From Alkaliflexus imshenetskii DSM 15055 (lineage in GTDB: Bacteria; Bacteroidota; Bacteroidia; Bacteroidales; Marinilabiliaceae), in assembly GCF_000517065.1 (NCBI RefSeq), contig NZ_KI912105.1:2614571-2678570 (forward strand): a DNA stretch of 64,000 bases, written 5' to 3'. Made by a program: the position numbers and the translations under genes. The notes beneath the pieces are model-generated. The model searched no databases and was not told the origin of the DNA. It saw only the letters and a program-made list of their open reading frames with translations. Below, one piece after another: positions 1-64,000 of the stretch. Every line of letters starts with the position of its first letter. Positions within the stretch are counted from its first letter, which is position 1.

Positions 1-612
1 CGGTTTACCACCGACAATGACCTTCTGCGCCGGCAGTTGGATGAGGCAGGCATCTGTTTTCTCCATGCTCCCCTTTTTCATCCAGCCATGAAGGCGGTGG
101 CCCCTATTCGCCGTGAACTGGGAATCAAAACTTTTTTTAATATGTTGGGGCCAATGGTTAATCCTTCCAACCCCGGAAGTCAGTTGGTCGGCGTTTTTGA
201 TTTGGAGTTGGCCCGTTTGTATCAGTATATCTATCAGCAGGGTAACAAAAGGTTTGCTATCATTCACAGCATCGATGGTTATGATGAAATTTCGCTTACA
301 GCACCATTTAAGGTCATAACCCAAAAAGGGGAGCGGCTGATGACGCCGGCTGATTTGAACCTCAGAGTGAATGCGCCCCACGAGATCGAGGGTGGGCATG
401 TGGTAGAGGAAGCGGCTAAAATTTTCACTTCGGTGATTGAGGGCCGAGGTACCGATGCGCAAAACAACGCGGTTATTGCAAATGCGGCCATGGCCATTCA
501 TTGTTTTAATCCTGATTATGCGTTAGATAGTTGCCTGGAGATGGCAAGAGACTCGTTGATGGCAGGTAGTGCCGAAAAAGCACTAAAAAGGTTGTTGAGT
601 ATTTCCATTTAA
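1..612 (+). CDS. trpD: Anthranilate phosphoribosyltransferase, C-terminal part (5' end outside window)
   Basis: TrpD transfers phosphoribose from PRPP to anthranilate, the second step of tryptophan synthesis from chorismate. The reading frame is open from base 1, so the start lies outside the window; about 203 residues remain of a protein that usually has 330-350. Visible family features are the AVAPIRRELGIKTFFNMLGP segment and the following NP-rich turn, then the alpha/beta C-terminal half ending in a short helical tail. It is followed within 20 bases by a hairpin and a long T-run, so it appears to be the last gene of its transcript. The next trp gene, trpC, lies about 3.7 kb downstream behind its own promoter and attenuator. 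Function is confident; truncation is only by the window edge. Confidence 0.95.
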   Translation, partial: RFTTDNDLLRRQLDEAGICFLHAPLFHPAMKAVAPIRRELGIKTFFNMLGPMVNPSNPGSQLVGVFDLELARLYQYIYQQGNKRFAIIHSIDGYDEISLTAPFKVITQKGERLMTPADLNLRVNAPHEIEGGHVVEEAAKIFTSVIEGRGTDAQNNAVIANAAMAIHCFNPDYALDSCLEMARDSLMAGSAEKALKRLLSISI

Positions 613-630
613 AATGATTTTTTCAGAAAA

Positions 631-680
631 GGGCAAATCAGGATGATTAGTTATTTGTCTTTTATTTTTTTTTTTTTTCT
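631..680 (+). terminator. Intrinsic terminator after trpD
   Basis: GGCAAAT (632-638) pairs with ATTTGTC (653-659) with one G-U pair. An almost pure T tract runs from 660 to 679. It lies 20 bases after the trpD stop, so trpD transcription probably ends here rather than continuing to trpC. Confidence 0.7.
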
Positions 681-1255
681 TTGCACAATGAAAAGGATAT
701 TCTAGGACGTCAATGGAGTTTAGAGTTTTCTTTTTAGCCTTAATTAATTTATAGTATGCGCCTTAACCCTCGCTTTCGCAGACATAATAATGTCTCTCAA
801 TTCCTTGCTTTGCACTACTTCATTGTGCAGGCTTACTTCACCTATTTTTGCTTCAACGACTCCTGATCAAAACATTTTTCACTTCATGATACAGGAGATA
901 ATCAATCTTTATTGGAAGTTATGAGGAGGGGTTTAGCTTCCCCCTTAATTCGGGTATTGCCCTTCACAAAAAAAATCTTTCAATAAACATCTAAATCCTA
1001 CATCTTCAGTAAGTATATAAGATGTTAACCTTTTTGAAAGTGTTTGGATGATTTTAATTAAAAATGGTTTAAATTAATCTGTAATACCTATATCTCTGGT
1101 AATGTAAGTAGTTTCTATACAGTGATTTTAAAATGGCGGAAGCACAGTACGCCTTTTTATGCGGGGCAAAAAAAGAACGTCCGACCCCGAAACCGAGACC
1201 GGACGCCAAGTAATAATTATTAACGGGGTTGCAGCCCCACTAATTTTACAAAGTT
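681..1255. other. Intergenic region between trpD and a lipoprotein gene
   Basis: AT-rich, without a convincing long ORF. It contains a perfect small hairpin AGACAT/ATGTCT (780-785/790-795), a GGGG/CCCC-type hairpin near 925-955, and from about 1133 a sharply GC-richer patch. That patch holds a short ORF and two inverted repeats: CGTCCG/CGGACG at 1178-1183/1200-1205, and GGGG...CCCC at about 1224-1238. No clear TAnnTTTG promoter was seen for the downstream gene. Confidence 0.4.
1133..1213 (+). CDS. Possible 26-residue Lys/Arg/Pro-rich peptide (doubtful)
   Basis: ATG at 1133 opens a 26-codon frame ending at TAA 1211-1213. The C-terminal half is very rich in Lys, Arg and Pro (PTPKPRPDAK). Base composition is clearly richer in GC than both flanks. 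It ends 42 bases before the lipoprotein gene at 1256. It could be a leader peptide, a remnant of a lost gene, or chance; the inverted repeat inside it (1178-1205) may be the real feature. No homologue recognised. Confidence 0.15.
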   Translation: MAEAQYAFLCGAKKERPTPKPRPDAK

Positions 1256-2809
1256 ATGAAGAAATTTAATTTATTGATTTTATTGGGAGTATTTATTTTT
1301 GTTGGGTGTAGTGATAATGAGCTGGATAATAATTTTAATCATGAGAATCCTGATTTTGAAGAGGTAGTTGATACAGAAAAACATTTGGTGGAATTTGCCA
1401 AAGTATTATCGAAAGCAGTGCACGAAAGAAAAGATGTACGTGAGTTTTTGAAAAATGAAGCTCTTAAGCAGTTTGATTGTAACTACAATGTGTTGTATTA
1501 TTTGGTGAGTGATGAATTAATCGGGGATGAGTCTTTTAGAGACATTTTAATATCTTATTCTTCGGAAGAAGTTATTGATCAAGTTGAGAGAAATGTGCCG
1601 TTATTGAATATTTTAATTCCTGAGCTTCATTTTTTTGAAGTCTTCCCGGAAGAGTTAGATATTGAAGATGACGAAACACCTGTGGCGGTAATAAGAGAAT
1701 TGGTTAATACTCTTTATTTTAATGGAGATGCAGAAATTGATTTAAAAAAGGATATAATTCCTGATTTTCATGTTTTTGTTGTTAATCAAAATAAACACGT
1801 GAAAATTCCTAAACAAGACCTTAAAAGTGGAGGAGTAAAAAGCATTGAATTTAAATCTCCAAACTTTGATGGTCGAAACGTAAGTAATGGTAATCCTATT
1901 TTGAAATCTTCAACTAACCGAGTTGATGTTTTAGGATCCAGAGCCATTGACTCGTGGAATCATTTTTATGCAAATGATGGAAGTATAAGACAAAAGGCTT
2001 TTCAAAGAGATTTTATCTATTATGGTCTTACGCCGAACAATAGGACTGGTAATTTTGATCACTCAATTAGTGAATACATTTGCTATTTTGAAGTACCTCC
2101 ATCCACATATCAGCGTTTTGTAGATTCGACAGATCCTGATCATAGAAATGGTGATGGATGGAGAACGGAAACAAGTCCTGAGACTGATTTAGACGTTATA
2201 TATGATAAAATCTGGGGTCAAAATTATTTCGTTTTCAGGTTTGATGTAATTAAGTCAAACGAATCTAATAAACTTCCTCTTTATGCGAGTATTAAGCCTA
2301 AGGACTTATGGGATTTTGAATACAGAACATGGAAAGCACGAAATGCAAGCTGGCGAAAAAGAGCCCATTATGCCCATGCAGTAGATGTCGAATCAATGAA
2401 GGCTAAAAAAATTTACTTGAAAGATCTTGATAAGGAGGGTAATATGGGTCCATGGAATTTAGCTAATGAAGGTTCTATTCGCACAATACATTTATATGAG
2501 GAAGATGTAGATGTGAAGGTTTCACTTACTTATGAATACACAACTGTTAGATCACATAATGGCACTGTTTCAGGTAATAGGAAGACAGACATAGGGGTAT
2601 CAAAAACTGAAATTTCAGCAGCTTTTAATCATACAAATTCTCGTACTGAGAAGACTTCTGTAACTCGATCGTGGAATGAGGGTGATGACTATTTGGGGAG
2701 GTTTGATTTTTACTTTTATACACCTGTTATCAATTCGAAAAGCGCAAATAATTACGAAATCTATACAGTGAGTTATGATGGAATTAAAATTGGTATTACA
2801 GTAAAATAA
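1256..2809 (+). CDS. Lipoprotein of unknown function (517 aa)
   Basis: The N-terminus is a lipoprotein signal: Lys-Lys, a hydrophobic core, and a lipobox ending FVGC at residue 18, followed by an acidic stretch rich in Asp, Glu and Asn. The mature protein should be anchored in the outer or inner membrane by acylated Cys18. Residues about 30-150 are acidic and helical. A segment around residues 155-190 (DFHVFVVNQNKHVKIP) resembles the 'value plus modifier' pattern of several Bacteroidetes secreted lipoproteins, but I could not assign a family. The C-terminal 150 residues look beta-rich. Codon use is strongly AT-biased compared with trp genes on both sides, which suits a recently acquired or fast-evolving accessory gene. 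It has its own terminator at 2828-2864. Function unknown. Confidence 0.75.
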   Translation: MKKFNLLILLGVFIFVGCSDNELDNNFNHENPDFEEVVDTEKHLVEFAKVLSKAVHERKDVREFLKNEALKQFDCNYNVLYYLVSDELIGDESFRDILISYSSEEVIDQVERNVPLLNILIPELHFFEVFPEELDIEDDETPVAVIRELVNTLYFNGDAEIDLKKDIIPDFHVFVVNQNKHVKIPKQDLKSGGVKSIEFKSPNFDGRNVSNGNPILKSSTNRVDVLGSRAIDSWNHFYANDGSIRQKAFQRDFIYYGLTPNNRTGNFDHSISEYICYFEVPPSTYQRFVDSTDPDHRNGDGWRTETSPETDLDVIYDKIWGQNYFVFRFDVIKSNESNKLPLYASIKPKDLWDFEYRTWKARNASWRKRAHYAHAVDVESMKAKKIYLKDLDKEGNMGPWNLANEGSIRTIHLYEEDVDVKVSLTYEYTTVRSHNGTVSGNRKTDIGVSKTEISAAFNHTNSRTEKTSVTRSWNEGDDYLGRFDFYFYTPVINSKSANNYEIYTVSYDGIKIGITVK

Positions 2810-2827
2810 CGTTTGATTATTTTCTTT

Positions 2828-2864
2828 AAAAGCAGCTAATATAATAATTTATTGGCTGCTTTTT
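2828..2864 (+). terminator. Intrinsic terminator after the 517-aa lipoprotein
   Basis: AAAAGCAGC (2828-2836) pairs with GCTGCTTTT (2855-2863), followed by T residues. It lies 19 bases after the stop codon and just before the tandem structured repeat. Confidence 0.75.
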
Positions 2865-2871
2865 AGAGAAG

Positions 2872-3049
2872 ATGAAACATCCATGTCAGGGAAATTGACC
2901 CACAGGCGGATGATTATTTAGCGTGTTCCATGTGGCCATTGAAAAACAAATTATAAATACATGAAACGAGTATGAGAAAATCGCTCACACACAGAAGAAT
3001 GACTCGAACAGCGAGTTCCATGTGGCAATTAAAAAGAAATAATGGACAC
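2872..3049 (+). repeat. Tandem pair of 89-nt structured units (copies A and B)
   Basis: Unit A is 2872-2960 and unit B is 2961-3049, each exactly 89 bases. Each starts ATGAAAC and ends immediately before another ATGAAA. The 3' half is well conserved (GCGTGTTCCATGTGG at 2921-2935; GCGAGTTCCATGTGG at 3011-3025). The 5' half differs in sequence but folds alike. In A, CATCC/GGATG (2878-2882/2908-2912) encloses GTCA/TGAC (2885-2888/2896-2899). In B, CGAGT/ACTCG (2967-2971/3002-3006) encloses TGAG/CTCA (2973-2976/2984-2987). A third copy lies directly before rlmH (51885-51974). Unit B is followed by an 18-codon ORF (3050-3106). Function unknown. Confidence 0.75.
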
Positions 3050-3174
3050 ATGAAAACTATTGCATTGTTGTTGAAAAAAACAGAATCTAGTATGTTAACT
3101 AAATAGATTATTGGTTTCCTTTTTAACAAACAGATATTCTTTTTGATATAATCAGTTTTTTTTTAAAAAAAAAG

Positions 3175-3762
3175 ATGAAAAAAATTTTGCTATTGATTTC
3201 CTGTGCAATCGTTTTGTTCGGTTGCAAAAAAGAAAAAGAAGAAAACAGTCAGATTCCCTTTCTGCGTGAAAAGTTCCAAGGGAAGTACAGAATACTTTCC
3301 TCTTATTCAAGTATTCCTGTTGACTTAAACAATGATGGAGTTGAATCTACAAATCTACTTACTGAGAATTCATTGATCTTGTTCGACGCCAAACTGATAT
3401 GTAGAATACCTACCGGATATGATTCAGATAAAGTTTTCCTCCTTGATGAGATTTGGCCTACAGAGACTGATAGGAGACCTGAGATTACTGAAGTTATACC
3501 GATATATGGTGTTCCCACTGAAACAGGTGCATATAATCCATATATTACTCTAATTAATGCGACTTTTACCGATGATTTCAAAAGCGCCAGCGCAACTATA
3601 TTTTTTCCCGGCATGTATGGAAAGACTTTAATTGATATTTATTTTGAATTTTTAGAGGACGAAATCATTAAAACTACTGCGACCCGAAAATTATATACAA
3701 GAACAGGCTGGGTTACTGTAGAGATAGAATCTGTATATAGAAGATACACAGAAGTCTTATAA
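3175..3762 (+). CDS. Lipocalin-like lipoprotein (195 aa)
   Basis: The signal peptide is MKKILLLISCAIVLFGC, with the acylated Cys at residue 17, followed by a Lys/Glu-rich linker. The mature part begins with KYRILSSY, then VDLNNDGVESTNLL. That 'Tyr/Trp...VDLN-DG-S-(D/N)LL' pattern is typical of Bacteroidetes lipocalin-like lipoproteins, which are usually 130-200 residues and beta-rich. The ligand is not predictable. The gene follows the tandem structured repeat by 125 bases, and an A-rich stretch precedes its ATG. Like the neighbour at 1256 it is AT-rich and does not belong to tryptophan synthesis. The family assignment is a pattern judgement, not a search result. Confidence 0.7.
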   Translation: MKKILLLISCAIVLFGCKKEKEENSQIPFLREKFQGKYRILSSYSSIPVDLNNDGVESTNLLTENSLILFDAKLICRIPTGYDSDKVFLLDEIWPTETDRRPEITEVIPIYGVPTETGAYNPYITLINATFTDDFKSASATIFFPGMYGKTLIDIYFEFLEDEIIKTTATRKLYTRTGWVTVEIESVYRRYTEVL

Positions 3763-4040
3763 GGAAAAGCGCATTAGAAGAAAGTCTGTTTGTTGCTCAC
3801 ATCGTTTTGGTCACGGATTAACTGTTGGTGTTGTTTTACAAATGTAGCAATATTACGGTCTATTGTCATTTTTCATGGTTTTATCAAACGCTGAAAATGA
3901 AATGGATTTTAATTGCTATCCATAAGGCTTATAAAAGAATTAGCCTTGTGGCCTCTGGGAGAAATTCCCAATCAGGATACCGGTATTATGCTTTATTTTG
4001 GGGTAAAACTACCCCTCTGGTCAAAAAAATAATTTCAATA

Positions 4041-4073
4041 TCTTGTATTTTTAAATATCATTCCCTAAACTTG
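4041..4073 (+). promoter_or_regulatory. Promoter of the trpCF-x-BA unit
   Basis: TCTTG at 4041-4045 (compare -33 TTTG), a 20-base spacer, and TAAACTTG at 4066-4073, one mismatch from the Bacteroidetes -7 consensus TAnnTTTG. The predicted start near 4080 lies about 15 bases before the Trp-rich leader ORF. The 278 bases between the upstream gene's stop at 3762 and this promoter hold no supported gene. Confidence 0.55.
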
Positions 4074-4095
4074 CAATGTAATAATGACAAAAATC

Positions 4096-4176
4096 ATGAT
4101 ACGGGGTTTTCGTAATAATAATTGGTGGTGGCTTAGCTCATTTTCTATATCGGGAGGTGAAACTATGCCATTATGA
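4096..4176 (+). CDS. trpL: trp leader peptide (26 aa, three consecutive Trp codons)
   Basis: The ORF starts ATG ATA CGG at 4096 and ends TGA at 4174-4176. Codons 10-12 are TGG TGG TGG (4123-4131), directly after three Asn codons. Three tandem Trp codons in a 26-codon ORF, shortly after a promoter and just before a strong terminator, upstream of trpC, is the classical signature of ribosome-mediated attenuation. Stalling at the Trp codons when charged tRNA-Trp is scarce would leave CGGGAG (4151-4156) free to pair with CTCCCG (4220-4225) inside the terminator hairpin. A ribosome that reaches the stop codon would sit close to 4151-4156 and favour termination. The mechanism is inferred; the codons and complementarity are seen directly. 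Confidence 0.9.
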   Translation: MIRGFRNNNWWWLSSFSISGGETMPL

Positions 4177-4204
4177 CCATTTGCGAAACAAATGATATAA
4201 TCAG

Positions 4205-4241
4205 AAAAGGCTTGTCGGACTCCCGTCAAGCCTTTTTGTTT
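4205..4241 (+). terminator. trp attenuator terminator
   Basis: AAAAGGCTTG (4205-4214) pairs perfectly with CAAGCCTTTT (4227-4236), and a T-rich tail follows. An upstream hairpin CATTTG/CAAATG (4178-4183/4189-4194) sits just after the leader stop codon. Alternative pairings fit an antiterminator: CGGGAG (4151-4156) with CTCCCG (4220-4225), and GGCTT (4130-4134) with AAGCC (4228-4232). It lies 130 bases before the trpC start. Confidence 0.9.
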
Positions 4242-4370
4242 TTTTTGTGTATTTGTTTTGTTTTTCAAGCGGTTGAGGTGTGAAGGATAAAAAGGAATAT
4301 GTCTCAAGTAACAATGATGTAGAGTATGATTTTCTGAATTAATTTGTTATTCAATAAATATGTTAATCTG

Positions 4371-5171
4371 ATGAATATCCTGGATAAAATTGTTGCCCGT
4401 AAGCGAGAAGAGGTTCGTGAAGCCAAACAGAAGGTTTCATTAAGTGAGTTGGAGCAGTCGGTTTATTTTTCGCAGATAGTACCATCATTTAAGCGGCAGA
4501 TTCTTGCCGAAGGTTCTACCGGTATCATAGCCGAGTTTAAGCGGCGTTCGCCCTCAAAAGGTGATATAAACGGAAATGCACGCGTGGAAGATGTTCTTCC
4601 GGGTTATGAAAAGGCCGGCGTGGCTTGTGCCTCAGTTTTAACCGATCGTGATTTTTTTGGTGGGTGCGATGCCGATTTAATTCAAGCCATAGAGTTGGTT
4701 AAGTTACCCATCATACGTAAAGAGTTCATCATCGACCCTTACCAGGTTTATGAGGCCAAATCTTTTGGTGCAAGCGCCATTTTGCTGATAGGTGCAATTC
4801 TCAATGCTTCACAAACGGCCGATTTGGCTGCTCTTGCCAATGCTTTGGGTCTGGAGGTGTTGTTTGAGATTCACGACGAGGTGGAGCTTAATCAGTTAAA
4901 TGATCACATTCAGCTAGTGGGTATCAACAATCGCAACCTGAAAACTTTCAAGGTCGATTTGGAACAATCCATGCGTTTGGCTGGGATGTTGCCCCCAGAG
5001 ATGGTTCCTGTGGCCGAAAGTGGAATCGCATCAGCTGATGACTATTTTATGCTAAAGAATGCAGGGTTTAAAGGTTTTTTAATGGGTGAATACTTTATGA
5101 AACAGCCCAATCCCGCCGAAGCATGTGCGGCTTTTTGTAACCTGGTTCGCAATGAAGCAGCAACAGCATAA
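4371..5171 (+). CDS. trpC: Indole-3-glycerol phosphate synthase
   Basis: TrpC closes CdRP to indole-3-glycerol phosphate with loss of CO2 and water. The start at 4371 (MNILDKIVARK) gives 266 residues, the normal single-domain length, and removes a nine-residue unsupported extension. It is a TIM barrel: IIAEFKRRSPSKG carries the catalytic Glu55 and Lys57, IIRKEFIIDPYQVYEA is strand 4, VGINNRNLKTF is strand 6, and VAESGI near residue 220 is the phosphate-binding end. The gene is preceded by the Trp-codon attenuator and followed by trpF after 18 bases. Expression should therefore rise when charged tRNA-Trp falls. Confidence 0.97.
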   Translation: MNILDKIVARKREEVREAKQKVSLSELEQSVYFSQIVPSFKRQILAEGSTGIIAEFKRRSPSKGDINGNARVEDVLPGYEKAGVACASVLTDRDFFGGCDADLIQAIELVKLPIIRKEFIIDPYQVYEAKSFGASAILLIGAILNASQTADLAALANALGLEVLFEIHDEVELNQLNDHIQLVGINNRNLKTFKVDLEQSMRLAGMLPPEMVPVAESGIASADDYFMLKNAGFKGFLMGEYFMKQPNPAEACAAFCNLVRNEAATA

Positions 5172-5189
5172 CCCATAAATATTCACAGG

Positions 5190-5822
5190 ATGCTGATAAA
5201 GGTATGTGGAATGCGCCAGATGGCAAATATTGGTGAATTGTGCAAGCTCAAACCGGATTACATTGGTTTTATTTTTTATCCAAAATCGCCAAGGTATGTG
5301 GGAGAAATCCTGACGCCGGAATCAACCCGGCTGATACCCTCGGAGATAAAGAAAACAGGTGTTTTTGTAAACGAGTCGCTAAAGATTATTTTAAGTGAAG
5401 CCAAAAAATATAGCCTGGATGCCATTCAATTGCATGGAGTAGAAGGTCCGGATCTTTGCGGGCAATTGAAATCAGAGGGATATGAGATTCTTAAGGCCAT
5501 CAATCCTGAATCAATTGACGTCCCGCAGAGGTTGTCAGCCTATGAAACGGTTTGCGATTTCTTTCTGTTCGATACACCATCGGTGAGTCATGGTGGAACA
5601 GGTCGCAAATTCAACTGGGATCTGCTGAACCAGTATGCAGGAAACCTGCCATTTTTCTTAAGCGGAGGCATTGGCCCGGATGATGCTGGTGAAGTGCTGA
5701 AACTTGAGAATAAGTATTTGGCAGGGATAGATATCAATAGCCGTTTTGAATCAGCCCCCGCATTGAAAAACATTGATGCCATAAAACTGTTTATTGATGG
5801 ATTTATAAATTTAAAACAGTAG
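5190..5822 (+). CDS. trpF: Phosphoribosylanthranilate isomerase
   Basis: TrpF converts PRA to CdRP by an Amadori rearrangement, the step before TrpC. The 210 residues match the family. It starts with KVCGMRQ, carrying the catalytic Cys6; GVFVNES, IQLHG and LFDTPS (general acid Asp) follow, then the phosphate-binding GGTG/SGGIGPDDA region. It is a separate gene rather than a TrpCF fusion. It follows trpC by 18 bases and precedes a lipoprotein gene by four bases, so it is part of the attenuated operon. Confidence 0.96.
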   Translation: MLIKVCGMRQMANIGELCKLKPDYIGFIFYPKSPRYVGEILTPESTRLIPSEIKKTGVFVNESLKIILSEAKKYSLDAIQLHGVEGPDLCGQLKSEGYEILKAINPESIDVPQRLSAYETVCDFFLFDTPSVSHGGTGRKFNWDLLNQYAGNLPFFLSGGIGPDDAGEVLKLENKYLAGIDINSRFESAPALKNIDAIKLFIDGFINLKQ

Positions 5823-5826
5823 AAAT

Positions 5827-6417
5827 ATGAGACGTACCATTTTATTCGTATTCGTGATTGGCTTAATCGTGTCGGCTTGTAAAACTTCAGGAAGCGATAG
5901 TGCCAAAAACAATGCTCAGGATGTTCAATCTAACGGATTTGATCTAACCAAAATTCCAATAAGCACTGCTCAAATTGGAATTATCCCTTATTTTCAACTA
6001 CCCGATGGCTATACTTTCTCAACCAGATACACCAATGATTACGATTATCTGAGATTCTGGACAGGCTCCGAATTTCTCTTGCCCGAAGGAAAAGTTTTTC
6101 AGTCCCGAATAACGCCTGTTTCAGGAAAATCTTTTTCATCACTTGAATTCATGAAAGGCTTTGAAGCTACTCTTAAAGAGGCAGGGGCAGTGCAAATATT
6201 TGAAGGCAAAGTGCCCAGAGAGGAAATTGGTAAGTTTGAAGAGATCAATGGAACGCAAAACCGAATCAACAACTTGGATGCTTATGGGTTTCAAGGTTAT
6301 GCCAAAAGCTGGATTTATGTGGTTCGTCAGCCAAATAAGTATGTCTGGTTTCAGATTAATGAATCTGATGACAATGCCAGTATAAATCTTGGAATTGTGG
6401 AGTCTGAAATGCCTTAA
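5827..6417 (+). CDS. Lipoprotein of unknown function inside the trp operon (196 aa)
   Basis: The signal peptide has a lipobox LIVSAC at Cys17, and the first mature residues are Ser/Asn-rich. The body contains an aromatic-rich segment (PYFQLPDGYTFSTRY, then YLRFWTG) and a C-terminal stretch KSWIYVVRQPNKYVWFQIN; I do not recognise the family. It starts four bases after trpF and lies 80 bases before trpB on the same strand, so it must be co-transcribed unless an unseen promoter lies in the gap. No link to tryptophan synthesis is apparent: the protein is exported, whereas Trp enzymes are cytoplasmic. Codon use is ordinary for the window. Confidence 0.75.
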   Translation: MRRTILFVFVIGLIVSACKTSGSDSAKNNAQDVQSNGFDLTKIPISTAQIGIIPYFQLPDGYTFSTRYTNDYDYLRFWTGSEFLLPEGKVFQSRITPVSGKSFSSLEFMKGFEATLKEAGAVQIFEGKVPREEIGKFEEINGTQNRINNLDAYGFQGYAKSWIYVVRQPNKYVWFQINESDDNASINLGIVESEMP

Positions 6418-6497
6418 GATAGTGTCACCCTGCCCCGGTTTTCGCTCTTTAGAGATTAATGATTGTCAAACTAAAATTATAATATCACCAATAAACC

Positions 6498-7676
6498 ATG
6501 CATCAACCCAACGAAGAAGGATTTTACGGTAGGTTTGGAGGAGCATTCATTCCCGAAATGCTTATTCCCAACATCGAGGAGCTGGAAAGCAAGTATCTTA
6601 ACATTATCTCATCAGAATCGTTCCAAAAGGAATACCACCGTTTGCTCAACGATTATGCCGGACGACCGTCGCCTCTATTCAAAGCCGAGAGGTTGTCGTC
6701 GAAGTACGGCGCAAACATCTGGCTTAAACGTGAAGATTTGAACCATACCGGCTCTCATAAACTGAACAACACCATCGGTCAGATTCTGCTTGCCAAAGAG
6801 ATGGGGCGGCAACGTATCATTGCTGAAACCGGAGCAGGTCAGCATGGAGTAGCCACTGCCACCGTTTGTGCGCTCATGGGGTTGCAGTGCGTGGTTTATA
6901 TGGGCGAAACCGACATGGAGCGTCAGGCTCCCAATGTGGCACGGATGCGTATGTTGGGCGCTGAGGTACGTCCGGCCTTGTCGGGCAACCGAACATTGAA
7001 AGATGCCACCAATGAAGCTCTGCGTGACTGGATTGCCAATCCTACAGATACCTTTTACCTTATTGGCTCTGTGGTGGGGCCGCATCCGTATCCCGATATG
7101 GTTGCCCGATTGCAGTCTGTCATCAGTTCCGAAATTAAGCAGCAACTAAAAGAGAAGATTGGAACGGAATTACCCGATTATGTTGTAGCTTGCGTGGGGG
7201 GTGGCTCAAATGCAGCCGGCAGTTTTTATCATTTTTTGGATAACCCTTCGGTAAAACTCATTGGTACCGAGGCGGCCGGACTGGGCGTGGATTCAGGTGA
7301 AACAGCGGCATCCATTGCTTGTGGAGACTTGGGGATTATTCATGGAAGCATGACTTATCTTATGCAGAGTGAGGATGGCCAAATTACTGAGCCCTATTCC
7401 ATATCTGCAGGCTTGGATTATCCTGGAATTGGGCCATTGCATGCCTGGCTTAAAGATTGTGGCCGTGCAGACTACTTACCGGTGACAGATGACCAGGCTC
7501 TTGATGCTGTGATGGAGCTTACACGGCTCGAAGGAATTATTCCCGCACTGGAGTCGGCTCACGCTTTGGCTGCATTGGTCATGTTGCCTTTGAAATCTTC
7601 AGATAACGTGGTGGTTACTGTGTCGGGACGAGGCGATAAGGACATGAAAACTTATATGGAGCGTTTTAGCTTGTAG
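6498..7676 (+). CDS. trpB: Tryptophan synthase beta subunit
   Basis: TrpB joins indole and serine using PLP, working as alpha2-beta2 with TrpA. The 392 residues match the main TrpB1 family. It begins with an N-terminal [10 protein letters not shown]. The PLP lysine is Lys88 in HTGSHKLNN, followed by [13 protein letters not shown], the indole tunnel region, and the phosphate-binding GGGSNAAG near residue 235. The C-terminal SGRGDKDM is typical of TrpB1. trpA follows after 28 bases. Placing trpB after trpF and before trpA is common in Bacteroidetes. Confidence 0.97.
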
Positions 7677-7704
7677 TGCGTTATTTTAAAAACAGATATT
7701 GATT

Positions 7705-8481
7705 ATGAATCGACTTAATAAGTTGTTTGAAACCCGAAAGAATCTTTTATCGATATATTTTACTGCCGGATTTCCTAATCTTAACGATACTTTAGTAATT
7801 TTACAAGCGCTTCAGGATAGTGGTGTCGATTTTATGGAAATTGGCATGCCATTTTCTGATCCACTGGCCGATGGTCCTGTGATTCAGGCCAGCAGTACTG
7901 CCGCGCTCAATAATGGAATGAGCCTGAACTTGCTTTTTGAACAACTCCAGACGGTGCGTCAAACCATATCCATGCCACTGGTTTTAATGGGATACCTTAA
8001 CCCGGTTTTGAAATTTGGCGTTGAGAAATTCATCCAAAAATGTTCCGAAATTGGCGTAGATGGTGTTATTCTTCCCGATTTGCCTTTTGAACTTTTTAAC
8101 AGAGAGTATCGTTCTATGTTCGAAAGTAAAGGAATCAGCAACATTTTCCTTATTACCCCCCAAACACCTGAATGCCGCTTAAGGATGCTCGATGAGGCTT
8201 CAACGGGCTTTCTCTATATGGTGTCATCCGCTGCTGTAACAGGAGCTAAATCCGGAATAAGTCAGTCGCAGATAGACTATTTTGAAAGAGTAAATGCCTT
8301 AAACCTTAACTCACCCCGAATGGTAGGTTTCGGAATTAGTGACAACGAGAGCTTTAAGCAGGTTTGTAAATATGCAAACGGCGCAATCATCGGAAGCGCT
8401 TTCATACGTATGATCGAAAAAAGTTCTGACATTCCTGGTGATACCGCCCGTTTTATTAATGCCATTAGGGGTGGCAAGTAG
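7705..8481 (+). CDS. trpA: Tryptophan synthase alpha subunit
   Basis: TrpA releases indole from indole-3-glycerol phosphate and channels it to TrpB. The start at 7705 (MNRLNKLFE) is preferred over the TTG two codons upstream, giving 258 residues. The catalytic Glu45 lies in FMEIGMPFSDPLADGP and Asp56 in the same motif. Loop 6 and the phosphate site are seen in GFLYMVSSAAVTGAKSG and VGFGISD. It is the last gene of the operon; no strong terminator was found in the 108 bases before the next gene. Confidence 0.97.
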   Translation: MNRLNKLFETRKNLLSIYFTAGFPNLNDTLVILQALQDSGVDFMEIGMPFSDPLADGPVIQASSTAALNNGMSLNLLFEQLQTVRQTISMPLVLMGYLNPVLKFGVEKFIQKCSEIGVDGVILPDLPFELFNREYRSMFESKGISNIFLITPQTPECRLRMLDEASTGFLYMVSSAAVTGAKSGISQSQIDYFERVNALNLNSPRMVGFGISDNESFKQVCKYANGAIIGSAFIRMIEKSSDIPGDTARFINAIRGGK

Positions 8482-8589
8482 AGCATCTTAGTTGTTTTGA
8501 ATTTATTATGCATGCGCCTTTTCCTAACTCCATTTTTTAGTTAATGACACAATTATTTTACAACTATATTCATAAGAAAAATAAAGTTA

Positions 8590-9522
8590 ATGACGAAAAT
8601 TATTGGTGCCGATGCAAAAAGAAACCTTACCCGAATTGGTGTTTTTTATGATGGCAACTATTTTTATCACGTAAGCAATTATTATAACTACGTTCACGAT
8701 AAACAGAGCAGAATTAGCATTGCCGGACTACACAACTTTATCAGACAAAAAGTATCTGATCTGGAAGGCGACTCAAAGGATATTCATCGTTGTCAGATTG
8801 TTGATGCCCACTATTTTAGAGGGCGCCTAAATGCTATGGAGGCCAGCCAAAAAGGCAATCAACTCTATTATGAGCGGGTGTTTGACGACATCCTCATGTC
8901 TGAAGGTGTTACCACTCATTATTTTCCGGTAAAATCGGTAAATGGACAAAGACAGGAGCGCGAGGTGGATCTTTGGCTGGCGCTTGAGGCTTTTGAGCTG
9001 GCCCTTTACAAGCAGTTTGATATTTTGGTATTGTTAGCATCTGATGGCAATTATGTGCCTTTGGCCCGCAAGCTGAACACACTCGGAACGCGCGTCATGC
9101 TTCTTTCTTGGGATTTTGAGTTCAGAGATGACTACGGGAATCAACGTGTGACCCGAACCTCTCAGGACTTACTTGATGTGGTAACGTACCCTGTTCCAAT
9201 GCATGAGCTGATAAATGGCAGGAGCGAGCGAGATAGGCTTTTGGTAAGTTCATTGTTTGTGCCTAAAGACAACAACTCCTATTCGCGAAAACCCGCACCT
9301 GAGGTTGATTTCGGAAATGAGGATGTTCATGTAAGTTCTATTCTTTCGGTCAAGTCGGGGTATGGGTTTATTAAGTACCCACCCACCAATCTTTTCTTCC
9401 ATTTTCAAAGTGTCAATGGATGTGATTTTTATGATTTGGAACCGGGTGACAAGGTGCAGTTTCGCGTGGCTCGTAACGAGAAGGGCGACGATGTGGCCAT
9501 TGATGTGGAGCTGGTAGAGTAG
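8590..9522 (+). CDS. NYN-domain protein with C-terminal cold-shock-like domain
   Basis: Residues about 14-200 form a NYN (LabA/limkain-type PIN-like) domain. Its putative metal-binding acidic residues are Asp21 in GVFYDGNYF, Asp127 in REVDLWLALEAFE and Asp152 in LLASDGNYVPLA. The C-terminal 65 residues (about 245-310) resemble a cold-shock/OB domain: SGYGFIKYP, NLFFHFQSV and GDKVQFRVA match the RNP1, RNP2 and closing strands. The architecture suggests a nuclease that uses its OB fold to bind single-stranded RNA. It is monocistronic and faces the EF-G paralogue across a shared hairpin. The domain calls are confident; the RNA substrate is inference. Confidence 0.85.
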   Translation: MTKIIGADAKRNLTRIGVFYDGNYFYHVSNYYNYVHDKQSRISIAGLHNFIRQKVSDLEGDSKDIHRCQIVDAHYFRGRLNAMEASQKGNQLYYERVFDDILMSEGVTTHYFPVKSVNGQRQEREVDLWLALEAFELALYKQFDILVLLASDGNYVPLARKLNTLGTRVMLLSWDFEFRDDYGNQRVTRTSQDLLDVVTYPVPMHELINGRSERDRLLVSSLFVPKDNNSYSRKPAPEVDFGNEDVHVSSILSVKSGYGFIKYPPTNLFFHFQSVNGCDFYDLEPGDKVQFRVARNEKGDDVAIDVELVE

Positions 9523-9552
9523 TTCAATTTTATTGTTGACTAAATAGAATAG

Positions 9553-9587
9553 CAAGAGGCTGCCCTGTTAAATGGAGCAGCCTCTTG
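9553..9587. terminator. Hairpin between convergent genes
   Basis: CAAGAGGCTGC (9553-9563) pairs perfectly with GCAGCCTCTTG (9577-9587). It lies between the 3' ends of two converging genes and may serve both. T-runs are weak on both sides. Confidence 0.65.
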
Positions 9588-9606
9588 ATATTAAAAACAG
9601 ATTGCG

Positions 9607-11763
9607 TTAATCTTCTTTCTGCTCTGCTTCGTACGTAGCAAGCAATTGTTCCTGTACTTCTGGTGGCACTTTATCGTAACGGGAAAAGGACATGGTATAG
9701 AACGCTCTTCCCCCTGTAATCGAGCTCAGTGATGTGGAGTATTTATTCATCTCCTTAAGAGGCACTTTTGCCTTTATTACCTCAAAGCCTTTTTCGCTGC
9801 TCATCCCTTCAATCAGCGCTCTTCGGCCTTGTAAATCACTCATTACATCACCCATCCTGTCGCCTGGTACGCGTATTTCAACTTCATATACCGGCTCAAG
9901 AATTTTTGGTCCTGCATCTTTAAATGCGGCTCTAAATGCATTGCGCCCGGCGAGTTTAAACGATATTTCATTGGAGTCAACAGGGTGCATCTTACCATCG
10001 TAAATGCATACGCGTATGTCGCGTGCATAGCTTCCGGTTAGGGGGCCTTCTTCCATTTTTTCCATAATGCCTTTTAGGATGGCCGGCATGAACCGGTTGT
10101 CTATTGAACCTCCTACTATACAGTTGTGGAACACGAGTTTTCCACCCCAGGGCAGTTTTATCTCTTCTGTATCGCGCACGCTCATCTTAAATTCTTGTCC
10201 GTTAAACTTGTAAACGGTTGGATTTGGCATGCCTTCACTGTATGGCTCAATAATCATGTGTACTTCGCCAAACTGGCCGGCACCACCCGATTGTTTTTTG
10301 TGTCGGTAATCCGCACGGGCCTGCTTCGTGATGGTTTCGCGATAGGGGATTTTGGGTGCGAGAAACTCAATCTGTAGCTTGTCGTTGTTTTCGATGCGCC
10401 ATTTCATGGTGTTGAGGTGAAACTCACCCTGGCCGTGCATAATAATTTGCTTCAACTCCTTCGAGTATTCGATTACCACAGTGGGGTCTTCCTCGTGAAT
10501 GCGGTTGAGTATTTCTCCCAATTTCTCTTCATCACCCTCGTTGGCTGATTTAACAGCTACCCGGTATTTTGGATCCGGATATTTAATTGGGGCAAACACA
10601 TATTCACACCCTTTAATGTTAAGTGTATGGTTTGTTTTGGTTTCTTTGAGTTTTACAGTGGCGCCTATGTCGCCGGCAAGTAGCTCAGATACTTTATGTC
10701 GGTTGTTTCCTGCAACACAATAGAGTTGCGAAACGCGTTCTTTCGATTCACGGTTCATGTTTATCAGGTCCATCCCCTCAACGATTTTTCCCGACATCAC
10801 TTTAAAATAGCTTACTTCTCCAAGGTGAGGTTCAATGCTTGTTTTAAAGACGAAAATAGAAGCCGGACCAGATGCGTCAGGATTCACTTCTATGTTGTCA
10901 TTGGTAATGGGTTTGGGCATTTCTGATACAAACGGGACAATGTTGCCAAGGAATTCCATTAGACGACGCACGCCCATATCCTTTAAAGCCGATACGCAAA
11001 AGATGGGGAAGAGGTCACGGGCAATGAGACCTTTTTTTATGCCACGGCGCATCTCATCTTCATCCAATGTGCCTTGCTCAAAGAAAAGCTCCATCAGGTT
11101 TTCGTCGTTCTCTGCAGCAGCTTCAACCAGTGCATTGTGTAGTTCATCTGCTTTCTCTTTTTCGCTGTCTGGTATTTCTAAGACTTCCGGGGCTCCGCCT
11201 GTAGGCGCCCACTTGTACATTTTCATCTTCAACACGTCAATTACGGCGTTGAAGTCCGGCCCGATATTAACGGGATATTGAACAACGATGGCTTTTCTGC
11301 CAAAGGATTCATGTATGGATTCTATAGATGTTTCGTAATTTGCCTTTTCATGGTCTAGCTGATTGATGAGGAAAATTACTGGTTTGTGGTACTTTTCAGT
11401 GTAGCGGAAAAGGTTTCCTGTGCCAACTTCTACGCCCTGAGTAGCATTAATGAGCATAATGGCCGTGTCCGTAACATTTAGGGAGGTAATGGCACCATTG
11501 ATAAAGTCGTCAGAGCCCGGACAGTCGATGAAGTTTAGTTTCTTACCCAGCCACTCGGTAAATAGCACCGACGAAAAAACCGAGTAGCCATATTCGTGCT
11601 CTACCCGGTTATAATCCGATACAGTGTTTTTATTGCCAACATCGCCTCTCCGGCTGATGACCCCACCCTCATAAAGCATCGCTTCAGCAAGGGTGGTCTT
11701 ACCCGAGCCGCTACTACCAAGCAGCGCAATGTTTTTTATTTGATCGGTTTGATATACTTTCAT
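9607..11763 (-). CDS. EF-G paralogue with altered GTPase motifs
   Basis: 718 residues with the full EF-G layout: G domain, domain II, III-IV (GAGQFGEVHMIIEPYSEG) and V. The P-loop is GSSGSGKTT (16-24). The G3 motif is DCPGSDD (80-86) instead of DTPGHVDF, so the catalytic His is Ser84. The G4 motif is NQLD instead of NKMD, and switch I lacks the canonical RGITI (HEYGYSV). It therefore belongs to the EF-G-like/EF-G2 paralogues found beside the housekeeping EF-G in Bacteroidetes. From memory, such a paralogue in Bacteroides supports translation without efficient GTP hydrolysis; extending that here is inference. It is alone in its transcript. Confidence 0.9.
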   Translation of the reverse strand: MKVYQTDQIKNIALLGSSGSGKTTLAEAMLYEGGVISRRGDVGNKNTVSDYNRVEHEYGYSVFSSVLFTEWLGKKLNFIDCPGSDDFINGAITSLNVTDTAIMLINATQGVEVGTGNLFRYTEKYHKPVIFLINQLDHEKANYETSIESIHESFGRKAIVVQYPVNIGPDFNAVIDVLKMKMYKWAPTGGAPEVLEIPDSEKEKADELHNALVEAAAENDENLMELFFEQGTLDEDEMRRGIKKGLIARDLFPIFCVSALKDMGVRRLMEFLGNIVPFVSEMPKPITNDNIEVNPDASGPASIFVFKTSIEPHLGEVSYFKVMSGKIVEGMDLINMNRESKERVSQLYCVAGNNRHKVSELLAGDIGATVKLKETKTNHTLNIKGCEYVFAPIKYPDPKYRVAVKSANEGDEEKLGEILNRIHEEDPTVVIEYSKELKQIIMHGQGEFHLNTMKWRIENNDKLQIEFLAPKIPYRETITKQARADYRHKKQSGGAGQFGEVHMIIEPYSEGMPNPTVYKFNGQEFKMSVRDTEEIKLPWGGKLVFHNCIVGGSIDNRFMPAILKGIMEKMEEGPLTGSYARDIRVCIYDGKMHPVDSNEISFKLAGRNAFRAAFKDAGPKILEPVYEVEIRVPGDRMGDVMSDLQGRRALIEGMSSEKGFEVIKAKVPLKEMNKYSTSLSSITGGRAFYTMSFSRYDKVPPEVQEQLLATYEAEQKED

Positions 11764-12309
11764 GGCAAAATGTTTAAAAAGGTTAATAAAAATGAGTGCT
11801 TAAAACAGGAATAATAAGGGTACGTCTTCAAAATTAATAATATTTGGTTAAGATACAACTAAAGATGTATTAAAGTTGATTGGGTTTTTTTGTGATATTT
11901 TGTGTTTCATATTCCGTTGCTGATATTTTGTAATCTGATATTTGGTGTTGCGTTTTAATTCTCCTGCATTTTAATTGTCATGAATAATAATTTGCAATAA
12001 TAAATTGACTTGAATTTATAATTGCTTATTCTTAACTTGAATTATAATTGATGCGACCCTGATTTTCAGCCAAATTCATAAGTGTAAATTTTAAACCAGC
12101 CAGAGTTTATTTTATTGAGATTGGCATCATACCTAGTATGATGGGGAGTCTTATTTTCAGACTTTGCTACACTGCTATGCTGAATGTGCATCATTGTCGT
12201 TTTCAATAATCTGTTAGATGGTGGCATTTATATGCGTTATTGCTGACAAATTTTGGTCACTCTGTTTGAAAATGCCGCAGTTGTGTTACAAACCCTTAAA
12301 AGGATGATT
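11764..12309. other. Divergent intergenic region with two inverted repeats
   Basis: About 540 AT-rich bases between the EF-G paralogue (minus) and the DUF190 gene (plus), with no supported ORF. Near its right side there is a perfect inverted repeat CATCATAC / GTATGATG (12125-12132/12136-12143), followed by a second small one, GTCT/AGAC (about 12148-12163). Both could be operators or leader hairpins for the DUF190 gene. No fluoride-riboswitch consensus was found. Confidence 0.4.
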
Positions 12310-12660
12310 ATGAATCTGAATGGTAATGTTGTTAAGTTGAAGATCATCATCGGAGAAGACGATCAGGTATATCAACGCCCCCTATATGAAGCGATTGTGT
12401 TTGCTGCAAAAAAGTATAAACTCTCGGGAGCTACAGTTGTCAAGGGTATTATGAACTATGGTGCCGGAAGCCTGAATCAAAGCATAAAGGTATTTGCGCT
12501 ATCTCACGATTTGCCTGTTGTGATTGAAATGATAGATCACCGGGAGAGACTAACGGATTTTGCAGCAATCGTGAGCCGCCTCATGGATAAGGCCGGAGCC
12601 GGCGGTATCATCACAATGGAGGAGGTTGAGGTATTGTATTACATTCAAGGCGAATCCTAA
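12310..12660 (+). CDS. DUF190 family protein (PII-like fold)
   Basis: 116 residues from the ATG at 12310, which has AGGA five bases upstream; an in-frame TTG at 12253 would add an unsupported N-terminus. The motif GEDDQVYQRPLYEAIVFAAKKYKLSGATVVKGIMNYGAG is characteristic of DUF190, whose known structures resemble the PII signalling fold. Family members often neighbour CrcB fluoride channels, but no crcB is seen here. It probably binds a small anionic or nucleotide ligand; the role is unknown. It stands alone between the EF-G paralogue and a permease. Confidence 0.88.
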   Translation: MNLNGNVVKLKIIIGEDDQVYQRPLYEAIVFAAKKYKLSGATVVKGIMNYGAGSLNQSIKVFALSHDLPVVIEMIDHRERLTDFAAIVSRLMDKAGAGGIITMEEVEVLYYIQGES

Positions 12661-12786
12661 TCACCCTAGCTTGCTGGTATCGTAATAAACCGTTTTAACC
12701 CAGCCGCTGTTTAGGTAACAAGCTGCTCAAAACCGATTGACCCGCAAAGAAGTTTAGGGTCTTTAAAAACCATCGGTACTTTTTTT

Positions 12787-12794
12787 TACCTTTG
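12787..12794 (+). promoter_or_regulatory. -7 element of the permease promoter
   Basis: TACCTTTG matches TAnnTTTG exactly, 17 bases before the TTG start at 12811. No clear TTTG was seen at the -33 distance. The implied leader is about 10 bases. Confidence 0.5.
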
Positions 12795-12810
12795 TGGAAA
12801 AGCAACCGAC

Positions 12811-14055
12811 TTGAAACCAGAATTTTTTATAGCACAAAAAATACGCTCAGGAGGTGTGTCCGGGAAGAAGTTTGCCGGGCCTGTACTGAAAGTGGCTGTG
12901 GGCGGAATCGTTCTCGGGATGGTGGTAATGATTCTATCTATTGCCATAGGAAGCGGATTTAAAAAAGAGATTCGTGAAAAAATCGTAGGGTTTGGCAGTC
13001 ATATTCATGTGGTTAACTATGACTTTAACCTCAGTTATGAAGCTAACCCAATCCGAAATGACGAAAATCTGGTTGCTGCCATCAATGCGCTTGAAGGCGT
13101 GCGGGCCGTGCAGCGCTTTGCCACTAAGCCAGGCTTGTTGAAAACCGATAGTGAGATGCAAGGCGTTATCTTAAAAGGGATAGGCCCCGACTATGATATC
13201 TCTTTTCTCCAATCGATACTTGTTGAGGGTGAACTACCGGCAACTTCATCCGAAAGCCCATCTGTCGACATTCTTATTTCGTCCGCTTTGTCAGGCATGT
13301 TGCATCTTAATGTAGGTGACCCTGTTTTTATGTATTTTTTTCAGGAGCAAATAAGGGTACGCAGGTTTAATGTAACTGGCATCTACGATAGTAATCTTCC
13401 CGATTTGGATAAGATGTACGTGGTTGCCGATATACGCCAAATTCAACGACTCAACGGTTGGGACGAAGATCAGATGGCCGGTTACGAGATTCTCATACAT
13501 GATTTTGACCGCATCGATGAAGTAGGGATGGATGTTTATGACATAGCGGCCACCTACATTTCTGCTGAGGGCACTTTGCTGCGAACTCAAACCATTAAAC
13601 AGACCCAACCGCAAATTTTCGGCTGGCTCGATTTACTCGATATGAACATTGCTGTTATCATCGTACTCATTGTGCTGGTGGCAGGGTTCAATATGATTTC
13701 CGGTTTGTTAATTCTGATTCTGGAACGTACCAATATGATTGGGATTCTGAAAGCTTTGGGCATGGACAATTGGCCACTTCGTAAGATTTTCTTGTATCTG
13801 GCTACCCACATTGCTCTGCGTGGGCTTATATGGGGCAATGTAATTGGATTGGGAATCTGTATTTTGCAGCAGCAGTTTGGGATTGTTAAACTTGATCCCG
13901 CTAACTATTTTCTTGATACGGTGCCGGTTTCACTTAATCTCGTGCACTTGTTAATTCTAAATGCTGGCGCTTTGGTGGCGGTATTTCTAATGATGATAGG
14001 TCCTTCTTATTTGGCTGCACGTATTTCTCCCGTGCGTGCCATTCTTTTTGATTAA
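12811..14055 (+). CDS. ABC transporter permease of the LolC/LolE (FtsX-MacB) family
   Basis: 414 residues with one N-terminal transmembrane helix (about 28-50), a periplasmic MacB-type domain (50-265), and three C-terminal helices separated by the LERTNMIGILKALGM loop that contacts the ATPase. The start is TTG at 12811, directly after the predicted promoter and without a Shine-Dalgarno sequence; MKPEFFIAQKI is the usual N-terminus of this family. It would work with a LolD-like ATPase in releasing lipoproteins from the inner membrane, but no ATPase gene is adjacent. Family assignment is good; substrate is inferred. Confidence 0.85.
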   Translation: MKPEFFIAQKIRSGGVSGKKFAGPVLKVAVGGIVLGMVVMILSIAIGSGFKKEIREKIVGFGSHIHVVNYDFNLSYEANPIRNDENLVAAINALEGVRAVQRFATKPGLLKTDSEMQGVILKGIGPDYDISFLQSILVEGELPATSSESPSVDILISSALSGMLHLNVGDPVFMYFFQEQIRVRRFNVTGIYDSNLPDLDKMYVVADIRQIQRLNGWDEDQMAGYEILIHDFDRIDEVGMDVYDIAATYISAEGTLLRTQTIKQTQPQIFGWLDLLDMNIAVIIVLIVLVAGFNMISGLLILILERTNMIGILKALGMDNWPLRKIFLYLATHIALRGLIWGNVIGLGICILQQQFGIVKLDPANYFLDTVPVSLNLVHLLILNAGALVAVFLMMIGPSYLAARISPVRAILFD

Positions 14056-14239
14056 CTATACCGTAAACGGACAGCACGTGTACGCTTGCGTACAATTTTA
14101 AGTCTTAAATTCAAACAGTTTTCTTCCGGCCTAGGCTTTTATTCTGATTTATCTCATTCTTATTTTGGGTTGAGTTTTGGATTGCTGCTTTAACGACCTG
14201 ATAATCAGTAGCTGGGGTTCTGTGCAGACAGAAAAGCCC

Positions 14240-14269
14240 TTTGCTATGTTATTTATGACATTAAGTTTG
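14240..14269 (+). promoter_or_regulatory. Promoter of candidate small RNA
   Basis: TTTGC at 14240-14244 and TAAGTTTG at 14262-14269 match the -33 and -7 consensus with 18 bases between TTTG and TA. No ORF begins downstream before the terminator at 14322-14357. Confidence 0.55.
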
Positions 14270-14275
14270 GCATAG

Positions 14276-14357
14276 TTTTTATAATACTATAAGCAGGTTT
14301 AGATTAGTAATGGGACAAAGTAAAAACCACCGCTTCAAACGTGAAGGGTGGTTTTTT
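14276..14357 (+). ncRNA. Candidate small RNA of about 80 nt
   Basis: Bounded by the promoter at 14240-14269 and the strong terminator hairpin at 14322-14357. No ORF of useful length lies inside. No known family recognised. It is an inference from a promoter-terminator pair; the hairpin could instead end a read-through transcript of the permease gene. Confidence 0.4.
14322..14357 (+). terminator. Strong intrinsic terminator
   Basis: AAAAACCACC pairs with GGTGGTTTTT, and the stem continues inward through CTTCA/TGAAG with only a few unpaired bases, followed by T residues. It lies 270 bases after the permease stop. Confidence 0.85.
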
Positions 14358-14592
14358 CATTTCATACAACCAATGGTTTAGTATTGCATTTGGGATAAAT
14401 GCGCCATGGTCCGGAACACTTCAGCTGACGCCACGTCGGTTATAATTCAACAGGTAGAAAGTTTTCTTTGCATTATCAGCAAGATAGTTACGTGTGAAAT
14501 GGAATAATTCGCGGGGTTTCATTATTTTTATAGCATAATACAGGCTACCTGAGACCGTTACCAAAACCAACTGTTATGAAAGGAGGGGAGAG

Positions 14593-15273
14593 ATGATATC
14601 GTTGATAAAGTCCTTGATTAAAGCATTGGAACCACCGTTGCCGGGTGATGCCGCGCACGCGTTTATGGCGCCTTCGGTTCGTTTTACCGGCACCGAGCCA
14701 CCGGATCCGTTAAAGGCCCGGCAGAGCAGTGTCCTAATTCTTTTATATCCATCGGGAGAAAATTTTAGCGTCCCCTTCATCCAGCGTACCGATTATCCGG
14801 GTGTTCATGGAGGGCAAATTAGTTTGCCCGGTGGAAAATGTGAACCCGGAGATCAATCTTTTTGGGATACTGCTCTTCGCGAAACCCGCGAGGAACTTGG
14901 TGTGGATACGGATGATGTCGCTTTCCTGGGACAGCTTTCGCCTCTCTTCATTCCCAATAGCAACTTTGTGGTTTATCCTCAGGTGGGTTATCTTAATCAG
15001 GTGCCTGATTTTATTCCAAACTCTACCGAAGTGGCGGAGGTATTTCAGGTGCCGTTGGCAACTTTTTTTGATTCCGCGAATATCCATCGCTTCACCCGTC
15101 AGGTAAACGGATATTCCATTGAAGCACCCTATTACGCTGTGGATGGCCGCCAAATATGGGGCGCCACTGCTATGATTCTTAGTGAATTGGTGGTGGCGTT
15201 GCGCTTAAAAGCGCCTGATTTGATTAGCGCATTACATTTTTGTAATGATCATACCTTTCAAGAATCTCCCTGA
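14593..15273 (+). CDS. NUDIX hydrolase, CoA pyrophosphatase-like
   Basis: 226 residues. The Nudix box LPGGKCEPGDQSFWDTALRE continues into TREELGV, the variant form (Asp and one extra spacer residue) seen in NudL-type CoA pyrophosphatases, and a preceding LILLYPSG/PFIQRTDYPGVHGGQIS segment fits that family. It probably hydrolyses CoA or related nucleotide diphosphates with Mg or Mn. The start ATG follows a purine-rich GGAGGGGAGAG. The last 50 bases overlap the 3' end of the convergent MltF-like gene. Confidence 0.88.
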   Translation: MISLIKSLIKALEPPLPGDAAHAFMAPSVRFTGTEPPDPLKARQSSVLILLYPSGENFSVPFIQRTDYPGVHGGQISLPGGKCEPGDQSFWDTALRETREELGVDTDDVAFLGQLSPLFIPNSNFVVYPQVGYLNQVPDFIPNSTEVAEVFQVPLATFFDSANIHRFTRQVNGYSIEAPYYAVDGRQIWGATAMILSELVVALRLKAPDLISALHFCNDHTFQESP

Positions 15274-16654
15274 CATAGTAAAAGGGTTCTTCTCCTCTGC
15301 AATAACCGAAACGAACCACGGGATCGTTATAGTACTTTGGATTGGATTTGTTGAGTATGTAATAGTCCACATTGTCGGTCCAAACAGTTGGATTTTTGCC
15401 GTTTTTTTCGGCCAGTCGCATGGCATCCAGTACATGTCCCAATCCCACGTTGTAGGAGGCAAGCACAAACTTAAGTCGCTCCTCCTGATCTTCAATACGT
15501 GATATGAGACGTTCATCGAGCCATTGCAGAAATTCCATGCCGCCACGTATATTGTCGCGAGGGGAGGTGATGTTTTGAACCCCGAAACGGTCGGCTGTTT
15601 CAGGCATCAACTGCATAAGGCCAAGTGCTCCGGCCCAACTCTCTGCATCCGGTATAAAGCGTGATTCCTGATAAATTATTGATGCAATCAATCGCCAGTC
15701 CCAGTTAAATTTCTCACTTTCCTGTCGAATGAGCTCATCGTATATTGAAACGCGCCCTCCCTTAATGGAGTGAAAACCAGCATCAACAATATGCATGGAG
15801 CGTTTGTTGAGGAAATATTTCTGATAGATGCGATGGTATTGAGCTGTTTTTTTGAATCCAACCATCCAGTTGTTAACTGCATTGAGTAGTTCAGGTGCAT
15901 TCTTGTTTACTGCCCACGCATGCTTTTGCGAAAAGCTGATGGCTGTTTCCACATCAATATTCGGAAAAAAGTTGAGGTTTACTCTTGCCAGATTTTCATC
16001 GGCAACCGTGTAAGGAATTTCGCCTTCTGCCACAAGTTCAATGAGTTGCTCTACTTCGTAGTCAGGTATTTCAACAATATGAATGCTGTCGCCTATCTCG
16101 TTTGAGAGGTTGCGTAAACGCTGAACAAATGCAGAGCCTTTTTGCACATAAATGCTTTTTCCAGCCAGTTCCAACTGGTTTCTTATGAGTGGATTTAATT
16201 GAGCGCCTGATAGATTTCTGTAGTTTTCGGGAGGAAATGCCTGCTGTATTAAAACCTGACGACTATAACTATGCGGCTCTGTGAAAGTAACCAACTCTTC
16301 GGTTTCGCGGGTAACGGCCAGACTACTGGCTATGATATCTACCAGCCCCTCCTGTAAATCGCTGTAGTTTGCCTGCAAATCGTTATTAACAGTCACTTCA
16401 AGTTTCAAATTCATGAAATTTGCAAATTCCTGGAGCAGTTCAAACTGGTAACCCATTGGGCGCCCTTTGTACACAAAGTAGTTTGTCGAATTGTAGTTGG
16501 TTACCACGCGAATGCGGCCAGATTCAATAATTTGCGGTAAATCAGGGATGTTGTTTGGTATAATGGATTTGCTTTTACTTTTCTGAACGGTTTCGTTGCA
16601 CGATGCAAATAGCACAATTCCCAATATTACAAGTATGCTTAAGATGTGTTTCAT
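15224..16654 (-). CDS. mltF: MltF-like membrane-bound lytic transglycosylase
   Basis: 476 residues with a lipobox near residue 19 (VLFASC). Residues about 35-270 form a solute-binding-protein family 3 domain, and about 295-450 an SLT lysozyme-like domain with IYQESRFIPDAESWAGALGLMQLMP. The catalytic Glu is in the QESRF motif, and GALGLMQLMP is the family signature. It cleaves peptidoglycan glycan strands to 1,6-anhydro products, with the SBP domain acting as regulator. It is monocistronic on the minus strand and tail-overlaps the NUDIX gene by 50 bases. Confidence 0.92.
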   Translation of the reverse strand: MKHILSILVILGIVLFASCNETVQKSKSKSIIPNNIPDLPQIIESGRIRVVTNYNSTNYFVYKGRPMGYQFELLQEFANFMNLKLEVTVNNDLQANYSDLQEGLVDIIASSLAVTRETEELVTFTEPHSYSRQVLIQQAFPPENYRNLSGAQLNPLIRNQLELAGKSIYVQKGSAFVQRLRNLSNEIGDSIHIVEIPDYEVEQLIELVAEGEIPYTVADENLARVNLNFFPNIDVETAISFSQKHAWAVNKNAPELLNAVNNWMVGFKKTAQYHRIYQKYFLNKRSMHIVDAGFHSIKGGRVSIYDELIRQESEKFNWDWRLIASIIYQESRFIPDAESWAGALGLMQLMPETADRFGVQNITSPRDNIRGGMEFLQWLDERLISRIEDQEERLKFVLASYNVGLGHVLDAMRLAEKNGKNPTVWTDNVDYYILNKSNPKYYNDPVVRFGYCRGEEPFYYVREILERYDHYKNVMR

Positions 16655-17105
16655 CGAAATTAAATCGTTATTTTTTTTACCTGAATGCCCTTTTTTTCAG
16701 TGGCAAGTAACCCATCCTGTTCAAAACGGCTTTCTATATCATTCTCGTTATGAGATGCATTCTGTATCTGATACAATTCAAAATGATGATGCATGTGTTT
16801 TATGTCATGCCTTAAGCATCGTTGTCGCAACCTATTTTTTTAATACGATCCAAACGCACCATCAGTTTCAATTATCTGTTCCTACTTATAATTCAGTTGT
16901 ATTAATGGCTCAGGGAGAGTGGTTTATATGCAGTGGCTCTACCTTGCAGATGAGTATGTGGTGCAGACAATCTTTAGTTTAACCAAATTGTGACAAACTT
17001 AATTTGATTTCTACATCACTTTAACAAATCTCGAACCAATGAGTTTATGGTGTTTGATTTCTGATTATTCAGGAATCTGAAACATGCTGATAGTCAATGG
17101 TTTGC
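16655..17105. other. Intergenic region, no gene seen
   Basis: About 450 bases between mltF and the porin gene, both minus. An ORF on the plus strand (16596-16982) has no family-like sequence and overlaps the mltF start, so it is not called. A possible minus-strand -7 (TAAGTTTG, plus 16994-17001) lacks a well spaced -33 and is far from mltF. Confidence 0.4.
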
Positions 17106-19136
17106 TTAGTCGTAAAAATTCCACGAAACGCCAAATCTTAAACCTCTTGGATTTGCCGGGTAGTTGATGGTGTGAAAGTAGTTGTTGTCCGGGAATCCTT
17201 CATTGACGTGATCCATCTTGATGAATATTCGGGCGCGTTTGAGTTGCATGTTTAAAAATGCATCAACAAAGGGATAGTTTCCCACTTTTCGTTCGTTTTG
17301 TGCGTGAAACTGACCGGTTGCCGGCATATAGGCCGGAGCATACCATAGCGAGGTATATCTTACATCAAATCCAAGTTGCACAAACAGTACGTCGAATAAG
17401 GTGTTTTCGTAGTAGATTGAACTGTATATAGCCCATTGGGGCAGCGGAACAATATCCTGATGGCTCGAAATCTGATACAAAACGGTGTTGCGATTATGGA
17501 AATTACCTAAGCTGAAATGTTTGAATAGTTTTAATTCAATCAGTTTCAGATAGGCATTTGTTTGAGTTGGCATGGCCTCCTGATTCCAGTATATGTAATC
17601 GTTAATAAACCTGCCTTCCACAGAAATCTCAGCCCTTCTGGTCGGTATTTTCAAACCGCCTCTTACTTTCAACGTTTTGGTCTGGTTGAATCGCTCATCC
17701 CAAATAAAGTGATTGGAGGTGTATCGTGATTCAAAAAATGAGGGTGTGGTAAGAAATAAACCTCCATTGGCAAACAGTCCAGCAGTGTCATTGGCAACTT
17801 TAAAGCTGCTGCTGATGGCTCCCGTCAGCTCACTGTCGCCTGTGCGATAACCCTGAAAATAGAAGCGCATTCCGGCATTCCATCGAAAGCGTTCTCCCAG
17901 ATTCTTAAAAATCTGTCCGCCTAAATGGGTGTTGGCAAATGTAGAATCAGCGCTCATGTAAACCGGTGGGGTAGAGTGTGTGCCGGGTTGTTCAGGCAAT
18001 TTTGGATATTGCAGGTTTTCAATCTCATTTGTAACAAATACGCGCAAACCAAACTTTAAAAGTTCATTCGCTTCTTCGTTAAATTTTAACTGAAAACTAT
18101 TTTTTACACTTGTGTGATAAATTAAATCTCGTGTTGCTGTGGAGTCAATATAGATGCCTTTGTAGAAAAACTCATCTGCTCCGGTATCAATAGCTCTTGA
18201 AAGATTGTCTATTCGGTGATTACGCCGGTTTCGGTTAAGATGAAATGTGTGAATGGCAGTGCCCAGAGGTAATTTTACCGATTCTGTATCTCTTCGGCTC
18301 ACCGTGAGGTTACCAATTCTTAAAGCTTGATTCACATATAGCTGGTGGTTATCGATTCGGTTCGATGCTGAATAAAAATTTACAGGAATACTCTCTTTCT
18401 GGTCAAAATTGTATCTGCCTGGGTTAAAGATATAATCATCGTCTTCAATTCCACCATTTTCAAGTTGATCTGTTTTATTGTAAACGTATGAGCCATGCAC
18501 TTCATATTTCAAACCCGAATAGCTGGAGAAGAATCTGAAATTGCGGTTTTCTACCCGCTGGGCTTCATATTTTCCAATAGATGAAATCACTTTATAATCA
18601 AATCCTGCATTCCATCTTTTATTGATATTTTGCGTAAACAGTACGCCTATTGCCTCTTCAGAACGTCTTTTGGGGCCGCCATATTGGTAGTAGAGGTTTG
18701 TGTAAGGCGTTCGGGTATTGTAGTAACGCCAGTTTTCGGGCGTGTCAAAAAAGTAGCTTAGGTTTTTGGCGAACAGAAAGTCGTTTCTGATAGACATTTC
18801 AGAGACCATCGCCGGTTGAGAAGGGGCTCCAAGGTTTCCGAGCTGAACGTTTACAGGTGATTTTCGGAAGGCCGGACTGTGAACCTGAAAACCTGTTGAT
18901 AGCGTGTCCACAGCGATTGTATCCGAAAAACTACCCAATTCCTTGAGTTGCCAGTTTTTTACATGATGTTCGATGGTGGTACTGCGCGGTCTGTTTTCTG
19001 TTTCGGTCTGTGTATTTGATAATCCACCTGCTGCCTGATCCAAAGGGCGGTTGGCCCCGGTCAGAGAGCGGGATTGTGCTGTCAGCCCCATCGGGCTCAG
19101 ACAGATGATTAATATTGATATCAGGATTTTTCTCAT
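17106..19136 (-). CDS. Putative porin (large outer-membrane beta-barrel)
   Basis: The start at 19136 (MRKILISILIICLSPMGLTAQ) gives a clean signal peptide and lies just downstream of a promoter; the longer frame starting at 19163 would run through that promoter. 676 residues of alternating aromatic strands (WRYYNTRTPYTNLYYQYGG, RWNAGFDYKV) end in WNFYD, with a terminal aromatic-rich beta-strand as in outer-membrane barrels. Typical of the Bacteroidetes 'putative porin' family of 600-700 residues. No SusD or TonB box is visible, so it is more likely a porin than a TonB-dependent receptor. Confidence 0.82.
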   Translation of the reverse strand: MRKILISILIICLSPMGLTAQSRSLTGANRPLDQAAGGLSNTQTETENRPRSTTIEHHVKNWQLKELGSFSDTIAVDTLSTGFQVHSPAFRKSPVNVQLGNLGAPSQPAMVSEMSIRNDFLFAKNLSYFFDTPENWRYYNTRTPYTNLYYQYGGPKRRSEEAIGVLFTQNINKRWNAGFDYKVISSIGKYEAQRVENRNFRFFSSYSGLKYEVHGSYVYNKTDQLENGGIEDDDYIFNPGRYNFDQKESIPVNFYSASNRIDNHQLYVNQALRIGNLTVSRRDTESVKLPLGTAIHTFHLNRNRRNHRIDNLSRAIDTGADEFFYKGIYIDSTATRDLIYHTSVKNSFQLKFNEEANELLKFGLRVFVTNEIENLQYPKLPEQPGTHSTPPVYMSADSTFANTHLGGQIFKNLGERFRWNAGMRFYFQGYRTGDSELTGAISSSFKVANDTAGLFANGGLFLTTPSFFESRYTSNHFIWDERFNQTKTLKVRGGLKIPTRRAEISVEGRFINDYIYWNQEAMPTQTNAYLKLIELKLFKHFSLGNFHNRNTVLYQISSHQDIVPLPQWAIYSSIYYENTLFDVLFVQLGFDVRYTSLWYAPAYMPATGQFHAQNERKVGNYPFVDAFLNMQLKRARIFIKMDHVNEGFPDNNYFHTINYPANPRGLRFGVSWNFYD

Positions 19137-19142
19137 GCTGGG

Positions 19143-19171
19143 CAAAGATATTGAAAAATCCACAACTCAAA
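19143..19171 (-). promoter_or_regulatory. Porin promoter
   Basis: On the minus strand TATCTTTG (plus 19143-19150) and TTTG (plus 19168-19171) are separated by 17 bases. The transcript would start almost at the ATG at 19136, which supports the shorter start. Confidence 0.55.
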
Positions 19172-19358
19172 TACATAAAGTTGTTTCACTAATTGTTAAA
19201 TGAGATTTTTTGCAGTATCTATCAGATTGGATGATACCTCTTATATACTATATGTAAGCAGGTTTTATCATCGCTAATTTTTATACGAGGAAATCAACTT
19301 CAAATTGTCATTTTCCTGTCCAAAACAATAAGAAATACCTGCTTGCAAATAGGTGATT

Positions 19359-19793
19359 TTAGCTGGTTTGCCATTTGTCTTTCCTGCCTTTTCCAGATTT
19401 TACCAACAAATATAAGTTTGACAGCGCAACCATTAAAAAGAGTGCCGGAATATATGGTGGTTTAATTTTAAGAGGTAAAACATCAGCAGGTACGTTTGGA
19501 TGTAGGTGAACATAAATACCTGTGAGCATCATTATGCTGATTGTTAGAAAAGAGATGGTTGTCAAAAAACGATATTGTTTTATTGAAATTTTCTGTCCAA
19601 AGATTAAACAGAACAAGAGCGTTACACCAACCCCAATCTCGCCCATAATACCCATCGCGTAAGATATTTGCCCTAAATCACTATTTAGTATCTGTACTGC
19701 GTACCAGTCTTTAAATGGATTTACAAATTTAAGAATGCCAAACATAAACATAGATATGGCTAAAAACCAGGTTGTAATTTTTAAGTATTTCAT
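19359..19793 (-). CDS. DoxX-like membrane protein (144 aa)
   Basis: Four hydrophobic helices (about 5-22, 44-66, 75-95, 108-130) with short loops; the N-terminal TTWFLAISMFMFGILKF and the overall size fit the DoxX-like superfamily of small quinone- or redox-linked membrane proteins. It starts three bases after the stop of the redoxin gene, so the two are translationally linked. The role is inferred to be redox-related from the neighbour. More AT-rich than the flanking kor genes. Confidence 0.65.
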   Translation of the reverse strand: MKYLKITTWFLAISMFMFGILKFVNPFKDWYAVQILNSDLGQISYAMGIMGEIGVGVTLLFCLIFGQKISIKQYRFLTTISFLTISIMMLTGIYVHLHPNVPADVLPLKIKPPYIPALFLMVALSNLYLLVKSGKGRKDKWQTS

Positions 19794-19796
19794 ATT

Positions 19797-20396
19797 TTAG
19801 TTCTTTAAAATTTCTGTGATTGGCAAATGGTCGCCGACGTTTGTTCCGTAATGCACTGCTTTTAATATGCCATTTTCATCAATGATAAAGTCGGCAGGTA
19901 ATCTTGTTAAGGATCCATCTCGTTTGAGTTTCTGGGTAAATAACCTATTTCCTTTTCTCATTGCTTCTTTTGGTTCCTTTTTAAAAGCAGAGCCTAACAT
20001 TTTCCAAAAGGACTTTTCAACTCCATATTTCTTATAGAGTGTTAATTTCGAGTCTCCAATTACTTGAAACGGTACTGGTGTCTCTGAGAGGTAATTTCTT
20101 AAAGTATTGTTTTCCGATTCATAAATAGCAATAATTTTGAATCCTTCCGAATCAATACTTTCATAGTTATCAATAAGTTCGTGAACCCTATAGTTGCACA
20201 CAGGGCAACCAGCATACCTAAAAAAGGCAATCACTAATTTTTGTCCTTTATAGTTGCTTAATTTGATGGTATCACCATTTGTATCAATTGCTTCAAAATG
20301 GGGAGCTTTATCTCCAATTTTTAATTTTTGGCATATAGCAATATTCTGAAACAGTATCAGGAAAATGACGAAAGGCAAGCATCTTTTTTGTAGCAT
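19797..20396 (-). CDS. AhpC/TSA-type redoxin, exported
   Basis: The start at 20396 (MLQKRCLPFVIFLILFQNIAIC) gives a signal sequence; the mature protein begins LKIGDKAPHFEAIDTNGD, the usual peroxiredoxin/TlpA N-strand. The active-site region is FFRYAGCPVCNYRVHEL, a C-x-x-C motif as in redoxin domains. The C-terminal part PADFIIDENGILKAVHYG is the family's closing strand. 199 residues. A peroxide or thiol reductase acting outside the cytoplasm is likely. It pairs with the DoxX-like gene downstream and the AraC regulator upstream. Confidence 0.85.
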   Translation of the reverse strand: MLQKRCLPFVIFLILFQNIAICQKLKIGDKAPHFEAIDTNGDTIKLSNYKGQKLVIAFFRYAGCPVCNYRVHELIDNYESIDSEGFKIIAIYESENNTLRNYLSETPVPFQVIGDSKLTLYKKYGVEKSFWKMLGSAFKKEPKEAMRKGNRLFTQKLKRDGSLTRLPADFIIDENGILKAVHYGTNVGDHLPITEILKN

Positions 20397-20489
20397 ATTC
20401 TGACTGTTAAGTTCAAGACAAAATTGCAACAAATGGGGAGAAGTGATTTGGTTAAAAAGTCCAATAAATGGGAAAAGAGGTTCAGTTGA

Positions 20490-21335
20490 TTATTTCAGAA
20501 CTTTAGATTTTCTGAACTCGGAAGGCGTTGAATTGTATTTCAGCTTAAATAATTTGGAAAAATGAGAGGTGTCGCTAAATCCAACTTCATAGCATATTTC
20601 ACTAACAGAAAAATCAGTTGTCATTAACAATTCATTTGCCTTTAAAAGTTTTTGCTCTTTCATATAATTTGCAGGAGTATCGTTGAAGTAGTTTTCAAAA
20701 TCTCTTTTAAACGTAGACAAGCTGCGACCTGAAAGTATAGCCAATTCTGGAATTGTGATGTTTGAGTATAAATGAGCTTGAACTACTTCTTTAAAATTTG
20801 CTTGTCGTGGTGTAAAAAGATGAGAAAACAAACTGATAATGTTGTCCGCATTGTTGGTTTGAAGCAGCAATAGTATTAGTTCCTTTATCTTTAGTATCAA
20901 CAACTCATCGTTGACCAAAGCCGGATTTTGAAAGTAGAACTCCAGACTTTCAATATAGTGAGTGACAATGGCTTGTTTTTCATTTTTTTGAGCAGAAGGC
21001 TTGTCTCCATTCGACTTAATAAAATCAGGTATTTCATCTTTGTAAAGCGCTTTTAGGATCTCCTTGTGAAGATGTATTGCGAAAATTTCACAATGCTTAT
21101 GTTCAGATTTTTGAATAAGCTCAGCAAAATAGTTGCCGCATTTCAGCAATACACTTTCTGAAACATGCAAGTTCACGTTTTCTGTCGAAGATTTTAGTAT
21201 GGTTTCACCATCTTTAATAAATAGAAAGCAGGCTTCATTTTGAAATATCGCCCCATATTTAAATGGCGTCTTAATGCGTAATTTCTCAATGACACATTTG
21301 TTTTTCAAATCAAATTGTTTTCTGTCTGTTATCAT
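20490..21335 (-). CDS. AraC family transcriptional regulator
   Basis: 281 residues. The C-terminal 100 residues carry two helix-turn-helix motifs: IPELAILSGRSLSTFKRDF and SVSEICYEVGFSDTSHFSKL, then F-K--YN-TPSEFRK, a full AraC/XylS signature. The N-terminal 170 residues form the sensing domain of the type common in Bacteroidetes. It lies 93 bases upstream of the redoxin gene on the same strand and is a plausible regulator of it. The ligand is unknown. Confidence 0.9.
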   Translation of the reverse strand: MITDRKQFDLKNKCVIEKLRIKTPFKYGAIFQNEACFLFIKDGETILKSSTENVNLHVSESVLLKCGNYFAELIQKSEHKHCEIFAIHLHKEILKALYKDEIPDFIKSNGDKPSAQKNEKQAIVTHYIESLEFYFQNPALVNDELLILKIKELILLLLQTNNADNIISLFSHLFTPRQANFKEVVQAHLYSNITIPELAILSGRSLSTFKRDFENYFNDTPANYMKEQKLLKANELLMTTDFSVSEICYEVGFSDTSHFSKLFKLKYNSTPSEFRKSKVLK

Positions 21336-21553
21336 CTGTTCAATTCAGGTTTTGGTGTCGCATAGGCTTACAGCTAACTATGTCATCTCCCATTGTTACA
21401 TCATCCCAAATTTAAAGCACTTGTTCTGTATTATTCGAATTTTAATCAACTCTATTGCCAAAACTCTTTCAATCTTGAAAATAATCGTTTTTGTGCAGTA
21501 TATCCTAAATCTTAATATGAGATGCTGTTTGTAATCATACCGTACATACAAAT

Positions 21554-21590
21554 ATGACTGCAAAACGAGAGATTTCTGTTTTGCAGTCAT
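21554..21590 (-). terminator. Terminator of korAB
   Basis: ATGACTGCAAAAC (21554-21566) pairs perfectly over 13 bases with GTTTTGCAGTCAT (21578-21590). It is 39 bases after the korB stop. The 218 bases between the AraC gene start and this hairpin hold nothing recognisable. Confidence 0.75.
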
Positions 21591-21628
21591 TATTCAGTTA
21601 CCTGAAATTTAATTAGAAGTTTCTCAGG

Positions 21629-22645
21629 TTATTTTACTTCCCATACATCTCCTTCGATAGCCAAATCGCGAAACTTCCTGATTTCTGTTTTTCTCTGCAC
21701 AAAGTTGATTTGATTGTTGAGTTCCTGGTTATAAACGGCAGCTTTTACGCTTCTGATTACGCCAAGAGCAACTGGGTATTCAGGATACTCCATGTTGGCA
21801 AGTTTTAGGTGCAGGGTGTTGTCTTCGCAAGTTGCATCATGCACCAGAATGTCTTTTTCTGTGATGCCGTTTTCGCCGATGGTGACAATTTTTAGATTAA
21901 TTCCTTCAAGAATAAAACCTTTGTTGCGGTTCACGCCAAATATCATGGGTTTGCCATGTTCCAAAATAATTGTTCGGTCTTCTTTATGTTCTTTATCTGT
22001 TATGGCATCATGTGTTTTGTCGTTGTATATCACGCAGTTTTGCAATATTTCAACCACCGAAGCCCCTTCGTGCCTGGCTGCTTCTTTGAACACATCAACA
22101 CAAAGCTTAAGTTCTCGGTCGATGGTGCGGGCAAAGAAGTGTCCTCTGGCGCCAATGGTCAGCTCCCCTGGTCTGAAAGGGAATTCCACTGTGCCGTATG
22201 GTGATGTTTTGGATATGAACCCATGTTTGGAAGTGGGCGAAAACTGGCCTTTGGTTAGCCCGTATATTTGGTTGTTAAATAACAGGATGTTTAAATCTAC
22301 ATTGCGCCTCACAGTGTGAATGAAGTGGTTGCCGCCGATGGCCAGGGCATCGCCATCTCCGGTAATGTGCCACACTTTCAGATTCGGATTGGCCACTTTA
22401 ACACCCGAAGCAATGGCAGAGCCACGTCCGTGTATGGTGTGAAATCCGTAGGTGTTCATGTAGTATGTGAAGCGCGAAGAACAGCCAATGCCTGAAACCA
22501 CAACTACCTCCTCGGGGTTAAGATGTAATTCAGCCATTGCTTTTTGTACGGTATTCAGCACAGCATGGTCTCCACAACCGGGACACCATCTCACATTTTG
22601 GTCACTTTTATAATCGGTGAATGTATAGTTTTTTGTTTCGCTCAT
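21629..22645 (-). CDS. korB: 2-oxoacid:ferredoxin oxidoreductase beta subunit (KorB-like)
   Basis: The start at 22645 (MSETKNYTFTDYKSD) is used because the longer frame overlaps korA. 338 residues. NVRWCPGCGDHAVL carries the iron-sulfur Cys residues; GDGDALAIGGNHFIH and the following LFNN form the TPP/Mg motif; GIGCSSRF precedes the binding pocket. With KorA it oxidises 2-oxoglutarate (or another 2-oxoacid) to the acyl-CoA while reducing ferredoxin. It begins four bases after the korA stop, so the two are an operon. Confidence 0.93.
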   Translation of the reverse strand: MSETKNYTFTDYKSDQNVRWCPGCGDHAVLNTVQKAMAELHLNPEEVVVVSGIGCSSRFTYYMNTYGFHTIHGRGSAIASGVKVANPNLKVWHITGDGDALAIGGNHFIHTVRRNVDLNILLFNNQIYGLTKGQFSPTSKHGFISKTSPYGTVEFPFRPGELTIGARGHFFARTIDRELKLCVDVFKEAARHEGASVVEILQNCVIYNDKTHDAITDKEHKEDRTIILEHGKPMIFGVNRNKGFILEGINLKIVTIGENGITEKDILVHDATCEDNTLHLKLANMEYPEYPVALGVIRSVKAAVYNQELNNQINFVQRKTEIRKFRDLAIEGDVWEVK

Positions 22646-22649
22646 GATT

Positions 22650-24494
22650 TCAAGCCTCCATTTGATTGATGATTTCCTCTGCAAGCTCATGAACCGTAAA
22701 TGGTTGTCCATGAACTTTGTTGTATTGGCAATAGTTGAATTGTGGGTGTTTCATTCTCAGATATCCGGCAAATTGTCCCAGGTTTAGTTCGCAAATCAGA
22801 ATCTTTTTAAACCGTTTCAATATATCGGCTGTGTTTTTTGGGAGAGGATTAATGTATGTGAAGTGGGCAAGCGCCACTTTTTTTCCCATAGCGTTGAGCT
22901 GATCCACCGCAGTAAGCAAGTGGCCATAGGTGCCACCCCATCCTACCACCAGTATATCAGCGCTTTCATCTCCCATTACTTCCAAATCCGGAATGTAATT
23001 GGCTACGCGATCCAGTTTTTCCTGTCTTATCGTCACCATCAGATGGTGATTAGGCCCATCGTGTGAGATATTGCCTGTTACCGCATCTTTTTCTAGTCCG
23101 CCAATGCGGTGTTCATATCCCGCCATCCCTGGAAATACCCAGTCGCGTCTTAGTTTTTCGGCGTCTCGTAAATAGGGTTTGTACGCTTTGGGTTCCTGAT
23201 TGGTGCGCGGTACTTTTATTTCAGGGAAGTCATTGTCTTCGGGCACGCGCCATTGTTGAGTGCCATTGGCGAGAAATCCGTCCGTGAGCAGAATGACAGG
23301 TATCATGTGCTCCACAGCAATTTTTGCAGCATAAAAGGCGTAGTCAAAACAGTTTACCGGTGTGCTGGCAGCAATCACAACCAAGGGACTTTCACCGTTT
23401 CTGCCGTATAAGGCCTGCAACAGGTCTGCCTGTTCTGTTTTTGTTGGCAGTCCGGTGGAAGGGCCACCCCGCTGAACGTCTACTATTACAATGGGTAGTT
23501 CAGCCATAATGGCGAGACCCATTGCTTCGGTTTTAAGTGCCAATCCAGGCCCCGAAGTGGTTGTTACAGCAAGGCTTCCGGCAAAACTGGCACCTATGGC
23601 CGTACATATTCCGGCAATTTCGTCTTCGGCTTGAAAAACTTTTACGCCCAAATCTTTCCTTTCGGATAACTCCTGAAGAATTTCAGTAGCCGGAGTAATG
23701 GGATACGAGCCAAGAAATAGTTCCAATCCGCTTTTCTCTGCAGCAAGCAAAAATCCCCAGGCTACTGCTTTATTGCCATTTAGGTTTCGATAGATGCCCT
23801 TGCGCGACTCCGTGGGTGATACATGAAACGATGGCGTTATGGCTTGAATTATGTTTCCATAATCGTGGCCTGCCTGCAACACCCTTAGGTTTCCTTCCAT
23901 AATTGCCGGCTTATGGCCAAATTTCTTGCGGATATACTCCTGTGTGTGTTCCAGCGGTCGGTTAAAAAGCCAATAAACCAACCCCAGTGCGAACATGTTT
24001 TTACTGCGAATAACACTCTTGTTGTCAAGGCTCAAATCAGTTACTGCTTCGCGGGTTAATGAGGTGATTGGCGCTTTAATCACATTGAATCCTTCCAACT
24101 TATCTTCGAATATTGGATCCTCTGTTTTGTAGCCTGCCTTTTGAAGGTTTTTGGAGTCGAAACTGTCAACATCCATAATGATGGTGCCGCCAGGTTTCAT
24201 GAATCGTGCATTGGCTTTTAATGCCGCAGGATTCATAGCTACAAGCACATCAGTAAGATCACCCGGTGTGGTAACACCCTGGCCAAAATGAACCTGAAAC
24301 CCTGAAACGCCTCCGATTGTTCCCTGAGGGGCACGTATGTCAGCCGGGAAATCCGGAAAAGTAGAGATGTCGTTGCCATAAATGGCCGAGGTATGTGAGA
24401 ATAGAGTGCCTGTAAGCTGCATTCCGTCGCCTGAGTCTCCCGAGAATCGTACGGCCAGCCTGTCCACTTCTATCACTTTAGAACTTTTTCCCAT
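22650..24494 (-). CDS. korA: 2-oxoacid:ferredoxin oxidoreductase, fused gamma-alpha subunit (KorA-like)
   Basis: 614 residues. The first about 190 are the gamma domain, starting VRFSGDSGDGMQLTG. The alpha part follows, with GSYPITPATEILQEL, EDEIAGICTAIGASFAG and TTTSGPGLALKTEAMGLA, the pyrimidine-binding region of the TPP enzymes. The gamma-alpha fusion is usual in Bacteroidetes. It supplies low-potential electrons or fixes CO2 in the reductive direction, depending on growth. korB follows immediately. Confidence 0.95.
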   Translation of the reverse strand: MGKSSKVIEVDRLAVRFSGDSGDGMQLTGTLFSHTSAIYGNDISTFPDFPADIRAPQGTIGGVSGFQVHFGQGVTTPGDLTDVLVAMNPAALKANARFMKPGGTIIMDVDSFDSKNLQKAGYKTEDPIFEDKLEGFNVIKAPITSLTREAVTDLSLDNKSVIRSKNMFALGLVYWLFNRPLEHTQEYIRKKFGHKPAIMEGNLRVLQAGHDYGNIIQAITPSFHVSPTESRKGIYRNLNGNKAVAWGFLLAAEKSGLELFLGSYPITPATEILQELSERKDLGVKVFQAEDEIAGICTAIGASFAGSLAVTTTSGPGLALKTEAMGLAIMAELPIVIVDVQRGGPSTGLPTKTEQADLLQALYGRNGESPLVVIAASTPVNCFDYAFYAAKIAVEHMIPVILLTDGFLANGTQQWRVPEDNDFPEIKVPRTNQEPKAYKPYLRDAEKLRRDWVFPGMAGYEHRIGGLEKDAVTGNISHDGPNHHLMVTIRQEKLDRVANYIPDLEVMGDESADILVVGWGGTYGHLLTAVDQLNAMGKKVALAHFTYINPLPKNTADILKRFKKILICELNLGQFAGYLRMKHPQFNYCQYNKVHGQPFTVHELAEEIINQMEA

Positions 24495-24956
24495 AAGTAT
24501 TGTTCGATAATTTAACGATAGATAGGTGTTTTTTGTAAATCGTTTCTGTTGCGAAAAACAGCCTCTAAATTACCTTTAAAATTGTTAAATAACAAAAAAC
24601 ACTGTGCTTTACAGCCCGTTGATGTGCTTTTATTTACGCTGTAAGGATTGGTTTTTAAACTGTCTCTTTATTAATGAGATGTGTGCTGCAATCAGCCTAA
24701 GGCTTTGTTCTTAGTGCCCTGTTATTAATAAAAAACAAGATCAGAAGTTCCAATGCTTCCGCGTATTATGCGCTTTAATGGATTTTCCGATTTGTTTTAT
24801 GGCTATTGATAAAGAGAAATAGCATCGGTCGTTGTATTTTTGTAGTCTTTTGCAATACAGTATCGGCAGATGGAGTTGGTCGTTTTTAAGCTGAATAGGC
24901 CAGGTGCATATTTTTCTGGCATATCATAAGATAAACATATTGTTATAAATATAATT
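24495..24956. other. Divergent intergenic region korA / carbonic anhydrase
   Basis: About 460 AT-rich bases with no supported ORF. A TATTTTTG at 24835-24842 (plus) fits the -7 consensus but has no matching -33. No hairpin of note was seen. Confidence 0.35.
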
Positions 24957-25469
24957 ATGGCATTGATAAAAGAGGTGAGGGGTTTTACCCCGGTTTTTGG
25001 TGAGAACGTATTTCTTGCAGAGAACGCAACAATTATAGGTGATGTAGTAATCGGTGACGATTGCAGCATTTGGTATAATGCAGTTTTAAGGGGCGATGTA
25101 AATTCTATTCGCATCGGTAACCGTGTGAATATACAGGATGGCTCAGTATTGCATACTTTGTATCAGAAGTCGGTAGTTGAGATAGGTAACAATGTTTCGG
25201 TAGGTCACAATGTGACCATTCATGGTGCCAAAATAGAGGATAATGTGCTGATTGGCATCGGTGCCACAATCCTCGACCACGCTGTTATAGGCTCAAACTC
25301 CATTATCGCTGCCAACTCATTGGTGCTTACCGGAACCATTGTGGAGCCAAATAGCATTTATGCAGGTATTCCTGCAAAAAAGGTGAAAGACATTGAACCT
25401 GAACAGACTGCTGAGATGATTAACAAAATTGCCAACAATTATCTCATGTATGCCGGATGGTATAAATAA
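24957..25469 (+). CDS. Gamma-class carbonic anhydrase family protein
   Basis: 170 residues of left-handed beta-helix hexapeptide repeats. The putative zinc ligands are His66 (SVLHT), His84 and His89 (SVGHNVTIHGA), spaced as in YrdA/CaiE-type gamma carbonic anhydrases. The C-terminal helix (EPEQTAEMINKIANNYLMYAGWYK) is also typical. It probably hydrates CO2 as a trimer, though many family members are only inferred to be active. It converges on murI with seven bases between the stops. Confidence 0.9.
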   Translation: MALIKEVRGFTPVFGENVFLAENATIIGDVVIGDDCSIWYNAVLRGDVNSIRIGNRVNIQDGSVLHTLYQKSVVEIGNNVSVGHNVTIHGAKIEDNVLIGIGATILDHAVIGSNSIIAANSLVLTGTIVEPNSIYAGIPAKKVKDIEPEQTAEMINKIANNYLMYAGWYK

Positions 25470-25476
25470 TTCGCTC

Positions 25477-26307
25477 TTATAGATTGGCATCCAGATGAAT
25501 CGCATCAATGTCGTTCCCAAGAAAGATGGATGCTGTTTCATTGAAGCGGCTGGGATATTCAGAAGTGTAGAAGGTTCGTGTGCCGCTTCTCGATATTTTT
25601 GCAGCCATTTCGGGATGCCGATCAAGGTAATCTTTTAAACTATCGGCTACTATTGGGCCCTGTGATATTATCCTAACGCTTTCAGGAACGTGCTGTTTTA
25701 TTACGGGCATCAGCAGAGGATAATGGGTACATCCCAATATGAGCGTGTCGGTTTTTGGTGCTTTATTAAAAAGGTTCTCCAGATTTTTCTTTACAAAAAA
25801 ATGTGCCCCTTCCGATTGGTATTCGTTGTTCTCCACCAGTGAAACCCACATAGGACAGGCTTCCTGCTCTACCTTGATGTGTGGGAACAATTTATTTATT
25901 TCGATGGGATATGAATTGGATGCGATGGTGCCTGAGGTGCCTAAAATCGCTACGTGTCCTGTCTTTGTAAGGGCACCCAACTGCTCCACACTTGGCCTGA
26001 TTACGCCCAAAACGCGTCTCGACGGGTCAATGCGTGGCAAATCAACTTGTTGAATGGTACGTAACGCCTTTGCCGATGCCGTATTACAAGCCAGAATGAT
26101 AAGGTGCGCATTCATGTTAAACAGCGTGTGCACTGCTTCCCGAGTGTATTCATACACTACTTCGAACGAGCGGTTACCATAGGGAGCTCTAGCATTGTCG
26201 CCAAAATAGATGAAGTCAAAATCGGGAAATGCTTTCATCAAATCCTTCAATATGGTAAGGCCGCCATAGCCAGAGTCAAATACTGCAACAGGTCCGGGAT
26301 GAATCAT
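25477..26307 (-). CDS. murI: Glutamate racemase
   Basis: MurI makes D-glutamate for peptidoglycan. 276 residues. The motifs are VFDSGYGGLT (Asp11, Ser12), ACNTASA (catalytic Cys74) and LGCTHYPLL (second catalytic Cys). It lies on the minus strand after the OmpH-like genes, separated from them by a terminator hairpin, so it may be transcribed partly on its own. No lost residues seen. Confidence 0.96.
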   Translation of the reverse strand: MIHPGPVAVFDSGYGGLTILKDLMKAFPDFDFIYFGDNARAPYGNRSFEVVYEYTREAVHTLFNMNAHLIILACNTASAKALRTIQQVDLPRIDPSRRVLGVIRPSVEQLGALTKTGHVAILGTSGTIASNSYPIEINKLFPHIKVEQEACPMWVSLVENNEYQSEGAHFFVKKNLENLFNKAPKTDTLILGCTHYPLLMPVIKQHVPESVRIISQGPIVADSLKDYLDRHPEMAAKISRSGTRTFYTSEYPSRFNETASIFLGNDIDAIHLDANL

Positions 26308-26354
26308 GAATGGATGTTGTTTCCTTGTTTTTTAATGTAATAAAGGTAAATAAA

Positions 26355-26379
26355 AAGGCGATACACTGCGTACCGCCTT
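26355..26379 (-). terminator. Terminator after the OmpH-like genes
   Basis: AAGGCG (26355-26360) pairs with CGCCTT (26374-26379); on the minus strand a TTTTTATTT run follows. It separates the third OmpH-like gene from murI. Confidence 0.6.
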
Positions 26380-26408
26380 AAAATTGTTCCTGCCAAGTGA
26401 GTTTTTAA

Positions 26409-26921
26409 TTACTTCACACCGAGTTTGGCTTTCACCAACGGACCGCAATCCACACTCTTGTTTGAATGGTAAAGAACTACTTGTGAGCTTAGGTCAAAAA
26501 TATAGATGAACCCATTTTCAAGTCCAACAGCATCCACTGCCCTTTGAATTTTCTCAAGAATTGGCTGATACAGTTCCTGCTCTTTTCTTTGAAGGGTTTG
26601 TTGTGCCATTGTCTGATAACTCTGAAGGCGCTGCTCTATATCCTGAATCTCTTTTTCCATGGTAGTGCGAATCAGCTCTGGCAATGTTTCGCGCTGTGAC
26701 AGATACTCTCTGAATTTTCTTTCATGCTCTTCGCTCATCACACGCATACGATCCTGAAGTAGTTGAGCTTCAGCCTGTAGTTTTTTGTCAGCGTCCAATT
26801 TATCAGGAAGTTCCATAATCAGTTCCTGCATGTTGATGTGCCCGAATTTGAGATCCTGTGCGGAAACCATTGATGTGGTCAGAAAAAGGGCGATGATTGC
26901 GATTAGATTAAAAATCTTCAT
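26409..26921 (-). CDS. OmpH/Skp family periplasmic chaperone (copy 3)
   Basis: The start at 26921 (MKIFNLIAIIALFLTTSMVSAQ) yields a signal peptide cut after AQ; 170 residues. The body is a long helical coiled coil (about 40-120, many Gln, Glu, Arg), as in Skp. The N-terminal strand DLKFGHINMQELIMELP and the C-terminal IFDLSSQVVLYHSNKSVDCGPLVKAKLG are shared with the copy upstream. Skp binds unfolded outer-membrane proteins in the periplasm. It is the last of three tandem paralogues below bamA. Confidence 0.88.
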   Translation of the reverse strand: MKIFNLIAIIALFLTTSMVSAQDLKFGHINMQELIMELPDKLDADKKLQAEAQLLQDRMRVMSEEHERKFREYLSQRETLPELIRTTMEKEIQDIEQRLQSYQTMAQQTLQRKEQELYQPILEKIQRAVDAVGLENGFIYIFDLSSQVVLYHSNKSVDCGPLVKAKLGVK

Positions 26922-26969
26922 ATTACGAATGATTAAGTTGTTCAACAATTAAAGTTTAAATCTGAAATA

Positions 26970-27488
26970 TTAGATGCCCAGTTTTGTCTTCACCAACGGG
27001 GTCACATCTACACTTTTTGATGATTGATACAGTGTTAGACCTGAATTGGATTCGAAGATATACAGAAAACCATGCTCTAAACCAACGGCATCAATAGCCT
27101 GATTGAGTTTTTCAAGCACCGGAACCTGCAACTCTTCTTGTCTTCTCTGTAGTGTTTGCTGCGCGTTTACAAAAAACTCCTGTACACGCTGTTGCATAGC
27201 CACATATTCCTGTTCTTTGGCATTTTTTTGCTCTTGAGTGTATTTGTCAAAATTGTTTTCATAGTCAATCTCGATTTTTTGCAGCTCTTCGCGCATGGAA
27301 TTGAACTGCCTCTCAAGCACGGATGTCTCTGACTCCAATACTTTGCTGATGTTTTGATACTCCGGCATAAGCAGAACTACATCTGCCAAACTGATATGTC
27401 CAAATTTGACCTCTTGGGTCATCGCCGTTAAGGGTACGGACAATATCACAGCAATCAGTGTAATCCGGATAAAATTTCCTATTCTCAT
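26970..27488 (-). CDS. OmpH/Skp family periplasmic chaperone (copy 2)
   Basis: 172 residues with a signal peptide ending about LTAMTQ. The coiled coil spans about 45-125, with Glu/Gln-rich heptads. The C-terminal FLYIFESNSGLTLYQSSKSVDVTPLVKTKLG is nearly the same as in copy 3, so the two look like a local duplication, while copy 1 is more distant. Lies between the two on the minus strand. Confidence 0.88.
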   Translation of the reverse strand: MRIGNFIRITLIAVILSVPLTAMTQEVKFGHISLADVVLLMPEYQNISKVLESETSVLERQFNSMREELQKIEIDYENNFDKYTQEQKNAKEQEYVAMQQRVQEFFVNAQQTLQRRQEELQVPVLEKLNQAIDAVGLEHGFLYIFESNSGLTLYQSSKSVDVTPLVKTKLGI

Positions 27489-27541
27489 TTGTCCTGTTTT
27501 TTCTAACTTAATTCTTCTTGGTTATTTCGCTAATTTAAAAA

Positions 27542-28051
27542 CTATCTTCTATGACCGAGTCGTTCCAGTACCTGATCGCTTTTGTCATGGCGCGGATCCA
27601 GATATAGTATGCCGGATGATTTGTCAAATATCGCAGCCAGATCCTCCGCACGGGCAATCTCCCGGATTACGGCCGCTACCTGATCCTGTATTGGTTGAAT
27701 GAGATTTTGCTGGCGCTTCGACATCTCTCCTTCCGGACCGAAATATTTATGTTGTAACAGTTTTGCCTCTTTTTCCTTTTCAATAATAGTCTCTTCACGG
27801 CTTATACGCATCTCATTTGAGAGAAAGACACTTTCCGTCTGATAGTTTTTATACATACGGGAAACCTCTTGGTATATAGCCTCAATTTCCTGCTGCCACC
27901 TTTGTGATTGCTGGTTGAGTTGTTCTTGTGCTGCCTGATAGGCCGGAATATTTCTCAATACATATTCTGTGTCCACGAATGCGTATCGTTGGGCTACTGT
28001 TGCAAATTGCAAACTTAAAACGCCCAGCAAAATTAGAATTGTTTTTTTCAT
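27542..28051 (-). CDS. OmpH/Skp family periplasmic chaperone (copy 1)
   Basis: 169 residues with a signal peptide MKKTILILLGVLSLQFATVAQ. RYAFVDTEYVLRNIPAYQAAQEQL begins the domain, and a coiled coil with Gln/Glu repeats follows. The C-terminal AAIFDKSSGILYLDPRHDKSDQVLERLG resembles other Bacteroidetes OmpH proteins. It is first of the three OmpH genes, behind its own promoter, and 340 bases after bamA. Confidence 0.9.
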   Translation of the reverse strand: MKKTILILLGVLSLQFATVAQRYAFVDTEYVLRNIPAYQAAQEQLNQQSQRWQQEIEAIYQEVSRMYKNYQTESVFLSNEMRISREETIIEKEKEAKLLQHKYFGPEGEMSKRQQNLIQPIQDQVAAVIREIARAEDLAAIFDKSSGILYLDPRHDKSDQVLERLGHRR

Positions 28052-28246
28052 TCGTCTCTGTTTTTGTTATTTCATTAGTCGGTTGGCCTGGTTCTGTGAT
28101 TAAATTTAGACTCTGGTCTGTTATGACGTTTCTTTAAGGGTGAATCCAAATCTTTTCATGAAGCCTTGCCTTCTTTGCTGTTTATGTTTTGATCTGCCTT
28201 CAAAACCTAAGTAACTAATTTTTAGTTCGCATTGTTTTGGGGTAGG

Positions 28247-28276
28247 CAAATATATCATGGTTTTGCAAAAATCAAA
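28247..28276 (-). promoter_or_regulatory. Promoter of the OmpH-like genes
   Basis: Minus-strand TATATTTG (plus 28247-28254) and TTTG (plus 28273-28276) with 18 bases between. The leader to the first OmpH gene is about 190 bases. Confidence 0.6.
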
Positions 28277-28344
28277 CCAAAAAATGATATTGACCTCCTG
28301 GGTTAGGTTTTTTGGTATATCTTTTCGGAGGATTGCTATATAAA

Positions 28345-28380
28345 CATGGCCGGAATGATTTAAAATACAAACCGGCCATG
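28345..28380 (-). terminator. Terminator of bamA
   Basis: CATGGCCGG (28345-28353) pairs perfectly with CCGGCCATG (28372-28380), 11 bases after the bamA stop. Confidence 0.65.
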
Positions 28381-28390
28381 TGAAAACTGT

Positions 28391-30967
28391 TTAGAAATTC
28401 TGACCCATTACAAAGTGGAAGTTGCTGCCACTTGCTCCGGGTTGGTTTGGCACATTGTCGAATCCATATCCCCAGTCAATGCCCATAAGCCCAAACATTG
28501 GCAGGAAGATACGCAGACCTACCCCTGCTGAACGCTTCAATTCAAATGGGTTATAATCACGGAATTCAGACCAGGCATTACCTGCTTCTGCAAAGATGAG
28601 TCCGTAAACTGTTGCCGAAGGCTGAAGGGTTAGCGGATAACGCAGTTCCATGGTCATTTTGGTATACATGTTACCATCATTCATATAAGAATAGGATCCA
28701 TCCTGATTTAATACTCGGGTACGAGGAGTCAGAGTGTTGTTTTCATACCCCCGTAATCCTATGGTTTCGCTACCATAGTAACTATATCCGGCCATACCAT
28801 CGCCACCAAGTGTATATTTCTCGTAGGGAGATCTCAGGTTCTTGTTAAAGTATCCAAGGAATCCTCCTTCAACGCGCGCTGTGAAAACCAGTTTGTCAGC
28901 TCTGTCAAGCGGCTTAAACATACCACCTTTGAATGTCCATTTATGGTATTCAATCAAGCGGTACAACTCTTGTTCATCAGTGATTGTAGAGTAGTCTTTA
29001 TCGCTAAAGATAGAATAGGGTGGTGTAACCTCTAAGCCCAATGAAAAATCGGAGCCGGTACGTGTGTAAAGCGGGTTGTCAATACTTCTTCGTGAGAGCA
29101 TCACACGCAACTTCAGGATGTGTGAATACCCCGTTCTTGGCATGAAATACCACTCTTTTGAATCGTACAAACTATAACTTATCTCATTGTACAAGGTGAA
29201 GAAGTCATCGGGCCAGGATAATCGACGTCCCAAACCAACAGCAATTCCAATGGTTTTAAAATGTCGGCTGTCGTCACCTTGCATCGAATAGGGATCGTAA
29301 TAATTACCGTATCCATAACCATAACCTGAGCCATACCCGTAGCTTCCAGGATAGTACCTGCTGCTTACACCCGTTTGTATGGAGCGTGAAAGTGATACAC
29401 TCAAAGAGTTTGGTTTTTTACCTCCAAGCCAGGGCTCAACAAAGTTCAGACTGTATGCCTGATAGTAGCGGCCATTGGTCTGTGCGCGTAACGCCAGGGT
29501 TTGACCATCACCGGTAGGCAGTGGGCGCCATGCTTCCTTGTTGAAGAAGTTGCGCATGGAGAAGTTGTTGAATCTCAAACCGAGCGATCCTACAAACATA
29601 CCTGCTCCCCAGCCACCTGAAAGCTCTATCTGGTCATTGGCCTTCTCTTCAAGGTTGTATTCAAGGTCAACTGTCCCTTTGTCGGGGTCGGGAATGGGCA
29701 CCGGATTAATTTTCTCCGGATCGAAGTGTCCCAATTGCGCCAGCTCCCGAACGGTACGTATCAGTGCTGCCTTGTTGAAAAGTTCACCGGGCTTAGTACG
29801 TAGTTCTCTGCGAACCACATGTTCGTGTGTTTTGGTGTTCCCTTTGATTATGACGCGGTTGATACGTGCCTGATCACCTTCGTATATGCGCATCTCCAAA
29901 TCTACTGTATCATTCTCAACGCGAACGTCAACGGGGATGATGCGGCTAAAGAGATATCCATTGTTCATATATAGGTTGTGTACGGCATCGTCGTCCATAA
30001 ATAACCTTTTGTCCAACAGGGTTTGGTTAAAGATGTCGCCTTTTTCAATGCGTAGCACGTAGCTTAGGTATTCGCTTGGATAGATGCTGTTTCCTACCCA
30101 TGTAATGTCACCAATGTGATATCGGTTTCCTTCTTCCAGGCCAATACGAATGTCAACGGTATTGTCATCGTTTCGGCTTATCGAATCAAAAACAATGTAG
30201 GCATCGCGGTAACCTTTTTCATTATATTTTTCGATAACAGCACGCAAATCGTTGCGATAGTTTTCCTCAACAAAACGTTTTGTTCTAAAGAAGTTTCTAA
30301 GCTTTTTCCGCTGATTGGTTTTCTTCATAATCCGGTTGAGCCGGTTGTGCGAAAACTCTTCGTTGCCCTCAAAGGCCAGATGACTTATTTTTACTTTCTC
30401 TTTTTTATCTACATATACATCCAGAATTACATGATTCACTCTGGTGGTGTCGTCACGTTGCACGATGTTTACCTCGGTGTTGAAAAATCCTTTATCAACA
30501 AAGTGGTTTTTGATGAATCTCTCGGCACGTGATATCAGGTAAGGAGTTACCTGGCTGCCTTTCATCATGGATACCTTGTCGTTTACGGCATCAATTTCGG
30601 CGCGCTTTAACCCTATATAGTTCATCTCCGACAGACGTGGCCTCTCCTGAAGATATATTTCAAGATAGACATTGCGACCTTCGATGCGGGCAGCTGAAAT
30701 CTTAACGTCTGAAAACAAGCCGTAGTCCCAGTATTTTTTTATGGCATTGGTAATCTCATCGCCCGGAATGTTTATTTCCTGACCTACGCGCAGCCCTGAA
30801 AGGTTCGCGAGTATTTTTGGGTCGTTGTTGAGATCGCCAGTTACTTCAATTTCTGCTATTACGTATCGTCTGGGTTTACCTGAGTAGGATATTTCCGGTG
30901 TTTGAGCGGAAATGGATAAGATTGGCAGTATTAAAATTAAAGAGAGGAATAATCGGTGCAACATCAT
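28391..30967 (-). CDS. bamA: Outer membrane protein assembly factor BamA
   Basis: 858 residues: signal peptide (MMLHRLFLSLILILPILSISAQ), five POTRA-like repeats (about 30-420, e.g. YVIAEIEVTGDLN, GDITWVGNSIYPSEYLS, INRVIIKGNTKTHEHVVRRELRTKPGE), then a 16-strand barrel ending in FVMGQNF. It is the core of the BAM machine that inserts outer-membrane beta-barrels. A Gly/Tyr-rich run sits in an outer loop of the barrel (about plus 29280-29360). It overlaps the end of uppS by one base, with the OmpH chaperones downstream. Confidence 0.96.
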   Translation of the reverse strand: MMLHRLFLSLILILPILSISAQTPEISYSGKPRRYVIAEIEVTGDLNNDPKILANLSGLRVGQEINIPGDEITNAIKKYWDYGLFSDVKISAARIEGRNVYLEIYLQERPRLSEMNYIGLKRAEIDAVNDKVSMMKGSQVTPYLISRAERFIKNHFVDKGFFNTEVNIVQRDDTTRVNHVILDVYVDKKEKVKISHLAFEGNEEFSHNRLNRIMKKTNQRKKLRNFFRTKRFVEENYRNDLRAVIEKYNEKGYRDAYIVFDSISRNDDNTVDIRIGLEEGNRYHIGDITWVGNSIYPSEYLSYVLRIEKGDIFNQTLLDKRLFMDDDAVHNLYMNNGYLFSRIIPVDVRVENDTVDLEMRIYEGDQARINRVIIKGNTKTHEHVVRRELRTKPGELFNKAALIRTVRELAQLGHFDPEKINPVPIPDPDKGTVDLEYNLEEKANDQIELSGGWGAGMFVGSLGLRFNNFSMRNFFNKEAWRPLPTGDGQTLALRAQTNGRYYQAYSLNFVEPWLGGKKPNSLSVSLSRSIQTGVSSRYYPGSYGYGSGYGYGYGNYYDPYSMQGDDSRHFKTIGIAVGLGRRLSWPDDFFTLYNEISYSLYDSKEWYFMPRTGYSHILKLRVMLSRRSIDNPLYTRTGSDFSLGLEVTPPYSIFSDKDYSTITDEQELYRLIEYHKWTFKGGMFKPLDRADKLVFTARVEGGFLGYFNKNLRSPYEKYTLGGDGMAGYSYYGSETIGLRGYENNTLTPRTRVLNQDGSYSYMNDGNMYTKMTMELRYPLTLQPSATVYGLIFAEAGNAWSEFRDYNPFELKRSAGVGLRIFLPMFGLMGIDWGYGFDNVPNQPGASGSNFHFVMGQNF

Positions 30968-31740
30968 TATTTGTTTAAAATTAACTGGTCACTTGTTTTT
31001 CCGAATCGTCTCTCCCGGTTTTGAAAATCCAGGAGTGCTTCATAAAAATGTTCCTTACGAAAATCAGGCCACAAAACGTCGGAAAAATATAATTCTGAGT
31101 AAGCAATCTGCCAAAGGAGGAAATTACTAATGCGAAATTCGCCGCTGGTTCTTATAAGTAGCTCAGGGTCAGGCATATTTCTGGTTTCCATGTAGCCGCT
31201 GAATAAATTGCTGTCGATATCAGAAATGTCCACGTCTCCTTTTTTTACATCGCCGGCAAGATTTTTAACGGCTTGTATTATTTCCCATCTGGAGCTGTAG
31301 CTAAGGGCTAAAACCAAAGTGAGGCCTGTATTGGTAGAGGTTTGCTTCATACACGAAGCCAATTTCTCCTGCACATTGTTTGGAAGACTCTCTTTGCACC
31401 CTATTGAAAAAAGTTTGACATTGTTCTTCATGAGGGTTTTGGTTTCCGATGCAATGGTGGAAACCAACAGCGACATCAGCGCATCGACCTCATTTTTGGG
31501 TCGGTTCCAGTTTTCCGTTGAAAAGGCATAAAGTGTCAAATAGTCTATGCCCAGTTCTGCGGCGGCCTCAGTTACTTCCCTCACGGCCTTTACGCCGTTT
31601 TTATGGCCGAATACGCGTGCCGTGCCTCGTTGTCTGGCCCATCTGCCATTACCATCCATAATGACTGCAACGTGTCGCGGCAATTTTTCTGTAATCAACT
31701 GTTCTTTAACTGACATACTTTGGGATATTCCGATGTTCAT
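30967..31740 (-). CDS. uppS: Undecaprenyl pyrophosphate synthase
   Basis: UppS adds eight isoprene units to farnesyl-PP to make the lipid carrier for peptidoglycan. 257 residues. HVAVIMDGNGRWARQRG holds the catalytic Asp, followed by GHKNGVKAVREV and LTLYAFSTENWNRP, and the C-terminal PDPELLIRTSGEFRISNFLLWQIAYSE. A second ATG eight codons in (31716) is an alternative start; the first is kept because it overlaps the upstream stop as TAATG. Confidence 0.96.
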   Translation of the reverse strand: MNIGISQSMSVKEQLITEKLPRHVAVIMDGNGRWARQRGTARVFGHKNGVKAVREVTEAAAELGIDYLTLYAFSTENWNRPKNEVDALMSLLVSTIASETKTLMKNNVKLFSIGCKESLPNNVQEKLASCMKQTSTNTGLTLVLALSYSSRWEIIQAVKNLAGDVKKGDVDISDIDSNLFSGYMETRNMPDPELLIRTSGEFRISNFLLWQIAYSELYFSDVLWPDFRKEHFYEALLDFQNRERRFGKTSDQLILNK

Positions 31741-32471
31741 TAAAATCCGTCATGACATTTGTCGCGTCGTGAAAAGATGCTGAACGTCATATACAGACCA
31801 ACCACAGAATACCAGTCGTTATTGTGTGATAACGTGTTCTGGTTGAATCTGTATGGGTCGGACGGATCGATTGGGTTATTGAAGCCAATCAGGTCCAAAT
31901 CATCGGTGAAAGTTTTTCTGAAAGTCCACTCTGCACCCAGTTTCATCCAACTGTTTACCTTCCATTTTACACCTGCACCGAAGGGCAAAGATAATACAAA
32001 AGTCGGTTTTTCAGTGTGATTATCATTCTCTTCTCGGTATCTTTTATAAATTGTTGTACCAAACCCCAAAGTGGCATAAGGTGTAAAAACGGCTTCACGG
32101 TTGTGCGGATGATCAAAGGAGAAAAAGTTTATCTCGGTAAGCGCTGTGATGTCAATAAGGTTGCGTTTAAAGCTATAGGTTACATTTTCAGCGCCAGGCA
32201 GGTAGACCTCCTTTGCCGGGTATGCACCACTGATACCCACAAGTGATGCACCTCCCCGAAAGGCTATTCGGTCGTTTATCGAATATCTGATGATGCCTCC
32301 AATGGCCGGATGTACTCTATAGAATTGGCGTTGTGGGTTTAAATCACCATTGTACCACGAAACACCAATGAATGGCCCGCCTTCCAGTTTTGCCTGAGCA
32401 CTGATTTTCTGAGTGGTTATGATGAGTGATAGGAGTATAAATATAAGGTGTTGGAAAACGGTGCTTACCAT
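31740..32471 (-). CDS. DUF6089-like outer-membrane protein
   Basis: 243 residues with an N-terminal signal (ending about ISAQ) and a small beta-barrel: GPFIGVSWYNGDLN, RYSINDRIAFRGGASLVG, LGFGTTIYKRY. Members are usually encoded between NAD kinase and UppS in Bacteroidia, as here. A structural role in the envelope is probable; function unknown. It shares one base with uppS, so the two are probably translated together. Confidence 0.8.
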   Translation of the reverse strand: MVSTVFQHLIFILLSLIITTQKISAQAKLEGGPFIGVSWYNGDLNPQRQFYRVHPAIGGIIRYSINDRIAFRGGASLVGISGAYPAKEVYLPGAENVTYSFKRNLIDITALTEINFFSFDHPHNREAVFTPYATLGFGTTIYKRYREENDNHTEKPTFVLSLPFGAGVKWKVNSWMKLGAEWTFRKTFTDDLDLIGFNNPIDPSDPYRFNQNTLSHNNDWYSVVGLYMTFSIFSRRDKCHDGF

Positions 32472-32563
32472 TTTGGGAAATTTGTGTGATTAGCTTTAGT
32501 CAGATTTGAAGGAAACAAAATTGTCCTACATGCACAACGTCAAAAAATGGGTTTTATTGCTGA

Positions 32564-33442
32564 TTAGTTTCTGCGATCGACACCCCACATCAGTTTCGAC
32601 CTGAGGGTTGCGTAAAACGATGTCCCTATTCGGTCAATCACCGGTATTGTAAAATTGGCTTTGCGGATGGTGAGACTTACCGAATCATCCAGAATGCAAC
32701 TTCTGGAATCGAGTGAAGCCAGATATTTGCCGCCGCGCCCTTCAATACGGAGTGAAATTTCAAAATCGTTGGGTACTACCAGCGGCCTAACGGTAAGGTT
32801 ATGTGGTGAAATGGGTGTGATAACAAACTCTTTTGCCGTGGGATGCACAATAGGTCCTCCTACGCTCAATGAATATGCTGTTGAGCCGGTAGGTGTAGCC
32901 ACAATGAGCCCATCAGCCCAATAGGAGTTTAAAAATTCGTTGTTCAAATAGGTGTGTATGGTAATCATGGATGAGCTGTCGCGCTTTTGAACTGCCAGCT
33001 CGTTTAGTGCAAAATTAAGTTCCCCAAAGCAGGGTACCGAAGTCTCGAGTGAAAGCAAATCGAGCTGTTTTGTGGTGTATTTTCCCTGAAGTATTTCAGA
33101 TACCGCCGTTGGAAGTTCTTCCATGGCAATATCGGCAAGGAAGCCGAGCCTGCCGGTGTTGATGCCTACCATTGGTATGTTGCGGTTACGAATCATCGTC
33201 ACTGCATCCAGAAAAGTGCCATCACCGCCAATGCTGAACATCATATCACATTCGGGCAAATCCGCATATCCGTTGAATAGCCCGTTGCATTCGATTTTAA
33301 GATGTGCCGTTTGAGTTAAAAACTCATAAAATGGCCGGTAGATATATATTTCGGCTTTGGCTTGCAAAAGATGTTTTAGAAGGCATGCGCACTTTTCGTA
33401 GAATATGTCTCCGAATTGCTTGCCAAACAGCGCTATTTTCAT
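32564..33442 (-). CDS. nadK: NAD kinase
   Basis: 292 residues. MFSIGGDGTFLDA is the GGDG motif of the NAD/diacylglycerol kinase fold; FALNELAVQKRDSSSM is the NE/D motif, and WADGLIVATPTGSTAYSLSVGGPIVHP is the conserved nucleotide-binding segment. It phosphorylates NAD to NADP with ATP or polyphosphate. It follows the BamA-like gene with a short gap. Confidence 0.96.
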   Translation of the reverse strand: MKIALFGKQFGDIFYEKCACLLKHLLQAKAEIYIYRPFYEFLTQTAHLKIECNGLFNGYADLPECDMMFSIGGDGTFLDAVTMIRNRNIPMVGINTGRLGFLADIAMEELPTAVSEILQGKYTTKQLDLLSLETSVPCFGELNFALNELAVQKRDSSSMITIHTYLNNEFLNSYWADGLIVATPTGSTAYSLSVGGPIVHPTAKEFVITPISPHNLTVRPLVVPNDFEISLRIEGRGGKYLASLDSRSCILDDSVSLTIRKANFTIPVIDRIGTSFYATLRSKLMWGVDRRN

Positions 33443-33475
33443 TTACGGGATATGTTAGGTTGATTATGTGTTGGC

Positions 33476-34888
33476 TTACATTGCCAGGTTGAAATGAACA
33501 AATATACTATGTTCACCGAAATTATTAAAAGAATAGTTAAGACTCAAAACTTTATCGTAAAAAGTGACCATGTCGAGTCCAAAACCATAACCCAGCAAAA
33601 GTGTGTTGGCCATATTGTTAGCTCCGTTTTGGTTATCATTAACCACATAGCCAACATCCAGATGCAGCTTAGCGAACACAGAGTAGTGAATTCTGGAGAA
33701 TTGCGGTAAGGGCACCCATTTGATATTCTTCTCTCTTCTGGGAATAAGTTCATAGAGGAGCTTGTTTTGTAAGGCACCAAACGATGAGCCATCAATCACA
33801 CGGTATTCAAAACCATTCAGATAATCCTTGTATCCCAGTCCGGTACGAAAAACGTATGGCACTTCTCTTTTGTCGATGGCAGACAGAAGCACCCTTGAGC
33901 CTGAGTAGAGTCTGTTTGCCAGTGGATATTGGAACGAAGCAATCAGGTCGCCCTGGAAAAAGCCGTCGTATTCTGAGTTTATTTCAAAGCCACGACGCGA
34001 GAACCCCACCTCATAGGAGTTGCCTGAAAGGGGATAAACCTTAGAGTCACGGCGATCCCATGAATATCGGTAGCTGATGTCGACTGCCCGGCTGTGTGTT
34101 TTGCCCTCGGGTAAAAAAGTAGGGTTCACAATTAATAAAGTATCAGATGCTTTGGTGTCGGTTATACCTACCTTTATCGAATGGATGTGGTCCAGTTGAA
34201 ATCGGTATGAGTAGTTGAGATGAAACGATGTTTGTTCCAGTAGCCTGTTACCCAAAGTTTTTAAAAATACTTGTTTGTCCAACACCGTGGAGTAGGCTGT
34301 TTGGTCATATATGAGCCATCCCGCAGTGAAACCCCAGCCCGAGCGCTGGTTTAAACTCGGCTTTTGATAATCGAACAGAATTTGGTTGCGATAGCCGGTC
34401 AGTAGACGCAATTTAAGAGACTCCCTTCTGCCTCTAAAATTGTCGTGTTTAAAATATACCCCATAGTTTATATAGGCGCCATCATTAAGTCTTAAAAAGT
34501 CGCTAAAATTGCGTGCTTCCTGTTCAAATAGCGGAAACGCCCAAATGTACCAGCGTTCTTCAACTTTTATCAGAAATTCAACGGAGTTTCTGTCAGGATA
34601 CCTGATACTTATTTCTACAAAGTTAAATAGTGATGTGTTCAGAAGGTTTTGGCGTGCCCTCTCAGTCATTTGGGGTATGTCTGATTCGTTAACCTGCCAG
34701 TTTAGCTGAAAAGGCAATTCGGTGAGTATTGTCCGTAGGTTGGTTTGGTGGTTTCCGATAATATCGATGGCTGTAACTTTTCGGGCGTAGGAGCGGGGTT
34801 GTGGTATTTCCTCTGCCACAATTTGTAAAGGTAGGCCAATCGCCAATATCCATATACACAATAACCTTTCAAAGCCCGATCTGCCCAT
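33476..34888 (-). CDS. BamA/TamA-related POTRA and surface-antigen protein
   Basis: 470 residues with a signal peptide ending about LPLQIVAEE. One or two POTRA-like segments (about 36-115; TAIDIIGNHQTNLRTILTELPFQ) lead into an outer-membrane barrel of about 350 residues, with SWDRRDSKVYPLSGNSYEVGF close to the barrel motif of the Omp85 superfamily. Shorter than BamA, which has five POTRAs; a TamA-like or secretion role is possible. It lies between the CBS gene and nadK, a common order in Bacteroidia. Confidence 0.82.
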   Translation of the reverse strand: MGRSGFERLLCIWILAIGLPLQIVAEEIPQPRSYARKVTAIDIIGNHQTNLRTILTELPFQLNWQVNESDIPQMTERARQNLLNTSLFNFVEISIRYPDRNSVEFLIKVEERWYIWAFPLFEQEARNFSDFLRLNDGAYINYGVYFKHDNFRGRRESLKLRLLTGYRNQILFDYQKPSLNQRSGWGFTAGWLIYDQTAYSTVLDKQVFLKTLGNRLLEQTSFHLNYSYRFQLDHIHSIKVGITDTKASDTLLIVNPTFLPEGKTHSRAVDISYRYSWDRRDSKVYPLSGNSYEVGFSRRGFEINSEYDGFFQGDLIASFQYPLANRLYSGSRVLLSAIDKREVPYVFRTGLGYKDYLNGFEYRVIDGSSFGALQNKLLYELIPRREKNIKWVPLPQFSRIHYSVFAKLHLDVGYVVNDNQNGANNMANTLLLGYGFGLDMVTFYDKVLSLNYSFNNFGEHSIFVHFNLAM

Positions 34889-34917
34889 TCCCCAACAGTA
34901 AGGATTGTGATTTGTAA

Positions 34918-35583
34918 TCAGATGCTCAAATAGCGAATTAACGATTCGTAATTGCGTCTGGCTGTTTCATCTATCTGTATTTCTGCGCCATATTCGGCTC
35001 TGATTTTATACCCGTACCTTTCAAATGCGTGAACAACGGGCTGCATATCAGTTCTATTTAGCTTTATGGTGATGTACAACAATCCCAATACCTGGTCGTG
35101 TGACACATATAAGCTAAGAATTTTACTGTCTGAATCTTCAACAATGCGTGCAATTTCCGAGAGGGCATAATCACGCAGGCCAACTTCAATTTGTATGATG
35201 CCACCAGGGGTATGGGCTGCAATGAGTTCACTGAATCTTTGCATCAGATCAAATTGGGTGATAACACCCAAATACTCTTTTTCAGCACTTAACACCGGGA
35301 TGATGCTCAGCTTTAGCCGCGAAGCAATCTCAATCACATCGTAGATATGCTGGTGACTGAAAATATATGGCTTCATAAGCGATAGCCGATGGTTCCCCAG
35401 CGGTTCATTGGCCGAGTTTAAGTCATATATATCACTATCGGATATTAATCCAAGAAACAAACGGTTGTTCACAATAGGCAGATGGGAAACTCTGAAGGCT
35501 TCCATCCAGTTTAACGCATCCAGCCCTGAGTCAGATGTTTTGAGAGCCGGAATAACATCCGATATCAAATCTTTTGCCAGCAT
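34918..35583 (-). CDS. CBS-domain protein
   Basis: The start at 35583 (MLAKDLISDVIPALKTSD) gives 221 residues; the longer frame adds an unlikely N-terminus. Two CBS motifs are present (about 1-60 and 70-130: HLPIVNNRLFLGLISDSDI; IIPVLSAEKEYLGVITQFDLM), followed by an ACT-like C-terminal part (GIIQIEVGLRDYALSEIARIVEDSDSKILSLYV). CBS pairs bind adenine nucleotides. It lies opposite pdxJ across a 150-base divergent gap and upstream of the BamA-like gene and nadK. Ligand unknown. Confidence 0.85.
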   Translation of the reverse strand: MLAKDLISDVIPALKTSDSGLDALNWMEAFRVSHLPIVNNRLFLGLISDSDIYDLNSANEPLGNHRLSLMKPYIFSHQHIYDVIEIASRLKLSIIPVLSAEKEYLGVITQFDLMQRFSELIAAHTPGGIIQIEVGLRDYALSEIARIVEDSDSKILSLYVSHDQVLGLLYITIKLNRTDMQPVVHAFERYGYKIRAEYGAEIQIDETARRNYESLIRYLSI

Positions 35584-35734
35584 AAAAATCGGAATAAAGA
35601 AATACTTGTTAACTTTGCCTTTTTGTTTTGAGCCGACATACGTTTGTAAAAAGTTTGTCGTTGTAATCTTAAACAAAAAATACCGCTAATAGGTTTAATC
35701 ACTTTTAACGGATACTACAAATTAAATACCGAAG

Positions 35735-36454
35735 ATGACAAAGTTAAGTGTAAACATAAATAAAATCGCCACATTACGCAATTCCCGCGGAGGAAATATT
35801 CCCGATGTAGTAAAAGCTGCAGTGGATGTTCAGTTGTTTGGTGCCGATGGTGTGACAGTGCACCCCCGTCCCGATGAACGTCACATTCGCCGAAAAGATG
35901 TTTTTGACATCCGAGGGGTTATTACCACTGAGTTTAACATTGAAGGGTATCCTTCCCCGGAGTTTATTCAGCTGGTGAAGAATGTTAAGCCGCATCAGGT
36001 GACGCTTGTGCCTGATCCGCCTGAAGCCATCACATCAAATGCCGGTTGGGATACAATTACCAACTTGTCGTTTCTGAAGGATGTAATTGCCGAATTTAAA
36101 GAGTATGGCATTCGTACCAGTATCTTTATTGATACAACTCCGGAATTTATTGCAAATGCCGTGGAAACAGGTACCGATAGAGTTGAACTTTACACCGAGC
36201 CTTATGCTACGGGTTTTGTGAAGGATCCTGAAATGGCCATTGCTCCTTTTGTGGAAGCGGCCAATCTGGCTCATAAGGCTGGACTTAAAATTAACGCAGG
36301 CCATGACTTAAACTTGCAGAATCTGAAGTTTTTCAATGAGCGAATCCCTTTTCTGAAAGAGGTTTCCATTGGTCATGCCCTTATCGCCGACGCGCTATAC
36401 ATAGGTCTGGAAAAGACCATCTCAATGTATAAAAATCAGCTGGTAAAAGGTTAA
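35735..36454 (+). CDS. pdxJ: Pyridoxine 5'-phosphate synthase
   Basis: PdxJ condenses 3-amino-1-hydroxyacetone phosphate and DXP to PNP, the last ring-forming step of vitamin B6 synthesis. 239 residues as usual. [17 protein letters not shown] (substrate site), [21 protein letters not shown] and the C-terminal [19 protein letters not shown] are the signatures. A TAACTTTG at 35620-35627 could be its -7 element but has no -33. A hydrolase gene follows after three bases. Confidence 0.96.
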
Positions 36455-36457
36455 GCA

Positions 36458-37255
36458 ATGGAGTTGTTTGGCAGGGAGACCGGCAAAGGGGAGCGTACGG
36501 TTGTAATTGTACATGGTCTATACGGAGCTTCAGACAATTGGATGTCCATAGCATCGAGATTGGAGAACAGTTTCCGCGTTTTATTGCCCGACTTACGAAA
36601 CCATGGGCGAAGTTTCCATCATCCTGAGCACAACTATGAGGTTATGGCAGCTGATTTACTTCATTTTATCAGCAGCAGAACCAGTGAAAAGGTAGTTTTG
36701 TTGGGGCATTCCATGGGTGGGAAAGTGGCCATGCGTCTTGCGTTGGAACATCCGCAAATGGTTGAACAATTGGTAGTAGTAGATATTGCGCCTAAGGATT
36801 ATGGCCGCTTCACTAATTATGGTGAAGTAACCAATGATCATGAACTTATTTTAAAAACTTTAATTGCGCTTCATCCAGAGAATTTCGATAGCCGAACGGA
36901 TATGGATGAAGCACTGAAATCTCAGTTTAAAAGTAAGCAGTTGCGGCAATTCTTGCTAAAGAATGTGAAGCGTTCAGCCGATGGTAAATACCAATGGCAA
37001 CTAAACTTAGAGACCCTCCTTGAAAACCTTGAGGAGATTATGGATGGCTTTTCAAGTATGACAACAAGTGCACGCGATTTGCCAACACTCTTTATCAGAG
37101 GCGATAAATCACCCTATGTGAGAGACGAGGATGTGTTGCCCATTTCGAGGTTTTTTCCGAAAAATCAGGTTGTTACAATTCCGGATGCCGGACACTGGGT
37201 TCATGCCGAGCAGCAAGAGCTTTTTTTAAAAACGCTCTTGTATTTTATCGAATAA
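36458..37255 (+). CDS. Alpha/beta hydrolase (YbfF-like esterase)
   Basis: 265 residues with the alpha/beta fold: HGLYGASDNWMSIASRL, LPDLRNHGRS, then VVLLGHSMGGKVAMRLAL with the nucleophile Ser, and a C-terminal PDAGHWVHAEQ containing the catalytic His. The family esterase YbfF hydrolyses acyl-CoA or small esters in the cytoplasm. It starts three bases after pdxJ and is probably in the same operon; a link to B6 is not apparent. Confidence 0.88.
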   Translation: MELFGRETGKGERTVVIVHGLYGASDNWMSIASRLENSFRVLLPDLRNHGRSFHHPEHNYEVMAADLLHFISSRTSEKVVLLGHSMGGKVAMRLALEHPQMVEQLVVVDIAPKDYGRFTNYGEVTNDHELILKTLIALHPENFDSRTDMDEALKSQFKSKQLRQFLLKNVKRSADGKYQWQLNLETLLENLEEIMDGFSSMTTSARDLPTLFIRGDKSPYVRDEDVLPISRFFPKNQVVTIPDAGHWVHAEQQELFLKTLLYFIE

Positions 37256-37349
37256 CTTTGGGTTTTTGGTGTCATTTTGTTAATTCAAAGGGTGGTTTTG
37301 CTTATACCTTTGATAAAAATCACTAATTTTGCAGGCAATATTATAAGTT

Positions 37350-38219
37350 ATGAGTAAAAATCACAGCGAAACAGCTATCATTCGGATACATTGCCCGGAT
37401 CAACGGGGAATAGTGGCCCGGGTAACTGATTTTATCCATCGCAACAATGGAAATATTGTGGCACTGGATCAGCATACCGACCGCGATGAAAAGCGTTTTT
37501 TTATGCGTGTTGAATGGGAACTTGATGGTTTTGAAATTGCCCGTGATCAAATTGAGCCTGCCTTTGAGTTTGCCATTGCCACGCCATGTAAGATGACCTG
37601 GAAACTCCATTTCTCTGATAAAACACCAAGGATGGCCATCTTCGTATCTAAAATGGCACACTGTCTTTATGATATTCTGGCTCGATACCAAAGTGGAGAG
37701 TTAAATGTTGAAATTCCACTGATAATCAGTAACCACAAAGATTTGGAAGATGTGGTAGGTAAATTCGGAATTAAATTTGTCTATGTTCCCATCACATCTG
37801 CCAACAAGGATGAACAAGAGAAGATGGAACTGGAAATACTGAAGGAGCATCAGATTGATTTCATAGTGCTTGCCCGGTATATGCAAATATTGTCTCACGA
37901 TTTTGTAGAGCACTATCCTGAACGCATCATCAACATACATCACTCATTTTTGCCGGCTTTTGTAGGTGCAAAACCTTATCATGCGGCGCACACCCGGGGG
38001 GTTAAAATTATTGGTGCAACCAGCCACTATGTTACTTCTGATTTAGATGCGGGTCCAATTATAGAACAGGATGTGTCGCGTATCAGTCACCACGACAGCG
38101 TTGAAAGGTTGGTGCAGAAAGGTCGTGACATTGAAAAAATAGTGCTCTCACGTGCAGTGATGGCACACGTGGAGCGAAAAACACTCGTGTATAAAAACCG
38201 GACGGTGATTTTTCAATAG
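37350..38219 (+). CDS. purU: Formyltetrahydrofolate deformylase
   Basis: 289 residues. The N-terminal about 80 form an ACT domain (IRIHCPDQRGIVARVTDFIHRNNGNI), followed by the formyltransferase-like domain with INIHHSFLPAFVGAKPYHAAHTRGVKIIGATSHYV and LDAGPIIEQD; Asn, His and Asp of the active site are all present. It hydrolyses 10-formyl-THF to THF and formate. Possible -7 boxes (TACCTTTG 37305-37312, TAATTTTG 37324-37331) lie just upstream. hisH follows by 39 bases. Confidence 0.94.
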   Translation: MSKNHSETAIIRIHCPDQRGIVARVTDFIHRNNGNIVALDQHTDRDEKRFFMRVEWELDGFEIARDQIEPAFEFAIATPCKMTWKLHFSDKTPRMAIFVSKMAHCLYDILARYQSGELNVEIPLIISNHKDLEDVVGKFGIKFVYVPITSANKDEQEKMELEILKEHQIDFIVLARYMQILSHDFVEHYPERIINIHHSFLPAFVGAKPYHAAHTRGVKIIGATSHYVTSDLDAGPIIEQDVSRISHHDSVERLVQKGRDIEKIVLSRAVMAHVERKTLVYKNRTVIFQ

Positions 38220-38258
38220 AAGCAGAACCAACGTCCGGCGAAAGAATACAATAAAGAT

Positions 38259-38867
38259 ATGGCTAAGCAAAATATTGTAATTATTAAGTATAACGCCGGA
38301 AACATCCGCTCAGTTAACAATGCCTTGTTACGTGTTGGGTACGATGCCGAAATTACGGCTGATCCGGAGAAAATCCGAAGTGCCGACAAGGTTATCTTTC
38401 CCGGGGTTGGTGAAGCGAGCACCACAATGCGATACCTTAACGACAGTGGACTGGCAGACATCATCGTTTCTTTGAAGCAGCCTGTGCTGGGTATCTGTTT
38501 GGGTATGCAGCTGATGGGGAGTTTCAGCGAAGAGGGTGGCGTGAAATGCCTTGGCGTTTTTAATGAAGAGGTACGGAAGTTTAAACTGCCGGACACCAAT
38601 TCCGACAATCTGAAAATCCCACACATGGGGTGGAACCGTATCTTTGATCTCAAAAGTGACCTTTTCGACGCTTCACTCGAAGGACAATACGTCTATTTTG
38701 TGCACAGTTATTATGTGGCGCATGGCGTGGATACGGCCGCTACTACCGATTATATCCTTAATTACAGTTCAGCCTTGCAAAAGGATAACTTTTTTGCCAC
38801 GCAGTTTCACCCTGAAAAGAGTGGTCCTGTGGGGCAGCGCATTCTCGAAAACTTTTTGAAGTTATAG
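38259..38867 (+). CDS. hisH: Imidazole glycerol phosphate synthase, glutaminase subunit
   Basis: HisH releases ammonia from glutamine and passes it to HisF. 202 residues. The catalytic triad is Cys80 (LGICLGMQLMG) and His184/Glu186 (QFHPEKSG). The early KYNAGNIRSVNNALLRVG is typical. Only the later his genes (H, A, F, IE) are present here, so the earlier pathway genes must lie elsewhere or have moved. Confidence 0.96.
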   Translation: MAKQNIVIIKYNAGNIRSVNNALLRVGYDAEITADPEKIRSADKVIFPGVGEASTTMRYLNDSGLADIIVSLKQPVLGICLGMQLMGSFSEEGGVKCLGVFNEEVRKFKLPDTNSDNLKIPHMGWNRIFDLKSDLFDASLEGQYVYFVHSYYVAHGVDTAATTDYILNYSSALQKDNFFATQFHPEKSGPVGQRILENFLKL

Positions 38868-38948
38868 GTTAATGATGGCTATTATATTTCATAACCAATT
38901 CTGATTTCGCTTCAAGCATCATCATTTTAATTTTTAAACAGCAAAGAT

Positions 38949-39686
38949 ATGTCCGGCATTCACAAAATTGAACTCATTCCTGCCATCGACCTCATTGATG
39001 GAAAATGTGTTCGATTGAGCAAAGGTGATTACGATACCAAGAAAGTATATAACGAGCATCCGCTGGAGGTTGCGCTTGAGTTTGAAGCGCATGGCATATC
39101 CCGCCTGCATCTTGTTGATTTGGATGGAGCAAAAGCCGGTCGTATCATTAACTATAAAACCCTTGAATCCATAGCAAAAAAAACAAATCTTATAATAGAT
39201 TTTGGAGGCGGATTAAAATCAGGTGATGATTTACGTATTGCTTTTGAGTGTGGTGCCCAGATGGTTACAGGAGGTAGTATTGCCGTAAAAAACAGGGAGG
39301 AGTTTTCAGGATGGATAGAGAAATACGGAGCAGAACGTATTATTCTGGGTTCTGATGTAAAAGATAGAAACATTGCCGTGTCGGGCTGGTTGGAAACTTC
39401 TGACCTCGAGTTGTTTGATTTCTTGCAGGGATATATTCAGCTGGGCATAACAAAAACCATCTGCACAGATATCAGCAAGGACGGAATGCTCCAGGGACCT
39501 TCATTAAGTCTTTATAAGGAGATTCTTGAGCGTTTCCCCGATTTATATCTCATTGCCAGTGGCGGAGTTAGCAGTTTAGCTGATATTGACGCCCTTCAAC
39601 AAGCCGGAGTACCAGCAGTAATTTTTGGAAAGGCGATTTACGAAGGTCGTATCACCTTAAAAAAGCTGGAAAAGATGGTCTTTTAG
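38949..39686 (+). CDS. hisA: Phosphoribosylformimino-5-aminoimidazole carboxamide ribotide isomerase
   Basis: HisA catalyses the Amadori rearrangement in histidine synthesis. 245 residues, TIM barrel. [19 protein letters not shown] contains the N-terminal catalytic Asp; [23 protein letters not shown] and [17 protein letters not shown] give the second catalytic Asp and the phosphate site. Eighty-one bases follow hisH; 264 bases precede hisF. Confidence 0.96.
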
Positions 39687-39763
39687 CAATTTTCTGAAAA
39701 ACTTTTTATCTTTCACGACATTATTATTTTAATCAGACCTAATTCATGCAGTTGTAAATTATA

Positions 39764-39842
39764 ATGAACCAGAGTGAAACTTAAACCTGTGTAGCTAAAG
39801 AGTTAGAAAGTATAGGTTTTTACAGCATTTTCCGTGGTTCAT
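39764..39842 (+). other. Nested inverted repeats between hisA and hisF
   Basis: Outer arms ATGAACCA (39764-39771) and TGGTTCAT (39835-39842), middle arms AAACCT (39783-39788) and AGGTTT (39814-39819), inner arms CTAA/TTAG. They nest to a single long stem-loop in the transcript. No ORF is present. Could be a processing site or leader of hisF; no known RNA family recognised. Confidence 0.4.
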
Positions 39843-39950
39843 AGTTTTCATATTCCATTGGCTCAACAAAGTGTAAGGTTTTCCTTCGTTCTTAATACAA
39901 TGACTTAGCGTCAATACCATAGCAGTATTTATATTAATAGCTTCTGAATC

Positions 39951-40709
39951 ATGTTAGCAAAACGAATTATTCCTTGTTTAGATATCAAAGACGGCATGAC
40001 TGTTAAGGGGGTGAAGTTTGTGGAACTTAAGACCGTGGGCGACCCGGTTGAACTGGCTTCCGCCTATGCCGATCAAGGTGCCGATGAGTTGGTATTTCTT
40101 GATATTACCGCGTCTCATGAAGGAAGAAAAACTTTTGTGGAATTGGTTCATCGCATTGCGCGACATATCAATATCCCGTTTACAGTAGGTGGAGGTATCA
40201 GCGAACTTAAAGATGCTGAGGCCTTGCTAAACGCAGGAGCCGATAAAATTAGCATAAACTCTTCGGCTGTGCGTAATCCCCATTTGATTGATGAGATGGC
40301 CAAAAATTTTGGCAGTCAGTTTGTTGTTGTGGCCATCGATGCCAAAAAAGAGATGGATGGCAACGATTGGGCGGTCACAGTGAACGGGGGGCGCATATTT
40401 ACCGAAAAGCGCTTGTTCTCATGGGCAAAGGAGGCCGAGGAGCGCGGAGCCGGGGAGATTCTCTTTACCAGTATGGATCATGATGGGGTGAAGCAGGGTT
40501 TTGCCAACGATGCACTGGCAGAGCTAAGTCAGTCTCTCTCAATACCAATTATTGCATCCGGAGGTGCAGGCAACATGGCGCACTTTAAAGATGCATTTGT
40601 GCTGGGCAAGGCCGATGCTGCCCTGGCAGCCAGTGTGTTCCACTATAATGAAATTTCAGTGCCCGATTTAAAGCACTACTTGCGAAGTGAAGGCATCGTA
40701 GTGCGATAG
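39951..40709 (+). CDS. hisF: Imidazole glycerol phosphate synthase, cyclase subunit
   Basis: HisF forms IGP and AICAR using ammonia from HisH. 252 residues. [13 protein letters not shown] holds the catalytic Asp; [21 protein letters not shown] and the second Asp in [16 protein letters not shown] follow. A 264-base gap separates it from hisA, unusually long inside the otherwise tight block. Confidence 0.96.
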
Positions 40710-40738
40710 TTTGGCGAACCGTATAATACAAAATAGCG

Positions 40739-41338
40739 ATGAATATAGATTTTTCAAAATCACCTGACGGATTGTTGCCGGCTATAATTCAGGACAACAA
40801 TACCGCAAAAGTTTTAATGCTGGGTTATATGAATGCCGAGGCATTGGAGAAAACCAAAGTAGAAGGACGTGTTACTTTCTTTAGCCGTTCAAAAAAACGT
40901 TTGTGGACCAAAGGAGAAGAGTCAGGCAACTTTTTAAATGTTGTCTCAATGGCATCTGATTGTGATGCGGATACCATTCTCATAAAATGTGTACCTGTAG
41001 GGCCTACCTGTCACACCGGCGCCGACACGTGTTGGAATGAGCGTAACGATGTTGATGATATTTTGTTCCTCAAGCATTTACAGGATTTTATTGATAAGCG
41101 AAAAGCTGAAATGCCCGAGGGTTCCTATACCACATCGTTGTTTAATAAGGGCACACGTAAGATTACGCAAAAAGTGGGTGAAGAAGCAGTTGAAACCATT
41201 ATCGGCGCCATGGCAAACGATGATGAGAATTTTCTTTACGAAGGAGCCGATTTGCTTTACCACCTTATTGTGCTGCTCACGCACAAAGGGTATCGCTTAG
41301 AGGATCTTGCACGCGAACTGAAAAAGCGACATAAATAG
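40739..41338 (+). CDS. hisIE: Bifunctional phosphoribosyl-AMP cyclohydrolase / phosphoribosyl-ATP pyrophosphatase
   Basis: 199 residues. Residues about 1-105 are the HisI domain (VEGRVTFFSRSKKRLWTKGE, then CDADTILIKC and PTCHTGADTCW with zinc-binding Cys/His). Residues about 110-199 are HisE (KITQKVGEEAVETIIGAMAND, metal-binding Glu-rich helix). It carries out steps two and three of histidine synthesis in one protein. It is last in the block; a terminator follows. Confidence 0.96.
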   Translation: MNIDFSKSPDGLLPAIIQDNNTAKVLMLGYMNAEALEKTKVEGRVTFFSRSKKRLWTKGEESGNFLNVVSMASDCDADTILIKCVPVGPTCHTGADTCWNERNDVDDILFLKHLQDFIDKRKAEMPEGSYTTSLFNKGTRKITQKVGEEAVETIIGAMANDDENFLYEGADLLYHLIVLLTHKGYRLEDLARELKKRHK

Positions 41339-41376
41339 TGTGTTTTTACGAACAGCTTCGATTTAATAGGTTTTTT

Positions 41377-41411
41377 GCCGCTCAATACCAGGTTTTGGGC
41401 GGCTTTGTTTT
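41377..41411 (+). terminator. Terminator after hisIE
   Basis: GCCGCTC (41377-41383) pairs with GGGCGGC (41397-41403) with one G-U pair, followed by TTTGTTTTGTT. Confidence 0.65.
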
Positions 41412-41464
41412 GTTATATAACCAGAGGGAGTGCAAAAATAATATAGCCGAAAGCAAAATATTCA

Positions 41465-41496
41465 TTTGGGATAGGTTAATTGAAACAATATCTTTG
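41465..41496 (+). promoter_or_regulatory. Promoter of the xylan-utilization unit
   Basis: TTTG at 41465-41468, 20-base spacing, TATCTTTG at 41489-41496: an exact match to the Bacteroidetes promoter. The leader to the transporter ATG is about 270 bases. Confidence 0.75.
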
Positions 41497-41572
41497 TCAT
41501 TTAGCATTTATTGATAATTTTTAGTTAAAATTCTCTGACGAATTATCTTTTTTGCTAAATTGCCAAACGAAA

Positions 41573-41661
41573 CGCATAGCTTGAGTTTATGCGAAAAGAC
41601 AATTTTTGTTGTGTAATCGATTGATTTAACCCGGTTCTGGTGCTGGAATCCGGGTGTTTTT
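41573..41661 (+). promoter_or_regulatory. Structured leader with terminator-like hairpin
   Basis: Hairpin CGCATA/TATGCG (41573-41578/41588-41593), then ACCCGG/CCGGGT (41629-41634/41650-41655) extended by TTC/GAA and followed by GTTTTT. The second looks like an intrinsic terminator within the leader, so attenuation of the xylan unit is possible. A second -7-like TAATTTTG (41741-41748) downstream could start a short transcript past it. Confidence 0.5.
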
Positions 41662-41771
41662 AGAAGCTTGAGCCTGCATAGAACAGAATAGACCTAGTGC
41701 CGGCAAATTGTTGAGATGTAGTGCTTTGTAATTATGTGTTTAATTTTGGTTATAATACTAACATTATTTGT

Positions 41772-43262
41772 ATGAGTAACAGTTCACAAAAACTTTCAGT
41801 TCTCGAAAAAGTTGGCTATAGCTTGGGTGACTTGGCTGCCAACCTGATTTTTCAGACTTTGATGACTTTTCTGGCCTATTTCTACACCGATGTGTACAAA
41901 ATTCCGGCCGATGTAGCATCTCTTATTATCTTTTTAGGAGGTATGATAGGCGCCTTCTTCAATCCGGTGATGGGTATTATTGCCGACCGTACAAGCACAC
42001 GCTGGGGAAAATTCCGCCCCTGGATTCTGTGGACTTCCATTCCTTTTGGTGTTGTGGCCTTGTTAGCCTTCAGTACGCCAAACTTTGGTCCGTCCGGAAA
42101 AATTGCCTATGCAATGATAACCTATGTGTTGTTGGTGCTCGTTTATTCTGCCAATAACCTGCCTTATGCCGCACTTAGCGGAGTTATCACCGGCGATATG
42201 AAACAGCGTAACAGCCTATCGGCTTACAGGTTTACCGCAGTTACAATTGCTCAGTTTATTGTACAGGTGATTCTTTTACCACTGGTGCTTATCCTTGGCG
42301 ACGGTGACCGCGCTGTTGGATTTGAAAATGTAATGGGCATTTTTGCCGGAGTAGGTATATTGTTCTTTATCATTACCTTCTTAACTACCAAAGAGCGTAT
42401 TTCGCCACCGGCTGAACAGAAAACCTCTGTTAAACAAGATTTGTCCGACCTGGTGAAAAACCGCCCATGGATTGTGATGCTTACCGTAACTGTTTTTATT
42501 TTCATCACATTGGCGCTTAAAGGTGGTATTTATATCTACTATTTCGAGAACTACCTGAGCGAACCACATCTTGCCGAATTCCTTGTTTCAATCGGATTTG
42601 TTGGCTTTATCGATGGTTTGAACAACTTGTTGACTAGCATGGGAATGGTTGGATTTGTCTGGCCAGAGGATCCCGCCTCTTCAGGTTTTAGTTTGTTCAA
42701 TGCCGGCGGTATCATCATGATGATTATTGCCATTGCACTGTCAAAACCTATTGCTGACAAATACGGAAAAAGAGACCTCTTTATTCTGGCGCTTTCGCTT
42801 TCTGCAATAGCTCAGCTTATGTTCTTTTTTATCTCCCCCGACAAAATTGGTCTGGTATTTATCACGCAGATAGTTCATGGTTTCTTCTATGGATTGACCA
42901 TCCCATTGCTTTGGGCTATGATTGCTGATGTGGCCGACTTTTCCGAATGGAAAAACAACCGCCGCGCCACTGCCATTGTTTTCTCTGCCATGATTTTTGG
43001 ATTAAAAGCCGGATTAAGCGTGGGAGGTGCTTTGGTTGCGTTGATTCTTTCTTTCTATGGTTATGACCCACTCCTTGATGAGCAGGGACAGTCCGCAATC
43101 AATGGCATATTGATGACAATAAGCGTTTATCCTGCCATTACTTTCTTTATTGCTGTTGGTAGTTTATTCTTCTATGAGATTAATAAATCGATGGAGAATA
43201 TGCTCGAGAAAGAACTTGGAGAGCGCAGAAAACCAATCAATCCCATTGTTGAATCAGAATAA
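41772..43262 (+). CDS. MFS transporter of the GPH family (glycoside/pentoside-cation symporter)
   Basis: The start at 41772 (MSNSSQKLSVLEKVGYSLGDLAANLIF) gives 496 residues; the longer frame has no support. About 12 transmembrane helices, with GPH signatures VGYSLGDLAANL, FFNPVMGIIADRTSTRWGKFRPW and the later ADVADFSEWKNNRRAT. It probably imports xylo-oligosaccharides or xylose with a cation, since GH10 and GH43 enzymes follow at once. No SusC/SusD pair is seen here. The substrate is inferred from context. Confidence 0.9.
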   Translation: MSNSSQKLSVLEKVGYSLGDLAANLIFQTLMTFLAYFYTDVYKIPADVASLIIFLGGMIGAFFNPVMGIIADRTSTRWGKFRPWILWTSIPFGVVALLAFSTPNFGPSGKIAYAMITYVLLVLVYSANNLPYAALSGVITGDMKQRNSLSAYRFTAVTIAQFIVQVILLPLVLILGDGDRAVGFENVMGIFAGVGILFFIITFLTTKERISPPAEQKTSVKQDLSDLVKNRPWIVMLTVTVFIFITLALKGGIYIYYFENYLSEPHLAEFLVSIGFVGFIDGLNNLLTSMGMVGFVWPEDPASSGFSLFNAGGIIMMIIAIALSKPIADKYGKRDLFILALSLSAIAQLMFFFISPDKIGLVFITQIVHGFFYGLTIPLLWAMIADVADFSEWKNNRRATAIVFSAMIFGLKAGLSVGGALVALILSFYGYDPLLDEQGQSAINGILMTISVYPAITFFIAVGSLFFYEINKSMENMLEKELGERRKPINPIVESE

Positions 43263-43291
43263 GTTGAACAATTATTTTTAATAATTAGATT

Positions 43292-44416
43292 ATGAGTTTA
43301 GTAGGTAGAATTGGTTCTGTTGTTTTGGCAGGTGCACTTTTTGCATGCAGCGCGCCACAACAGAAGGAGGTGACATTAAAAGATGCGTTGAAGAACTATT
43401 TCTATATTGGCGCAGCCATTAACACAATACAGGTTGATGGTGAAGATCCTCAGGCCATAGCAGTTGTTGAGAAGCACTTTAACTCTGTTGTTGCTGAAAA
43501 TTGCATGAAAATGGAAAGTGTGCAACCAGAAGAGGGTGTGTTTGACTTTGCGGATGCCGACGCATTTGTGGCTTTTGGAGAGAAAAACAACATGAAGATT
43601 ATTGGCCATACACTGGTTTGGCATTCACAGGCACCCAAATGGTTGTTTGTGGACGACGAAGGAAATGATGTCTCCAGAGATGTGCTTATAGAGCGTTTGA
43701 GAACGCATATTTTCACCGTAGTTGAGCGCTACAAAGGACGTGTACATGGTTGGGATGTGGTGAATGAAGCCATTCTTGATGATGGTTCATGGCGCCCCAG
43801 CAAACTCTATCAAATTATTGGCCCTGAATTTGTTCAGATGGCTTTTGAATTTGCACATCAGGCTGACCCCGAGGCAGAATTGTATTACAACGATTACAAT
43901 GTGTCAACACCCGCTAAGCGTGATGGTATCTACAATATGGTAAAGGATCTGATTGACAATGGCGCACGTGTTGACGCTGTGGGGCTGCAAGGTCATTTGT
44001 CAATGGATACTCCAACTGTTGAAGCAAAAGAAGAAGCTATTCTTAAAATGGCAAGTCTTGGGGTTCAAACAATGATTACTGAGTTGGATATCACCGTTCT
44101 GCCATGGCCATCAAGAAGGCTTTCGGCAGAAGTGTCACTCAACTATGAATTGATGCCTGAGTATAACCCTTATCCTGAAGCGTTGCCCGACTCAGTTAAT
44201 CAAGCATTGAACGACAGATATGTAGATTTTTTCCGGATGTTTTTGAAGCATCATGACAAAATCGACCGCGTTACACTTTGGGGTGTGGACGATGGTCAAT
44301 CCTGGAGAAATGGATGGCCAATCAGAGGTCGTACCGACTATCCGCTGTTGTTTGATCGCGCTTATCAGCCAAAAGAGGCGGTTACTCGCATCATTGAGAT
44401 GGCTCAAAAGAAATAA
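43292..44416 (+). CDS. GH10 endo-beta-1,4-xylanase, lipoprotein
   Basis: 374 residues with a lipobox at LFAC19. Single GH10 catalytic domain (about 30-370): VVAENCMKMESVQPEEG, GHTLVWHSQAPKW, the acid/base Glu159 in WDVVNEA and the nucleophile Glu264 in ITELDIT. It cuts internal beta-1,4 bonds of xylan, probably anchored at the cell envelope. It lies 29 bases after the transporter and 28 before the GH43 enzyme, forming one operon. Confidence 0.95.
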   Translation: MSLVGRIGSVVLAGALFACSAPQQKEVTLKDALKNYFYIGAAINTIQVDGEDPQAIAVVEKHFNSVVAENCMKMESVQPEEGVFDFADADAFVAFGEKNNMKIIGHTLVWHSQAPKWLFVDDEGNDVSRDVLIERLRTHIFTVVERYKGRVHGWDVVNEAILDDGSWRPSKLYQIIGPEFVQMAFEFAHQADPEAELYYNDYNVSTPAKRDGIYNMVKDLIDNGARVDAVGLQGHLSMDTPTVEAKEEAILKMASLGVQTMITELDITVLPWPSRRLSAEVSLNYELMPEYNPYPEALPDSVNQALNDRYVDFFRMFLKHHDKIDRVTLWGVDDGQSWRNGWPIRGRTDYPLLFDRAYQPKEAVTRIIEMAQKK

Positions 44417-44444
44417 ATTGTATCATCATTAAAATATCAGGATT

Positions 44445-45410
44445 ATGATTAGAGGACATTTGGTTAAGGATATGTACATTGCCGACCCTGCTGTTCATGT
44501 GTTCAACGGACGCTTGTACATCTATCCTTCGCACGACATTGATGCAGGCATTCCTGAGAATGATCTGGGTGATCACTTCGACATGAGAGATTATCACGTT
44601 TTCTCAATGGACGATGTGGATGGTCCTATTACCGACCATGGCAAAGTGCTTGATGTGAAAGATATTCCTTGGGCCGGACGTCAGCTCTGGGATAGCGATG
44701 TAGCCTTTAAAAACGGAAAATATTATCTCTATTTCCCTTTAAAGGATAAAAACGACATTTTCCGCCTTGGGGTAGCCATTAGCGACAAGCCCGAGGGGCC
44801 ATTTATCCCTGAAGCCAATCCGATAAAAGGTAGTTATTCCATCGACCCTTGCTTGTTTCAGGACGATGACGGTACGCATTATATGTTTTTTGGCGGTTTG
44901 TGGGGTGGCCAGTTGCAGCGCTATCGTAACAACAAAGCCATAGAGTGTGGTCATGAGCCTGCCGACAATGAGCCTGCACTTTGTGCAAAAGTGGTGAAGA
45001 TGAGCGATGATATGCTCGATTTTAAAGAAGAACCACGCGACCTGGTTATTTTGGATGAGAACGGTAAGCCGTTGACAGCCGGAGATCATGATCGTCGCTT
45101 CTTTGAAGCCTCATGGATGCACAAATACAATGGCAAGTACTATTTTTCATACTCTACCGGAAATACCCACAAACTTTGCTACGCAATTGGTGACAACCCA
45201 TACGGGCCATTCACCTACAAAGGTGTGATTCTTAATCCGGTAATCGGTTGGACTACGCACCACGGTATTGTAGAGTTTAAAGATAAATGGTATCTCTTTT
45301 TCCACGATAGTCAGCCTTCCGGAAAAACCTGGTTAAGAAGCGTACGCTTTGCTGACCTCGTTCACCGTGCCGATGGTTCTATAGAAACAATAACCGTAGA
45401 TTATAAGTAG
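44445..45410 (+). CDS. GH43 family beta-xylosidase / alpha-L-arabinofuranosidase
   Basis: 321 residues without a signal peptide, so cytoplasmic. Five-bladed propeller with the GH43 acidic trio: Asp14 (YIADPAVH), Asp134 (SIDPCLF) and Glu221 (FFEASW). It would hydrolyse imported xylo-oligosaccharides or remove arabinose; which one cannot be read from the sequence. It is last in the operon, with a strong terminator after it. Confidence 0.92.
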   Translation: MIRGHLVKDMYIADPAVHVFNGRLYIYPSHDIDAGIPENDLGDHFDMRDYHVFSMDDVDGPITDHGKVLDVKDIPWAGRQLWDSDVAFKNGKYYLYFPLKDKNDIFRLGVAISDKPEGPFIPEANPIKGSYSIDPCLFQDDDGTHYMFFGGLWGGQLQRYRNNKAIECGHEPADNEPALCAKVVKMSDDMLDFKEEPRDLVILDENGKPLTAGDHDRRFFEASWMHKYNGKYYFSYSTGNTHKLCYAIGDNPYGPFTYKGVILNPVIGWTTHHGIVEFKDKWYLFFHDSQPSGKTWLRSVRFADLVHRADGSIETITVDYK

Positions 45411-45450
45411 AGATTTGTTAGTTTGCACTGTGTTTTAGGTTATACAGAAG

Positions 45451-45486
45451 AAAAGGCCTGCTTCCATTTGGATGCAGGCCTTTTTG
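45451..45486 (+). terminator. Terminator of the xylan unit
   Basis: AAAAGGCCTGC (45451-45461) pairs with GCAGGCCTTTT (45474-45484), followed by more T. Confidence 0.85.
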
Positions 45487-45564
45487 AAATTATGCCCCTG
45501 TAAGGTATGTGTATGGTGCATTCATCAACAAAACCCTTATCTTTATAACTTGAAATATCTGATT

Positions 45565-45954
45565 ATGACACTTAAGGATTTTAAAACGCGCATTAAGATA
45601 AAGGCTGAACTGGATGATGTTTATGCCGCTTTTACTAACCCCTTTACCATTGAATTATGGTCTGGCTATCCAGCTGTTATGCCAACTGAACCAGGAGGAG
45701 AATTCTCTCTTTGGGATGGCGACATAGAAGGGGTAGTTTTGGAGTTGATTCCAGGAGCCAAAATTGTGCAGCAATGGTTTTTTGGCGATCAGACTGAGCC
45801 TTCTATCGTTACAATTAAGTTATTTAAAGATGCCGGCAAAGTGCAGGTTGATGTGTCACACACCAACATTCCGTCAGAGGATTTTGAAGATATTGCCCAA
45901 GGATGGACTGAATACTTTCTCGGAGCTGTCAAAGAGTTTCTCGAAGTTAACTAA
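45565..45954 (+). CDS. SRPBCC/AHSA1-like protein
   Basis: The start at 45565 (MTLKDFKTRIKIKAELDDVYAAF) gives 129 residues; the longer frame runs through the terminator. FTNPFTIELWSGYPAVM and the C-terminal QGWTEYFLGAVKEFLE fit the START/AHSA1 (Hsp90 activator-like) superfamily, whose cavity binds hydrophobic molecules. A TATCTTTA about 30 bases upstream may be its -7 box. Its stop codon sits at the edge of the duplicated segment downstream. Confidence 0.8.
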   Translation: MTLKDFKTRIKIKAELDDVYAAFTNPFTIELWSGYPAVMPTEPGGEFSLWDGDIEGVVLELIPGAKIVQQWFFGDQTEPSIVTIKLFKDAGKVQVDVSHTNIPSEDFEDIAQGWTEYFLGAVKEFLEVN

Positions 45955-45958
45955 CAAA

Positions 45959-45993
45959 AAAAAGGTGCCAGAATCAACTCCGGCACCTTTTTT
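45959..45993. terminator. Bidirectional terminator (copy 1)
   Basis: AAAAAGGTGCC (45959-45969) pairs with GGCACCTTTTT (45982-45992). It serves the SRPBCC gene on plus and the PorT-like pseudogene on minus, with T/A runs on both sides. Confidence 0.8.
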
Positions 45994-46015
45994 ATAATTT
46001 AAGTTTACTTGTTTA

Positions 46016-46624
46016 TTAGAAGCGGTATCCTACTGAAAGACCAAAGCCGTTGTTTCTAATTATTACACCTTCATAATCTTCAGGAGCAATATTTTTCAAA
46101 CCTAATTGGGCTTTAAACTGAGCAAAGAGACCATTTTTTAACATGTAGCCTAGTAATAGATTACCTCCCATATCAAAGGGTTTATAGTCCTTATTTTTTC
46201 CGAAATAGATATCCTCACCATTACGATCTTTATCAGATTTATGACCTCCAATTCCATAAGCCAAATAGGGGCCAAAGCCAAGAATCAGATTGCCCCCACC
46301 AAGCATTGGTTTGTACAAAAAGCTTAGAGGTATCTCAAAATAGTTCAAACGATGTTCTATTTCCTGATCTAGGAAAGATGATACCATTACTTTAGAATTG
46401 AATAACAGACCCGGTTGGATGTATATATCTGAAACTACCGGTATTTCCATATCAAAACCGAGGTTAAATCCTGTACGAGCTTTTGTGTCAAGTTTTAAGC
46501 CGCCAAAATTGATGGATTAGTTCGAAAAGTTAACTCCTGCGCTTATCCCTACAGTAGGTTGCGCTTGCGCGGTAGGTAGTGCCAAAAGCATGGCAACAAT
46601 AAAAACAGCTGATAGCTTTGTCAT
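46016..46624 (-). pseudogene. PorT-family outer-membrane protein, broken by a nonsense codon
   Basis: Read from ATG at 46624 the frame matches the intact neighbour (47066-47671) along its length, starting MTKLSAVFIVAMLLALPTAQ. Codon 36 is TAA (plus 46517-46519) where the paralogue has CAA or CAG for Gln (VNFSNQ). No frameshift is needed: one C-to-T change accounts for it. The rest, from about residue 37, keeps good similarity (LDTKARTGFNLGFDMEIPVV...), ending in GYRF. It is therefore a recent loss. Translation could restart at 46450 but without a signal peptide. Confidence 0.85.
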
Positions 46625-47011
46625 AATGATCAAATGTGTTTAGTTAAGGTAAATAAGAAATGATTATTTTGTAACAAAGCAAAGAAAGCAATATTAAATA
46701 TACCTACAAAGTTCAACTTGGTGTAATTGTGTAGCCAAAATATTGAAGTGATTCAATCTCAACGTAATTTTTTCTAGGTGTCTGTTTTTCGATTTCTATT
46801 AAGGTTAACTGAAAAGTGACGCTGCAAATAATGGTTCTCAATCACTCTCCTTATTGAATTGTACTCTTGCAATAACTCTTTTAATTTTAATTATCACAAA
46901 AAAGCGCATATACCCCACTTGGATATTGATGTTAGCAATAATGAAAATAAGGAGCTATAACGGTAAATAGTATTGGTTTATGGTGTTTTTTTTAAAAAAT
47001 CAGAACTAACA

Positions 47012-47047
47012 AAAAAAGGTGCCAGAATCAACTCCGGCACCTTTTTT
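47012..47047 (-). terminator. Terminator of the ompA/PorT-like unit (copy 2)
   Basis: AAAAAAGGTGCC pairs with GGCACCTTTTTT; near-identical to the hairpin at 45959-45993. Confidence 0.8.
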
Positions 47048-47065
47048 ATAATTTAAGTTTACTTG

Positions 47066-47671
47066 TTAGAAGCGGTATCCCACTGAAAGACCAAAGCCGC
47101 TGTTTTTCATTGTTACATCTCCAGAATCTTCAGGAGCAATGTTAATAAGGCCAAGTTGGGTGTTAAACTGAACAGAGAAACCTCCACTAAACATATATCC
47201 GAATGATAGATTACCTCCCATGTCGAATGGTTTGTAATCCTCATCTTTTCCAAATTTGATATCCTCTGTTTCATTTCCGAATTTGGCTTTGCCTCCAATT
47301 CCATAAGCCAAATAGGGACCAAAAGCAAGAATCAGGTTGCCTTCACCAAGCAATGGTTTGTAAAGAAGATTTAAAGGAACTTCAAGATAGTTTAATTTGG
47401 TGGTGATATCATCGCCCATCATTTCATACTTCATCCCTTTTGTGGTGAATAACAGACCTGGTTGGAAATAGAAATCAGGAGCTACTGGAACTTCCAAATC
47501 AACTCCGATATTAAATCCTGTAAGCATTTTTGTATCAAGTTCAATGCCTCCACCTTTAATGGTTTGGTTTGAAAAGTTTACGCCACCTCTTACTCCAAAA
47601 GTTGTTTGTGCTTGTAAGGCAGGTAGTGCCAAAAGCATGGCAACGGTTAAAATTGCTGATAGTTTTTTCAT
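47066..47671 (-). CDS. PorT-family outer-membrane beta-barrel protein
   Basis: 201 residues with a signal peptide ending ALPALQAQ. TTFGVRGGVNFSNQ begins the barrel, with typical features GFNIGVDLEVPV, DFYFQPGLLFTTKG and LNLLYKPLLGEGNLILAFGPYLAYGIGG, ending GLSVGYRF. This small barrel group (PorT/outer membrane beta-barrel) is widespread in Bacteroidetes, and roles vary, so the exact function is open. It follows the OmpA-like lipoprotein gene by 40 bases and has a broken sister copy downstream. Confidence 0.85.
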   Translation of the reverse strand: MKKLSAILTVAMLLALPALQAQTTFGVRGGVNFSNQTIKGGGIELDTKMLTGFNIGVDLEVPVAPDFYFQPGLLFTTKGMKYEMMGDDITTKLNYLEVPLNLLYKPLLGEGNLILAFGPYLAYGIGGKAKFGNETEDIKFGKDEDYKPFDMGGNLSFGYMFSGGFSVQFNTQLGLINIAPEDSGDVTMKNSGFGLSVGYRF

Positions 47672-47711
47672 GATGATTAAAAGTGTTAGTTAAGGAAAAT
47701 AAAAATGATTA

Positions 47712-48383
47712 CTATTTAGCTGCTTCAGCTTCTGCTTCGGCTCTCATTTTTTCGTTCGCTGTAATTACAAACTCAACGCGACGGTTCTGTACACGGCCTT
47801 CTTCTGTATCATTCGAATACTTAGGAGAAGTAAGTCCATATCCAACGGTTTGCAGTCTGGCAGTTGAGATACCCTTCGATACCAGATAGTCGGTAACCGA
47901 TTTGGCACGGCGTTCTGACAAACGCTGATTGTAGGCTGCTGAACCAGTACCGTCAGTATGTCCCTGAACTTCGATGTCGGTGTCGGGATATGCTTTGAAA
48001 ACGGTTATCATCTGGTCAAGATTGGTTTTGGCTTGAGCAGAAAGATCAGCGCTGTCAAATCCAAAAAGGATGGCGCTGCTTAGCTCAACAATGATGCCTT
48101 CACCCACTCTTTCCACTGTAGCGTCAGGCATTTTGGCCTTCATCTCTTCAGCTTGTTTATCCATTTTATTGCCAATGATGGCTCCGGTAACTCCTCCTAC
48201 GGTAGCTCCTACTACAGTTCCCACAGCTGTGTTACCTGCTGTACGGCCTACAATGGCTCCGGCAGCAGCACCAGCAGCAGTACCTATCATGGCACCTTTT
48301 TGCGTGTTACTTAGCGATGAGCATCCTGAAAGTATCATTGATGCCACAGCTGCCAACATAAACAGTTGTCTTAATTTGCTCAT
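47712..48383 (-). CDS. OmpA-family lipoprotein with glycine-zipper segment
   Basis: 223 residues with a lipobox LSGC at Cys21. Residues about 30-75 are a Gly/Ala-rich glycine-zipper segment (GTAAGAAAGAIVGRTAG, VVGATVGGVTGAIIGNKM). Residues 90-210 are the OmpA C-terminal domain, with FGFDSADLSAQAKTNLDQM, EVQGHTDGTGSAAYNQRLSERRA and RRVEF. It binds peptidoglycan and links it to the outer membrane. The C-terminus is a short Ala/Glu tail. First gene of a unit with the PorT-like gene. Confidence 0.92.
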   Translation of the reverse strand: MSKLRQLFMLAAVASMILSGCSSLSNTQKGAMIGTAAGAAAGAIVGRTAGNTAVGTVVGATVGGVTGAIIGNKMDKQAEEMKAKMPDATVERVGEGIIVELSSAILFGFDSADLSAQAKTNLDQMITVFKAYPDTDIEVQGHTDGTGSAAYNQRLSERRAKSVTDYLVSKGISTARLQTVGYGLTSPKYSNDTEEGRVQNRRVEFVITANEKMRAEAEAEAAK

Positions 48384-48728
48384 AATCAGTTTTGTTTTAA
48401 AGTTAATAAGTTTAAGTTACAGACTTCAATATTAAGCTGATTTCACATGATATGCAACAATATTTTTATTAATGTGAAACTGATAGTGTTCTACCTTGTT
48501 ATTTCTAAACTAAATATAACTCTTTGAAAAGGATTTTGTTCATCTACAGGCTGTTGCTTATCTCTATTATTCTGTTAATATGGAAGATAAATATTTTAGT
48601 CCGGATTTTTATTTTGGTCTCACAACCTACCTTTAAAGCTTGATTGTCGAATATTGGAACTATTATTTTTAAATTTGACACTGTTTGTCTTTCGCAATCC
48701 TTTTATTTGCAAATAAAATAGTTGAAAT
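48384..48728. other. Divergent intergenic region with 18-bp palindrome before rmuC
   Basis: AT-rich region between ompA (minus) and rmuC (plus). It contains the perfect palindrome TTTTATTTGCAAATAAAA at 48701-48718, ten bases before the rmuC ATG. Several TTTG words are present but no well-spaced promoter. Nothing else notable. Confidence 0.45.
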
Positions 48729-50165
48729 ATGGATATATTATTATTGGCACTTTTGGTTCTCTGTATTGGTTTGCTGGTTATTATTATTTTCAAACCTACA
48801 GCTAATAAAAACAATGAAATAATGGATCGGCTAGGTAGTCTGATTCAGGCTGAGTTAATGGAGAATCGTGCCGAATTTTCGTTGGGTCTCAAGCAAAACA
48901 GGGAGGAGCTTTTGGGCGGCATCGATCGGCTTACCATTAAACTCGAAGAAAAACTTAATGCTATAAATGAAGGCATCCATAAAAATGCGCGTGAGGATAG
49001 GGAGGAGTTGTCGGGAAACTTGACTCAGTTAACTCAAAAAATCGAGGAGAAACTCGCTGCAATGAATGAGGCGATGACTGTTAATGCGCGTGTTAGCCGT
49101 GAGGAACTAGGAAAGTCGTTGCAGCAGTTTCAGGATACATTTTCTAAAAATGTACGCGACTTTAATGATCTTCAGAAACAGAAGTTCGATGACATGGCTC
49201 GCCGTCAGGATGAGCTGGTGAAATCTACTGAGCTGAAACTGGAAAAAATGCGTGAAACGGTTGATGAGAAGCTGCATAAAACTTTGGAAGACAGGCTTGG
49301 GCAGTCATTTAAACTGGTGAGCGAACGTCTGGAAGCGGTACAAAAGGGGCTTGGCGAAATGCAAACTCTTGCAAATGGCGTAGGCGATTTAAAGAAAGTG
49401 CTCACCAATGTAAAAACCAGAGGTGTGTTGGGCGAGATTCAACTTGGCAATATCCTGGAACAGATTATGGCGCCCGAGCAGTATGATGCCAATGTGAAAA
49501 CCAAACAGGGTTCTGGCGATCATGTGGAGTATGCCATTAAGCTGCCCGGTAAGGACGATTCCGGCAATGTGGTGTATCTGCCCATTGATGCGAAGTTTCC
49601 GCAGGAGGATTATTTACGTCTCCAAACTGCTTTTGAGTTGGGCGATAAGCTGGCTATTGATGTCGAGAGTAAGCGTCTGGTGCAGTCTATTAAAAAGAAT
49701 GCACGCGACATCCGCGATAAGTATATCGATCCTCCAAACACAACTGATTTTGGCATCATGTTTTTACCTGTTGAGGGATTGTATGCCGAAGTGGTTCGCC
49801 AACCTGAACTTATTGCGCAATTGCAAGGCGAGTTTAAAATTATCGTCACCGGGCCAACCACCCTTGCTGCCATGCTGAACAGTTTGCAAATGGGCTTCAA
49901 AACGCTCGCCATTCAAAAACGCAGCAGTGAAGTTTGGCAAATTCTTGGAGCCGTGAAAACGGAGTTTGGTAAGTTTGGCGAGGTGCTGGAAAAGGCCAGA
50001 AAGAAGATTAATGAAGCGGACAAGGAGCTTGATGCTTTGGTGGGTACGCGAACACGGATGCTCATGTCAAAATTGAAAAGGGTGGAGCAACTTCCGGCCG
50101 GTGAAACGGTGAAGCTTCTGGATGGTACCGCCGATTCCGATGAGGAGGAGGGTGCGGTGGAGTAA
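48729..50165 (+). CDS. rmuC: DNA recombination protein RmuC homologue
   Basis: 478 residues: an N-terminal transmembrane helix (about 3-21), a long coiled coil (28-205), then the RmuC domain (210-440) with RGVLGEIQLGNILEQI, LPIDAKFPQEDY and GIMFLPVEGLYAEV. RmuC-type proteins are PD-(D/E)XK-related and limit inverted-repeat-driven rearrangements. A perfect palindrome lies just upstream. It is followed by a terminator. Confidence 0.94.
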   Translation: MDILLLALLVLCIGLLVIIIFKPTANKNNEIMDRLGSLIQAELMENRAEFSLGLKQNREELLGGIDRLTIKLEEKLNAINEGIHKNAREDREELSGNLTQLTQKIEEKLAAMNEAMTVNARVSREELGKSLQQFQDTFSKNVRDFNDLQKQKFDDMARRQDELVKSTELKLEKMRETVDEKLHKTLEDRLGQSFKLVSERLEAVQKGLGEMQTLANGVGDLKKVLTNVKTRGVLGEIQLGNILEQIMAPEQYDANVKTKQGSGDHVEYAIKLPGKDDSGNVVYLPIDAKFPQEDYLRLQTAFELGDKLAIDVESKRLVQSIKKNARDIRDKYIDPPNTTDFGIMFLPVEGLYAEVVRQPELIAQLQGEFKIIVTGPTTLAAMLNSLQMGFKTLAIQKRSSEVWQILGAVKTEFGKFGEVLEKARKKINEADKELDALVGTRTRMLMSKLKRVEQLPAGETVKLLDGTADSDEEEGAVE

Positions 50166-50191
50166 TTCGGTTGATTATATCCTTAAAAATA

Positions 50192-50227
50192 GAGCGCCGG
50201 TGCATTGTCAAATATGCATCGGCGCTC
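50192..50227. terminator. Bidirectional terminator rmuC / nadC
   Basis: GAGCGCCGGTGCA (50192-50204) pairs with TGCATCGGCGCTC (50215-50227) with one G-U pair. Short A/T runs on both sides. Confidence 0.8.
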
Positions 50228-50247
50228 AATTTTGTGTTGTATTGTGG

Positions 50248-51093
50248 TTAATCCATTGCTTTAAGACTTAAATCCAGGCTTTTGATGTGATGCGTCAACG
50301 CCCCAACCGAAATGTAGTCAACTCCGGTTTCGGCATAGGCTCTAATGGTCTCTAGAGTGATAGCTCCGGATGATTCCGTTTCGAAGCGCCCGTTTATTAA
50401 TTTTACTGCCTCCCGCGTGGTGGCTACATCAAAATTATCGAGCATGATTCTGTTTACCTGACCCACTCGCAAAACCTCGTTTAGCTCCTCCAAATTTCGA
50501 ACTTCCACCTCTATTTTCAGATTCTTCCCGGCCTTGTTTATGTAGTTGTTTGCCGACAGAATGGCTTTTTCGATACCTCCCGCAAAATCTATGTGGTTGT
50601 CTTTGAGCATTATCATGTCATAAAGCCCAAAACGATGGTTTTTGCCTCCGCCAATTTTAACAGCTTCTTTCTCTAAAAAGCGCATCCCCGGTGTGGTTTT
50701 GCGGGTGTCCAGAATTTTAGTCTGTAGTCCGTTAAGTTCGTCAACATACTGACGGGTGCGGGTGGCAATGCCACTCATTCGCTGCATCACGTTAAGTGCC
50801 AGTCGCTCTGCTTTTAACAGCGTCCATACGGTGCCTTCTACCGTGAAAGCAACATCGCCCGGCTTTATACCATCGCCATCCGAAAGTATCTGCTCAATTT
50901 TAATGTCAGGTTCTACTTCGCGGAATATCGCCATTGCCACCTCTACGCCGGCCAGAACGCCATTCTCTTTTACCAGAAGAGCCGCTTTACCCTTGGCATC
51001 AGGCGGTATACAAGCCATTGAAGAGTGGTCGCCATCTCCTATATCTTCATCAAGTGCATCGTTTATAAACTTCCGGAGTACACGTTTATTCAT
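50248..51093 (-). CDS. nadC: Nicotinate-nucleotide pyrophosphorylase (quinolinate phosphoribosyltransferase)
   Basis: NadC makes nicotinate mononucleotide from quinolinate and PRPP. 281 residues. DEDIGDGDHSS, LNVMQRMSGIATRTRQYV, ILDTRKTTPGMRFLEKEAVKIGGGKNHR and VEVRNLEEL are the core binding motifs. Its ATG overlaps the end of the DUF4783-like gene by eight bases, so the two are translated together. Confidence 0.96.
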   Translation of the reverse strand: MNKRVLRKFINDALDEDIGDGDHSSMACIPPDAKGKAALLVKENGVLAGVEVAMAIFREVEPDIKIEQILSDGDGIKPGDVAFTVEGTVWTLLKAERLALNVMQRMSGIATRTRQYVDELNGLQTKILDTRKTTPGMRFLEKEAVKIGGGKNHRFGLYDMIMLKDNHIDFAGGIEKAILSANNYINKAGKNLKIEVEVRNLEELNEVLRVGQVNRIMLDNFDVATTREAVKLINGRFETESSGAITLETIRAYAETGVDYISVGALTHHIKSLDLSLKAMD

Positions 51094-51493
51094 CTTGCTT
51101 TTCTACTCTGAGTTGATGTATAAGTGTTTGGTTACCTGTGGTTTTTGTGAGAAACAGAATGCGGAACTGTCCCCTGTTGTAATTATACCTGCCAATGGCA
51201 AAAGTGGCGTTTTCGCGAATTCCCTGATGTATCACCTGAAAGGATACTGGTGGGTAATTGTCGAAGAAATCCTTTATAAGGAACTGGGCCTGCTCTTTAC
51301 TGAAAACACCTGATTTGGACGGAAGCACCAATTCAACTTTATTGTTGAAGTATGATGCCAGCTCAAATGCATCGCCATTTCGGGTAGCTGCAGTAATTGC
51401 CTCGGGCAACTTACCTTCTGATTGCGCATGGCCGCTAACAATTCCAATTAGCAGCATGCCGGTTATCATTAAAATAGTTTTTAGCGTTTTCAT
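51086..51493 (-). CDS. DUF4783-like small exported protein
   Basis: The start at 51493 (MKTLKTILMITGMLLIGIVSGHAQ) gives a signal peptide and 135 residues; the ORF start at 51544 would add a meaningless extension. The mature part begins with AITAATRNGDAFELASYFNNKVEL, then a NTF2-like alpha-beta core ending KTTGNQTLIHQLRVEK. Bacteroidia often place this family next to nadC. Function unknown. Confidence 0.8.
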   Translation of the reverse strand: MKTLKTILMITGMLLIGIVSGHAQSEGKLPEAITAATRNGDAFELASYFNNKVELVLPSKSGVFSKEQAQFLIKDFFDNYPPVSFQVIHQGIRENATFAIGRYNYNRGQFRILFLTKTTGNQTLIHQLRVEKQDE

Positions 51494-51884
51494 GAAACGA
51501 TTATTTTGGTTTTTCTGATGCAGTGTAAAAACGATCCTGCACATAAGGCTTAGTTTCTATCAACTGCTTTATACGAGAAATGCATACACATGTTTCGTAT
51601 AGTTCAATTTGAAGGTACAAAAACTAAACCATAAATTTGGATAGGGTTTCTTATTTTTGTTTTTTGCTGATGCTTTGCGTATTCTTACTGGTTTTACCCG
51701 AATACTTTTTGGAATGTAGAATTATCAGATTATTGCATCCTGTCAGTATTTACAAGGTATTTATCCTGCAAATAAACGAACTTATTTGAATATGGGGGGC
51801 TTGATTGGTGCTTTTTTATGTTGTTACCCATTCAGATTTGTTCGTTTTTTCAATAAAATTAGGATTTGAATAGCAAAAATAGAG
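51494..51884. other. Divergent intergenic region, no gene seen
   Basis: About 390 AT-rich bases between the DUF4783-like gene (minus) and the structured element before rlmH (plus). No ORF or consensus promoter is convincing. Confidence 0.35.
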
Positions 51885-51974
51885 ACGAAACGAGTCATGA
51901 GCAAACCTTTCTCAATCATAGGAATGATTAAGTGGCGTGTTGCGTATGGGAACTAAAAAACAAATTTTAAACAG
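51885..51974 (+). repeat. Structured leader element before rlmH (copy C)
   Basis: 90 bases ending at the rlmH ATG. It aligns with units A and B at 2872-3049: GAAACGAGT near the start, GGAATGATTA, GCGTGTT (51935-51941) and TAAAAAACAAATTTTAAACAG at the end. It folds the same way: AGTCA/TGATT (51893-51897/51925-51929, one G-U pair) encloses TGAG/CTCA (51898-51901/51911-51914). Probably a leader RNA or dispersed structured repeat; function unknown. Confidence 0.7.
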
Positions 51975-52448
51975 ATGAAAACGCACCTCTTAATGATTGG
52001 ACGCACAGACGAGGCCTGGCTTGGTACAGGAATTGCTGAGTATTTTAAACGTATCACCAGATACATCCCTTTTCAGGATATGGTGATTGCAGACATAAAA
52101 AAGGGTAAAAATACCACTGAAACTATTGTTAAGGAGAAAGAAGGGGAGCTGATTTTAAAGCAGGTGTCGGCTGGAGATATTTTGGTGTTGCTAGATGAAA
52201 ATGGGAAACAGTTAACATCGCGTGAGTTCTCTTCTTTTGTGGAAAAGCAGATGGTTGGCGGGGTGCGTAACCTCTTTTTCGTCATTGGTGGAGCGTATGG
52301 ATTTTCAGATGCTGTGTATGCTCGTGCCGACCATAAATTGGGGCTTTCGCGAATGACGTTCTCCCATCAAATGGTGCGATTGATATTTGCAGAGCAGCTA
52401 TACCGGGCAATGTCAATTTTAAACAATGAACCTTATCATCATGATTAA
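51975..52448 (+). CDS. rlmH: 23S rRNA (pseudouridine1915-N3)-methyltransferase RlmH
   Basis: RlmH methylates pseudouridine 1915 of 23S rRNA using SAM. 157 residues, SPOUT fold. LVLLDENGKQLTSREFSSF and the SAM-binding knot FVIGGAYGFSDAV, followed by LSRMTFSHQMVRLIFAEQLYRAMSILNNEPYHH, the usual C-terminus. Preceded directly by the structured element and followed 23 bases later by the sensor kinase. Confidence 0.96.
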   Translation: MKTHLLMIGRTDEAWLGTGIAEYFKRITRYIPFQDMVIADIKKGKNTTETIVKEKEGELILKQVSAGDILVLLDENGKQLTSREFSSFVEKQMVGGVRNLFFVIGGAYGFSDAVYARADHKLGLSRMTFSHQMVRLIFAEQLYRAMSILNNEPYHHD

Positions 52449-52471
52449 TTTCTGATACATTTTTTCAACCT

Positions 52472-55400
52472 ATGCAACAGTACACCCGCACCATATTTAT
52501 ATCACTCATTTTCTTTGCATTGTTCATCATATTGGGAGGAAGCATGCGCCACTACGCAGGCTTGCGACCCGTTCGTGATTTTAATGCCGACAAAATAGAG
52601 CGGCTCGTGAACTCAAGCAGAACGGCCATGTTGTCGCAATTGGAGCGGATGCCGCTTGAATCTTACACGTCACATGAAGATTTATGGAGGGGTATGGATT
52701 CTCTTCAGTTTCGCAACATGGATGTGTTGGTGTTTCAGGGGTTCGAACTCGTGGCATGGAGTAACAGGTTATTGCCTGTTGATGGCATAAATCCGCAGTA
52801 TTTTAAACATCAGCTGGTACGTCTCGACAATGGCTGGTATCTTACCGCATTTAAACAGCATGGGCAGGTTCTGGCAGTTGGGTTCACATTGTTAAAGCAT
52901 GAGTTCCCTTATCAAAACCAGTTTTTGCAGGATGGCTTTCCTTCGCGCTTTGGCCTGGAATCATCAGTGATGATTAGCCGTGAGCAATCACCTGATTATG
53001 TGCCTGTCAGGGACGAGGCCGGTAACTTCCTTTTCAGCTTTATTCCTGCTGGTTCGCAGACAAAGCAGTCCATTCTGTTGGTTCTGTCAGGTATCTCTTT
53101 TTTGCTGGGACTTGTCGCCTTTTGGGTGTTTATCTATTACCTTCAGCGGCATTTCAGGTATCGGAATTGGATAAACCTCTTGTGGGTGGCATCTTCAGTG
53201 GTTTATGGCCTCATATACTATATGTTGATTTGGCGGGTTGGCCTTTCGGTTATTCAGGAGCAGGAGCTGTTTTCTCCGGTACATTTTGCCATGTCGGCAT
53301 GGCTACCCTCGCTGGGCCACTTTCTTTTATACGTTTTTCTTCTGTTCTCTGTATGTTTCTGGTTTTTTAAGTTCTTTCGTTTACCGGTTGTATTCCGGTC
53401 TGGGAGGTTGTCTAAACCTTCCTTGCTATTGGCACTGTTCCTGTTTTTAATTTTGTGTGCGTTTTATCTTATATACATTAGTCGACTGCTCTATTTGCTT
53501 GCAGAGCACTCTTCTGGCTCCATGATTCTCGTTAAGGTTATCGATATGGATTTGGTGGCCTTGGTTAAAATCGTGATGGTAGCTTTTTTGCTGCTCTCGT
53601 TATTGCTGGTTTTTGAGCGTGTTGTGCTGATGTTCGTGGTGCATCTGAACCGTTTGAGCTTGTTTGCTACAGTGCTTGGTGTTTCCATTCTTTTAGCGTT
53701 TGTGTTTGGCGGAGTCGGAGTGGGTGAGAGTGATTGGGCCTTTGTGTTTTTTCTGTTGGCAGGAAGTATGCTTATATTTCTTCGACGTAAGCCCCATCTG
53801 GCACATTCTTATTCAACCTATCTTTGGTTTGCCGGTCTCTTTGCTGTATATGCGGGCATGGTGATGATGGATATGACCATACGAAAGGAGGAGTCAAATC
53901 GCGAATTGTTGGTCGAGAATCTTTCATTTCAGTTGATGCGCGATGAGGATCCGGTAGCTGAAATGTACCTTTCCGAAATTGAAAAACAGATATCAAACGA
54001 TGCCACATTAATGCGTCTGCTTGCACAGCCCGATTTAGACCCTGATGCCATACGCAACCATCTGGTGAAATTTTACTTTTATGGATATTGGGGTAGGTAT
54101 GAGATGCAGATAATTCCCTGCTGGCCGCAGGGTGATCTGTTTATTCAGGAAACGGGAGAGGTGCGCAACTGTTATAACTATTTTTTTCAGTTGCTCGATG
54201 GTTTTGGTTACACAATTCCTGGTAGCAATCACTTTCATTATCTAGACAATCACAATGGCCGGGTATCCTATTTTGGTGTTTTTCGGTTTTTTCCAAACGA
54301 TCCGGTTCGTGAAACATCTTTGTTTATTGAGTTACATTCCAAAGCTTTTTTTGAAGGTCTGGGATACCCTGAGTTACTTATCAGTGATCGGGAACAGGCT
54401 CGCCTCAGGTTGTTTAACGAGTATTCACATGCCAAATATATCAATGGGCGGCTGGTAAAACGCTCCGGCGACTATCCCTATAAAAGCGAATCTCATCATT
54501 ATAAAACGGTTTTAAATGATAAGGTGTTTCTCAAAGAGGGCGATTATTCTCATCTTGTTTATCAACCCGATGAGAATACTACAGTGCTATTAAGCCGAAA
54601 GGATTATACCGTTTCGGATGTGTTCATGGCATTTTCAATCTTTTTTATCATTTTCTTTTTTGCTGGTTCTATAATCATACTGCTGCTTCAATGGCGATCC
54701 ACAGGGTTTTCTGTCCGGCTTTCCATTCAAAAGCGGATTCAAGTGGCGTTTGTATTATTAATGCTGGTTATGCTGATTATAGTAGCAACGGGTACCGTCT
54801 ATTATACTGTGCAGCAATTTAAGCGTAAGCATCTTGAGTTGCTTGAGAATAAAATCCAGTCTGTATTGCTCGAGTTGGAGTATAAGATTGGTTTTGACGG
54901 ACCTGAAACTTCAAGTCCCGAAGAGTATCTTAATTATCAGCTACAGATGATATCCAACGTATTTTATTGCGATATAAATCTATATGGAATCGACGGAAAG
55001 TTAATAGGAACATCGCGACCCGAGCTATTCAGAAACGGGTTGGCCGGATTGCAAATGAATCCCAGAGCCTATTTTAGTCTGGCCTATACAGATGCCGTGC
55101 GTTTTCTGGATGAAGAGCGCATCGGAAACTTAAGATATACTTCCTTTTATGTGCCGGTTCTCTCAAATGACAACCGGTTGGCAGGCTTTGTGAATCTTCC
55201 ATACTTTGTGGGAAACAATGAGTTACGTGAGGAGGTGTCCTCTGTAATTGTTACTGTTATCAATTTTTACCTGATGTTCTCATTTCTGGTAATTGGGCTG
55301 GCGGTTTTTCTGGCCAGACAGATTACACGCCCCTTGCTCATGTTGCAGGATAGGATTTCACGCATCAAACTGGATAGATTAAATGAGAAGATTGATTATA

Positions 55401-56176
55401 AGGCCGACGATGAAATTGGAGAGTTGGTTCAAGAGTACAACCGTATGGTTGAGGAGTTGGCAGTGAGTGCCGATAAACTTGCCAAAACCGAGCGAGAATT
55501 GGCCTGGCGTGAAATGGCCAAACAGATTGCCCATGAAATAAAGAATCCTTTAACTCCAATGAAGCTGAGTATTCAGTATTTACAACGTGCTTGGAACGAT
55601 AAGGTTGAAGATTTTGACGACTATTTGAAACGCGTAACCAATACCCTGGTAGAGCAAATTAACAATCTTTCATCTATAGCCTCGGAGTTTAGTAAGTTTG
55701 CGCAAATGCCTTCAGCAAAAGTAGAAGTTGTAAATCTTGTTGAAAAGGTTGAGAATTGCTGTATGTTGTTTTCAAAATCAACCAAAACTGAGATTTTGTT
55801 GAACAATACGGTAGGTGAAGAGATTCTTGTGAAGGCGGATGGCGAACAGTTGCTGGGTGTTTTTAACAATCTGATAAAAAATGCCATTCAGGCAATCCCG
55901 TCCGGGCTAAAAGGTGTTGTAAAACTGGAAATTTCTGTACACGATGAAATGGCTCGAGTTACTGTGAGCGACAATGGCAAGGGAATAGCAGAAGAGATCC
56001 GCAGTAAATTGTTCGTGCCCAGTTTTACTACAAAAACCGGTGGTATGGGACTTGGACTCGCCATTGCCCGACGTATCATTGAAAATGCAGGGGGTGAAAT
56101 ATGGTTTGAGTCCACCGAAGGTGTTGGTTCGGTTTTCTTCGTAGAACTCCCTTATTTTTCTGACTCTTCGCTATAA
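52472..56176 (+). CDS. Large multi-spanning sensor histidine kinase (NtrY-like)
   Basis: 1234 residues. About twelve hydrophobic segments lie in the first 950 residues: one at the N-terminus, about eight between 200 and 480, and three around 700-930. Extracellular or periplasmic parts lie between them. A HAMP domain follows near 950-1000 (RQITRPLLMLQDRISRIKL). The phospho-acceptor is His1021 in QIAHEIKNPLTPMKL, and the HATPase has the N box (NNLIKNAIQAI), G1 (SDNGKGIAEE) and G2 (GGMGLGLAIARRI). No response regulator gene adjoins. Overlaps the RDD gene tail by 25 bases. Signal unknown. Confidence 0.9.
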   Translation: MQQYTRTIFISLIFFALFIILGGSMRHYAGLRPVRDFNADKIERLVNSSRTAMLSQLERMPLESYTSHEDLWRGMDSLQFRNMDVLVFQGFELVAWSNRLLPVDGINPQYFKHQLVRLDNGWYLTAFKQHGQVLAVGFTLLKHEFPYQNQFLQDGFPSRFGLESSVMISREQSPDYVPVRDEAGNFLFSFIPAGSQTKQSILLVLSGISFLLGLVAFWVFIYYLQRHFRYRNWINLLWVASSVVYGLIYYMLIWRVGLSVIQEQELFSPVHFAMSAWLPSLGHFLLYVFLLFSVCFWFFKFFRLPVVFRSGRLSKPSLLLALFLFLILCAFYLIYISRLLYLLAEHSSGSMILVKVIDMDLVALVKIVMVAFLLLSLLLVFERVVLMFVVHLNRLSLFATVLGVSILLAFVFGGVGVGESDWAFVFFLLAGSMLIFLRRKPHLAHSYSTYLWFAGLFAVYAGMVMMDMTIRKEESNRELLVENLSFQLMRDEDPVAEMYLSEIEKQISNDATLMRLLAQPDLDPDAIRNHLVKFYFYGYWGRYEMQIIPCWPQGDLFIQETGEVRNCYNYFFQLLDGFGYTIPGSNHFHYLDNHNGRVSYFGVFRFFPNDPVRETSLFIELHSKAFFEGLGYPELLISDREQARLRLFNEYSHAKYINGRLVKRSGDYPYKSESHHYKTVLNDKVFLKEGDYSHLVYQPDENTTVLLSRKDYTVSDVFMAFSIFFIIFFFAGSIIILLLQWRSTGFSVRLSIQKRIQVAFVLLMLVMLIIVATGTVYYTVQQFKRKHLELLENKIQSVLLELEYKIGFDGPETSSPEEYLNYQLQMISNVFYCDINLYGIDGKLIGTSRPELFRNGLAGLQMNPRAYFSLAYTDAVRFLDEERIGNLRYTSFYVPVLSNDNRLAGFVNLPYFVGNNELREEVSSVIVTVINFYLMFSFLVIGLAVFLARQITRPLLMLQDRISRIKLDRLNEKIDYKADDEIGELVQEYNRMVEELAVSADKLAKTERELAWREMAKQIAHEIKNPLTPMKLSIQYLQRAWNDKVEDFDDYLKRVTNTLVEQINNLSSIASEFSKFAQMPSAKVEVVNLVEKVENCCMLFSKSTKTEILLNNTVGEEILVKADGEQLLGVFNNLIKNAIQAIPSGLKGVVKLEISVHDEMARVTVSDNGKGIAEEIRSKLFVPSFTTKTGGMGLGLAIARRIIENAGGEIWFESTEGVGSVFFVELPYFSDSSL

Positions 56177-56544
56177 ATAACATCCGTGTGTGCCCATTTG
56201 TCTGCCAGTCGCTTGCCCTTCGAAAACAAAAACCAGAGGTCAATGAGATTTACAATGGGTATTAGCGTTACAAGTCCCCTTATTACCGATTTCTCGGGAT
56301 AGGCTGTTAATGATTCGTTTTGAGGCAATGCCACCGTTTTTATTTTAAGCAGGTGCTTGCCAAAACTCTGGCCTTTCAGGAAAGGCAAAGCGTCACGCAT
56401 TAGGTGATATATAAGTCCAAACATCCATCCAACCCGCGGAAAAAAACAGAGCCCTACGGCAATTATTAAATCTATTATTGCAGCGGTGATTCGTTCCGTT
56501 AGAGGCGCTGATAAGGCTTGCTTTGTGGGTTCTGACATTGCCAT
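56152..56544 (-). CDS. RDD-family membrane protein
   Basis: About 130 residues from the start at 56544 (or two codons later). LTERITAAIIDLIIAVGLCFF is the first helix, carrying the conserved Arg and Asp (ERI...D); a second transmembrane region is near residues 85-110 (IRGLVTLIPIVNLIDLWFLF). The C-terminal DKWAHTDVIY is also typical of RDD proteins. Function unknown; it converges on the sensor kinase with overlapping ends. Confidence 0.8.
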   Translation of the reverse strand: MAMSEPTKQALSAPLTERITAAIIDLIIAVGLCFFPRVGWMFGLIYHLMRDALPFLKGQSFGKHLLKIKTVALPQNESLTAYPEKSVIRGLVTLIPIVNLIDLWFLFSKGKRLADKWAHTDVIYSEESEK

Positions 56545-56754
56545 TCGATTAATTTCTTGTGCGCCCAAATATAGAAAGTTTTTGCATTCCTTCTAATCAG
56601 ATTTTTCTTTGTGTTTTGGAGTATTTAATATGGTCTGTTCTGTTATCGTAATTTTTTCTAAGTGTAACTCGTTGGAAAATAAAAGCATGTGGATTTACGT
56701 GTTCGTTTTTTGCATTTATTTTATTAATTATTACATCTATTAAACTTTTGTTCT

Positions 56755-56762
56755 TAGATTTG
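56755..56762 (+). promoter_or_regulatory. -7 element before the secreted GH10
   Basis: TAGATTTG fits TAnnTTTG, 57 bases before the ATG. A good -33 partner is not seen, so it is tentative. Confidence 0.4.
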
Positions 56763-56819
56763 CAACAAGCGTTATATTAGCGCGCGAACAGTCACTTATT
56801 CACTATTTTAACTACTATT

Positions 56820-58982
56820 ATGAGAAAAGTTTACACACTCCTGCTTTTTGTCTTTTTGCTGCTGATATGGCAGTCTGGTTTGTTCTGTTCCGAAATACAT
56901 GCCAATGGCCCCTGGGGAAACAATACTCCTCCATCGGCAGTAATAACCTATCCTCATAGCAATGCTTATTATCAGGAAGGCTCTGATATTGTATTCAGAG
57001 TTTACTCTACGGATGTGGGTGGTTCTTTTCCTGCCGGCACTGTTTCAAAGGTTGAGTTTTTTGTTGACGATGTAAAAGTGCACGAATCAGCAACGCATGT
57101 CAATCATACCTACTCGTTTGTGCTCGAGGATATGCAGGTTGGGGAGTATCGGCTTACTGCTCGTGCCACAGACAATCTTGGCGCAACCTTCACTTCTGCG
57201 GGGGTACTATTGCACGTAGGTACACGGCCTGCTATTAAGCGAGGAATGAGCGCAGGTAAGGGCAAGTATCTTGGGAATATTCTCGCTGGAAGTAGTGTTC
57301 GTGCCGATTACCTGGATTTGTGGAATGGCGTAACTGCCGAAAATGCGCACAAATGGGGTAGTGTGGAAGGTACAAGAGATGTAATGCGGTGGACAACAGG
57401 TGACAATATCTATAATTTTGCCAAGAACAACAATTTAGTATTCAGATACCATGCCGTTGCATGGGGTAGTCAGTACCCTGGGTGGTTAAATTCTATATAT
57501 CCTTTAAGCCTTGAAGATCCTGAAGTTACTGCTACCGACGAAGAAATGGAGGCGTTTGTGACAATTTTCAGGGCAGAAATTGATAACTATATGGCCGAAA
57601 TGGCTGCCAGATATCCATACATGGATCAAATTGATGTGCTAAACGAGAACCTTTATTTAACTACCTACAACGGAAAGGAACATGCGGCTGGAACTCCTAT
57701 TTTCAGAGCCGGGATGGGTGGCCCCGGAGAAACTGGATACGATTGGGCAATTTGGTTGTTTGAAAGGGCTCGTCATTATTTTCCGAACTCCAAATTGGTG
57801 ATGAACGATTTTGAACTGGAAAGTAATCCTGCTGGCATTAACGAGATGCTTGATGTGATTAAAGTACTTCGCGATAGAGGACTTATTGACGGATTTGGAA
57901 CGCAGGCTCACACGTTCAATATTTATGGTATGTGGAATGCTACATCAACGTTGAAACAGCGCATCGATTTGATGGCTTCAGGCGGTGTGCCGGTATATGC
58001 TACCGAATTTGACATTGCAAGTGGCTCACCGGCTTCTGAGGCCAATCAATTGCGTTCATATCAGAATGTGTTTCCGGTGTTTTGGGAGCATCCTGCAGTT
58101 GCCGGTATTTCTTTATGGGGATATGTTGAAGGACAAACATGGATATCTGGTACCGGCCTGCTTAATAGCGACGGAACAAAACGCAGTGCCATGATTTGGC
58201 TCGAGAATTACATGGCAAACCAGCCCAATGTTGGCTTTCCCTTTGTTGGTGAGGAGCCCGACAATCAGCCAACGAGCAATATGCTAATAAATGGTGATTT
58301 CGAAATGGGCACCATGGGCTGGGATATACAGAATCACAGCGGTGCAAATGGCACTATCGCTGCGATTGAGAACACGGATATGTCAGGTTCTTATGCCTTG
58401 CAAATCTGTGCATCAAGTACCGGTACAGCAAACTGGCATGTGCAGGTGCGACAAAATGCGCCTTTTGTGGCAGGTAAGAAATATGAGATTTCATTCAAGG
58501 CCAAGGCCGATGCACCACGTAACATCGCAGTGGCCGTACAGCAAGAAGGTGGAAGTTGGACAACTCATTTCCAGAATGATGTTAGTTTAACAACCGAGCC
58601 TCAATCATTCAGTTTTGAGTTTAGTCCAACAGTTACTGATGCTACAGCCAAGCTGAAATTCTACACAGGAACCAATTCTGTATGTGTATATGTTGATCGT
58701 GTCGTTTTCCGCGAAATGGTTGGTTCCTCCATTAATGACCCTGCCAAACAGCGCATCATGCAGGTATTTCCCAATCCTCTTAAAGATCTGCTTTACATTA
58801 CAGGCGATGGGAGCCATGTAGATGTGAATTATGAGATATATAATTCTACCGGACAGATGGTGATGCGTGGAGTGGTTGCTGAAGGTACAGGCATTTCAAC
58901 ATCAAGCCTGCTTAAAGGTGTCTATATTGTTCGCGCTACTTATGGCAATTCATTTGAGGTTCATACTGTTATTAAACAGTGA
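56820..58982 (+). CDS. Secreted multidomain GH10 xylanase with Ig-like, CBM4/9-like and T9SS sorting domains
   Basis: 720 residues. Signal peptide about 1-28. An Ig-like domain (38-133, PPSAVITYPHSNAYYQEG). The GH10 domain spans about 138-468, with acid/base Glu276 (IDVLNENLY) and nucleophile Glu396 (VYATEFDIA). A CBM4/9-like carbohydrate-binding module follows (485-635, NGDFEMGTMGWDIQNHSG). The last about 75 residues form a Type IX secretion sorting domain (FPNPLKDLLYI...YEIYNSTGQMV...LKGVYIVRATY). It should be exported and attached to the cell surface or released. It lies apart from the xylan unit at 41772-45410. Confidence 0.94.
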   Translation: MRKVYTLLLFVFLLLIWQSGLFCSEIHANGPWGNNTPPSAVITYPHSNAYYQEGSDIVFRVYSTDVGGSFPAGTVSKVEFFVDDVKVHESATHVNHTYSFVLEDMQVGEYRLTARATDNLGATFTSAGVLLHVGTRPAIKRGMSAGKGKYLGNILAGSSVRADYLDLWNGVTAENAHKWGSVEGTRDVMRWTTGDNIYNFAKNNNLVFRYHAVAWGSQYPGWLNSIYPLSLEDPEVTATDEEMEAFVTIFRAEIDNYMAEMAARYPYMDQIDVLNENLYLTTYNGKEHAAGTPIFRAGMGGPGETGYDWAIWLFERARHYFPNSKLVMNDFELESNPAGINEMLDVIKVLRDRGLIDGFGTQAHTFNIYGMWNATSTLKQRIDLMASGGVPVYATEFDIASGSPASEANQLRSYQNVFPVFWEHPAVAGISLWGYVEGQTWISGTGLLNSDGTKRSAMIWLENYMANQPNVGFPFVGEEPDNQPTSNMLINGDFEMGTMGWDIQNHSGANGTIAAIENTDMSGSYALQICASSTGTANWHVQVRQNAPFVAGKKYEISFKAKADAPRNIAVAVQQEGGSWTTHFQNDVSLTTEPQSFSFEFSPTVTDATAKLKFYTGTNSVCVYVDRVVFREMVGSSINDPAKQRIMQVFPNPLKDLLYITGDGSHVDVNYEIYNSTGQMVMRGVVAEGTGISTSSLLKGVYIVRATYGNSFEVHTVIKQ

Positions 58983-59065
58983 TAGCATGATTAATTAAAA
59001 CAGATATAATAGCAAAAAATAGTTGGTATAAACCTCTGTGTGCCTTGTATCTATTGAGATTTGAT

Positions 59066-59105
59066 AGAGTTTATTGAAATTGGTTTCAATAAACTCTGTT
59101 TTTTT
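59066..59105 (+). terminator. Terminator of the secreted GH10
   Basis: AGAGTTTATTGAAA (59066-59079) pairs perfectly over 14 bases with TTTCAATAAACTCT (59084-59097), with a TTGG loop and a T-run after. Confidence 0.9.
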
Positions 59106-59257
59106 CGTTCTTTTTATGCCAGAGACATCGGCTCGTATCTGTTATGTAAGGATGGACTTTAGTCCATACAAGTGCTGAAGTCTATGTTGTAAGAGAGCTG
59201 TAGGCTCGGTATATCATGGTCGTTTGTAAAAATGCATCGTTCCTCCGGAACTTTTTA

Positions 59258-59302
59258 AAACAACAACGCCTCATGTCAATCAATATGAGGCATTGTTGTT
59301 TT
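59258..59302 (-). terminator. Terminator of the LuxR-type regulator gene
   Basis: ACAACAA plus GCCTCAT pairs with ATGAGGC plus TTGTTGT with one mismatch between the two blocks, and A/T runs flank it. It lies just after the stop at 59311. Confidence 0.75.
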
Positions 59303-59310
59303 CTGCATTT

Positions 59311-59892
59311 TCACGAGATGTCATCCATCTTTATAATCCCATTTAGAATGGCATATACCGTAAGTCCGGATACACTTTTAATGTCAAGTTTTCGGGTGAT
59401 GTTCTTTCTGTGCGAAATTACCGTATGGGTGCTAATGAAAAGTTTGGAGGCAATTTCTTTGTTTGTTTGGCCCAAAGCAACATGTTTCAAAATGAGCTTC
59501 TCTCTTGATGTCAACTCTTCGGAGTTTTCGGGCTCTTCTGAATCATCCATTCCAAGCGGACGCACACAAAGGGTAAGCTTTTCAGTAATGGTTAATTTCG
59601 AGTCGTAGATGGAAATTTGATTGGATGGCGATCCCGGTGGGAGCGGTGTCGTAATAAGGTGAATTATTTTTGAGGGATCAACCACTTCGTTTTCGAAAGA
59701 GCGATCGGGCAGTGCTGCTTCAATCGAGGTGTTGATGATTAGGATATCCGGCACAAAATGATGCAACACTTCATTGAGCCCCATGTGGGAGCCCAACACT
59801 TCAATCTGGGTAACTTCGGGAAACTGTTCCAAAATTTGAATCAGGCCTTTCCTTACCAGATAGGATTGTTCAACTATCAATATCTTAATCAT
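59311..59892 (-). CDS. LuxR/NarL-type response regulator with degenerate receiver
   Basis: 193 residues. The first 120 are receiver-like (MIKILIVEQSYLVRKGLIQIL), but the acidic pair is Glu8-Gln9 and the phosphorylation site is Asn54 (PDILIINTS) instead of Asp. The C-terminal 65 are a LuxR helix-turn-helix (LTSREKLILKHVALGQTNKEIASKL, STHTVISHRKNI). It may act without phosphorylation or respond to another signal. It lies 14 bases downstream of the hemerythrin-like gene in the same direction. Confidence 0.87.
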   Translation of the reverse strand: MIKILIVEQSYLVRKGLIQILEQFPEVTQIEVLGSHMGLNEVLHHFVPDILIINTSIEAALPDRSFENEVVDPSKIIHLITTPLPPGSPSNQISIYDSKLTITEKLTLCVRPLGMDDSEEPENSEELTSREKLILKHVALGQTNKEIASKLFISTHTVISHRKNITRKLDIKSVSGLTVYAILNGIIKMDDIS

Positions 59893-59906
59893 TCGAACCT
59901 GAATTA

Positions 59907-60641
59907 TTAATTGGATTCACGATTTTTGAGTTCTGCTTCCATTCTTCGTACTTTTGGTATAAGCACGTTTTCTTCAAGCAACGTGTGATCCTTTAAATCT
60001 TTCCCCAAGCGGTATATCTCAAGCAACAGGTTCGTGAAGTGACAGTTGTTGGATGGTGGCGGCAGATACTTTAACAGAATGGACTGCAAATCGAAAATTT
60101 TCTCCTCCAAATCACTGTGGTTGTCCAAATATTTATCAATAGTGTAATCGGGATATTTCTGTTTAAAATCGGCTAAAGATATTTCACCTTTTATTACGTT
60201 CGAAAGTGCTGTAATGTATGGAAATGTTCTGCACTCTTCATCCTCTATGTGCTCAGTAAACTCCCTGATGTATTCTCTGAAAAATTGTATCATCAAGCGG
60301 GCAGATTGATCCGGAATGTCGGTTAGCTCTTCGAGTAGTTCAATCTCCTTTTCAATTCGTGGTATTTGGTAATGAAGATAGCATCTATGCGTATGTTGCA
60401 GGTAGGTGATTAACCATTGCGGATCACCTTGAATCAGTTCTTCCTGCGGGAAATTATCACGCTCGTTGAACCATTGCGCCAGTTGAAGGAAAAAATCCAC
60501 ATCAATGGCTGCCTCCTGACAAACTGAGGTGATGGTTTTATCCTTAAACCCGAATGGAATCTGAAGGCGCTGAATTACGGCTAGTATCTCGAAGTTGAGA
60601 TGCACCAAATCGGTCATCTTCATATTGGCATGTATGCGCAT
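59907..60641 (-). CDS. Hemerythrin-like protein (RIC/ScdA-related)
   Basis: 244 residues. The C-terminal part carries hemerythrin-like iron-ligand motifs: HTHRCYLHYQIPRIEKEIELL, then FTEHIEDEE and, near the end, HTLLEENVLIPKVRRME. The N-terminal about 70 residues resemble the ScdA_N/DUF542 region but lack its CC motif (IPFGFKDKT in its place). Such proteins bind a di-iron site and take part in nitrosative or oxidative stress repair. Paired with the LuxR-type regulator. Confidence 0.82.
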   Translation of the reverse strand: MRIHANMKMTDLVHLNFEILAVIQRLQIPFGFKDKTITSVCQEAAIDVDFFLQLAQWFNERDNFPQEELIQGDPQWLITYLQHTHRCYLHYQIPRIEKEIELLEELTDIPDQSARLMIQFFREYIREFTEHIEDEECRTFPYITALSNVIKGEISLADFKQKYPDYTIDKYLDNHSDLEEKIFDLQSILLKYLPPPSNNCHFTNLLLEIYRLGKDLKDHTLLEENVLIPKVRRMEAELKNRESN

Positions 60642-60876
60642 GGCGGTTAGTTAGCTTATTTAGACCGCGTAAAAATAGTAAAACTTTTTATTTTTTTGAT
60701 GTGATGCCATTCGCGTCTAACCATTTATTAAATTTTTATAACATGATATAGTTGTCATATCCATTTTTGCCACGTGTACTAAAGACCAATTATGGCGATG
60801 ATTAACGCGGTTTTGCCCCCGCAATTGGCAGATATGTTTTGGGATTGCCTTTTGGGGCGTACATCAGGACAAAAAA

Positions 60877-60911
60877 ATGCCTGACAAATGGCTGGTTTGT
60901 CAGGCTTTTTT
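60877..60911 (-). terminator. Terminator of der
   Basis: GCCTGACAAA (60879-60888) pairs with TTTGTCAGGC (60896-60905); on the minus strand a T-run follows. It is 24 bases after the der stop. Confidence 0.85.
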
Positions 60912-60934
60912 TTGAATTCAGAACTTCTACATGC

Positions 60935-62248
60935 TTATTTTTTTCGCATGAAAATGTTGATTGGCACTCCTGATAAATCCCATTTGCCACGTATTTTATT
61001 CTCCAGAAAGCGTTTGTACGGCTCCTTAATATACTGAGGCAGGTTGCAGAAAAATGCAAATGAAGGCGTGGTGGATGGCAGCTGAGTGATGAATTTGATT
61101 TTTATGTATTTACCTTTTGTAGCCGGCGGTGGCGTGGCTCCAATAAGTGGTAACAGATATTCGTTAAGTTGTGAGGTCGGAACTTTACGCTTCATATTCT
61201 CGAAAACTCTTGCAGCCTCTTCAAGGGCTTTAAAAATCCGTTGTTTTGATACTGCTGAGGTAAATACGATGGGGTAATCAACATAAGGAGCGGTTTTTGA
61301 CCTGACTTCGGCTTCGAAGTTTTTCACTGTATGGTTGTCTTTCTCCATGAGATCCCATTTGTTCACCACAACTACAACCCCCTTTTTGTTGCGTTCAATC
61401 AGACTGAAAATTTTCTGGTCTTGTCCTTCAAACCCACGGGTAGCATCAATAAGTAGCAAACAGACATCTGAGTTTTCGATGGCACGTACGGCACGCATCA
61501 CCGAGTAAAACTCCAAATCTTCATGCACTTTGGTCTTCTTGCGTATGCCGGCTGTGTCTATCAGCAGAAAGTCGTGACCAAATTTGTTGTAGCGGGTGTG
61601 GATGCTGTCGCGCGTAGTTCCTGATACAGGCGTAACTATGTTGCGGTCTTCTCCGATAAATGCATTTACAATTGATGATTTCCCGGCATTGGGACGTCCC
61701 ACCACTGCAAATTTTGGCAGCTCTTCTTCATCTTCGTTCAGCGTCAACTCCTTCTTTGGTAATGCCTCAACCACCGCGTCCAGCAAATCGCCGGTTCCGG
61801 CTCCGTTTATCGACGAGATGGAAAACAGATTTTCCAAACCTAGTGAATAGAAGTAGGCTGCTTCGGGAATTCTTTCGTTGGTATCAACTTTGTTCACCAC
61901 AACGAAGGCCTTTTTACCGGAGCGACGGATTATCTCTGCCACACCTTCATCGTAATCGGTAATGCCGGTGGTTACATCCACCACAAACAGCAACATGTCT
62001 GCTTCCTCAATCGCAATTAAAACCTGGCTGCGGATGGCTTCTTCAAAAACATCCTCTGAATTTACAGCATACCCACCTGTGTCAATTACCGAAAAATCAA
62101 CACCATTCCAGTTGGCCTTGCCGTATATGCGATCTCTTGTTACGCCAGACATTTCATCTACTATGGCATGGCGCGAACTGGTAAGACGGTTAAAAAGGGT
62201 GGACTTCCCAACATTGGGACGCCCTACTATTGCAACGATACTACTCAT
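60935..62248 (-). CDS. der: Ribosome biogenesis GTPase Der (EngA)
   Basis: 437 residues with two GTPase domains (about 1-165 and 175-345) and a KH-like C-terminal domain. [14 protein letters not shown] and [14 protein letters not shown] are the P-loops; DTGGY and DTAGI are the two G3 motifs, NKVD and NKWD the two G4 motifs. Der helps assemble the 50S subunit. It follows era on the same strand after 141 bases. Confidence 0.97.
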
Positions 62249-62389
62249 CTAATTTATATGTATTGGCTTGTTATTACTTAATAAACGCGACTGCCAAAAG
62301 TTAATTGTCAATTATTTAAAATGCGAGTCGCAAAACCCTTCTGGTCTTTATATGACTTGAAAACGCTTTTTTTCAGCAGCCAAAGTTAC

Positions 62390-63274
62390 CTATTTCTGCT
62401 CATAACCAAAGTTGCGTAACAGATTATCCTGATCGCGCCAGTCTTTAGTAACTTTCACAAATATTCGCAAAAACACCTTTTTGTCAATGAATTTCTCAAT
62501 GTCCTTCCGGGCTTCTGTGCCAAGTTTTTTAAGCGCTTTGCCCTGATGGCCTATAATGATGCCTTTTTGCGAGTCGCGTGCCACATGTATTATGGCATTG
62601 ATGTCAACTTGTTTCTCGGTATCTTTAAATTGCTCTATCTCTACCTCCACCGAATAGGGAATCTCCTTCTGATAGTACAATAAAATCTTTTCGCGGATAA
62701 TCTCCGAAACGAAAAAGCGCTCAGGCTTATCTGTTAAAGCATCCTTATCAAAGTAAGGCGGCGACTCGGGTATCAACTCCAATATTCTTGCGAAAAGTCG
62801 GTCGGCATTAAATTTATGCATGGCCGAAATGGGATATATCTCTGCCTCGGGTATCAACTCCTTCCATTTCGATGCCAGTTCATCCAGATGCTCTTGTGTC
62901 GATAAATCAATTTTATTAATCGCCACAATCACCGGCAGGTTGGTTTTCCTAACCTCTTTCAGAAAGTTTTCATTTTTGTCTGATGTTTCAACCGTATCTG
63001 TCAGATATAAAATGATGTCGGCATCGGTTAATGCAGACTTGCTGAACTTAAGCATCGATTCCTGAAGCTTATAATTGGGCTCAAGCACACCAGGGGTGTC
63101 TGTAAAAACAACCTGATAGTCGTCCTGATTTACTATGCCAATAATCTTATGTCTTGTGGTTTGTGCTTTTGAGGTGATAATCGAGAGCCTTTCCCCAACA
63201 AGCAGATTCATTAAGGTAGATTTACCAACATTGGGATTGCCAACGATACTTACAAAACCGGATTTGTGCGTCAT
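62390..63274 (-). CDS. era: GTPase Era
   Basis: 294 residues. [31 protein letters not shown] (P-loop and switch), DTPGV, NKID, then the KH domain with IIGHQGKALKKLGTEARKDIE. Era binds 16S rRNA near its 3' end in 30S maturation. A TAACTTTG (minus strand, plus 63306-63313) may be its -7 box. It lies directly upstream of the divergent rRNA operon. Confidence 0.97.
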   Translation of the reverse strand: MTHKSGFVSIVGNPNVGKSTLMNLLVGERLSIITSKAQTTRHKIIGIVNQDDYQVVFTDTPGVLEPNYKLQESMLKFSKSALTDADIILYLTDTVETSDKNENFLKEVRKTNLPVIVAINKIDLSTQEHLDELASKWKELIPEAEIYPISAMHKFNADRLFARILELIPESPPYFDKDALTDKPERFFVSEIIREKILLYYQKEIPYSVEVEIEQFKDTEKQVDINAIIHVARDSQKGIIIGHQGKALKKLGTEARKDIEKFIDKKVFLRIFVKVTKDWRDQDNLLRNFGYEQK

Positions 63275-63429
63275 TATAAAATATTTCTTATTTATTTTGA
63301 AGCGGCAAAGTTACGATAAATGGCGGTTATTTTTTATGTTTTGACAGAAACTTAACCTTTCATAACTCTTGTATGTGCATTGCATATCAGTCGTTTTACA
63401 TTTTTTAATACAAAAGAGTGTGTAAAAAG

Positions 63430-63461
63430 TTTGGAGCGTAAAGGATGAACGTCTACTTTTG
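63430..63461 (+). promoter_or_regulatory. rRNA promoter P1
   Basis: TTTG (63430-63433) followed by GAG, 20-base spacer, TACTTTTG (63454-63461): an exact consensus. Confidence 0.75.
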
Positions 63462-63588
63462 CACTCGCTTTCCAAACGGGGAAAGGCACAAGAGGAGTCG
63501 GTTTGTAGCTGACAATTATTGAAGCAAGCGGCAAGATTTAGAGGTTTATTAAGAGGGAAAACATTTCTCAAAAAAACTTTGAAAAACA

Positions 63589-63621
63589 TTTGGAGTTTAG
63601 AAATTAAATCCTTTATCTTTG
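63589..63621 (+). promoter_or_regulatory. rRNA promoter P2
   Basis: TTTG (63589-63592) followed by GAG, 21-base spacer, TATCTTTG (63614-63621). Same layout as P1, about 160 bases downstream. Confidence 0.75.
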
Positions 63622-63678
63622 CAGCCCCGAAACGCAGGACAGACATCGGTTTGTTGTGTGGGGAAACAGGAAGAAAAA

Positions 63679-63690
63679 GTTCTTTGAAAA
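63679..63690 (+). promoter_or_regulatory. BoxA-like antitermination element
   Basis: GTTCTTTGAAAA resembles the boxA element of rRNA leaders, about 100 bases before the 16S start. Confidence 0.5.
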
Positions 63691-63788
63691 TATTGATGCA
63701 ATACCAAAAAAGAAACAAGGTTAAAACAAGCAACGTCCTTTCGAAAATTTCTTTGAGGAGCACAGGAAAACATATTAAAATCTTTTCT

Positions 63789-64000
63789 ACAACGAAGAGT
63801 TTGATCCTGGCTCAGGATGAACGCTAGCGACAGGCCTAACACATGCAAGTCGAACGGTAAAATGGTAGCAATACTATTGAGAGTGGCGCACGGGTGAGTA
63901 ACGCGTATGCAACCTGCCTGTAACTGGGGGATAGCTACCCTGAAAGGGGAATTAACACCGCATAAGACTACGGCATCGCATGGTGCAGTGGTAAAATATT
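63789..64000 (+). rRNA. rrs: 16S ribosomal RNA, 5' part
   Basis: Begins seven bases before AGAGTTTGATCCTGG (the universal 27F site, at 63796). GGCTCAGGATGAACGCTAGCGACAGGC, then CACATGCAAGTCGAACG and GGCGCACGGGTGAGTAACGCGTA are standard 16S positions. The gene continues beyond the window. A Bacteroidia-like sequence, but no tree was computed. Confidence 0.98.

Follow-up and report, generated by a model that had tools for sequence, protein, structure and literature searches.

Folded non-coding elements dispersed at ATGAA start codons in Bacteroidota

Bacteroidota genomes carry a dispersed, high-copy family of folded, non-coding elements that are precisely present or absent at start codons, bring an A-rich start region of their own, and contain three covarying helices. 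Three copies (A, B, and C) lie in the window, which is the whole stretch of 64,000 nucleotides from Alkaliflexus imshenetskii DSM 15055 that was analyzed, and the family across Bacteroidota is larger than an earlier note on this DNA had indicated. The reading we favor, with moderate confidence, is that these are DNA elements, most of them at ATGAA start codons, that were inserted as folded DNA by a recombinase acting in trans.

The earlier note had described two adjacent 89-nt units with a common 3' half and a third copy, each ending directly before ATGAAA; all of this is present in the window, and the 3' half is common to all three copies. The distance from ATG to ATG is 89 nt in copies A and B and 90 nt in copy C, and the ATGAAA that follows copy C is the start of rlmH at 51975 (Table 1). 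The 5' end of each unit reads ATGAAAC in copies A and B and ACGAAAC in copy C, where the P1 arm has the matching GTTGCGT. Copies A and B do not follow the consensus plan given below, and neither does P3 of copy C, which is broken (CGTATG versus CAGATG). The ATG at the 3' end of copy B opens an ORF of 18 aa only. Two models were used in searches: R1, a sequence-only model from five copies of the same genome, and R2, a structural model from 108 copies. Over the whole genome, the R1 E-values of copies C, A, and B (2e-22, 5e-22, and 7e-17) are far above chance, partly by construction because the five copies behind R1 include all three. By eye, the window also contains trpD (37-612) and trpC/trpF/trpB (4344-7676), and this trp operon is interrupted by two lipoprotein-like genes (1256-2809 and 3175-3762) and the tandem elements.

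Table 1. Element copies, helix arms, and the adjoining gene in the window.
Feature	Position	Strand	Basis or remark
Element copy A	2872..2966	+	Sequence, with both ATGAAA ends within; R1 and R2 matches
Element copy B	2961..3055	+	Tandem with A, ATGAAA 2961-2966 common to both; R1 and R2 matches
Element copy C, before rlmH	51885..51980	+	R1/R2 matches
rlmH, SPOUT methyltransferase	51975..52448	+	PF02590, E=1e-53; start ATGAAA is the 3' border of C
A, P2 5' arm GTCA	2885..2888	+	Pairs with TGAC 2896-2899; P2 covaries in 108 copies
B, P2 5' arm TGAG	2973..2976	+	Pairs with CTCA 2984-2987; P2 covaries
C, P2 5' arm TGAG	51898..51901	+	Pairs with CTCA 51911-51914; P2 covaries
C, P1 5' arm ACGAAACGAGTCA	51885..51897	+	Sequence
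C, P1 3' arm TGGCGTGTTGCGT	51933..51945	+	Sequence
B, P3 5' arm CATGTG, complement of the start site	3019..3024	+	Sequence; P3 covaries
B, P3 3' arm CACATG, 3' border ATG included	3047..3052	+	Sequence; P3 covaries
A, P3 5' arm CATGTG	2929..2934	+	Pairs with TACATG 2958-2963, one G.T
C, A-rich tail	51951..51974	+	Directly before the start codon; putative translation-initiation region of rlmH, compare A-rich Bacteroidota starts (accessible part of PMC6847099)

The consensus element has three helices. P1 is a long hairpin of ATGAAACGAGCCA with TGGCGAGTTCCAT, and it includes an A.C mismatch in 91 of 108 copies and a conserved GA/GA double mismatch; its foot pairs GTTCCAT with ATGAAAC. P2 is a short covarying hairpin within P1. 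P3 pairs CATNTG with CANATG, the last three letters of which are the 3' border ATG. Because the central CAT can pair with either ATG, the P1 foot and P3 are mutually exclusive. The letters CACAGG and ATGA are conserved and unpaired, and optional inserts are found as a CCCGATAAATCGGG-type hairpin after GTTC or a short AATCGAAGATCGGCGTAGCC-like stretch before ATGA. The ends are not terminal inverted repeats (mean best identity of 16-nt ends in 108 copies 0.36, compared to 0.38 when shuffled, and none ≥0.75).

Copies were collected from 228 hits, of which 203 were distinct and had the ATG and 183 had both P1 arms recognized; the own-genome part comprises 29 of the 35 R1 matches (those with a fetched locus, one weak partial match removed). 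Length filtering and de-duplication reduced 144 copies to 114 and then to an alignment of 108 rows. Six copies with shifted or damaged ends or an insert were left out, and L069 was replaced by the identical copy L280. Loci of named genomes were fetched with an exact P1 pattern, and therefore they inflate the conservation of P1, not that of P2 or P3. Paired cells make up 95.4% of P1 in this alignment. For P1 and P2 together, 89.4% of cells hold standard pairs (22-42% in slid controls), and covariation is 0.154 compared to 0.088 in shuffles that ignore kinship, none of 500 reaching the observed value. P3 pairs in 93.8% of cells, with covariation of 0.202 compared to 0.073 (0 of 500 shuffles, kinship again ignored). 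The earlier note had proposed looking for covariation, for further copies, and for positions before start codons; both helix sets lie above their shuffles. The letters are swapped in unrelated families, so common descent is unlikely as the sole cause. The P3 table excludes 22 copies with a hairpin insert. In it, 139 of 161 copies (56.6 expected) have a Watson-Crick pair between the base preceding the border ATG and the P3 partner of that base, and this first pair is G-C in 68, C-G in 42, and A-T in 28. The host base before the left border matches the P3 partner in 44 of 161 copies (43.4 expected), and pairing of the element with that base was rejected.

Two nested covarying stems had been read from the three window copies. 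The inner stem (GTCA/TGAC, TGAG/CTCA) is P2 and held over 108 copies, but the outer stem (CATCC/GGATG, CGAGT/ACTCG) did not. On the columns of copy A over the same 108 copies, its covariation score of 0.030 is equalled or exceeded by three of six slid versions, and 57.6% of its cells pair, compared to 7-42% in slid versions and 56.7% in shuffles. With covariation no better than in slid versions, it was ruled out as a feature of the family; in most copies its 5' arm pairs instead with the P1 strand further 3'. The note mentions neither the ATGAAAC with which units begin nor a helix that takes in the following start codon. It had recognized no known RNA family, and none of 4,227 Rfam families passed the gathering cut-off on the elements. 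The only Rfam match over the cut-off in the window is SSU rRNA, and the best sub-threshold matches (E 0.5-10), in A/B and one other copy, are to unrelated families.

Copy number in the family ranges from 0 to 92 between related genomes. With R1, the own genome has 27 copies (E≤0.01), and 25 of 41 genomes including it have 1-92 copies each, 783 matches in total. With R2, 30 of 394 phylum genomes including the own have matches at E≤1e-4 (up to ten candidates scored per genome): the own genome, 24 in other families of the class, and 5 in other classes. An exact-pattern scan of named genomes gave at least 115 stretches. Among the matches listed, most have names such as Natronoflexus, Breznakibacter, Labilibacter, Labilibaculum, Carboxylicivirga, Geofilum, Saccharicrinis, Marinilabiliaceae, Prolixibacteraceae, and Marinifilaceae; the others are unplaced Bacteroidota bins and a few other labels. 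Viral contigs gave no match to one exact pattern, and on that pattern a viral home was rejected. Distant copies at the R2 loci keep the same plan in different letters. L424 has AACCTGCTTT/AAAGCAGGTT and CATCAG/CTGATG, L410 has CATAAG/CTTATG, and L427, with CATAAC/GTTATG, is only 64 nt long with both ends included. Length in the family is about 60-130 nt, and no autonomous version of the element was found.

The borders place the element at gene starts. The left end is ATGAAAC in 160 of 183 copies, and at the right border 165 of the 183 read ATGAAA and 12 read ATGAAT, counts that favor ATGAAA because R1 and R2 both end in it. Another copy follows directly in 19 of 183. Among the 164 copies without a copy after them, the border ATG opens an ORF of ≥60 aa in 131, in agreement with the expectation of matches before start codons, and 33, including copy B, have no such ORF. 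As a control, 22 of 90 ATGAAA hexamers in the window (both strands) open an ORF of that size. At the R2 loci, 24 of the 29 placed by script (of 30) open one. Where the ORF is present, no copy precedes, and enough flank is available, the joined frame stays open upstream for ≥40 codons in only 5 of 101 copies; therefore nearly all sites are gene starts, not gene middles. The downstream genes are unrelated (for example CTP synthase, LpxB, cobalamin adenosyltransferase, and RlmH). The first 220 aa of 132 downstream proteins matched 162 Pfam families, the commonest (SusD-like) in 7, and a pathway-specific leader was rejected for lack of a common pathway.

Flanking composition is also that of gene starts. 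In 130 non-tandem 5' flanks, A rises over the last 20 nt (0.33 to 0.45), with values of 0.58-0.61 at -11 to -13, and the element tail AAACAAATTATAAACA(N) before the ATG is likewise A-rich at -11 to -13. In Flavobacterium johnsoniae, positions -14 to -11 are enriched in A, and initiation is favored by A at -3, -6, -12, and -13 (accessible part of PMC6847099). The flank pattern is this Bacteroidota start-region signature, as far as that part of the source describes it.

Presence and absence were compared at six occupied sites of one genome (G006) and the matching places in a genome of the same genus (G024). At three of the six sites the absence is clean: the leader joins the start codon directly and the gene is otherwise intact. 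The joined G006 flanks match the empty alleles at 81/85, 58/65 (left flank of 25 nt), and 80/85 positions. At the third clean site the gene starts with ATGAAT, G006 has two tandem copies, and their left border is ATGAAAC; therefore the left ATGAAA came with the element, and the element sits directly before ATGAA. The other three sites gave no clean comparison: the upstream region of one could not be aligned, G024 has a different remnant at another, and the copy at the last ends at ATAAAA, where there is no start codon. An empty site alone is compatible with gain or loss of the element. Taken together, presence and absence at ATGAA, a left ATGAAAC borne by the element, and the retained gene start suggest insertion before the start codon, and from these sequence comparisons we infer that the species difference arose by insertion rather than loss. 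With empty sites and unrelated downstream genes, the copies look like a mobile family and not a set of regulatory leaders, and the reading in the earlier note is supported in part.

At rlmH, 29 loci of other species were compared by reading the 130 nt before the start by eye (two were not aligned at the start), and all 30 loci were searched with R2. None of the 29 has an R2 match at E≤1e-4 that ends at the rlmH start. Two weak R2 matches from two other genera end exactly there (L160:1430-1506, E 0.14; L166:1966-2062, E 0.24). These may be decayed copies, and if they are real, rlmH was hit more than once. Good copies occur elsewhere in the rlmH locus of L166, L172, L177, and L178. Besides the element, the rlmH leader of the window (51670-51884) has by eye about 200 nt more than L155 after a shared TATTTTTGTTTTTTGC, which is perhaps another insertion.

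Under the favored reading, the element would land immediately before ATGAA. The internal GTTCCATNTG would act as a guide that pairs with the element's own 5' ATGAAAC in the P1 foot and then with the target CANATG in P3. The element would be non-autonomous and depend on a recombinase provided in trans. Insertion at a start codon would be tolerated because the tail replaces the start region of the gene, while elements landing within genes would be purged.

The same fold could instead be a cis-acting RNA switch, which we consider unlikely. In that case P3 would hide the start codon until the same CAT paired with the 5' ATG in the P1 foot and so freed it. The trigger would be a ligand, a protein, or translation of a short upstream ORF, and the usefulness of the copies would explain their spread by duplication. 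P3 contains the AUG of the gene and covaries, and in predicted RNA folds of 147 copies P3 exceeds 0.5 in 94, P1 exceeds 0.5 in 87, and just 19 leave the start codon mostly unpaired. In 126 of 147 copies, the short ORF that begins at the 5' ATG stops before the gene, but its frame is not kept; the conserved unpaired CACAGG and ATGA would suit a switch, but the downstream genes have no common pathway and copy number is 0-92 between related genomes. An RNA-level helix should show an excess of G.U over A.C mismatches, and this counts against the switch: paired positions hold 60 G.T and 68 A.C cells (p=0.54), with 32 versus 41 in P2 and 4 versus 13 in upper P3, although the P1 core alone has 17 versus 10 (foot, 7 versus 4). 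There is therefore no overall sign of selection on the transcript strand, and a folded DNA strand is at least as likely to be the selected form as an RNA strand. The earlier note had taken compensatory change as selection on RNA structure; selection on a folded structure stands, with far stronger support than three copies could give, but selection specifically on RNA is not demonstrated because the two mismatch types are about equal. Since the start codon is held in P3 in the predicted RNA folds, an effect of an inserted element on translation is possible.

IS200/IS605 ends carry a guide complementary to their border, and the internal complement of the border in our elements is comparable. Together with dispersal, hairpin formation, and the lack of terminal inverted repeats, this would fit a repeat of the REP/REPIN or IS200 type, mobilized by a Y1 (HUH) transposase with single-strand hairpins as its substrate. 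We regard such an origin as improbable. The GTAG and CGTC tags of REP-type repeats (accessible part of PMC3733652) do not occur at the P1 foot in 108 copies. The Y1 transposase (PF01797) does not track the elements, being found in 21 of the 25 genomes with elements and in 12 of the 16 without, and it was rejected as mover since two genomes carry copies without a PF01797 match (G007, with 35 copies and 98% complete, and G015, with 22 copies). Very improbable is a further alternative in which homologous recombination or slippage between A-rich leaders swaps start regions with no dedicated mover. The tails are A-rich and alike, and tandem copies have ATGAAA in common, but the borders offer only about 6 nt of homology; in each of the three clean empty alleles the former leader is retained as far as the ATG, and therefore material was added or removed, not exchanged.

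Insertion by a trans-acting recombinase calls for a candidate enzyme. The integron integrase TIGR02249 was over the cut-off in 1 of 41 genomes, and a true integron integrase was rejected as mover. The same scan led to a group of tyrosine recombinases with frames of 335-737 aa, most with N-terminal extensions. Four of 15 candidates have HARP-like segments below the Pfam curated cut-off (E 0.00022, 0.0066, 0.025, and 0.055); HARP binds forked DNA. A profile of 16 recombinases (A8) separates the group, with ≥359 bits for members and ≤242 for other fetched recombinases. In the nearer set of 41 genomes, counting best hits only, A8 is present in 18 of the 25 genomes with elements and in 3 of the 16 without, 8 of these 16 being judged from integron-scan scores only. 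Recombinase loci were fetched from 33 of 41 genomes (G031, without a matching frame, was counted as lacking the group), and the eight genomes without a fetched locus are all element-free. In the phylum set, with three candidates scored per genome, A8 is present in 21 of the 30 genomes with elements and in 94 of the remaining 364 (Fisher p 1.7e-6, a value confounded by phylogeny). Elsewhere in the class 20 of 24 element-bearing genomes have A8; in other classes the association is reversed, since none of 5 does and 61 genomes there have A8 and no element detected. None of 37 fetched recombinase loci (3-9 kb each) carries an element.

The mover could be this co-occurring tyrosine recombinase, some members of which have a weak HARP-like N-terminal region; the lead is confounded by kinship and is the weakest step of the proposal. 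The full version of the proposal is doubtful: phylum-wide start-codon-inserting folded DNA, with a guide for CANATGAA, moved by a tyrosine recombinase whose HARP-like repeats bind forks, and rewiring translation through a new foldable start region.

Other recombinases were seen in these genomes. Seven places in the own genome, with almost the same score, have a tyrosine recombinase in a frame of 314 aa (G000 C5 252818, 294054, 301304, 379210, 484214, 2878061, and 3530084). One fetched copy (L442:2744-4811) overlaps a Y2 (IS91-type) transposase, and no start-codon element lies near that copy of this multicopy IS91-type element with its tyrosine recombinase; similar recombinase and IS91-type transposase pairs are in L444 (G006) and L451 (G014). 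Three tyrosine recombinases of 675-691 aa (L443:2155-4179, L445:1813-3843, and L450:1986-4058) have two SAM-like stretches but a single Pfam catalytic domain, a layout suggestive of a decayed second recombinase half in the N-terminal part.

Integron attC sites are imperfect hairpins with outer arms ..AAC / GTT.. and core direct repeats at both borders, and their boxes are defined as GTTRRRY / RYYYAAC. The start-codon elements resemble them in having a hairpin with ..AAC/GTT.. arms, direct repeats at the borders, tandem arrays, and co-occurring tyrosine recombinases. They differ in that the arms are ATGAAAC/GTTCCAT (AAT/ATT in other families) and not RYYYAAC/GTTRRRY, so that no R box is present, no gene-cassette array was seen, and the integron integrase is nearly absent from the 41 genomes. 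Translational riboswitches and leader RNAs are likewise structured up to the start codon and have two helices that compete for a single strand. The elements have covarying helices next to the start codon (by shuffles that ignore relatedness), but in contrast to riboswitches they lack a common downstream function or single pathway, show no excess of G.U over A.C, vary widely in copy number (0-92), and are present or absent at start codons.

REP/REPIN repeats and MITEs are short, dispersed, high-copy, folded, and non-coding, with presence or absence between relatives, and our elements share these properties, including dispersed copies and empty sites in close relatives (clean at three of six). 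In contrast to both, they lie mostly on ATGAA gene starts in the sense direction, lack terminal inverted repeats, and contain, besides a translation start region, a complement to the start codon that covaries. A MITE would also show a target duplication that varies from site to site, whereas the borders here are ATGAAA or a near variant; REP/REPIN with RAYT would have Y1 in copy-bearing genomes, which G007 and G015 lack. The nearest in kind are REPINs and MITEs (accessible parts of PMC3116915 and PMC3733652) and TAACTGA repeats (accessible part of PMC4679880). The latter are direct repeats that lie a few nt upstream of the start codons of numerous genes with no common function, reported also in five Bacteroidetes, and position before functionally unrelated genes is the likeness; they are heptamer arrays, and no folded unit ending at ATG is described in that part of the source (PMC4679880). 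In literature other than preprints and subscription papers, no description of the start-codon element was found, and the accessible parts of PMC2864571 and PMC9723704 hold nothing on it.

The position of the element bears on what it may mean for its hosts. Mobile elements usually damage or bypass genes, and Bacteroidota are naturally without Shine-Dalgarno sequences. The start-codon element seems to have the start codon itself as its target and to reconstruct the start site on landing, and it can therefore sit before genes such as rlmH. In the phylum it would continually supply new translation-initiation regions, and it would be a way into new insertion machinery. For annotation, hundreds of 5' leaders (the 783 matches in 25 genomes) are this element.

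Other repeats accompany the family. A second subfamily, ATGAAACGACCATG(T)AAATTTGATTATCC...AAATTTACTTGAGAGTTCCAT-like, is often tandem with the main type (L110:780-859, L316:212-289, L283:4181-4287, and L274:119-227). Further dispersed repeats of about 150-400 nt have many matches in G024 (L354:3251-3670, L137:536-677, and L137:1849-2265), and short CCCGAGGCTTCGGG-type hairpins are nested within start-codon elements.
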